This document shows, in pieces, positions 1 through 33,941 of a DNA stretch of 33,941 bases. Under the pieces are notes generated by a model. That model was not told where the DNA came from. It made no database searches and saw only the letters and a program-made list of their open reading frames with translations. The stretch covers positions 1 through 33,941 of the forward strand of contig JAOADB010000007.1 in assembly GCA_026417535.1 (NCBI GenBank). Reading direction: 5' to 3'. The position numbers were made by a program, and so were the translations under genes. Numbering within the stretch: the first letter of the stretch is position 1; every line of letters starts with the position of its first letter. This DNA is from Caldilineales bacterium (lineage in GTDB: Bacteria; Chloroflexota; Anaerolineae; J102).

Positions 1-19
1 AGATGTGTATAAGAGACAG
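1..19 (+). other. Nextera/Tn5 mosaic-end adapter (library artefact)
   Basis: Exact AGATGTGTATAAGAGACAG at the contig start; the reverse complement is at the contig end. Confidence 0.97.
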
Positions 20-397
20 CACATAGGCCAGACCCTGCCAGGTCTGCGGCTCGAACCATTCCGGGCTGATGCGCGTTTTCACCCAGTCCCGGACTTCGGC
101 CGGCGCGCTGGCCAGCAGGCGCTCCAGCCCCTCTTGCAGGGCGGCCAGCCATCCTCCGGCCGCCGGTTCGGCCGGCGGGGTCGGCGCCGACGCCGCAACT
201 GCCGCCTCGGTTGGGGCCGTTGTCGCGGCCACGTTGGCACTCGCGGTCTCTTCCTCGGCGGTCACGGCCATGGCGCCGGTCGTTTCGAGATGGCGATGCC
301 GATAACAGTAGCGCGAACCCTCTTGGGCCGGCAGACGGCAACGCTCGCCGGCCTTGGTCAGGGCTTCGCAAAGGGGACGATGGCCGTTTTCGCTCAT
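2..397 (-). CDS. Partial protein with N-terminal zinc-ribbon-like Cys/His motif (DUF5763-like), truncated at contig edge
   Basis: Reverse-strand reading from ATG at 395-397: MSENGHRPLCEALTKAGERCRLPAQEGSRYCYRHRHLETTG... (C-x7-C-x10-C-x2-H). Open to the contig edge; the last residues (CLLYTS-like) come from adapter. Not in the ORF track because it has no stop. Confidence 0.6.
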   Translation of the reverse strand, partial: MSENGHRPLCEALTKAGERCRLPAQEGSRYCYRHRHLETTGAMAVTAEEETASANVAATTAPTEAAVAASAPTPPAEPAAGGWLAALQEGLERLLASAPAEVRDWVKTRISPEWFEPQTWQGLAYVLSLIHI

Positions 398-412
398 GAT
401 TCTCCTCCTGTG

Positions 413-1504
413 TTAGCCAACGGCTCCTTCGGTCGAGGAACGGCGCAGACTGCCGATGGCCGCTTCGGAGCGACGGGCGAACTCGCGGGCGGTCTCGATC
501 CCGTGGCGGGTGATCTCGCGACCGGCGCGCAGGCCGTCGAGCATGACCCGATAGGCCCGGTTGGTCTCGTAGCGATGCTCGTGTAGGGCTTCACCGAAAC
601 GTCGCACGGTCGTCTCGGCATCCACTGTCGGCATGAAGCCCAGCTCCTCCCGCATTCGGGTCGTATCGCCCACGCAGCCGTAACGCAGATAATCCCACGG
701 CAGCGGCGTCAGGTCCGAAGCCCGGTAGGGCAACTGTCCGCTGCCCAGGCGATAGGCCAGAGGATGGAGCAGCGGCAATGGCGGCACCCGGGCCAAGGCC
801 AGCAGCTTGAGCAACGGCAGCGGCGGGTCAGCGGCGATGTTGTAGGCGCCGTTGTGGTCCTCGAGGATGGCATGACCGATGGCGCGCAGAACATCGTCGT
901 AGTGGATGACCTGGACCATCGGCTCAAAACCCAGTAGGATGGGCGCCGCCGGCAGCGATAGCAACTGCGCCAGGGGATAGACAGGCTCGCCGCCCAGGAT
1001 GTGGGCAAAACGCAGCACGGTAACGGTCATGGTCGGGTGCTGACGCCGAAAACCGCTGACAAACGTCTCGATCTCGCGCCACTCGCGGATATAGGCGTAG
1101 GCCGGTCGCCCGCGGAAGTCACTTTCCTCAGAGATAAAGGCCGGGTTTTCGGGGTGCGCACCGTAAATCAGGATGGTCGAAGGCAAAATGACCTTGCGCA
1201 CACCCGCCAGCGCCGCTGCGCCCAGCATCCGCATCGTGCCCATGACGTTGCTATCGAACACCTCGTCGGTATGATGCCGACGCCAGCGAAACGCACAGTG
1301 GACGATGGTATCCACCCGCTCGGCTTTGAACAACTCCCCGATCAGCGGATTGCGCAGGTCGGCCTCGACGAATTCGACGCCGGGAAAGGGCTTGGTCAGG
1401 GGTTTCATGTCAATCCCGAGCACACGCAGGCCGAACTGGCTGGCCAGACGGCCGAGATCGCGGCCCAACGGACTGAGCAACCCGGTAATGGCAACCGTTT
1501 TCAT
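413..1504 (-). CDS. NAD-dependent epimerase/dehydratase (extended SDR)
   Basis: MKTVAITGLLSPLGRDLGRLA Rossmann start, DTIVHCAF, later Y-x3-R-like segment; start moved from 1525 to ATG 1504. Confidence 0.8.
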   Translation of the reverse strand: MKTVAITGLLSPLGRDLGRLASQFGLRVLGIDMKPLTKPFPGVEFVEADLRNPLIGELFKAERVDTIVHCAFRWRRHHTDEVFDSNVMGTMRMLGAAALAGVRKVILPSTILIYGAHPENPAFISEESDFRGRPAYAYIREWREIETFVSGFRRQHPTMTVTVLRFAHILGGEPVYPLAQLLSLPAAPILLGFEPMVQVIHYDDVLRAIGHAILEDHNGAYNIAADPPLPLLKLLALARVPPLPLLHPLAYRLGSGQLPYRASDLTPLPWDYLRYGCVGDTTRMREELGFMPTVDAETTVRRFGEALHEHRYETNRAYRVMLDGLRAGREITRHGIETAREFARRSEAAIGSLRRSSTEGAVG

Positions 1505-1568
1505 GGGATGTGCCTCCTGAGACACCAGGTGTCTCGATTATAGGCTTGCCGTCGAAGGCAGACAAGAA

Positions 1569-1589
1569 GACGATGGACGATAGACGAAG
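1569..1589 (+). repeat. Period-7 intergenic array (gacgatg-gacgata-gacgaag)
   Basis: Three consecutive 7-mers of the GACGAWR family between the epimerase and patatin genes. Confidence 0.6.
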
Positions 1590-1733
1590 AGGTAGCGCAA
1601 GGTGGCTCTTGCTCTACGTCTTTCGGCCGTCGGCCTGGCGGGCGGTCAATGGCGGGAAGGGAAGACCCATCCGGAACATTGAGCAGTGGCTGAGTCGTTA
1701 CGGATGAAGAAAGGGGAGAGCACGGGAGTGGGA

Positions 1734-1773
1734 AAGCTCCTTCCAGCTCCTTCAACCTTCTTCAAGCTCCACC
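1734..1773 (+). repeat. Period-10 array (aagctccttc-cagctccttc-aaccttcttc-aagctccacc) spanning the patatin stop codon
   Basis: Four degenerate 10-mers; the patatin TGA (1762-1764, minus) lies inside. Confidence 0.6.
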
Positions 1774-2544
1774 GATAACCACCATCTGCAGACGCGGCAG
1801 CTGCGCGAGCATGGCCGCCCGGCCGCGCGCGATCAGTTCCTGGCGGCGCATCCGCACCATGTCGAAATCGGTCAGGTCCGGTTCGACCAGCACATCGGCC
1901 GCGGTCGCATGTGCGCTGGTTCGCACCAGGGTATGGCCGAGCACGACGGCGCTGTAGGCGCCCAGACCGGTAGGCAGGTGGTCGGCCGCCCCGAACAGGG
2001 TCACGGCTACCACGACCTCGGCCCCCAAGCGCCGGGCCGCGCCGATGGGCAAGTTATCCGTCATACCGCCGTCCACATACCAGCGGTCCTCGATCAGACA
2101 GGGTTGGAAGACGATGGGCACGCTGCAGCTCGCGCGCACTCGCGGGGCCAAGCGGCCCTCGGTAAAGACGTGCGGCCGACCACTGAGGGCATTGGTGGCA
2201 ACGCAGGCGTAGGGCAAGGGCAGCTGTTCGATCCAGAGGTCACCCAGCCAACGGATGAGCGTCCGCTCCAGGGGCGCCAGGGACAGGAAACCACGCCGCG
2301 GCCAGGCCGGTCGCACGAGATGGCGCCAGCGCAACCGCATCCCAAAGGCGGTGATCTCGGCGATACTCTTGCCGGCAGCCACCCCCGCGCCGATGAAGGC
2401 GCCCACGCTGGTGCCGACAACAACCTGCGGCCGGATGCCGGCCTCATCCAGAACCTGGAGGACGCCGATATGAGCGAAACCGCGGGCCGCACCGCCGCCT
2501 AGGACAAGCCCCAGGCGACGTTGCCCGGGAGCCGAGAGGGTCAT
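1762..2544 (-). CDS. Patatin-like phospholipase family protein
   Basis: GGGAARGFAHIGVL oxyanion motif, GTSVGA nucleophile elbow (GxSxG), DGG motif (YVDGGMTDNLP). Confidence 0.92.
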   Translation of the reverse strand: MTLSAPGQRRLGLVLGGGAARGFAHIGVLQVLDEAGIRPQVVVGTSVGAFIGAGVAAGKSIAEITAFGMRLRWRHLVRPAWPRRGFLSLAPLERTLIRWLGDLWIEQLPLPYACVATNALSGRPHVFTEGRLAPRVRASCSVPIVFQPCLIEDRWYVDGGMTDNLPIGAARRLGAEVVVAVTLFGAADHLPTGLGAYSAVVLGHTLVRTSAHATAADVLVEPDLTDFDMVRMRRQELIARGRAAMLAQLPRLQMVVIGGA

Positions 2545-2575
2545 AGGCCAAGACAGGGGGAAGGGAAAGCGATGC

Positions 2576-4462
2576 TCAGGGCCACAGCTCGGCGACGAAG
2601 TCGCCCAGGTCCAGCGCGATCAGTGTGTCCGGACAGGGTTTGCCCGTGTCCGGGTCCCAATGGCGGACCTGATAGTACCAGGCCAGCATCGTCTCCAGGT
2701 CGGGGCTGTAGCCGGCATGGGGGCCCGTTTCCACGGCCTTGCGCACGGCTTTGGGCAGGGTATCGTTGGTCCGCGTGAGGCCAAAGCGATGGTTCAGCAC
2801 CCGCTTGAGGGTGTAAATCCGTTCGCCGGTGCGGATCAGGTCCTCGGGCTGCCATTCCCAGCCCGTGATGGTGGCCCATAGCTCGAGGAGGTGGGGGATG
2901 GGGACTTCCTCGAAATGGCAGAGGATGGCGCTGTTGGTAAAGGCGCGGAAATCCATCACCCGGGCGGTCATCGCCACCTTGGCCGGTGACTCCTCGCGCG
3001 GGTCGCCGTAGGTGATGCCGATTTCCGGCGCTTCGCGACCCTGTTCCCAGTGGTAGACATCGCCGGCCATGTGGCAGGCCCCCCGTGTGCCCACGGCGTA
3101 GACCAGACCCTGGCCGGCATGGGCGCGCACATCGTGGAAGGGTAGCTCCAGGCCGTTGACGTGGACGGCCAGATCGGGCACGCCCAAGGCCGCAGCCACG
3201 CGCGCGGCGCCCTCGGCCAGGAGGTTCCCGAAACCGCGACGGTAGGCGATCTGCTCGATCAGCGCCAGGGCCGGTTCGGGATCGCCCCAGCGCAATTCCA
3301 GACCGCCCGTGACGTCGGCGTCAATGATGCCGGCCTCGAACAGGGCGTAGGCCAAGGCAATGGTCGAACCGCAGGAAATCGTGTCCAGGCCAAAGCGATT
3401 GCACAGGTGGCCGGCCAGGATGACGTGCTCCAGGCTGTGAGAGCCGATCAGCGGTCCGAAAGCCACCGATGTTTCGTATTCGGGGCCGTCAATGACGCCT
3501 TCGACCCGGTCGGGCAAGACGACCTCGCGACCGCAGGCGATGGGGCAGCGGAAACAGGGCACATGGCGTTTGAGGAAGCGGTCGCTGAGCTGACCGGCGT
3601 TGATCGCATCCTCGATGCCGTCGAGTTCGGTCGTGCTGTAGTAGCGGGCCGAGACATCGCCGGCCAGCGCGCCCACGTCCATGCCCATCAGGGTTCCGCC
3701 CAGCCGCATCATCTGCGCCGTCAGGTCTTCCACGACGAAGGCGGTCACCTCGCGGTTGGCCTTTTTGTTGGCCAGAGGGTCATAGAGAGGCACATCGGCA
3801 TGGCCGCTGACACCGATGGCCTTCAACCGTTTGCTGCCCATCACGGCGCCCAGGCCGGTGCGGGCGGCGGCACGGCCGTGGTCGTTCATGACCCCGGCAA
3901 AGCGGACCCGGTGCTCCCCGGCCGGGCCGATGCAGGCCACGCGAACGCGCTTGGCGCCCATAGCCGCGCGCACGGCCTCCTGGGTCTCGTACATGTCGAG
4001 GCCCCATAGCTCGTCCGCTTCGTGTAGCCGTGGAGTGACGTCATCGCGTACTTCCAGCCAGACCGGTCGCGGGGCCTGCCCCGTGATGATGATGCCGTCG
4101 TACCCGGCGCGGCGCAGTTCCGGCCCCCAATAGCCGCCCGAATTGGCCTCGCCGGTGAGACCGGTGGCCGGCGAACGGGCAACCACCGAGAAACGGCCGG
4201 CAGCCGGCGTGGTTGTGCCCACCAGCGGCCCGGTCATGAAGATGAGGGGGTTCTCCGGACCGAGGGGATCCGTGTTCGGCCCGGCCAGATCGGCCAGATA
4301 ACGGGCGCCCAAACCGCTGCCGCCAATGAAGAGCCGGGCGTAGGTCTCGTTGAGGGGTTCTTCCCATAGGGCACCGGTGCTCAGGTCGACGCGCAACAGC
4401 TTGCCCATGTAGCCGGGCAGCAGCGTGGGCAGGGCAGGCGTGAAACGCTGCGGGATGGCCAT
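2576..4462 (-). CDS. Aldehyde ferredoxin oxidoreductase family protein (tungstopterin)
   Basis: GYMGKLLRVDLSTG start, IFMTGPLVGTTTPAAGRFSVVARSP, CFRCPIAC cluster motif, CNRFGLDTIS; length 628 aa typical of AOR. Confidence 0.95.
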   Translation of the reverse strand: MAIPQRFTPALPTLLPGYMGKLLRVDLSTGALWEEPLNETYARLFIGGSGLGARYLADLAGPNTDPLGPENPLIFMTGPLVGTTTPAAGRFSVVARSPATGLTGEANSGGYWGPELRRAGYDGIIITGQAPRPVWLEVRDDVTPRLHEADELWGLDMYETQEAVRAAMGAKRVRVACIGPAGEHRVRFAGVMNDHGRAAARTGLGAVMGSKRLKAIGVSGHADVPLYDPLANKKANREVTAFVVEDLTAQMMRLGGTLMGMDVGALAGDVSARYYSTTELDGIEDAINAGQLSDRFLKRHVPCFRCPIACGREVVLPDRVEGVIDGPEYETSVAFGPLIGSHSLEHVILAGHLCNRFGLDTISCGSTIALAYALFEAGIIDADVTGGLELRWGDPEPALALIEQIAYRRGFGNLLAEGAARVAAALGVPDLAVHVNGLELPFHDVRAHAGQGLVYAVGTRGACHMAGDVYHWEQGREAPEIGITYGDPREESPAKVAMTARVMDFRAFTNSAILCHFEEVPIPHLLELWATITGWEWQPEDLIRTGERIYTLKRVLNHRFGLTRTNDTLPKAVRKAVETGPHAGYSPDLETMLAWYYQVRHWDPDTGKPCPDTLIALDLGDFVAELWP

Positions 4463-4473
4463 AAGCGAATCGG

Positions 4474-5649
4474 CTAAAAATCAACAGTCTGGCCGTCGTA
4501 GGCGCAGCGGAAGAGGCGGATCAGCTCGGGGCGTTCCGGCACCCGGGCATTGACCGTGATGGTGCCGTCGCCCTCGGCGAAGACGCACATCTGCTCCAGG
4601 GCAGCCTCATAACGGTCGCGGGGGATGCCCATCTCGGCCACGGTGAGGGGCTGTTCGACCCGGCGTTCCAGGTCGCGGATGGCGGCGATGACCGCGGCCG
4701 TGGCCGTGGCTTCGTCGGCTGCGGCCTCTGGCAAGCGCAGGGCATGGGCCAGGTCGGGATAGCGGGTGACCTCGGCCGGCAGCGCTGCCGTGAATTCCAT
4801 GACATAGGGCAGGAAAAGGGCGACGGTGCGGCCGTGAGGGATTTTGAAGGTGGCGCCGAAGGCATGGCCCATGGCGTGGGCCAAACCGGCCAGCGAATTG
4901 CCGAAGCCCAAGCCGGCGATGGTGGCGGCATTGGCCATGTGCTCGCGGGCTTCCATGTCGTGGGGGTCGGCGTAGACACGCGGCAGGTACTGGAACACCA
5001 TCTGCATGGCCTTCAGGCAGAGGCCGTCGCTGAAGTCGTTGCGGAAGGTGCAGGTGTAGCCCTCGACGGCATGGACGAGGACATCCAGCCCCGTATCGGC
5101 CGTGATGCGTCGGGGCAGCTCGCGGGTGAGGCTGGGATCCACCACGGCCAGGGTGGGCACGGTCTCACGCGAGATGACGGAGACCTTACGGCCATCGGTC
5201 AGATCGGTGAGGACGAGCGCGCCGGTGGCTTCGGCGCCCGTGCCGGCTGTGGTGGGGATGGCCAGCAACCGGGCGCGGCGACCCAAACCCAGGTAGAGGA
5301 ACGGCGCAATGGCGTCGGGTTCGACATCGGGCCGCTCGTAAAGGACCCACATGGCCTTGGCCGCGTCCATGGCCGAGCCACCGCCCAGGCCAACGATCCA
5401 ATCGGGCGCAAAGGCCGTGAGCAACTCCGCCCCCCGGCGCACGGTCTGCAACGACGGCTCCGGTTCCACCTCGGCGAAATAGCCCACCTCCATCCCGGCG
5501 CGGCGCAGGTGCTCGGCGATTCGTTCGGTGAAGCCCAGGCCGTGCAGAACCGGGTCGGTGACGATGAAGGCGCGGCTGCCCTGCAGCTCATCGAGATAGC
5601 TCAGGGCATCCTCGCCGTAGATGATTTCGGGGCTTTTGAAGAACCACAT
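4474..5649 (-). CDS. Iron-containing alcohol dehydrogenase
   Basis: GGGSAMDAAK cofactor motif, IPTTAGTGAEATGALVLTD, metal-ligand region GLAHAMGHAFGATFKIPHG. Confidence 0.95.
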   Translation of the reverse strand: MWFFKSPEIIYGEDALSYLDELQGSRAFIVTDPVLHGLGFTERIAEHLRRAGMEVGYFAEVEPEPSLQTVRRGAELLTAFAPDWIVGLGGGSAMDAAKAMWVLYERPDVEPDAIAPFLYLGLGRRARLLAIPTTAGTGAEATGALVLTDLTDGRKVSVISRETVPTLAVVDPSLTRELPRRITADTGLDVLVHAVEGYTCTFRNDFSDGLCLKAMQMVFQYLPRVYADPHDMEAREHMANAATIAGLGFGNSLAGLAHAMGHAFGATFKIPHGRTVALFLPYVMEFTAALPAEVTRYPDLAHALRLPEAAADEATATAAVIAAIRDLERRVEQPLTVAEMGIPRDRYEAALEQMCVFAEGDGTITVNARVPERPELIRLFRCAYDGQTVDF

Positions 5650-5652
5650 GGC

Positions 5653-6069
5653 TCATTCCTCGTCGGGATAGCGGGTGGGCACGCTGGAGGCGCTGTTGAC
5701 CAGGTCCAGCGTGGCCTTGACCGAACGCATGATCTTGGCCAGATTGCCCTTGAGCTTGAGCTGGCGGCTGACGAGGGCGCGGATGGGGTCGAGCTGCTTC
5801 TTGAAGATTTTGCGGTAGGTGTCAATGCTGCCCTCGATGACGAATTCGGGCTGTTTGTCGCCCTCCCCTGTCACCAGATAGGCCTCGCGGCACTGGCCGT
5901 GCCACAGGTCGAGATAGAATTTGACCGGTTCCTTCAGGCTGCCTTTCGGCTCGACGATGAAGTAAAAATCACCTTCCCAGGTGGCGGCCGAGACCTTGTA
6001 GGCCTCGTTGTTGTTGAGCGCTTCTTTGAACGCGGCAACCCATTCGGCCGAGGGGAACAGATACGCCAT
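5653..6069 (-). CDS. SCP2 sterol-binding-domain-like protein
   Basis: MAYLFPSAEWVAAFKEALNNNEAYKVSAATWEGDFYFIVEP...; SCP2-like layout; start moved from 6459 to ATG 6069; 3-bp gap to the ADH gene. Confidence 0.7.
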   Translation of the reverse strand: MAYLFPSAEWVAAFKEALNNNEAYKVSAATWEGDFYFIVEPKGSLKEPVKFYLDLWHGQCREAYLVTGEGDKQPEFVIEGSIDTYRKIFKKQLDPIRALVSRQLKLKGNLAKIMRSVKATLDLVNSASSVPTRYPDEE

Positions 6070-6168
6070 GAGTGACCTCCAGGAGTGTAAGCGGAGCGAG
6101 CGGGATCGACAGGCGGGACGCCCGAGGCCGACGATGGCCGGGCGGATTATGACGCGTTGCGTCGTGAG

Positions 6169-6199
6169 ATTATAGCACAGCCGTCGGCCAAAGGCGCAA
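6169..6199 (-). promoter_or_regulatory. Putative extended -10 promoter for the SCP2-ADH-AOR operon
   Basis: Minus strand TTGCGC-N19-TATAAT preceded by TGC (TGCTATAAT). Confidence 0.5.
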
Positions 6200-6388
6200 A
6201 AGGGGAGGCAGAGAAGGGCCGTGGTGAAGGCGCTTTCCTGCCCTTGGCGTCGTGGGTGACGGCTGCGGCCGTCGTCTTGGCCGGGTGGTGCAGCCGGCCG
6301 GAAGGTGCTGCGGGCGAACCGCGTCGTCGGGCGATGGGGGTTTAGGCGATGTTCACGCCGCGGATGGAAGCAGTCGCCACGCGCGCCA

Positions 6389-6433
6389 CAAAGGGGGCGG
6401 CCGGGCGGCTCCGCCGCCCGGCCGCCCCCTTTG
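6389..6433. repeat. Perfect 21-bp GC-rich hairpin, core of a two-copy foldback element (copy 1)
   Basis: caaagggggcggccgggcggc-tcc-gccgcccggccgccccctttg; flanks shared with 26541-26772 (tcgccacgcg upstream; cgcgcg..cggccaaa.tcc downstream). Confidence 0.85.
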
Positions 6434-6740
6434 ACGCCGCGCGAACGGCCAAATCCCACATTCGGCGCCGGGCCGCGTTATCATCGGCAACGTCATCACA
6501 CCCCTCTCGTCCCGACACCCACCCCGCCGATGCGCGCCTCGTTACTATTCCCGCGTTTCGTCTGTGCTACGGCCTGCGTCGTACTTCGCTGGCGCCATTG
6601 GAAGGGGAAGAACCCTTTTCGGCCTTACCTGGAGGGCGGTCATCCCGGCGAATAGCCGTTCCGGCGGTGGAACTTTTTGGCCTCTTTCTTCGTCTATTCC
6701 GGTGAATCTCACATCCCGAACATGGACAAGGAGGCAAGAC

Positions 6741-7925
6741 ATGTTCCGACGACGTGTATTTTCCCTCGCGCTTGCCTCCCTGTTAAGCACCGCAGTCGTG
6801 TTGATGCTGTGGATCACGCCGGGTACTGCGCAGACGGCTGACACAGGGTGGCAGGGCGAGTATTTCGACAATCCCTGGCTGGTCGGAGCGCCGGTTCTGA
6901 CCCGCACCGATGCGTTCATTGACTTCCACTGGGGCACCGGCGCGCCGCATGACCGCATCCCGGTGGATCGCTTCTCGGTGCGCTGGAGCCGCGTTGCCCG
7001 CTTCGAGGCCGGCCGCTATCGCTTCATCGTCGAGGTGGACGACGGCGTGCGCCTGTTCCTGGACGGTCAGCTCATCCTCGATCGCTGGCACGATCAGGCC
7101 CCGACCACCTACACCGTCGAACGCGAGTTGACGGCCGGCGACCATGCCCTGCGCATGGAGTACTACGAGAACACCGGTTGGGCCGTGGCCCGGCTGCGCT
7201 GGGAGCGGGTACAGGTTTCGGTGCCGCCCACGGCCACCTGGCGGGGCGAGTACTTCGCCAACCCCTGGCTCGCCGGCACGCCCACCCTGGTGCGTGAGGA
7301 CCCCGACATCCAGTTCGCCTGGGGTCAGGGTTCGCCCGACCCGCAAATCCCGGCCGACCGCTTCTCGGTGCGCTGGACACGGGCCGTCCGCTTCGAGCAG
7401 GGCCGCTATCGCTTCACCACCCTGACCGATGACGGCGTCCGGCTCTACATTGATGGCCAGCTGGTCATTGACCGTTGGGTGGATATGGCCCCCACCACGC
7501 ACACGGCCGTCCTGGACCTCACCGAAGGCGTCCACACCATCCGCATGGAGTACTACGAGAACGCCGGCAACGCCACGGCCAAACTCTCGTGGGAAAAGAT
7601 TCGGGTGCCGCCGCCTGTGGGCAACATCATTACCTGCGTGCGCCCGCGCAACTCCTGGATCAAAATCTACCGCTGGGACGGCGAGCGCTGGGTGGACATC
7701 AACCCCCGCGGTTGGGGCGCCATCTCACCCAGCGGTTATCTGAAGATTGACGGCCTGCCGGTGGACCTCGCGCGGTACGGCGGACAGGGCCATCCCTATC
7801 GGGTGGAACTGTGGGCTAACCACACCCTCATCCGCTCTGTCGGCAACACGTCCCGCGGAGAACCCGAATTCCGTGTGCGGGCCTTTGCCGATAACTACAC
7901 GCCCTGGGGCTGCCCAGCGCCGTGA
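6741..7925 (+). CDS. Secreted protein with two tandem PA14 domains
   Basis: RBS aaggagg upstream of ATG 6741; signal peptide; duplicated W(Q/R)GEYF.NPWL.G...RFSVRW...GRYRF...DDGVRL..DGQL..DRW...MEYYEN module. Confidence 0.93.
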   Translation: MFRRRVFSLALASLLSTAVVLMLWITPGTAQTADTGWQGEYFDNPWLVGAPVLTRTDAFIDFHWGTGAPHDRIPVDRFSVRWSRVARFEAGRYRFIVEVDDGVRLFLDGQLILDRWHDQAPTTYTVERELTAGDHALRMEYYENTGWAVARLRWERVQVSVPPTATWRGEYFANPWLAGTPTLVREDPDIQFAWGQGSPDPQIPADRFSVRWTRAVRFEQGRYRFTTLTDDGVRLYIDGQLVIDRWVDMAPTTHTAVLDLTEGVHTIRMEYYENAGNATAKLSWEKIRVPPPVGNIITCVRPRNSWIKIYRWDGERWVDINPRGWGAISPSGYLKIDGLPVDLARYGGQGHPYRVELWANHTLIRSVGNTSRGEPEFRVRAFADNYTPWGCPAP

Positions 7926-7928
7926 AAC

Positions 7929-7963
7929 GGACGATGGACGGTGGACGATAGACGATGGATGGA
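7929..7963 (+). repeat. Period-7 intergenic array (ggacgat-ggacggt-ggacgat-agacgat-ggatgga)
   Basis: Five consecutive 7-mers starting 3 bp after the PA14 gene stop. Confidence 0.8.
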
Positions 7964-8068
7964 GCCCGTCGTCCGCAAAGTCTCCTCGGAGGGCGGGAAG
8001 TCCTATTCGTCCACCGTCTTTCGGCCGCAACCCCGGTTACCGAATTACCAGACCAATCGCAAGGTGAA

Positions 8069-8097
8069 CGTAACGCAAGATGCCATCTTGCGTTACG
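8069..8097. terminator. Perfect palindrome between convergent genes; bidirectional-terminator-like hairpin
   Basis: cgtaacgcaagatg-c-catcttgcgttacg; lies between PA14 (+) and polyprenyl synthase (-). No clear U-tract. Confidence 0.5.
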
Positions 8098-8163
8098 CGA
8101 TGCTCCATCCATCGCCATGAGCCGGACATCTTCACATTGCGACCGGTTTCGTTACCCGTATCC

Positions 8164-9201
8164 TTAACTCGTTCTCCCCAACAGCTGGATGGCCAGCTCG
8201 TGCAGCAGTGAACGGCCCTCTGCCGTGAGCGGCGCCTCCGTCAAGGCGGTCAGGGCCGCTTCGGCATGGGCGCGGGCAACGGTTTCGGCATAGGCCCGCG
8301 CCTGCAACCGGTCGAGCAAAGCCAACATGGCCGGCAGATCGGCCGGGGTGAGCGCACGGCCAGGGGCATAATAGGCTGCTAGCTCGGCCGCAGCTGCATC
8401 GGCCTGCTCCAGGGCATAGAGCACCGGCAGCGTCTTCTTGCGTGTGAGCAGGTCGCTGCTGGCCGATTTGCCCGTCAGGGCTTCGTCGCCCCAAATGCCC
8501 AGGATGTCGTCCTGAATCTGAAAGCTGATACCCAACTCGTGGCCGAAACGACGACACGCGGTCGTGACGGCGACGTCGTCCGTGGCGACCAGGGCGCCGA
8601 GTTGGGCCGAAGCGGCCAACAGCGCCGCGGTCTTGCCGGCGATCATGGTCATGTACTCATCGGCCGTGACCCGCTCGCGGGTCTCGAAGCTGATGTCGAG
8701 ATACTGGCCTTCGGTCAGGTGTAGACAGGTGTGGTCGAAGAGGCGTAGCGCCGTCAACAGGCGGGTGGGAGGGATGACCTGTTCGTCGAGTTGTAACAGG
8801 GCCAGCCGCGCCAAAGTGAACAGGGCATCGCCGGCGTTGATGGCCTGCGCCTGACCCACCCAAGTCCAAAGGGTGGGGCGATGCCGCCGGGTGGGGCTGC
8901 CGTCCTCGATGTCGTCGTGGATGAGGGAGAAATTGTGCACCAGCTCTACCGCTGCCGCCGCCGGCAGGGCCTGGATGGGGTCACCGCCAGCGGCCAGACA
9001 ACTCATCAGCACGAGCAACGGCCGCACGCGCTTGCCCTGGGTCGTGTGCTCGGGTTCGCCAGCCTGATTTTCCCAACCCATGTGGTAGCGCAGCATGCGA
9101 TAGAGACCGGTTACGGCCGGACTCTCGCCGACCAGGAGCCCGCGCAGGTAGGATTCCACCTTGGGCAGCCACATGCGGCTGAAGGTTTGCAGATCGGTCA
9201 T
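8164..9201 (-). CDS. Polyprenyl synthetase (geranylgeranyl/farnesyl diphosphate synthase family)
   Basis: First Asp-rich motif SLIHDDIEDGSPTRR, second FQIQDDILGIWG, GKRVRP. Confidence 0.95.
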   Translation of the reverse strand: MTDLQTFSRMWLPKVESYLRGLLVGESPAVTGLYRMLRYHMGWENQAGEPEHTTQGKRVRPLLVLMSCLAAGGDPIQALPAAAAVELVHNFSLIHDDIEDGSPTRRHRPTLWTWVGQAQAINAGDALFTLARLALLQLDEQVIPPTRLLTALRLFDHTCLHLTEGQYLDISFETRERVTADEYMTMIAGKTAALLAASAQLGALVATDDVAVTTACRRFGHELGISFQIQDDILGIWGDEALTGKSASSDLLTRKKTLPVLYALEQADAAAAELAAYYAPGRALTPADLPAMLALLDRLQARAYAETVARAHAEAALTALTEAPLTAEGRSLLHELAIQLLGRTS

Positions 9202-9229
9202 CCGAACTCCCTCATGAGGCTGATGGAAG

Positions 9230-9257
9230 GGACGAAAGACAAGGGACGGAGGACGAA
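9230..9257 (+). repeat. Period-7 intergenic array (ggacgaa-agacaag-ggacgga-ggacgaa)
   Basis: Four consecutive 7-mers between two minus-strand isoprenoid genes. Confidence 0.75.
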
Positions 9258-9339
9258 GAAAACATCGTCTTGCGTTCTCGCTCTCGATGGTTGGTCGCCG
9301 ACGCAGACGGAGGATCCATCCGGACGAGGCAGACTCCGA

Positions 9340-10401
9340 TCACCATTCGAACTCCGGAAGCGAATGGGGGCCGATCAGGCGCCCCGGTTCGGCCAGCGCC
9401 TTCAGGTCGGCGGCGCCGGCCACGAACATGGCCACGCGTAGCTCGGCCACCGTGGCCTCGATCTCCTCGCTCACGGCCTCGACCCCACGGGCCGCAGCCT
9501 TGAGAAACGGTCCGGCCATCCCACCCAGGGTCGCGCCCAAGGCCAGACATTTGGCCAGGTCAATACCCCCGCGCAGCCCACCGCTGGCAAAGAGCATCAT
9601 ATCGGGCAGGGTTTGGCGCACGAGCCGGAGGGAAAGGGCCGTGGGCAGCCCCCAATCGGCAAAGGCGCGGGCCAAACGCCGCAAACGCTCGCTGCCGGCG
9701 CGGTGGTATTCGACTTCGGTCCACGAAGTCCCACCAGCGCCGGCCACGTCAATGGCGGCCACGCCGGCATTGGCCAGGAGCCGGGCCGTTTGCGGCGAGA
9801 TACCCCAGCCGACCTCCTTGGCGACAACGGGCACCGGCAGCTGCCGACACACGGCTTCGATCTTGGCGGCCAGACCGGCCCAGTTCCAGTCGCCATCGGC
9901 CTGGACGGCCTCTTGCAGGGGGTTGAGATGGAGGATGAGGGCATCGGCCTCGACCATCTCGACGGCGCGGCGGCAGTGGTCCACCGTGTAGCCCTTGTTG
10001 AGCTGAACCGCACCCAAGTTGGCGAAGAGCAGGATGTGCGGCGCCACCTTGCGCACTTGAAAGGTGGCGGCAAATTCGGGTTCCTCGAGCGCAGCCCGTT
10101 GCGACCCCAACCCCATGGCGATGCCGGCAGCTTCGGCGGCCTCGGCCAGATGGAAGTTGATGCGTCCGGCCTCGGGCGTTCCCCCTGTCATCGAGGAGAT
10201 GAGCAGGGGCGCCCGCAGGGTCTTGCCGAAAACCGTGACGGTGGTGTCAACGGTGGTCAGATCGAGCTCGGGCAGACCCTGGTGCAGAAAACGGTAGTGT
10301 TCGAGTCCCGTCGTCAGATTGGGAAAGCCGACGTTCTCTTCGAGATTGATGCGGATGTGGTCGGCCTTGCGGCCGGCATGGCGTCCGGTCATGGTGCTCA
10401 T
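9340..10401 (-). CDS. fni: Type 2 isopentenyl-diphosphate delta-isomerase
   Basis: [54 protein letters not shown]. Confidence 0.94.
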
Positions 10402-10572
10402 TCCGAAAGGGAGTGTAGCCGCAGCCCGCGCGGCCTGTCAAACCGGACTGCCTGCACATACCACCCACCCGATGGGAACCCATCCGGCTACGGGAGGGAA
10501 GCCCTTTTGAGGACCGTTGCCGGGTCTACAAGCCGTTCGATTCGCAGCCCGACCCTGAACGGTCAAGCCAAC

Positions 10573-11472
10573 TCAACCGGGTTCGGCGCCGTCGGGGAGA
10601 AACGCGTACAGCTCCTCCGGGCGGCTCACATCGAGAGCCGGGTCGAGCAGCTCGCTCAGTTCATCGGCCGAGAGACGCTCCAGTCGGACGACCAGCTCCT
10701 CCGGCACCTCGCCAAAGCGATGCCGGAGCACGCCCAAGAGCATCTTCAGCACTTTTTCGCGGCCCTGTTGCAAACCCTGCTCCAGGCCCTGTTGCAAACC
10801 CTGCTCCAGGCCTTCGCTGAAAATCTCCTGATACCAGGGCGATTCACGGAGAACGACCATATCCCACCTCATGATGCGTCGAATGAGTTCGCTTGGAAAG
10901 ACAAAACGGGCAAAAAACGCCAGCAACGTCTCCATCTCCGCCAGGTTCGGGTCGGCGCGCAACAGCTGCAACGCCTGCGCCAAGGCCCCGGCGTCGTTCC
11001 CACCCTGCATGACGGGCACAAACGGCAAAAGCGGCCACAGCGGTTCCTGCAGGATGGGACGGGCATCGAGCTCCCACAGGTTCACCTGATGGAAATCCTG
11101 CCGCGCCACCAGGCCTAGGAACTCGGTCTCGAAGCGGGTCGGGAGCGGTGCGGCACCGGCTCCGGAGAGGATGTTCACCACCACGGGATAGACCGGGAGG
11201 GCATAGCGTTCGCGGGCGAGGGCCGTGTAGGCCGTCAGGCGCCGCGGCATGTCCGGGTCGGGGCGGAGTTGCATTTCGTTGATGACGAGGAAGTCGCCGT
11301 GGAGGGGGCTGTGGGCCCGCAGGAGGATGTCGGTTTCGCGGCTGACCCATTGGAAGTCGGCGGTGAGGAGGGCGAGGGCTTCGACGGTGTCGTCGCGAAG
11401 GAGCCAACGGAGCCAGGCCGTCGGGGCCAAGCTGATGAGTCGTTTACTGCCGATGTCGGCGCCGCGGGCCAT
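10573..11472 (-). CDS. Rpn/PD-(D/E)XK-type transposase-like nuclease family protein (DUF4351-like C-terminus)
   Basis: GDFLVINEMQLRPDPDMPRRLTAYTALARERY (D...ExQ), EGLEQGLQQGLEQGLQQGREK linker, C-terminal L.RRFG...LS..L..L. Confidence 0.7.
   Translation of the reverse strand: MARGADIGSKRLISLAPTAWLRWLLRDDTVEALALLTADFQWVSRETDILLRAHSPLHGDFLVINEMQLRPDPDMPRRLTAYTALARERYALPVYPVVVNILSGAGAAPLPTRFETEFLGLVARQDFHQVNLWELDARPILQEPLWPLLPFVPVMQGGNDAGALAQALQLLRADPNLAEMETLLAFFARFVFPSELIRRIMRWDMVVLRESPWYQEIFSEGLEQGLQQGLEQGLQQGREKVLKMLLGVLRHRFGEVPEELVVRLERLSADELSELLDPALDVSRPEELYAFLPDGAEPG
10761..10808 (-). repeat. Exact 24-nt tandem duplication within the nuclease-like CDS
   Basis: ggccctgttgcaaaccctgctcca x2, encoding the (GLEQGLQQ)2 linker. 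Confidence 0.9.
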
Positions 11473-11596
11473 GGCTGACCTCCTGGGGTGAGGGGCTCGT
11501 GCGGATGGGCCGCCGGGTTGGGAGCGGATACAGGCATTATAGCACGGCTTGCGGCGATCCGGCTATGACCGCCTTACGCCGGTCGCCGTTTCCTTT

Positions 11597-11626
11597 TTGA
11601 CACACCCTTCGGTCGGCTCCTATAAT
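11597..11626 (+). promoter_or_regulatory. Sigma-70-type promoter for secDF
   Basis: TTGACA-N18-TATAAT, ~80 bp upstream of secD ATG. Confidence 0.75.
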
Positions 11627-11703
11627 CAGCCGGCTTGTAACGTTTTTTCCATCACGGTGGCCTTGGGCCGCCTTTTTTCTGTTTTTGACCGGCTCCTTTG
11701 CCC

Positions 11704-13053
11704 ATGACTTCACGTACCCTGATCGCTCTCGTTTTTATCTTGCTTCTGGCGGGCCTGGCGACCTTTCTGGCCCTGCCCGTGGCCAAACCGGCCTGGTTCG
11801 TGCGCATCGTGGCGCCCCATCAGCCCGATGACGTCACGCTGGACCTCAAACTGGGCCTCGACCTGCAAGGCGGCACCCAGGTCGTCCTTCAGGCCAAACC
11901 CCATGCCGGCGGCCAGGCCACAACCGATGATATGAACACGGCCCGCACCATCATCGAACGTCGCGTCAACGGCCTGGGCGTGGCCGAACCCGAGGTCCAA
12001 GTCAGCGGCGACCGGATCATCGTTGCCTTGCCTGGCATTCGCAACCCGGATGCCGCCATCGCCACCCTCGCTAGCACCGGCCAACTCGAGTTCGTGGACA
12101 TGGGCGATAGCCCGGCTCAGGTGGGCACTCGGGTGGTCACCTCGCTCGATGCCACCGATGTGCCCACGGGCACCGTGGTCTATCGCACCGTCGTCACCGG
12201 CGACCAGTTGGAATCAGTGGACGTAAGCCGCGACCCCACCACGCAGGCCATCTTCATCGCCTTCCGTTTCAAACCCGAAGGCGCCCGGCTCTTCCAGGAG
12301 TACACCAGCCAAAACATCGGCAAGTTCCTGGGTATCGTCCTCGATAAGACCGTGCTTTCGGCGCCGGTGGTACGGGCGGCCATCAGCGATAGCGGCATCA
12401 TCGAGGGCGATTTCACCCTGGAAGAGGCGCAAAACCTGGCCGTGCAGATGCGCTACGGCGCCTTGCCCGTGCCGTTGGAGGTAGCGGCGGTACGTACCGT
12501 TGGCCCCCGGTTGGGTCAGGACTCGGTTCGTTCGAGCATCACGGCGGGGACCATCGGCGTCATCATCGTGCTGCTGTTCATGATCACCTACTACCGCGTG
12601 CCGGGTTTTCTGGCCAGTTTGGCCCTGATGCTCTACGCGGCGCTCAACCTGAGCATCTACAAGCTCGTCCCCGTGGTGCTCACCCTGCCCGGCATCGCCG
12701 GTTTTCTCCTCTCGACCGGTATGGCCGTGGATGCCAACATCCTCATTTTCGAGCGCATGAAAGAGGAGCTGCGTGCAGGACGCACCCTGGGCAATGCCGT
12801 GGAAGCCGGCTTTGCCCGCGCCTGGACTTCCATCCTCGATTCCAACCTGTCCACCCTGATCACCTGCGTCATCCTCTACTACTTCGGTTCGAGCTTCGGC
12901 GCTTCCATCGTCCAGGGCTTTGCCGTTACCCTGGGTATCGGCGTGCTCATCTCCATGTTCACCGCCGTGCTGGTCACCCGCACCCTGATGCGCACCCTTG
13001 TCGGCCTGGTCGGTGAACGTCTCCAATCGCGGCCGATACTGCTCGGCGCCTGA
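11704..13053 (+). CDS. secD: Protein translocase subunit SecD
   Basis: DLKLGLDLQGGTQVVLQ, SVRSSITAGTIGVIIVLLFMITYYRVPG, GMAVDANILIFERMKEELRAGR. Confidence 0.97.
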   Translation: MTSRTLIALVFILLLAGLATFLALPVAKPAWFVRIVAPHQPDDVTLDLKLGLDLQGGTQVVLQAKPHAGGQATTDDMNTARTIIERRVNGLGVAEPEVQVSGDRIIVALPGIRNPDAAIATLASTGQLEFVDMGDSPAQVGTRVVTSLDATDVPTGTVVYRTVVTGDQLESVDVSRDPTTQAIFIAFRFKPEGARLFQEYTSQNIGKFLGIVLDKTVLSAPVVRAAISDSGIIEGDFTLEEAQNLAVQMRYGALPVPLEVAAVRTVGPRLGQDSVRSSITAGTIGVIIVLLFMITYYRVPGFLASLALMLYAALNLSIYKLVPVVLTLPGIAGFLLSTGMAVDANILIFERMKEELRAGRTLGNAVEAGFARAWTSILDSNLSTLITCVILYYFGSSFGASIVQGFAVTLGIGVLISMFTAVLVTRTLMRTLVGLVGERLQSRPILLGA

Positions 13054-13075
13054 AAGGCTTGGGGGAAATCTCACC

Positions 13076-14020
13076 ATGAACATCATCCGCTATCGGCGCT
13101 GGTACTATCTGCTTTCGGCCGTGGTCATTCTGCCGGGCCTGATCGCGATGGTCCTCACCCTTATCAGCTTTCGCGCGCCGGTGCGCCTGTCCATCGAGTT
13201 CACCGGCGGCGTTTTGTGGGAGGTACGGTTCACCAAACCCGTGCTCCCCGGCGAGGTCGTCCGTCTGTTCCAAGACAACGGCTTTCCCGATACGAACGTC
13301 AACACCATCGGCGATGAACAAACCCTGGAGATCCGCACCGATGTCATCACGCCCGAGCAGAAACAAAAGCTGCTCGAGGCCATGACGACGGCTTTTGGCG
13401 AAACGCCTGAAGAGGTCCAATACGCCCTTGTCGGCCCTGTAGTCGGCGCCGAAGTCACGCGCACGGCCATCATTGCCGTCTTTTTTGCCTCGCTGGCCAT
13501 TTTGGGCTTCATCATTTGGGCCTTCCGCAACGTCTCCCATCCCTTCCGGTTTGGGCTGTGTGCCATCATCGCCATGCTGCACGATGTGCTTGTCACCGTC
13601 GGTTTTGTCTCCATCATGGGCTGGGTGGCAGGTTGGCAGGCCGATGCCTTGACCCTGACGGCGCTGCTCACGGTCATCGGCTTTTCGGTTCAGGATACCA
13701 TCGTCGTTTTCGACCGCATTCGCGAAAACAGCCGCCGACGACGGGGGGAGGATTTCGATACCATCGTCAATCGCTCCCTGAACGAGACCACCCACCGCTC
13801 GCGGGCCACGCAGATCAACGCCATGTTCGTCATGGTGGCGTTGCTGCTCTTCGGCGGTGTGACCATTCGTCAGTTCATTGCCACCATGCTGGTGGGCCTG
13901 CTGAGCGGCACCTACTCGTCCATTTTCAATGCCACGCCGTTGCTCGTCTCGTGGGACAAGGGCGAGCTGTCGTTTTGGCGGCGCTGGCGGGGCGGCAAGC
14001 AGCGGCCGATGGCGGTCTGA
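13076..14020 (+). CDS. secF: Protein translocase subunit SecF
   Basis: SIEFTGGVLWEVRF, VIGFSVQDTIVVFDRIRENSRR; start moved to ATG 13076 (after a secD-overlapping extension). Confidence 0.97.
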   Translation: MNIIRYRRWYYLLSAVVILPGLIAMVLTLISFRAPVRLSIEFTGGVLWEVRFTKPVLPGEVVRLFQDNGFPDTNVNTIGDEQTLEIRTDVITPEQKQKLLEAMTTAFGETPEEVQYALVGPVVGAEVTRTAIIAVFFASLAILGFIIWAFRNVSHPFRFGLCAIIAMLHDVLVTVGFVSIMGWVAGWQADALTLTALLTVIGFSVQDTIVVFDRIRENSRRRRGEDFDTIVNRSLNETTHRSRATQINAMFVMVALLLFGGVTIRQFIATMLVGLLSGTYSSIFNATPLLVSWDKGELSFWRRWRGGKQRPMAV

Positions 14021-14042
14021 GGACAGGCGAAGGCGTAGGAAG

Positions 14043-14090
14043 AGGACGAAAGACGGAGGACGGACGACGAAAAGCTTCGTCTTTCGTCCT
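14043..14090 (+). repeat. Period-7 array forming an imperfect hairpin (ggacgaa-agacgga-ggacgga-cgacgaa ... ttcgtctttcgtcct)
   Basis: 7-mer periodicity plus inverted right arm; downstream of secF. Confidence 0.75.
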
Positions 14091-14128
14091 CCCTTTTCGC
14101 TACTGGCGGGGATGATCATGCGGCGTGT

Positions 14129-14134
14129 TATAAT
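14129..14134 (+). promoter_or_regulatory. Extended -10 element (TGTTATAAT) upstream of the VCBS/BACON gene
   Basis: TGTTATAAT ~125 bp upstream of ATG 14260; no convincing -35. Confidence 0.4.
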
Positions 14135-14259
14135 GGTTTTTTGCCGCGCCGACCCGGCCGGCAGTGCCGTCACAGGGAACCGGAGGACGCCGCGCGGCGT
14201 CTCCCATCCTGTCCGACGGTTGTTTTTCAATCCATCCCCCAGCAAGGAGTCCATTCGCT

Positions 14260-16581
14260 ATGCACACGGTGTCTCGCCTTCTCCTCGCGTTGCTGGTCTT
14301 GGCCCTCGCCACGACGGGTCTGGGGTCTGCTTCGGTTCCCGCCGTGATGGCCCAGCAAACGTTCCCGGATGACGAGATCGCGTTCATCAACGCCAACAGT
14401 TTCATCCAAATCGTTGACCCCTTTACACCGGCCGGCCGTCTGCCCTTCAACTGGGTTTCGCCCGTAGGCGGCTGGACCGATTTCGTCGTGCTCGACAGCA
14501 ACGGCGACCGTATCCCCGAAATTCTCGCCATCGGCGGCGGTACGGCCCGGCTCTTTGCGCCCTATACGCCTTCCGGCATCACGCCGCCAACCTGGACGAA
14601 TCAGCTACCGGCAGGATTCGTCTATACCCGCGCGACGGCGGGCGACCTCGTCCCCGGCGACGGCGGTCGTGATGAGATCGTCCTCCATCGCACCGATAAC
14701 CGCGGGGGCGGAAGCTACAGCCTGCAGATTTACGATGGCGATAGCGGCGGCACGACCTGGCAGCTCGTGTACGAAGAGTTCTTCGCCGTGCCCTGGATTC
14801 GCATGGAAACCGGCGATTACAACGGCCTGGAGGGCGAGGAGCTGATCCTGGTGCGCAACGGCCTGCCGCCCGACCGCCTCGATCGCCGCATCAAGATCCT
14901 GGCCCGCACCCCGACCGGTGTCTTCCAGACCTTTGCCGAACAGACCTACAACTTCCCCTGGATCGATCTGGCCGTAGGCAACACCCACACCAACAACGGC
15001 AACTTGGCCGAAATTGTCCTCACCCGCGACCAGGTGCTGGGGGTGTTCCCCTCCTATCTCGTGTTTCAGTACGCACCACCCGTGCTCATCGCCGATGCGC
15101 CGACGGGCGAGCGACGATTCTTCCCGCCTTTCTTCGATATCGCCTTGGGCGACACGAACGCCAGCGGTGATGCCGAGGTCTTCCTCATCCGCGACCCTCT
15201 GGAAGGCGGCACGGGCATTTCCCTCATCGGCATCAACCACGGCAGCGACCCCTTCCCGGCCGAGTGGGAAAACGGCGTGCAGCTGGGTCGTAATCTCCAG
15301 GCCGTGGCCATGGGCGATGTGGACGGCGATGGCCGCGCCGAGGTGGTGGTAGCGCAGCCGGGCAGCTATCGCATCTGGCTGGAGCCGGCCAGCAGCCTGA
15401 CGAATTCAACCGGCTGGATCACCGCTTCGTTCCAGTCGCCCATCGTCCTGCGCACGGGCAACTTCGACGCCGACGGCATCAGCTTTGAACCCCCGCGGCT
15501 GGCCGTGGACAAAACGAGCATGACCTTTGGCATGCTACGCGGGGGCGCCAATCCGCCGGCCCAGACCTTCCAGGTGACGAACGCCGGCGGCGGTGGCGCC
15601 ATCGCCTATGAGGTCGCCAAAGAGCGCGGCAGCGCCTGGCTCCAGGTCACGCCCTTTGAAGGCGCCACGCCGACAACTCACACCGTCACCGTTGACGGCG
15701 CCAACCTGCCCCCCGGCACCTATACCGACACCATTATCATCACCGCCGTCACTCAGGGCGTGCAGGATAGCCCCCGTCGCATCGCCGTGACCCTGACGGT
15801 GACGCCCACCGGTCCCGAACTGGGTGTGCAGCCGACCAGCCTGCGCTTCGATTACAATTACGGCGGCGTCATCCCTGCGCCGCAAACCCTGACCATCCGC
15901 AATGTCGGCGACGGTGGTCCGCAGAACTATCGGCTGACGGTGACGACGGCCGACGGCGGCAACTGGCTGCGGACGGACAAAACCTCCGGCCGCACCGATG
16001 ACACGGTTGCCGTCTCCGTCAACCCGACCAACTTGCGACCCGGCGAATACAGCGGCACCATTCGGGTGGATGCCGGCGCCATCCGCGGCAGCCCTGTGAA
16101 CATCCCGGTAACCCTGCGGATCGTGGCCACGGGCATGATCGTGACCCCGACGAGCCTGATTATGGTCGCCGATCCGGCTCTGCCCTCCCCGCGGGCGCTG
16201 ATCAATGTGGACCAAAGCGTACCCGGTCAGGGCGCCATCCACTGGTATGCCTACGCCGTGCTGTCGGGTGACTGGTGGGATATGGCCGATCGCACCGGGA
16301 CATGGGAGGTCAGCCCTGATGGTCGTCGCGTGGTGCTCACCGCTCCTGACGGCGCTGTGACCACGCTCAGCACCGTGCCTTGGGTCATCTTGACGCCCAA
16401 CAACGGTTTCACACCTGGCTCGTTCCAGGTCTCCCTGGACGTGCCCCGAGCGCCGTTGGGCGAGACGCGCGTGACCATCCTCGTGGACGGTGGTCCTGGC
16501 ACGCCCGGCCGTTTCCAGGGTGTAGACGTTCGGATCAACGTCAACAACGGCGGCGCCTGGTTGCCCTTGATCCGCAGGTAA
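14260..16581 (+). CDS. Secreted protein with VCBS/FG-GAP-like repeats and BACON-type domains
   Basis: aaggag RBS, signal peptide MHTVSRLLLALLVLALATTG; DSNGDRIPEILAIGG and GDVDGDGRAEVVVAQ; two LxVxPTSLxFxx..G...P..QTLTIxNxG.GG modules. Confidence 0.8.
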   Translation: MHTVSRLLLALLVLALATTGLGSASVPAVMAQQTFPDDEIAFINANSFIQIVDPFTPAGRLPFNWVSPVGGWTDFVVLDSNGDRIPEILAIGGGTARLFAPYTPSGITPPTWTNQLPAGFVYTRATAGDLVPGDGGRDEIVLHRTDNRGGGSYSLQIYDGDSGGTTWQLVYEEFFAVPWIRMETGDYNGLEGEELILVRNGLPPDRLDRRIKILARTPTGVFQTFAEQTYNFPWIDLAVGNTHTNNGNLAEIVLTRDQVLGVFPSYLVFQYAPPVLIADAPTGERRFFPPFFDIALGDTNASGDAEVFLIRDPLEGGTGISLIGINHGSDPFPAEWENGVQLGRNLQAVAMGDVDGDGRAEVVVAQPGSYRIWLEPASSLTNSTGWITASFQSPIVLRTGNFDADGISFEPPRLAVDKTSMTFGMLRGGANPPAQTFQVTNAGGGGAIAYEVAKERGSAWLQVTPFEGATPTTHTVTVDGANLPPGTYTDTIIITAVTQGVQDSPRRIAVTLTVTPTGPELGVQPTSLRFDYNYGGVIPAPQTLTIRNVGDGGPQNYRLTVTTADGGNWLRTDKTSGRTDDTVAVSVNPTNLRPGEYSGTIRVDAGAIRGSPVNIPVTLRIVATGMIVTPTSLIMVADPALPSPRALINVDQSVPGQGAIHWYAYAVLSGDWWDMADRTGTWEVSPDGRRVVLTAPDGAVTTLSTVPWVILTPNNGFTPGSFQVSLDVPRAPLGETRVTILVDGGPGTPGRFQGVDVRINVNNGGAWLPLIRR

Positions 16582-16603
16582 TCCGCAAGAACTGAGTTCC
16601 CGT

Positions 16604-16662
16604 GACGAAGGACGAAAGACGGCGGACGGAGAGGTTTCGTCTTCCGTCGTTCGTCCTTCGTC
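16604..16662. terminator. Period-7 array forming a 24-bp near-perfect hairpin between convergent genes
   Basis: gacgaaggacgaaagacggcggac (16604-16627) pairs with gtcttccgtcgttcgtccttcgtc (16639-16662), 22/24. Confidence 0.75.
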
Positions 16663-16711
16663 TTGTTCTTTGACCAACTACCGAAACGAACGAATCATCA
16701 CAGACTACCGG

Positions 16712-17485
16712 TTACCCCCGCAACCCCTGCACGATTCGTGGCATAGCCTCGGCCACGTCGGCGTGCAGGACGACATCGGCCAGGTGGTCGTAGGGTGTGG
16801 GGCCGAGGTTGACGATGATGAGACGGGCCCCGCGACGCACCGCCAGCGCCGGCAGGTCGGCCGCGGGCATGACCTCCAGCGAGGAACCAACCACGAGCAT
16901 CAAATCGCAGCGGAGAGCCTCTTCCTGGGCCATCAGGATTTCTTCTTCGGGCAACGGCTCGCCGAAGAGCACCACATCCGGTTTCAAGATGCTGCCGCAG
17001 CGTTGACAGACAGGCAACTCCCCCCGCTCCAGAAACGCCGGCAGATAGCCGTCCATGGCGTCTTGAAAGCGACAGCGCAGACATTGCACGGTGCGCAAAT
17101 GGCCGTGCAACTCGACGACCCGCCGGGAGCCGGCCTTTTGGTGGAGGGCGTCAATATTTTGGGTGATCAGCAGATGGAGCTTGCCCAGCCGTTCCAGTTC
17201 AACCAGCGCGAGATGGGCCGGATTGGGACGGGCCTGTACGATTTTTTGCGCCAGGGGCCGTATCCACTCGTAAAAACGCTGCGGTTTCTCGCGAAAACCC
17301 CAGATCGAGGCGATTTCTAGCGGGTCCCAGTGGCTCCACAAACCTGTGCCGGGAGAGCGAAAATCGGGAATGCCGGATGGGGTCGAAATGCCCGCGCCGG
17401 TAAGCACCACCACCCGATGGGCTTCGCGCAACAGATGGATGGCCGATTCGAGTTGGGAACGGTCGAGACGGGGACGACGTAACAC
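16712..17485 (-). CDS. NAD-dependent protein deacetylase (sirtuin)
   Basis: LTGAGISTPSGIPDFRSPGTGLW, ITQNIDALHQKAG, VELHG, CLRC...CQRC zinc ligands, VVGSSLEVMPA. Confidence 0.96.
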   Translation of the reverse strand: MLRRPRLDRSQLESAIHLLREAHRVVVLTGAGISTPSGIPDFRSPGTGLWSHWDPLEIASIWGFREKPQRFYEWIRPLAQKIVQARPNPAHLALVELERLGKLHLLITQNIDALHQKAGSRRVVELHGHLRTVQCLRCRFQDAMDGYLPAFLERGELPVCQRCGSILKPDVVLFGEPLPEEEILMAQEEALRCDLMLVVGSSLEVMPAADLPALAVRRGARLIIVNLGPTPYDHLADVVLHADVAEAMPRIVQGLRG

Positions 17486-17525
17486 AGAGGCAGATAAACA
17501 GGCGGGCGAGGGAGAGCAGGAGGCT

Positions 17526-17554
17526 TTGACACTCTATTGGGCCTATTGTACACT
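17526..17554 (+). promoter_or_regulatory. Sigma-70-type promoter for the CDP-alcohol phosphatidyltransferase
   Basis: TTGACA-N17-TACACT, just upstream of ATG 17575. Confidence 0.65.
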
Positions 17555-17574
17555 GTTTTACGCTGATCGTCGAA

Positions 17575-18192
17575 ATGACCGACCATTTTCGCAAGACAAA
17601 GGAAATGTCCATGCTCACCGAATGGGGCCGCCGCAACTTCAAAACCTTCTTCGATTCCATCGCCCGGGTGTTGGTGGCGCTCCATATCACCCCCAATGTC
17701 GTTACCTTTCTTGGGTTGTTGGGCACTCTGGTGGTGGCCTACCTGATCGTGGAAGGCCGTCTGTTGGCCGCCGGGTTGCTCTACATCATCGCCGCCGGTT
17801 CCGATGCCATTGACGGCACCCTCGCGCGGCTGTTGGGCGTGCGCAACCGCTTCGGCGCCTTTTGGGATAGCACGCTCGATCGCTTGGGCGAAGCCATCGT
17901 CATCGCCAGCCTGGGCTATTGGGCGGCCCGGCAAGGGGATACGAACGGCGTGCTCATCGCCTTTGCCGCCCTGGTGACCAGTTATCTGGTCAGCTACACA
18001 CGGGCGCGGGCCGAAGGGCTGGGTATGAGCACGAAAGTGGGCATCGGCACCCGGGTCGAGCGGTTTATCATCATGGTCGTGGGCCTTGTCCTCAATCGCC
18101 CCATGATCGCTCTGGCCGTTGTCGCCGTCATGGCTGGTATCACCGTGATCCAACGCATCACCGACATCTGGCTGCAAACGCGGAAAGAATAG
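17575..18192 (+). CDS. CDP-alcohol phosphatidyltransferase family protein
   Basis: DGTLARLLGVRNRFGAFWDSTLD matches DGx2ARx8Gx3Dx3D; multiple TM segments. Alternative starts at 17605/17611. Confidence 0.9.
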   Translation: MTDHFRKTKEMSMLTEWGRRNFKTFFDSIARVLVALHITPNVVTFLGLLGTLVVAYLIVEGRLLAAGLLYIIAAGSDAIDGTLARLLGVRNRFGAFWDSTLDRLGEAIVIASLGYWAARQGDTNGVLIAFAALVTSYLVSYTRARAEGLGMSTKVGIGTRVERFIIMVVGLVLNRPMIALAVVAVMAGITVIQRITDIWLQTRKE

Positions 18193-18220
18193 CCCTTTTT
18201 CTCCTTTTTGCCCGTAGCTG

Positions 18221-18817
18221 TTGGCTTCTGGCCTCGTCTTGACTCTTCAGACAGCGATGTCGTCTTCCCCCGCAGACGAGGTAACACTGGTAGAGCGGGC
18301 CGCCCAAAGCGATCCCGATGCCATTGCTTCCCTCTACGATCGATACGCGCCCAAAATCTACAGCTACATTTATCACCGTCTCAGCGACCCGTTTTTGGCC
18401 GAAGACCTGACCGGTCAGGTCTTTTTACGCATGCTCGAAGCCCTGCGCTCTGAGCGAGGCTGGCACAGCTCGTTTTCCGGGTGGCTGTTTCGCATTGCTC
18501 ATAATCTGATCATTGACCACTATCGCCGGCGCGATCAAGCCGGGTTCGTGGCCATTGACGATGTGTACCCGTTGCCGGCCCATGATACCGATCCCTACCA
18601 AATTGCCGCCGCTCATCTCGATAGCACAGCGCTGCTCGAAGCCATCCATCGCTTGACCGAAGAACAGGCGCAGGTGATCACACTGCGTTTCCTCGAAGGC
18701 TACAGCATCAACGAAGTGGCCACACTCATGGAGAAATCGGAGGGTGCCATCAAGGCGCTCCAGTATCGCGCGGTGAACAATTTGCGCCGCTTGCTGATGG
18801 GGGAGGAACCGCTATGA
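18221..18817 (+). CDS. ECF-type RNA polymerase sigma factor
   Basis: LYDRYAPKIYSYIYHRLSDPFLAEDLTGQVFLRMLEAL (region 2), TEEQAQVITLRFLEGYSINEVATLMEKSEGAIKALQYRAVNNLRRLL (region 4). Confidence 0.93.
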   Translation: MASGLVLTLQTAMSSSPADEVTLVERAAQSDPDAIASLYDRYAPKIYSYIYHRLSDPFLAEDLTGQVFLRMLEALRSERGWHSSFSGWLFRIAHNLIIDHYRRRDQAGFVAIDDVYPLPAHDTDPYQIAAAHLDSTALLEAIHRLTEEQAQVITLRFLEGYSINEVATLMEKSEGAIKALQYRAVNNLRRLLMGEEPL

Positions 18818-20685
18818 GCCAGGAAGCGGCCTTTGAACGGTTTCAGCAGTTGCTGGAACGCTTGGAGCGGGGCGAGAGCACCCCAGAGGAACTGCGCGCA
18901 GCCGCGTCGGCCGAGATGGCGCCCCTCGTCGAAATGGTTCTGCACCTCCGGGCGGCAGCAGCGCCGCCACCCGACCCTGCGGCGGCGCTGGCGCGTGCCC
19001 GACAACGGGTGCTGGCATCGGTCGAGCCGCTCCCTGCGCCGGTTCCGGCCCGACCCCCTACACCGGCTCGGCGATGGACCTGGCCGGAGCTTTTCCCGCG
19101 CCGGTTACAGCCCGCTTGGGCGCTGGCCCTGCTTCTGGTGGTCCTTTTGGGCGCCCTGACCCTGGGCGGGGTGCGCGTCTCGGCGGCAGCCCTGCCCGGC
19201 GAACCCCTGTATCCCCTCAAGCGCGCCTCCGAGACCGTCGGTTTGCTCCTCACCTTTGACCCGGCAGAAAGGGCCGAACGCCTGGCCACCCTCCGCGAGC
19301 GGCGCCTACGCGAGATCGAAGCCGTGTTGGAACGCGGTTGGCAGGTCCGTGTGGACTACGAGGCCCCCCTGATCGGTCGCGAAGGCCCCTACTGGCGGGT
19401 CGGGCCTTATCTGCTGGAAGTGAGCGATGCGGCTTTGGCCCAGGTACCAACCGGTACCTGGCTGCGCGTGGTTGGCACCACCGGCGGCGACGGCATCATC
19501 CGCGTCAGCCGCTGGAGCCTGGTGCGGGTTCCTCCGCCCGTTCCCGTGGTCACGCCTACGCCGTTGTCCACGGTTACGCCCACGCCAACTCTCCTCCCGG
19601 TCGGCACCGGGGCGGAGGAAAGCCCCACGCCGTTGCCGACCCGGAGGGTCATACGGCCGCCTCAGCCTACCCCCACGCCTGTGCCCACACGCGCGCCGAC
19701 GGCGACCCGACGTCTGCCCACCACGACCCCCACCTCCTCGCCGACGCTGACGGCAACGGCCGTCATCCTGGCCCATACGGGAGTGCTCACCGTCCTCGCA
19801 AGCGACCGCCTGGTCGTGGGCGGCCTGGAGTTCGTGCCGGCGCCGGGATGGCAACCGGCCGATATCCCGCTGGGCAGTCAGGTGCGTGTGCGTTACTACG
19901 TCGCCGCCGACGGCACCCGCGTGGCCATCGGACTTGACCTGCTGGCCACGCCAGCGCCTACCCGACAACCGGCTGTGGTGGTCGTCCGCGGCGAAGTCAC
20001 GGCCCTCTCGGCCAACGCCCTCGTCGTCAATGGCGTGCGCTTCCGGATAACGGCCAGCACTGAAATCATCGGCGATTTGGCCGAAGGGGTCGAGGTCGTT
20101 GTCACCGGCCATGAAGAAGACGGGACGCTCATCGCCGACCGCATCGAGGTCATTGCGTTGCCGCCTGTGGCCTTCGATGGCCTCATTACGAGCATCGCCG
20201 GCAACCGACTGGTCATCGGCGGATACGTTGTGGATATCAGTCGCGCCGTTGTTCAGGGCACGCCTGTCATCGGCGCTTTTGCCCGCGTGAGCGGTCGCCT
20301 GCGCGCAGACGGGGTGGTGTTGGCCGATCGGGTTGTCATCGAGCCTCCCACGGCGACGCCGACCCCTGTGGCCTCGCCCACGGCGGAACCGCCGACGGCC
20401 ACACCGGTTCCGACGGAAGAACCGCCGACGGCCACGCCGATCCCGACGGAGCCACCACGCCCGACGGCCACCCCAATCCCGACGGAACCACCACCACCAA
20501 CCCCTACGTCGGCGCCTACGGAACCACCGACGACGCCGGAAGTCATGAAAGAGCCGATGACGGTCTCGGCTTTCGGCCCCCTTGCCCGGCCTGCCGTCTT
20601 CCGTCGTTTGTCCTTGGCCCCGCTCTTCGGCCGATTCCCGGGACAAAAGCCAAAAAACTCTCTGCGCACCTCTAAACTTCCTTAA
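18814..20685 (+). CDS. DUF5667/DUF5666-like single-pass membrane protein; candidate anti-sigma/sensor
   Basis: ATGA overlap with the sigma gene; TM LQPAWALALLLVVLLGALTLGGV, then ALPGEPLYPLKRASETV; repeated GEVTALSANALVVNGVRFRI / GLITSIAGNRLVIGGYVVDI modules; Pro/Thr-rich linkers. Confidence 0.75.
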   Translation: MSQEAAFERFQQLLERLERGESTPEELRAAASAEMAPLVEMVLHLRAAAAPPPDPAAALARARQRVLASVEPLPAPVPARPPTPARRWTWPELFPRRLQPAWALALLLVVLLGALTLGGVRVSAAALPGEPLYPLKRASETVGLLLTFDPAERAERLATLRERRLREIEAVLERGWQVRVDYEAPLIGREGPYWRVGPYLLEVSDAALAQVPTGTWLRVVGTTGGDGIIRVSRWSLVRVPPPVPVVTPTPLSTVTPTPTLLPVGTGAEESPTPLPTRRVIRPPQPTPTPVPTRAPTATRRLPTTTPTSSPTLTATAVILAHTGVLTVLASDRLVVGGLEFVPAPGWQPADIPLGSQVRVRYYVAADGTRVAIGLDLLATPAPTRQPAVVVVRGEVTALSANALVVNGVRFRITASTEIIGDLAEGVEVVVTGHEEDGTLIADRIEVIALPPVAFDGLITSIAGNRLVIGGYVVDISRAVVQGTPVIGAFARVSGRLRADGVVLADRVVIEPPTATPTPVASPTAEPPTATPVPTEEPPTATPIPTEPPRPTATPIPTEPPPPTPTSAPTEPPTTPEVMKEPMTVSAFGPLARPAVFRRLSLAPLFGRFPGQKPKNSLRTSKLP

Positions 20686-20734
20686 GTTCCCTCAAGCTCC
20701 CTCAAAACTCCCCCAAGCTCCTCCGAATTCCCCC
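20674..20734 (+). repeat. Period-~10 array (aaacttcctt-aagttccctc-aagctccctc-aaaactccccc-aagctcctcc-gaattccccc) spanning a stop codon
   Basis: Degenerate tandem units; the TAA of the 18814 gene (20683-20685) lies within. Confidence 0.65.
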
Positions 20735-20772
20735 TCAGTTCGTCGTACAACCGAATCAGGAGCATTTCCCCC

Positions 20773-21855
20773 ATGCCCACTGTTCCTTTGCATCCCCCAC
20801 GTCTCGCCCAAACCTGGGCTTCTCCGATCATCCTGGCCCAAGGATCCCAATTGCGACAACCCGTTCTCGCCGTTACGAGCGGTCGGCTCGATTTGTTCTG
20901 GGAAGGTCAGAACGCCATCTACCATCGCTACTGCGACGGCAGCGCTTGGCAACCGCCGATGCGCCTGGTGGGTGGTCGGCAACCTGTGGCCGTGTACGAC
21001 CGCAACGGCGCGCTCCATCTGGCCTTTGCCAACGACTACTCGGGCCGTTACGAGATTTACTACACGGTGCACAAAGGCCACGCCTGGAGTCTGCCCCAGA
21101 ATGTCTCGCTGACGCCCAGAACATCGGCCTACCCTCAGGTGGTGATCGCGCCGGACGGCGTCGTCCATCTGCTGTGGGAGGATGATTCGCCCGGCTATGC
21201 CGTCGTCTACCATGCCCGCCAGCGTGCGGCCTGGCGTTGGGACGGCCGCCCGATCCCCCATGCCGCTGGGCGCCGACCCTGCGGCGCCTTCGACACGACC
21301 GGGCGCCTGCACGTCGTCTTCCAGACGGGCGACGAGGGTTGGACGAGCGGAGATGTGTTTTACACCTGCTGGGATGGCAGGGCCTGGTCGTCGCCACAGC
21401 GCCTGTCCGACGGAACCCATCCGGCGGCCGGCCCCCGCCTCGTGGTAGACGGCGCCGATACCGTCCACGTGGTCTGGAGGGAACGGGGTGAATCGCACGA
21501 GCGGATCGTGTACACCCGCGCCCAAAGCCAGGGCTGGAGCGAGCCGCAACCGCTCAGCGCGCCCCTGGAACGGGGTGGGTGGCCGGCGCTGGCTGCTGGG
21601 AACGGCCTGGTGGCCGCCGTTTGGGACTATTTGGAGACCTTAGAGTACAGCGCCTGCCCGACCGGGCAAGGGGAGTGGCAGGCGATCGAGTTGGCCGTGG
21701 CCGAGAATTATCGGCCGCAAGAGCCTTGGCTGGCCCTGGCCGAGAGCGGTGAGGCGCATCTCGTGTGGCTGTGCGCCAACGCGCAGGGTGAAACCGAGGT
21801 TCATTACACGCGTCGGCATGGGCAAGAACATCGGGTGTTTCTGCCCAAGGTGTGA
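20773..21855 (+). CDS. Sialidase-like/beta-propeller repeat protein
   Basis: Recurrent motif: P.vvv...G.vHl.W.......vvY..r....W..p.rl; no clear signal peptide. Confidence 0.65.
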   Translation: MPTVPLHPPRLAQTWASPIILAQGSQLRQPVLAVTSGRLDLFWEGQNAIYHRYCDGSAWQPPMRLVGGRQPVAVYDRNGALHLAFANDYSGRYEIYYTVHKGHAWSLPQNVSLTPRTSAYPQVVIAPDGVVHLLWEDDSPGYAVVYHARQRAAWRWDGRPIPHAAGRRPCGAFDTTGRLHVVFQTGDEGWTSGDVFYTCWDGRAWSSPQRLSDGTHPAAGPRLVVDGADTVHVVWRERGESHERIVYTRAQSQGWSEPQPLSAPLERGGWPALAAGNGLVAAVWDYLETLEYSACPTGQGEWQAIELAVAENYRPQEPWLALAESGEAHLVWLCANAQGETEVHYTRRHGQEHRVFLPKV

Positions 21856-21871
21856 TGGGCCGTCGGCAACT

Positions 21872-21901
21872 TTGCCAATTCGACCCTATTCCGGCTAAAA
21901 T
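21872..21901 (+). promoter_or_regulatory. Putative promoter for ffh
   Basis: TTGCCA-N18-TAAAAT, ~45 bp upstream of ATG 21946. Confidence 0.5.
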
Positions 21902-21945
21902 GAAGAGTTGGCGCGTTTGACAACCGCCCGTTTCTTCCCGTCGCC

Positions 21946-23283
21946 ATGTTCGATACCCTTACTGCCAAACTCCAACAGGTTTTTGACAAGATGGGCCGTC
22001 GCGGCCGGCTATCCGAAGCCGACGTCGACGCGGCCTTGCGCGAGGTGCGTCTGGCTCTGCTGGAAGCCGATGTCAACTACAAGGTCGTCAAGGATTTCAT
22101 CGCCCGCGTGCGCGAGCGGGCCATCGGCGCCGAGGTGTTGCGCAGCCTGACCCCGGCCCAGCAGGTGATCAAGATCGTCCACGAGGAGCTCATCGCCACG
22201 CTGGGCGAACCCGCGCGTCTCGACCTGTCCGGACAGCCGCCCCACGTCATCATGCTGGTCGGCCTGCAGGGTTCGGGCAAGACGACTATGGCCGCCAAAT
22301 TGGCCAATCGTCTGCGCTCTTCGGGCCAGCGGCCCCTACTCATCGCCGCCGACACCTACCGGCCTGCCGCCGTCACCCAGCTGGAGGTGCTGGGTCGCCA
22401 GATTGACATCCCAGTCCACAGCGAGGGTATCGAACCACCGCCGCCCGAAATCGTGCGTCGTGGTCTGCGCCGCGCCCGTGAGGAGGCCCGCACCGTGGTC
22501 ATCATTGACACGGCCGGCCGTCTCAACATTGACGAGCAGATGATGGAAGAGCTCGTCCAGATCAAGGCCATCGCCAAACCGTGCGAGGTCTTGCTGGTGG
22601 CCGATGCCATGACCGGTCAGGAGGCCGTGCGCGTGGCCCAGGACTTCCATCATCGCGTGGGGCTGACCGGGTTGGTGCTGACGAAAATTGATGGCGATGC
22701 CCGCGGGGGCGCGGCCATTTCGATGCGCGCCGTTACGGGTGTGCCCATCAAGTTCCTCGGCACCAGCGAGAAGATAGACGGCATCGAGGTCTTCCATCCC
22801 GACCGACTGGCCTCCCGCATCTTGGGCATGGGCGATGTCCTGACCATGATCGAAAAGGCCCAGGCCACCATGGACCAGGAAGAAGCCCAGCGGCTGGAGA
22901 AAAAGCTGCGCACGGCGACTTTCGACCTCGATGATTTCCTCAAGCAGATGCGCCAGCTCAAGAAAATGGGCCCGCTCACCGGCCTGCTCGAGATGATCCC
23001 CGGCGTGGGGCGCCTGGCCAAGGAACTCGACCCACAAACGACCGAAAAGCAGCTGCGCCGGATTGAGGCCATCATCTGCTCGATGACGCCGGAAGAGCGT
23101 CGCGATCCCTCCATCCTCAATGCCAGTCGGCGCCGGCGAATCGCCGCCGGTTCCGGAACAACGGTCCAGGAGGTCAACGACTTGCTTCGTCAGTTCCGCG
23201 AGATGCAGCGCCTGATGAAACAGCTGCAACAGAGCGGTCGCCGCGGCGGAATGGGCGGTTTGGGCCGGATGTTCGGGCTTTGA
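21946..23283 (+). CDS. ffh: Signal recognition particle protein Ffh (SRP54)
   Basis: MLVGLQGSGKTTMAAKLANRL, DTAGRLNIDEQMMEEL, TKIDGDARGGAAISM, GMGDVLTMIEKAQ, Met-rich C-terminus. Confidence 0.98.
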   Translation: MFDTLTAKLQQVFDKMGRRGRLSEADVDAALREVRLALLEADVNYKVVKDFIARVRERAIGAEVLRSLTPAQQVIKIVHEELIATLGEPARLDLSGQPPHVIMLVGLQGSGKTTMAAKLANRLRSSGQRPLLIAADTYRPAAVTQLEVLGRQIDIPVHSEGIEPPPPEIVRRGLRRAREEARTVVIIDTAGRLNIDEQMMEELVQIKAIAKPCEVLLVADAMTGQEAVRVAQDFHHRVGLTGLVLTKIDGDARGGAAISMRAVTGVPIKFLGTSEKIDGIEVFHPDRLASRILGMGDVLTMIEKAQATMDQEEAQRLEKKLRTATFDLDDFLKQMRQLKKMGPLTGLLEMIPGVGRLAKELDPQTTEKQLRRIEAIICSMTPEERRDPSILNASRRRRIAAGSGTTVQEVNDLLRQFREMQRLMKQLQQSGRRGGMGGLGRMFGL

Positions 23284-23311
23284 GTGGTAACGGGTTAACG
23301 AGTAACTGGTC
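23284..23311 (+). repeat. Degenerate period-7 array related to the TGGTAAC/CCAGTAA family
   Basis: gtggtaa-cgggtta-acgagta-actggtc immediately after the ffh stop. Confidence 0.5.
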
Positions 23312-23341
23312 GTTTTTTGTTGTCAATTGGCCTAAAACCGT

Positions 23342-23379
23342 GACGAAGGACGAAAAAATTCCCTCCTTCGTCTTTCGTC
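23342..23379. repeat. GACGAAG-family hairpin upstream of rpsP
   Basis: gacgaaggacgaa (23342-23354) pairs with ttcgtctttcgtc (23367-23379), 12/13. Confidence 0.7.
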
Positions 23380-23457
23380 CTCCTTTTCTGACAACCCGCT
23401 TGCAAAACCTTTCGTACTGGCTCATGACAGCCGATTTTTCAGGAGTTACACTCACCT

Positions 23458-23724
23458 ATGGTTCGTATCCGTCTTCGTCGTACCGGTTCCACCAAACAGG
23501 CCTCGTATCGCGTGGTCGTAGCCGATCAACGCGCTCCACGCGACGGCCGTTTCATCGAGAATCTCGGTTACTACAATCCCCGCACCAATCCCCCCACCTT
23601 TGAAATCAACCGCGAGCGCCTGGCCTACTGGCTGAGCCAGGGCGCCCAGCCCAGCGACTCGGTGGCGCAGATGCTGCGCAGCTTTGGCTTTACCTCGGAG
23701 CCGAGCAAAGCCACCGAAGCCTGA
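23458..23724 (+). CDS. rpsP: 30S ribosomal protein S16
   Basis: MVRIRLRRTGSTKQASYRVVVADQRAPRDGRFIENLGYYNP. Confidence 0.98.
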   Translation: MVRIRLRRTGSTKQASYRVVVADQRAPRDGRFIENLGYYNPRTNPPTFEINRERLAYWLSQGAQPSDSVAQMLRSFGFTSEPSKATEA

Positions 23725-23753
23725 TCCCACCCTTCCCTCTTTTCACACGACCG

Positions 23754-23798
23754 ACATTCCCCATCACCGCCCGTCTGGGCGAGGATGGGGAATGTTTT
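23754..23798 (+). terminator. Strong hairpin plus short T-run between rpsP and khpA (terminator/attenuator)
   Basis: acattccccatcaccgccc-gtct-gggcgaggatggggaatgt followed by ttt. Confidence 0.75.
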
Positions 23799-23811
23799 GG
23801 GGGATTCGTCG

Positions 23812-24039
23812 ATGAAAGACCTTGTCGAGTTCATCGCCCGTGAACTGGTTCAGGAGCCGGAACGGATTGTCGTTTCGTCCCGCCGGACCGGCTCGAATCT
23901 CCATCTGGCCATCCATGCCGCTGGCGACGATCTGGGCCGGTTGATCGGCCGTCAGGGCCGCACGGCCGAAGCCATCCGCATCCTGGCCCGGGTGGCCGGC
24001 GCGCGCAAAGGTCTGAAAGTGACGGTGGATATCGAGTGA
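23812..24039 (+). CDS. khpA: KH-domain RNA-binding protein (KhpA/YlqC family)
   Basis: MKDLVEFIARELV, HAAGDDLGRLIGRQGRTAEAIRIL (GxxG). Confidence 0.93.
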   Translation: MKDLVEFIARELVQEPERIVVSSRRTGSNLHLAIHAAGDDLGRLIGRQGRTAEAIRILARVAGARKGLKVTVDIE

Positions 24040-24560
24040 AGTCCATGATCGTGGGCCGGATCGTGGCCCCTCACGGCGTGCGCGGGGAGGTCAAGGTGGA
24101 AGTCATGACCGATTTCCCCGAACGCTTTGCCGTGGGTTCGGAGGTGTGGCTAGAGGGCGAGGAAGAGCCCCGGCGGGTGCTCTCCTCGCGGCCCTATCGC
24201 GGCTTTTTGTTGATTCGCCTGACCGGTTATCCAACTCGCACCGAGGTCGAGTCGTTGCGCGGCCGTTTTCTGGAGATACCGCGCGAATGGGCGCGACCCT
24301 TGCCGGAAGGCGAGTACTACAGCGATGAATTGGAGGGCTTAACGGTTGTTACGACAACCGGTATCGAATTGGGAGTTTTGCGCGAAGTCTGGTGGACAGG
24401 GTCAAATGAGGTCTATGTGACGCAAGGGGCCTGGGGTGAGGTGCTTTTGCCGGCTATTGCCGAAGTCGTGCAAGAGGTTGATTTGCAAAATCGGCGACTT
24501 GTGGTAAAGTTGCTGCCGGGGCTGGTTCCGGCCCTGGACGGCAGCGACGAGGCGGACTGA
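24036..24560 (+). CDS. rimM: Ribosome maturation factor RimM
   Basis: IVGRIVAPHGVRGEVKVEVMTDFPERF, EGEYYSDELEGLTV; GTG start overlaps the khpA stop (ATG alternative at 24045). Confidence 0.95.
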   Translation: MKSMIVGRIVAPHGVRGEVKVEVMTDFPERFAVGSEVWLEGEEEPRRVLSSRPYRGFLLIRLTGYPTRTEVESLRGRFLEIPREWARPLPEGEYYSDELEGLTVVTTTGIELGVLREVWWTGSNEVYVTQGAWGEVLLPAIAEVVQEVDLQNRRLVVKLLPGLVPALDGSDEAD

Positions 24561-24707
24561 ACCGTCCGCCCTTGCGATAGCGCCCGATCTCGTTCGTCCT
24601 CCGGTGGAAGCGCCATGGCGAGACGCTCCATCGGGTACAACGGCGTTTTCTCCGATGGACCGCAGGAGAGGGCCTCTCCGGCGGTGTTCTCTGTGGCGGA
24701 GGCAGCG

Positions 24708-25355
24708 ATGAGGTCCGTATGGCTCATACCTCTGGCAGCGATTCTGGTTCTGTTCGGCAGTCTGACTTTGCCCGTTCCGGCCCAGGCAGCGCCGGGTTCT
24801 GGTGGCACGGTCCATATCGTGCGCCGGGGCGAAACCCTTACCCAAATCGCCCGGCGCTATGGCGTTTCGGTGCGCGCTCTGGCGGCGGCCAACGGCATCG
24901 CCAACATCAATCGGATTTACGTGGGCCAGCGACTCATCATCCCGGCCAGGGGCGGACAGGCCGCCGCACCGGCAGCACCCTCGGTTTCGGCGCCGGCCGG
25001 CGCTCGGCGCTGGATCGAGATTGACCTCTCGCGCCAGCGGCTGATCGCCCACGAAGGCGATCGGATCGTGCTGAATGTGCCCGTCAGCACCGGATTGCGC
25101 AACACGCCCACGCCCGTGGGCACATTTCGCATCCGCAGCAAGGTGCGCAGCCAGACCATGTCAGGCCCTGGCTATCGGCTGCCCAACGTGCAGTGGGTCA
25201 TGTACTTCGTGGGCAACTACGCCATCCACGGCACGTACTGGCACAACAACTTCGGCCGACCCATGAGCCACGGCTGTGTGAACCTGCGCAATGCCGATGC
25301 GCGATTCCTTTACCATTGGGCCGGCTACGGCACACCGGTCGTCATTCATCGCTAA
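24708..25355 (+). CDS. LysM-domain L,D-transpeptidase (YkuD family)
   Basis: Signal peptide; Lys[30 protein letters not shown]; catalytic [23 protein letters not shown]. Confidence 0.95.
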
Positions 25356-26356
25356 GGCGTTGCCGAGTGAACGGCGCGGCGACGACCTCGGCCGGTATTG
25401 TCTTCGACCTCGGTTACGGTTTTGTCCAAGAGCCGCCGAAAGCGGGGATCGAGCATGACCGTGCGGCGCAGACCCTCCTCCAGTGAGACCTGCGGTTGGT
25501 AATCGAGGAGGGCAGCGGCTTTCTCGAGATCGGCCAGGAGCCGGTTGACCCCGCCGCTTTGTTGTTCGTTGTAAAGCACGCGGGCGGTGCGGCCCGTGAC
25601 CTTTTCAACCAACCGGATCAGCTCCTCGACGCTGGTCTCACGACCGCTGCCGACGTTGATGACCTGGCGGTCTACCCCCTCGCGCAGGCCGGCTTCGATG
25701 AGGGCGTTCACGACGTCGTCAATGTACACGTAGTCGCGCGTCTGCTTGCCGCTGCCGAAGACGACGAAGGTGCCGCCGTTGAGGACCTGATGGATGAGCT
25801 GTGGCACCACGGGCGGGTAGGCCGGCGGCAAGGCCTGGCCAGGGCCATAGGCGTTGAAAATCCGCAAGGCCACCGTTTCGATGCCGTAATGCACGCCCAA
25901 GGTGAACATGTAGTGCTCGGCGGCGAACTTGCTAACGGCATACGGGGTCAGCAGCTGAGGCACCACCGTCTCGTCCACGGGTTGGCGTTTCTGGTCGCCG
26001 TAAATGGTACCCGACGAGGCCAAAACCACGCGACGAATTCCGGTGGCGCGCATGGCCTCCATGAGGGTAACGGTGCCGCCGACGTTGACGTCGTTGTAAT
26101 CGCGCGGGTAGAGGATGGATTGGGGCAAGGAGACCCGCGCCGCCAGGTGATAGACGCAGTCAATGCCGTGCAGTTGGGTCCACAGCTTGGGCAGATCGCG
26201 CACGTCCCCGCGCTGGAAGAGGACGCGCTCGTCCAAAGCGTCCGGGTCGCCGGCACTGAGGTCGTCAATGACGCGGACGTGATGGCCCAATTCAACCAGG
26301 CGTTTGGCCAGATGGCGACCGATGAATCCGGCTCCTCCGGTGATGAGAAAGTTCAT
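25352..26356 (-). CDS. NAD-dependent epimerase (UDP-glucose 4-epimerase-like)
   Basis: [45 protein letters not shown]; start moved to 26356. Confidence 0.9.
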
Positions 26357-26369
26357 AGCTCCTGTTGGG

Positions 26370-26404
26370 GGACGGAAGGCGAGGGATGGACAAGGGAGGA
26401 CGGG
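26370..26404 (+). repeat. Degenerate period-7 array (ggacgga-aggcgag-ggatgga-caaggga-ggacggg)
   Basis: 7-nt periodicity upstream of the epimerase start. Confidence 0.55.
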
Positions 26405-26540
26405 CGAATTCAGGGTCTGCCCTCCCATGGCCGCTTTGTGAACGTAGCGCGCTGAACCGTTCGTCATTCTAACGAGGCGGACGGACTTGGGCAATTTTGG
26501 CTTGGTTCCGCGCACGGGGGGAGACGGGGCCGACCGCGTG

Positions 26541-26772
26541 GGGCGTTTCCTCGCGGTTGTCGGCGCCATGCGATGGGGGTACCGGCGGCGCGGCGCGTGC
26601 CTGGCGAAGGGGATCGCCACGCGACGCATTAGGGGCGGCCGGGCGGCGGAGCCGCCCGGCCGCCCCCTATTACCGCGCGTTCGGCCAAAATCCATGTCCG
26701 GCGCCTCACTTCGCCGGAACCCGCCCCGCAAGCCGCGCGCCATCGCGGCCGCACCCACCGCGCGAAACGCCC
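26541..26772. repeat. Large imperfect foldback element (copy 2 of the GC-rich hairpin element)
   Basis: Core ggggcggccgggcggc-gga-gccgcccggccgcccc (26632-26666); outer inverted arms gggcgtttc (26541-26549) / gaaacgccc (26764-26772); flanks shared with copy 1. Confidence 0.75.
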
Positions 26773-26804
26773 AGCCGCGGCCGTTGGCCGCGTCGGGCCT
26801 GATC

Positions 26805-27305
26805 TCACTCCACCACCGCCGCCAGCGACTGGATGTGCATATCGTGCAGGCGGCTGCGGATGGTCTCCGCGGCCTTTTGCATCATCACATAGCCGAAATG
26901 ACAGTCCTCGGCGAAGGCCTTCAACAGCCCGGCGGCGTCGAACACCACGACTCGGCACGGCGTCAGCGCCTTGGCCCCGGCCGTGGCCGTGTGCGGCGGC
27001 ACCAGCGCCGACCAGCCGAACACCTCGCCCGGCCCCACCGTGCTGACCACCACATCCCGCGTCTTCAGCACACCGGTCAGCTGGCCCGAGACCGGCTGCT
27101 CGACCCGCGTATCGGGCAGCTCGATGATCACGCCCACGTTGCCCTGCACCAGCAGGTAAAACCGGTCCAGTCGCTCGCCTTCGTGGAAAAAGACATGGCC
27201 GGCCTCGACCGTCTCCTCTTCGGCCAGCCCGGCCAGGGTGACGATATTCTCATAGCTCAGCCCGGCAAAAAAGGCGTAGCGCCGCAACAGCTCGGGTGAA
27301 ACCAT
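26805..27305 (-). CDS. Cyclic nucleotide-binding (CAP_ED) domain protein without HTH
   Basis: MVSPELLRRYAFFAGLSYENIVTLAGLAEEETVEAGHVFFHEGERLDRFYLLVQGNVGV...GPGEVFGWSALV; ends without a DNA-binding domain. Confidence 0.88.
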   Translation of the reverse strand: MVSPELLRRYAFFAGLSYENIVTLAGLAEEETVEAGHVFFHEGERLDRFYLLVQGNVGVIIELPDTRVEQPVSGQLTGVLKTRDVVVSTVGPGEVFGWSALVPPHTATAGAKALTPCRVVVFDAAGLLKAFAEDCHFGYVMMQKAAETIRSRLHDMHIQSLAAVVE

Positions 27306-27356
27306 AAACACAACTCCTCTCAAGCAACAGATGCGCAGAAGCCATGCGCTTCGGTC

Positions 27357-27427
27357 TTGCCACGAATTCCACGAATGACACGAAGGTTTTTTTCTCCTAT
27401 TCGTAAAATTCGTGCAATTCGTGGCAA
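27357..27427. repeat. 28-bp-arm inverted repeat built from CACGAAT units
   Basis: ttgccacgaattccacgaatgacacgaa (27357-27384) vs ttcgtaaaattcgtgcaattcgtggcaa (27400-27427), 24/28 paired. Confidence 0.85.
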
Positions 27428-27433
27428 AAACGC

Positions 27434-27946
27434 TCACTGTGCAACGCCTGGTCCCTGCCACTGCGTCTCGGCGGCGCCTCGCAGCTCGGCCAGGACGGCG
27501 GCCGCGGCTTGGGGCACGGCGGCCAGCACGGCCGGCGTGGGTGTCTCGCCGAAATCGGTCACGTTGCTCACGGCCACGGCGATGATGACGATGTCCTCCG
27601 GCAGCTTCAGCCCCAGGCGACGGCCCGCAGCCAGCGCCGTGGGCAGGGTGGCGTCGTGGGCCGAGGCGAGATGCTGCGGCGGCCGGATCGCCTCCAGGTC
27701 GGCGAGGGTCAGCCGCCGCACCGCACCCGGCGGCAGCTCTGCGTCGGTCCAGGCGTCGATCAGGATGGCCCGGTCGCAGCCGACCATCAGCTCCATCAGC
27801 CGCAGGCCGCCCACGCCGGCTTCGACAACCTCGACGTTGGGCACGGGATGCGCGGCCAGGGCGTCCTGCACCGCCCGCGCCGTGAGCACGCCGACGCCGT
27901 CGTCGGTGAGCAGCGGATTGCCCAAGCCGATCACCAGGGTCGCCAT
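27434..27946 (-). CDS. Hydrogenase maturation protease
   Basis: MATLVIGLGNPLLTDDGVGVLTARAV, VEAGVGGLRLMELMVGCDRAILIDA. Confidence 0.93.
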   Translation of the reverse strand: MATLVIGLGNPLLTDDGVGVLTARAVQDALAAHPVPNVEVVEAGVGGLRLMELMVGCDRAILIDAWTDAELPPGAVRRLTLADLEAIRPPQHLASAHDATLPTALAAGRRLGLKLPEDIVIIAVAVSNVTDFGETPTPAVLAAVPQAAAAVLAELRGAAETQWQGPGVAQ

Positions 27947-27961
27947 AGTCGTCTCGGCGCC

Positions 27962-29446
27962 TCAGCGGCGCAAATGGGCCACCACCCGACCCTCGGCATC
28001 GCGCACCGTCACCTCCAGCGGCATCTGGCCGGGCAGCGAGTGGGTGGCGCACGACATGCAGGGGTCGTAGTTGCGGAAGGCCATCTCGATCCGGTTCAGC
28101 AGACCGTCGGTGATGACCGTGCCGTTGCGGATGAGCGACTGCGCCGCCTTCTTGACGGACATGGCCATGGCCGCGTAGTTGTTCGTAGTGCCGACGATCA
28201 GGTTCACCTTGGTCAGGATCCCCCTGGCGTCGGTGCGGTAGTGGTGCGTCAGCGTCCCGCGCGGGGCCTCGACGCAGCCGATGCCCTCGTCCGGCGTCGT
28301 GTTCACCACCGGCCGCACGTCGGGATCGAGGACGTCGGGGTCCATGGCCAGCTCCAGCATCCGCTCGGCCGCAAACAGCAGCTCGATCAGCCGCGCCCAA
28401 TGGGTGGCCAGCCGGTAGTGCACGGGCTGATAGCGGCCGTTGGGCAGGCGCTTGCTGCCCAGGGTCTCGTAGAAGGCCTCGAAGGCCTCCTGCGCCCGCG
28501 GGGTGGCCATGCGGTCCGACACGTTGAGCCGGGCCAGGGGCGTGGCGCAATAGACGCCGCTGTCGGGCCCGTCCACAAAGCCCTTCCAGCCCACCTGCTT
28601 GAGGTAGGGGAACTTGAGGTAGGTCCACGGCTCTACCCGCTCGGCCACGTGTTGGGCGTAGTCGCGGGGATGATACTTGACCAGCTCGCGGCCATCCGGG
28701 TCCACGACGCGGATCATCCCGTCGTAGAAGTTCACGCAGTTGTTGGCGTCCACCATGCCCATCGAGTAGGTGCGATGGGTGTAGGCGTCGGAGAGGATCA
28801 TCTCCACGTAGGCCGGGTTGCTCAGCACCACGTCCTTGAAGAGCTGCAGGCTGAAGAGGGCGAAGTCCACGTTTTGGCGGGCGATGGCCTCGATCTCGGC
28901 TCGCTCGGCGTCGGTGAGGGCACGGCTCCAGCCGCCCGGCAGCCCGGCCACGGGGTGCACCTTGCGGCCGCCCATGAGCTGGATGACGTGGTGGTTGCGC
29001 GCACGCATGGCAATGACCTGGCGGCCGATCTCTACGCCCACCTTGTGGATGACGCCCAGGATGTTGCGCTCGGCCTTGGGCGCGTCCGGCCCCACCACGA
29101 AATCGGGGCCGCCCAGGGCGTAGAAGTGGGTGGTGTGGTCGGCGCAGTAGAAGGCCATGTAGAACAGCTCGCGCAGCTTTTTCACGGCCGGCGACGGCTC
29201 CACGTGGTAGAGCATATCCAGCGCCTTGGTGGCGGCCATGTGGTGCGCCTCCGGGCACACGCCGCAGATGCGGTTGGTGATGTTGGGCATCTCCTCGGCC
29301 GGCCGTCCTACGCAGAACTGCTCGAACCCGCGCAGCTCCGGGATCTGGAAGTAGGCATTGGCCACGTTGCCCTGTTCGTCCAGGAAAATCTCGATTTTAC
29401 CGTGGCCCTCGAGACGGGTGATGGGGTCTATGCTGATCCGTTTCAT
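27962..29446 (-). CDS. mvhA: [NiFe] hydrogenase large subunit, group 3 (MvhA-like)
   Basis: DPITRLEGHGKIEI, RICGVCPEAHHMA (L1), DPCMSCATH (L2). Confidence 0.93.
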   Translation of the reverse strand: MKRISIDPITRLEGHGKIEIFLDEQGNVANAYFQIPELRGFEQFCVGRPAEEMPNITNRICGVCPEAHHMAATKALDMLYHVEPSPAVKKLRELFYMAFYCADHTTHFYALGGPDFVVGPDAPKAERNILGVIHKVGVEIGRQVIAMRARNHHVIQLMGGRKVHPVAGLPGGWSRALTDAERAEIEAIARQNVDFALFSLQLFKDVVLSNPAYVEMILSDAYTHRTYSMGMVDANNCVNFYDGMIRVVDPDGRELVKYHPRDYAQHVAERVEPWTYLKFPYLKQVGWKGFVDGPDSGVYCATPLARLNVSDRMATPRAQEAFEAFYETLGSKRLPNGRYQPVHYRLATHWARLIELLFAAERMLELAMDPDVLDPDVRPVVNTTPDEGIGCVEAPRGTLTHHYRTDARGILTKVNLIVGTTNNYAAMAMSVKKAAQSLIRNGTVITDGLLNRIEMAFRNYDPCMSCATHSLPGQMPLEVTVRDAEGRVVAHLRR

Positions 29447-29461
29447 GGGAGCGCTCCGTTA

Positions 29462-29517
29462 CCGGTGATCGGTGACCGCCTACCAGTAACCAGTAACCAG
29501 TAACCAGTTACCAGTAA
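29462..29517 (+). repeat. Period-7 array (ccggtga-tcggtga-ccgccta-ccagtaa x3-ccagtta-ccagtaa) between mvhG and mvhA
   Basis: Eight consecutive 7-mers; the periodicity continues into the mvhG stop codon. Confidence 0.9.
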
Positions 29518-29521
29518 CTAA

Positions 29522-30544
29522 CTACTGGTTATCGGCCACCCTGGCTCGATGCAGCAGCGAGTGCGCCATGCTGAAGTAGTAGAACAGCCCGGCCGGGTCC
29601 GGAATGGTGCTGACGGCGTCTTGGACCCGTCGCGCCAGCTCCTCCTCGTTGTCGCCCGGCTTGCCGGTCACGTCAATCACCGAGGCCAGGGCGGTGAGGA
29701 TCCGAGCGCCCTGGTCTACCACGCCGGGCAGAGGGCCATAGCAGCCGCGGCAGCCCATGCCCACCCGCGGGCACAACGCGCCGCATCCGCACACCGTGGC
29801 CGGCCCTAGGCACACCAGCCCCTGCTCCAGCAGGCACAGGCCCGGCTTGGGCACGATTTCATACGGCCGGTAGAAGCGGGGGATGGTCTTCTCGTGCCGC
29901 GCCAGCGGGCACTCCTCGCATACGGCCACCTGGCCGGCGCCCAGGATCGTCCCCTTGGGCGGCAGAGGCGCGCCCTCCGTCAGCGCCGCCACCACGGTCT
30001 GCAACACCGCCCAGATCTGGTGCGACTCCGGCGGGCAGCCGGGCACGTAGTAGTCCACGTCCACCACCTGGTCCAGGGTTTTGACCGTGTGGTAAAAGGC
30101 CGGCAGCGTCAGCTCCCCTTCGGGTGCAGGCGTGGTCGTCTGCGGCAACACGCCGCTGGGGTTGTCCAGCGAAGGGTTGTCGAGATAGACCGTGCGTAGG
30201 ACGGCCTGCCGCGAGGTCAGGTTGGCCAGGGCCGGGATGCACCCCTCGTAAGCGCACGAGCCGAAGGCCACCAGGATTTTCGACTTGCGCCGCAGCAGGT
30301 GGGCCATGTGCTCGTTCTCCGACGAGCGGATGGCGCCGTTGAACAGACAGAGGTCAATGTAGCCGTCGGGATAGCCCTCGACGTCGCTCACCTTGAAGTC
30401 GGCGATACAAGGGAAGAAAGCCAGGTCGAAGACCTGGTCCACGGTCAGGATGTGCTCGCCGATGTTGAGGGTGGCGATCTCACAACCGCCGCATGAGGCG
30501 GCCCAGTACATGGCCAGCTTGGGTTTGGCGCCGTTGGTGCTCAT
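29522..30544 (-). CDS. mvhG: [NiFe] hydrogenase small subunit (MvhG-like)
   Basis: MYWAASCGGCEIATLNI, GSCAYEGCIP, VPGCPPESHQIW, Cys-rich C-terminus CGCGALCPRVGMGCRGCYGPLPG. Confidence 0.93.
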   Translation of the reverse strand: MSTNGAKPKLAMYWAASCGGCEIATLNIGEHILTVDQVFDLAFFPCIADFKVSDVEGYPDGYIDLCLFNGAIRSSENEHMAHLLRRKSKILVAFGSCAYEGCIPALANLTSRQAVLRTVYLDNPSLDNPSGVLPQTTTPAPEGELTLPAFYHTVKTLDQVVDVDYYVPGCPPESHQIWAVLQTVVAALTEGAPLPPKGTILGAGQVAVCEECPLARHEKTIPRFYRPYEIVPKPGLCLLEQGLVCLGPATVCGCGALCPRVGMGCRGCYGPLPGVVDQGARILTALASVIDVTGKPGDNEEELARRVQDAVSTIPDPAGLFYYFSMAHSLLHRARVADNQ

Positions 30545-31059
30545 GGCTTCGCCTCCTCAGGAACGACGGGAGCGGTCTCGGCGGCGGCCGCCGGGCCGTG
30601 GCCGTTGCGTGAGGCCGCGGGCTCGGCGCCGTCCGCAGCGATGGCCGGCCAGTTCAGCGGTCCCAGGCGGCGGACATCTTCCACCATGCGGGTCACCTCC
30701 TCGGCAAAGCGGGCGCCTTCGGCCGCGCTGGCCCACACCAGCCGCACCCGCTCCGGTTCGATGCCCATCTGCGTCAGCATGGCCCGCAGCAGGTAGTAGC
30801 GCCGCATGGCCTTGTAGTTCTGCTCCAGATAGTGGCACTCGCCCGGATGGCAGCCCGTGATCAGCACGCCGTCGGCGCCGTTGGCCAGCGCCTTGAGCAC
30901 GAAGGTCGGGTCCAGCCGGCCAGAGCACATCAGCCGGATCAGCCGCACGTTGGGCGGATATTTCATCCGCGAGGTGCCGGCCAGGTCGGCCGCGCGGTAG
31001 CTGCACCAGTTGCAGGTAAAGCCGATGATCAACGGCTCAAAGCGTTCGCTCTCGCTCAT
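30541..31059 (-). CDS. mvhD: Hydrogenase iron-sulfur subunit (MvhD/FlpD-like)
   Basis: IIGFTCNWCSYRAADLAGTSRMKYPPNVRLIRLMCSGRLDP, ADGVLITGCHPGECHY; start moved to 31059; ATGA overlap with mvhG. Confidence 0.94.
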   Translation of the reverse strand: MSESERFEPLIIGFTCNWCSYRAADLAGTSRMKYPPNVRLIRLMCSGRLDPTFVLKALANGADGVLITGCHPGECHYLEQNYKAMRRYYLLRAMLTQMGIEPERVRLVWASAAEGARFAEEVTRMVEDVRRLGPLNWPAIAADGAEPAASRNGHGPAAAAETAPVVPEEAKP

Positions 31060-31072
31060 CGTTGACCTCCTT

Positions 31073-33139
31073 TTAGGACAGCGCCGGCTCCAGCATCCGC
31101 ACGGCCGCACCCCTGGGCGCGCCGCTGAAATCGAGCATCAGCAAGCCCTCGATCTGGGCGAAGACCTGCTCGTTGCTGAACTGCGTGCCGGTGATGGCGC
31201 CCGCCGGACAAGCCGCCACGCAGGTGCCGCAGCCTTGACACAGGGCCGGGTTGATCTCGGTCACGCCCAGGTCCTCGCGGAAGCTGATGGCGTTGAAGGG
31301 GCAGAGGTTGTTGCAGATGCGGCAGCCGGAGCAGCGTTCGGCGATGACGCTGGCCCGCACCGGCTCCAGCGCCAGATGGCCCTGGTGGATGCGGCCGATG
31401 ACCCGGGCCGCCGCGGCCGCGCCCTGGGCTACCGTGGCGGGGATGTCCTTGGGCCCCTGCGCGCAGCCGGCAATGAAGATGCCTTCGGTCATGGTCGCCA
31501 CCGGGTCCAGCTTGGGATGCTTTTCGATGAACCAGCCGTTGGCGCTGCAGGCGATGCCGAACTTGTGGGCCACCTCCTGGGCGTCGCGCCGCGGCTCCAG
31601 CGCGGCCGAGAGGATCACCATGTCCACCGGGATGCGGCGCTGGCGGCCGATGAGGGTGTCCTCCACCTGGACGATGATCTTGCCCTCTTCGCCGGGATGG
31701 CGGGCTGCGTCGGTCACCTCGGCCACCCGTCCGCGCACGAAGTGCACCCCTTCGGCCAGGACCTTCTGATAGAACTCGTCGTAGTCCTTGAAGGGCGTGC
31801 GCATGTCAATGTAGAAGTTGTACACCTCGGCCCCGGTGCGCTCCTTGACCAGATGGGCGAACTTCAGGCTTTGCATGCAGCAGATGACCGAGCAGTAGCT
31901 GTTGTACTTGCTGTCGCGGCTGCCCACGCAGTGGATGATGCCCACGGTCTTGGGCTTGGTCACGCCGTCCCGCAGCACCACCTCGCCGCCCGTCGGCCCG
32001 GCCGCGTTGCACAGCCGCTCGAACTCCAGGCTGGTGTAGACGTTGGCCAGCCGGCCATAGCCGTACTGCGGGATGCGCCGGCAGTCGAACAGCTCGTAGC
32101 CTGTGGCCAGGATGATGTTGCCCACCTCCACCTGGATGATCTCGTCCTTCTGCTCGAAGTTGATGGACTTGGGCTGGGTGGGGCAGAAAATCTGGCAGGC
32201 CTTGCACTTGCCCCGCTGGAAGTAGGTGCAGTGCTCGGTGTCAATCACCGGGTACTTGGGCACCGCCTGCGGGAAGGAGCGGTAGACAGCCTTACGATAG
32301 CCCAGGCCGGCCTCGAAGACCTCGTCCACCACCCGCACCGGGCACTTCTCGATGCACAGCCCGCAGCCGGTGCAGGTCTCGGCGTTGACATAGCGGGCCT
32401 TCTTGCGGATGGTCACCAGGAAGCTGCCCACGTAGCCGTCCACCCGTTCCACCTCGCTGTAGGTAAGGAGGGTGATGTTGGGATGGCTGCCCACGGCCAC
32501 CATCTTGGGCGTCAGGATACAGGCGGCGCAGTCCAGGGTGGGGAAGGTCTTGTCGAACTGGGCCATGTGGCCGCCGATGGACGGCTCCCGCTCGACCAGG
32601 ATGACAGGATAGCCGCTGTCGGCGATCTCCAGCGCGGCCTGGATGCCGGCGATGCCGCCGCCCACCACCAGCGTCGTGGGGTTGATGGGCACGATCAGCG
32701 GCTCCAACGGCTCGTGCCAGGCCACTCGCTCGACCCCGCCGGCGATCAGGGCCTTGGCCTTGGCCGTGGCCAGGTCGCGGTCGGTGTGCACCCACGAGAC
32801 CTGCTCGCGGATGGAGACCATCTCGCACAGGTAGGGGTTGAGGCCGGCGCGCTGGCAGGCGGTGCGGAAGGTGGCCTCGTGCAGGTGGGGCGAACAGGCC
32901 GCCACCACCACCCGCGTCAGCCCCTGCTCCTTGATGTCGGCCTCGATCAGCTCCTGGCCCAGGTTCGAGCACATGAACTGGTAATCGCGGGCGATGACCA
33001 CCCCGTCCTCGGCCAGCTCGCGGCCCGCCCATTGGGCCACGTCCTTCACGTCAACCACACCGGCGATGTTGCTGCCGCAGTGACACACGTACACGCCGAT
33101 GCGCTCTTGCGATTTGGGAGATGAAGGCGCCGTGCTCAT
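31073..33139 (-). CDS. hdrA: Heterodisulfide reductase subunit A-like protein
   Basis: IGVYVCHCGSNIAGVVDV, VVGGGIAGIQAALEIADSGYPVILVEREPSIGGHMAQFDKTFPTLDCAACI, two ferredoxin-type Cys clusters. Confidence 0.96.
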   Translation of the reverse strand: MSTAPSSPKSQERIGVYVCHCGSNIAGVVDVKDVAQWAGRELAEDGVVIARDYQFMCSNLGQELIEADIKEQGLTRVVVAACSPHLHEATFRTACQRAGLNPYLCEMVSIREQVSWVHTDRDLATAKAKALIAGGVERVAWHEPLEPLIVPINPTTLVVGGGIAGIQAALEIADSGYPVILVEREPSIGGHMAQFDKTFPTLDCAACILTPKMVAVGSHPNITLLTYSEVERVDGYVGSFLVTIRKKARYVNAETCTGCGLCIEKCPVRVVDEVFEAGLGYRKAVYRSFPQAVPKYPVIDTEHCTYFQRGKCKACQIFCPTQPKSINFEQKDEIIQVEVGNIILATGYELFDCRRIPQYGYGRLANVYTSLEFERLCNAAGPTGGEVVLRDGVTKPKTVGIIHCVGSRDSKYNSYCSVICCMQSLKFAHLVKERTGAEVYNFYIDMRTPFKDYDEFYQKVLAEGVHFVRGRVAEVTDAARHPGEEGKIIVQVEDTLIGRQRRIPVDMVILSAALEPRRDAQEVAHKFGIACSANGWFIEKHPKLDPVATMTEGIFIAGCAQGPKDIPATVAQGAAAAARVIGRIHQGHLALEPVRASVIAERCSGCRICNNLCPFNAISFREDLGVTEINPALCQGCGTCVAACPAGAITGTQFSNEQVFAQIEGLLMLDFSGAPRGAAVRMLEPALS

Positions 33140-33157
33140 AGGGTTCCTCCGTGGGGG

Positions 33158-33922
33158 TTAGCGCTCTGCGGGCATGGCCGGCATGGGCAGCGCCTCTTTG
33201 GGTGGGCGCTCCTTTTTCTCCGGCGGCGGCGGCTCGGCGCCGATCTTAGCCAGCGCCGGCCCGGCGTCCACGAACTCTTTGCCGAAGCCCAGGATTTCCG
33301 GCGGCAGCCCAAAGGCCAGGCCCATCAGCTGGGTGAAGTAGAGCACGGGGATGCGGTAGTCGGTGCCGAAGCGCCGGTTGACCTGCTCCTGGTAGCCGTC
33401 CAGGTTGAGCTGGCACATGGGACACAGGGTCACGATCATGTCGGCCCCGTAGTCGGCGGCGTTCTTGAGCAGGCGGCGGATCAGCTCCAGGGCCGTCTCC
33501 TCGCTGATCTGGGTCATGTGGCCGCCGCAGCAGTGGGTCTTGACCGGGAAGTCCACCACCTTGGCGCCCAGCACCCGCAGAAGGCGGTCGAGGCTGGTGG
33601 GGTATTCGGGATTATCGAAGGGCTGCTGCAACGTGGGCCGCACGATCAGACAGCCGTAGTAGGGTGCCACGCGCAGGTTGTACAGAGGCTTGACCACCTT
33701 GGCGGCCACGGCCTCGTAGCCTACGTCCTCGACGATGATGTGAAGCAGGTGCCGCACCTGCACACTGCCCGGCTTATAGTGCAAGCCGCCCGCAGCCAAT
33801 GCTTCGTTCACCAGTCGGGCCAGCCGGGGATCCTCGGCCATGTACTTGTCGGTCTTGGCTAGGTTCAGGAAGCAGGCGCTGCACGGCGCCACCAGCCGGG
33901 GCTTGCCGTTGAGCTGCTGTTG
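33158..33922 (-). CDS. hdrB: Heterodisulfide reductase subunit B-like protein, N-terminus truncated by contig edge
   Basis: CSACFLN, YYGC...HCCGGHMTQ...LCPMCQLNLDGYQ CCG-domain motif; ORF-track start MYKRQ is adapter-derived. Confidence 0.9.
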   Translation of the reverse strand, partial: QQQLNGKPRLVAPCSACFLNLAKTDKYMAEDPRLARLVNEALAAGGLHYKPGSVQVRHLLHIIVEDVGYEAVAAKVVKPLYNLRVAPYYGCLIVRPTLQQPFDNPEYPTSLDRLLRVLGAKVVDFPVKTHCCGGHMTQISEETALELIRRLLKNAADYGADMIVTLCPMCQLNLDGYQEQVNRRFGTDYRIPVLYFTQLMGLAFGLPPEILGFGKEFVDAGPALAKIGAEPPPPEKKERPPKEALPMPAMPAER

Positions 33923-33941
33923 CTGTCTCTTATACACATCT
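33923..33941 (-). other. Nextera/Tn5 mosaic-end adapter (library artefact)
   Basis: Exact CTGTCTCTTATACACATCT at the contig end. Confidence 0.97.

Follow-up and report, generated by a model that had tools for sequence, protein, structure and literature searches.

The DNA analysed here, a 33,941-nucleotide stretch referred to below as the window (contig C449 of a 3.6-Mb Anaerolineae MAG, 482 contigs, 79% complete), harbors two copies of a GC-rich foldback element. With a probability of roughly 0.6, we assign this element to a low-copy (~17 seen) intergenic MITE-like foldback repeat of one Anaerolineae genome, its stem being maintained by template switching. In its best reading, it looks like a small foldback repeat of the MITE-like, ERIC/RU-like kind, not like a terminator and not like a RAYT-driven REP. 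What was an oddity of two copies is now a defined repeat family, whose appeal lies in a clean, countable template-switch signature.

Two copies of the element in the window

A first-pass annotation had described a perfect 21-bp stem with a 3-nt loop between the divergent SCP2 and PA14 genes; both the structure and its setting were confirmed, at 6389-6433. The features of this copy (copy 1), of the second copy and of the neighboring promoter are the following.

6325..6479, + strand: copy 1, whole element (A arm, core, B arm); ends approximate, taken from the median extent of pairwise homology
6331..6341, + strand: copy 1, outer block gcgatgggggt (family consensus GNGGGT)
6374..6383, + strand: copy 1, A-arm motif TCGCCACGCG, near-invariant in 13 copies
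6389..6433, no strand: copy 1, core with perfect 21-bp stem and 3-nt loop TCC at 6410-6412
6438..6456, + strand: copy 1, B-arm motif CGCGCGAACGGCCAAATCC
6464..6469, + strand: copy 1, B-side outer block GGCGCC
26563..26716, + strand: copy 2, whole element; ends approximate
26570..26580, + strand: copy 2, outer block gcgatgggggt
26614..26623, + strand: copy 2, A-arm motif TCGCCACGCG
26632..26666, no strand: copy 2, core with perfect 16-bp stem and loop GGA at 26648-26650
26674..26693, + strand: copy 2, B-arm motif CGCGCGTTCGGCCAAAATCC
6147..6178, - strand: conserved SCP2-operon promoter region, TATAAT at 6174-6169, between copy 1 and SCP2

The stem arms of copy 1 (6389-6409 and 6413-6433) are 21 nt each and 100% complementary, those of copy 2 span 26632-26647 and 26651-26666, and a 35-nt core is common to both. 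The coordinates also bear out the annotated sharing of core and both flanks between the copies, with an inverted loop (TCC versus GGA) although the arms share orientation: the blocks cgcgcg-N2-cggccaaa (6438-6453 and 26674-26689) and ggcgcc (6464-6469 and 26700-26705) stand at matching distances. Folded as DNA, region 6330-6475 is considerably more stable than dinucleotide shuffles (z = -4.9), none of 200 shuffles being equally stable.

Copy 1 lies between the divergently oriented SCP2 (5653-6069, - strand) and PA14 (6804-7925, + strand) genes, whereas the neighbors of copy 2, an epimerase gene (25352-26356) and a cNMP-binding gene (26805-27305), are both on the - strand and hence not divergent. 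The SCP2-operon promoter, ~150 bp downstream of copy 1, is a short stretch of conservation in relatives G001 and G004, and homology with G002 stops there. As this promoter sits between copy 1 and the gene, copy 1 is not part of the SCP2 5' UTR.

Copy number and distribution

The exact 35-nt core pattern was found at 10 places in the genome and the reversed-pattern control at none, so the core is not a product of chance. DNA similarity and a covariance model added three diverged full copies (C322, C368, C87), and four further copies are cut at contig ends (C438, C125, C15, C425), yielding ~17 copies, 13 of them full and the rest partial, in 3.6 Mb. The possibility raised in the annotation that only two copies exist, with flanks alike at background level, therefore falls away, flank homology exceeding shuffled controls. 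Since assembly breaks at the hairpin, the true copy number is probably above ~17; such elements break short-read assemblies, and several of the copies seen lie at contig ends. Ranked by length, the top nine perfect hairpins in a 379-kb genome sample that includes the window count six members of this family.

Beyond this genome, and look-alikes aside, 99 relatives, two same-genus genomes among them, gave no match to the element at E<=0.001. Same-genus scores obtained with the covariance model are at noise level, and the element is absent from the rest of the family too. The exact core pattern has no match in GTDB genome contigs or in IMG/VR viral contigs, phage and plasmid records do not contain the whole element, no Rfam family matches it at the gathering threshold, and a search of the literature on Chloroflexi and Anaerolineae repeats found nothing corresponding to it. 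Two copies (L003 1364-1791 and L004 660-1089) are alike over ~430 bp around the core at 74% identity and have in common an extra ~90-bp module (L004 554-639), which in L004 stands on both sides of the core; they thus form a larger composite.

Polar arms, ends and loops

All full copies have a polarity, the core being flanked by an A arm (GGATCGCCACGCG) and, opposite it, by a B arm (CGCGTACGGCCAAATCC). Read outward from the core, the A arm is GCGCGTGGCGATCC and the B arm GCGCGTACGGCCAAATCC, each being followed by GGCGCC-like and then ACCC-like blocks. A-B similarity exceeds that of shuffled sequence (score 17.6 versus 10.4), the arms forming weakly similar inverted repeats whose exact ends are fuzzy. 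Across copies, A-A and B-B similarities are higher than A-B similarity, and A and B of one copy are no more alike than A and B of different copies, from which it follows that the two arms are fixed, distinct ends. A search for within-copy homogenization of the outer arms did not reveal any.

Counted from the loop, pairwise homology has a median reach of 85 nt into the A side and of 67 nt into the B side. Judged by shuffled-flank controls (beyond 45-110 nt), it is genuine over ~80 nt or more, for some pairs over at least 110 nt, and exceeds the controls across at least ~150 bp in total. With the A arm on the left, loops read TCC, TTC or TTT in 10 copies and are inverted (GGA, AAG, GGA) in three; 11 of the 13 belong to the GAA/GGA class or its complements. 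Although the core is identical in 10/13 copies, similarity between arms is only about 65-75%, and none of the copies therefore appears recent.

Placement between genes

None of the 13 full copies falls in a predicted gene, genes being called by a simple codon-usage finder rather than taken from curated annotation. With a coding fraction of 86.7% in the 379-kb sample, the chance of finding 13/13 copies in intergenic DNA is ~4e-12 if positions are independent. Ten copies have both neighbors, placing five in divergent, four in tandem and one in a convergent gap, and long gaps (>=400 bp) in the sample are by length 44% divergent, 42% tandem and 14% convergent. Gap types of the copies thus track the length of long gaps, as expected if the element settles where free space allows; this pattern fits insertion and does not fit terminators. 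In four of the five divergent cases, the copy is near the middle of the gap. Genes adjoining the copies have no common function but unrelated housekeeping roles, and a reading of the family as a regulon was rejected on this ground.

Relation to mobile foldback repeats

The family is short, non-coding, dispersed and multi-copy (13 complete and further partial copies in 3.6 Mb), as are MITEs. Such an element would have spread as a non-autonomous MITE-like unit, moved in trans by a transposase; transposition is the most likely origin of the dispersal, judging by the polar ends and by analogy with an element of another Anaerolineae MAG, JAFGEI (below). For the element of the window, whose outer ends are fuzzy, searches returned no target-site duplication, empty site or transposase. 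Comparison of the copy 1 and copy 2 regions with same-genus and same-family genomes gave no empty sites, the neighboring genes not being syntenic, and when all copies were compared with ~0.8 Mb sampled from one same-genus genome, flanking genes were found, but never both neighbors together. Y1_Tnp (PF01797) has no match in the 79%-complete genome; the same search was positive in E. coli and others. Copy 1 probably has no essential role between SCP2 and PA14 and is at most a weak insulator or a site able to extrude as a hairpin.

A looser pattern (AAGGGGG..GGCGGC-NNN-GCCGCC..CCCCCTT) retrieved 69 loci. Three Anaerolineae MAGs account for most of them, and each has a stem sequence and arms of its own; as the pattern itself selects for such a core, these loci count as look-alikes rather than as established homologues. 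In JAFGEI, the core forms the center of an element ~150 bp long that has the terminal repeats TYGACAATGGCAC..GTGCCATTGTCRA, and terminal-repeat matches number 126 in 3.9 Mb. Of 18 copies that could be measured, 14 are flanked at their two ends by exact 4-bp NTAN direct repeats, whereas random re-pairing of flanks gives 1.85 on average and 8 at most. Terminal repeats and exact duplications together identify the JAFGEI element as a MITE. Despite dozens of copies of this element, no Y1 transposase was found in the JAFGEI genome, and among the 100 terminal repeats listed out of 126, none were paired at a distance that would accommodate a transposase gene of an autonomous partner.

The element of the window shares with the JAFGEI MITE two polar, non-identical arms, a central GC stem, a GAA/TTC loop, intergenic location and similar length, although the search pattern itself accounts for part of the resemblance between the cores. 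What sets the JAFGEI element apart, as far as seen, is its distinct terminal inverted repeats (TYGACAATGGCACATTTCA) and its 4-bp NTAN duplications. It likewise resembles ERIC and RU (IRU) of enterobacteria and other MITE-like palindromes, which are non-coding, ~100-170 bp long, intergenic, dispersed, imperfectly palindromic over their whole length and for which no linked transposase is found. Unlike these, it has an unrelated sequence as far as seen, a central perfect GC stem with a 3-nt loop, ~17 copies and fuzzy ends at which target duplication was not found. We consider it an unlikely generalization that Anaerolineae genomes independently carry mobile foldback families built to one plan, with polar arms, a self-symmetrising GC stem and a GNA-type 3-nt loop, in which the single-stranded DNA hairpin would itself be the functional part, recognized in transposition or replication and kept perfect by template switching.

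Look-alike hairpins were also observed elsewhere. G021, another Anaerolineae genome, contains a GGTTTGGGTGGGCGGC-AAA-GCCGCCCACCCAAACC hairpin (L201 and L211, ~1530-1575) and a mirrored variant, GGTTTGTGGGTGGGCGGC-AAA-..., the change again being present in both arms. Bacteroidales-type genomes (L085, L088, L092, L097, L140) have single hairpins of the same core layout, which sit inside repeat arms of the gtcattnngag.../...ctcnnaatgac type.

Proposed template switching at stem and loop

Following insertion, the replication fork would switch template between the arms, which would keep the core hairpin perfect and flip the 3-nt loop back and forth. Template switching between short inverted repeats leads to homogenization of arms and inversion of the spacer, including TTC-GAA flips (PMC8604942), and is known to maintain hairpins (PMC8794818). 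Both arm homogenization and spacer inversion are seen here, the statistics on mirrored mutations coming mostly from JAFGEI. Among 37 parsed JAFGEI copies, 28 have perfect stems, and the same variant occurs in both arms in 11 cases, where random pairing predicts 1.1 (maximum 6 in 20,000 shuffles). With the arms as reference, JAFGEI loops read GAA/AAA in 27 cases and TTC/TTT in 20. In the genome of the window, the two loop orientations stand at 10:3, and two mirrored indels (C87, C438) are found versus two unmirrored substitutions (C322, C368). Template switching best accounts for the mirrored changes and the inverted loops, and we infer it to be the source of both the perfect stem and the flipping loop. 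Quasipalindrome template-switch hot spots share these two hallmarks, mutations mirrored between arms and a 3-nt spacer that inverts; such hot spots were described at single loci (E. coli, yeast, RNA genes), whereas here the hallmarks appear across a whole repeat family.

The inverted loop, which the annotation had read as a sign of mobility, is not evidence of it, because template switching inverts spacers (PMC8604942) and the flips accompany mirrored stem mutations. The caution applies to dispersed hairpins in general, and extends to mirrored (compensatory) stem changes, which on their own are no evidence of a selected RNA: template switching makes both. As switching homogenizes the arms within one copy, it does not explain identity of the core between copies, and the identical core of 10 copies may be due to selection acting on it or to gene conversion from one copy to another. 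In JAFGEI-like families with dozens of copies, rates of arm correction and loop flipping would become measurable in natural genomes.

Alternative explanations

A hairpin with an A tract before and a T tract after it could stop RNA polymerase from both sides as a bidirectional intrinsic terminator or insulator. The strong GC stem would suit this role (6330-6475 folds as RNA at -94 kcal/mol, z -4.9 versus dinucleotide shuffles), as would the short A/T tracts that flank some copies, with 5 T in 8 nt in a few, and the location near the gap middle in divergent regions. However, half of the placeable copies (5/10) are found in divergent gaps, where no transcript needs terminating, tandem copies are 150-200 nt away from the upstream stop codon rather than just downstream of it, and the U-rich tract amounts to 0-5 T in 8 nt, most copies carrying just 0-4 after the core. 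Moreover, a terminator scan does not call the element, and conserved polar arms beyond the stem would be left unexplained, rendering this explanation unlikely; the annotation's view that this is no chance terminator gains support from the dispersed family and its conserved polar flanks. Transcription of these gaps into a structured RNA or riboregulator is highly improbable. In 9/13 copies the better RNA fold is that of the B-left strand, with the arms pairing partly around the core, but there is no Rfam family, consensus folding yields almost no covariation term, and copy 1 is upstream of the conserved SCP2 promoter, outside its transcript. A chromosomal site under selection, either bound by a nucleoid or segregation protein or relieving supercoiling as a cruciform, would explain an identical core in 10/13 copies with arms 65-75% alike, and the location of copies close to mid-gap in 4/5 divergent cases would agree with it. 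Distribution over gap types nevertheless follows gap length, absence from same-genus species would be unusual for an essential site, and neighboring genes share no function, which makes such a site distinctly unlikely.

The annotation had favored a mobile, MITE- or REP-like element. Its MITE part stands on the dispersed family and the polar, conserved flanks; its REP part, i.e., a REP/BIME that a RAYT (Y1, IS200/IS605-like) transposase would mobilize by way of its single-stranded hairpin, we regard as very unlikely. The element is intergenic, palindromic and polar-ended, other hairpin repeats with shared spacers occur in the gaps of the genome in a BIME-like mosaic, and 11/13 loops are GAA/GGA or complements. 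GAA/GGA-type loops form a class of very stable DNA mini-hairpin. On the other hand, Y1_Tnp, the partner proposed in the annotation, is found neither in the 79%-complete genome of the window nor in JAFGEI. Target-site duplications, which the annotation had suggested looking for, were found just in the similar JAFGEI element. REPs are defined as 20-40 bp palindromes with a GTAG or CGTC tag (PMC3733652), whereas here the stem is 16-21 bp in an element of ~150 bp and neither tag is seen at the stem foot of aligned copies. The element thus has in common with REP/BIME its extragenic palindromes in mosaic with others in the same gaps, but differs in its much longer stem and low copy number as well.

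Other hairpin repeats between genes

Quasi-palindromes abound between the genes of this genome: repeats, chiefly GGACGAAGGACGAACGACGG and GCAAGATGNCATCTTGC hairpins, are present in 101 of the 184 gaps sampled. In the 379-kb sample, GGACGAAGGACGAACGACGG hairpins have 95 matches, 91 of them intergenic, and GCAAGATGNCATCTTGC hairpins 46 (both strands counted), all intergenic. The B-arm motif CGGCCNAAATCC abuts GGACGAAGGACGAACGACGG hairpins at 10 sites, compared with 0.17 for letter-permuted motifs (maximum 4 in 150). As the gaps hold other hairpins and the B-arm motif adjoins one of them, the GC-rich element may be the rarest part of a hairpin mosaic, as in BIMEs.

Within the window, copies of the GGACGAAGGACGAACGACGG... 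quasi-palindrome occur at 14042-14091, 16604-16662 and 23342-23372, and the similar GGACGATGGACGATAGACGATGG repeats (7929-7960) have many matches in same-family genomes. A perfect hairpin at 8069-8097, CGTAACGCAAGATG-C-CATCTTGCGTTACG, is a member of the GCAAGATGNCATCTTGC family. An inverted repeat of the CACGAATT type lies between two genes at 27352-27432 and has many sites in same-genus and same-family genomes; CACGAATT-like runs also flank elements in JAFGEI. Finally, the inverted repeat TAACCAGTAACCAGTTAC/GTAACTAACTACTGGTTA is located at 29487-29531, and similar TAACCAGT repeats are present in other gaps of the genome.
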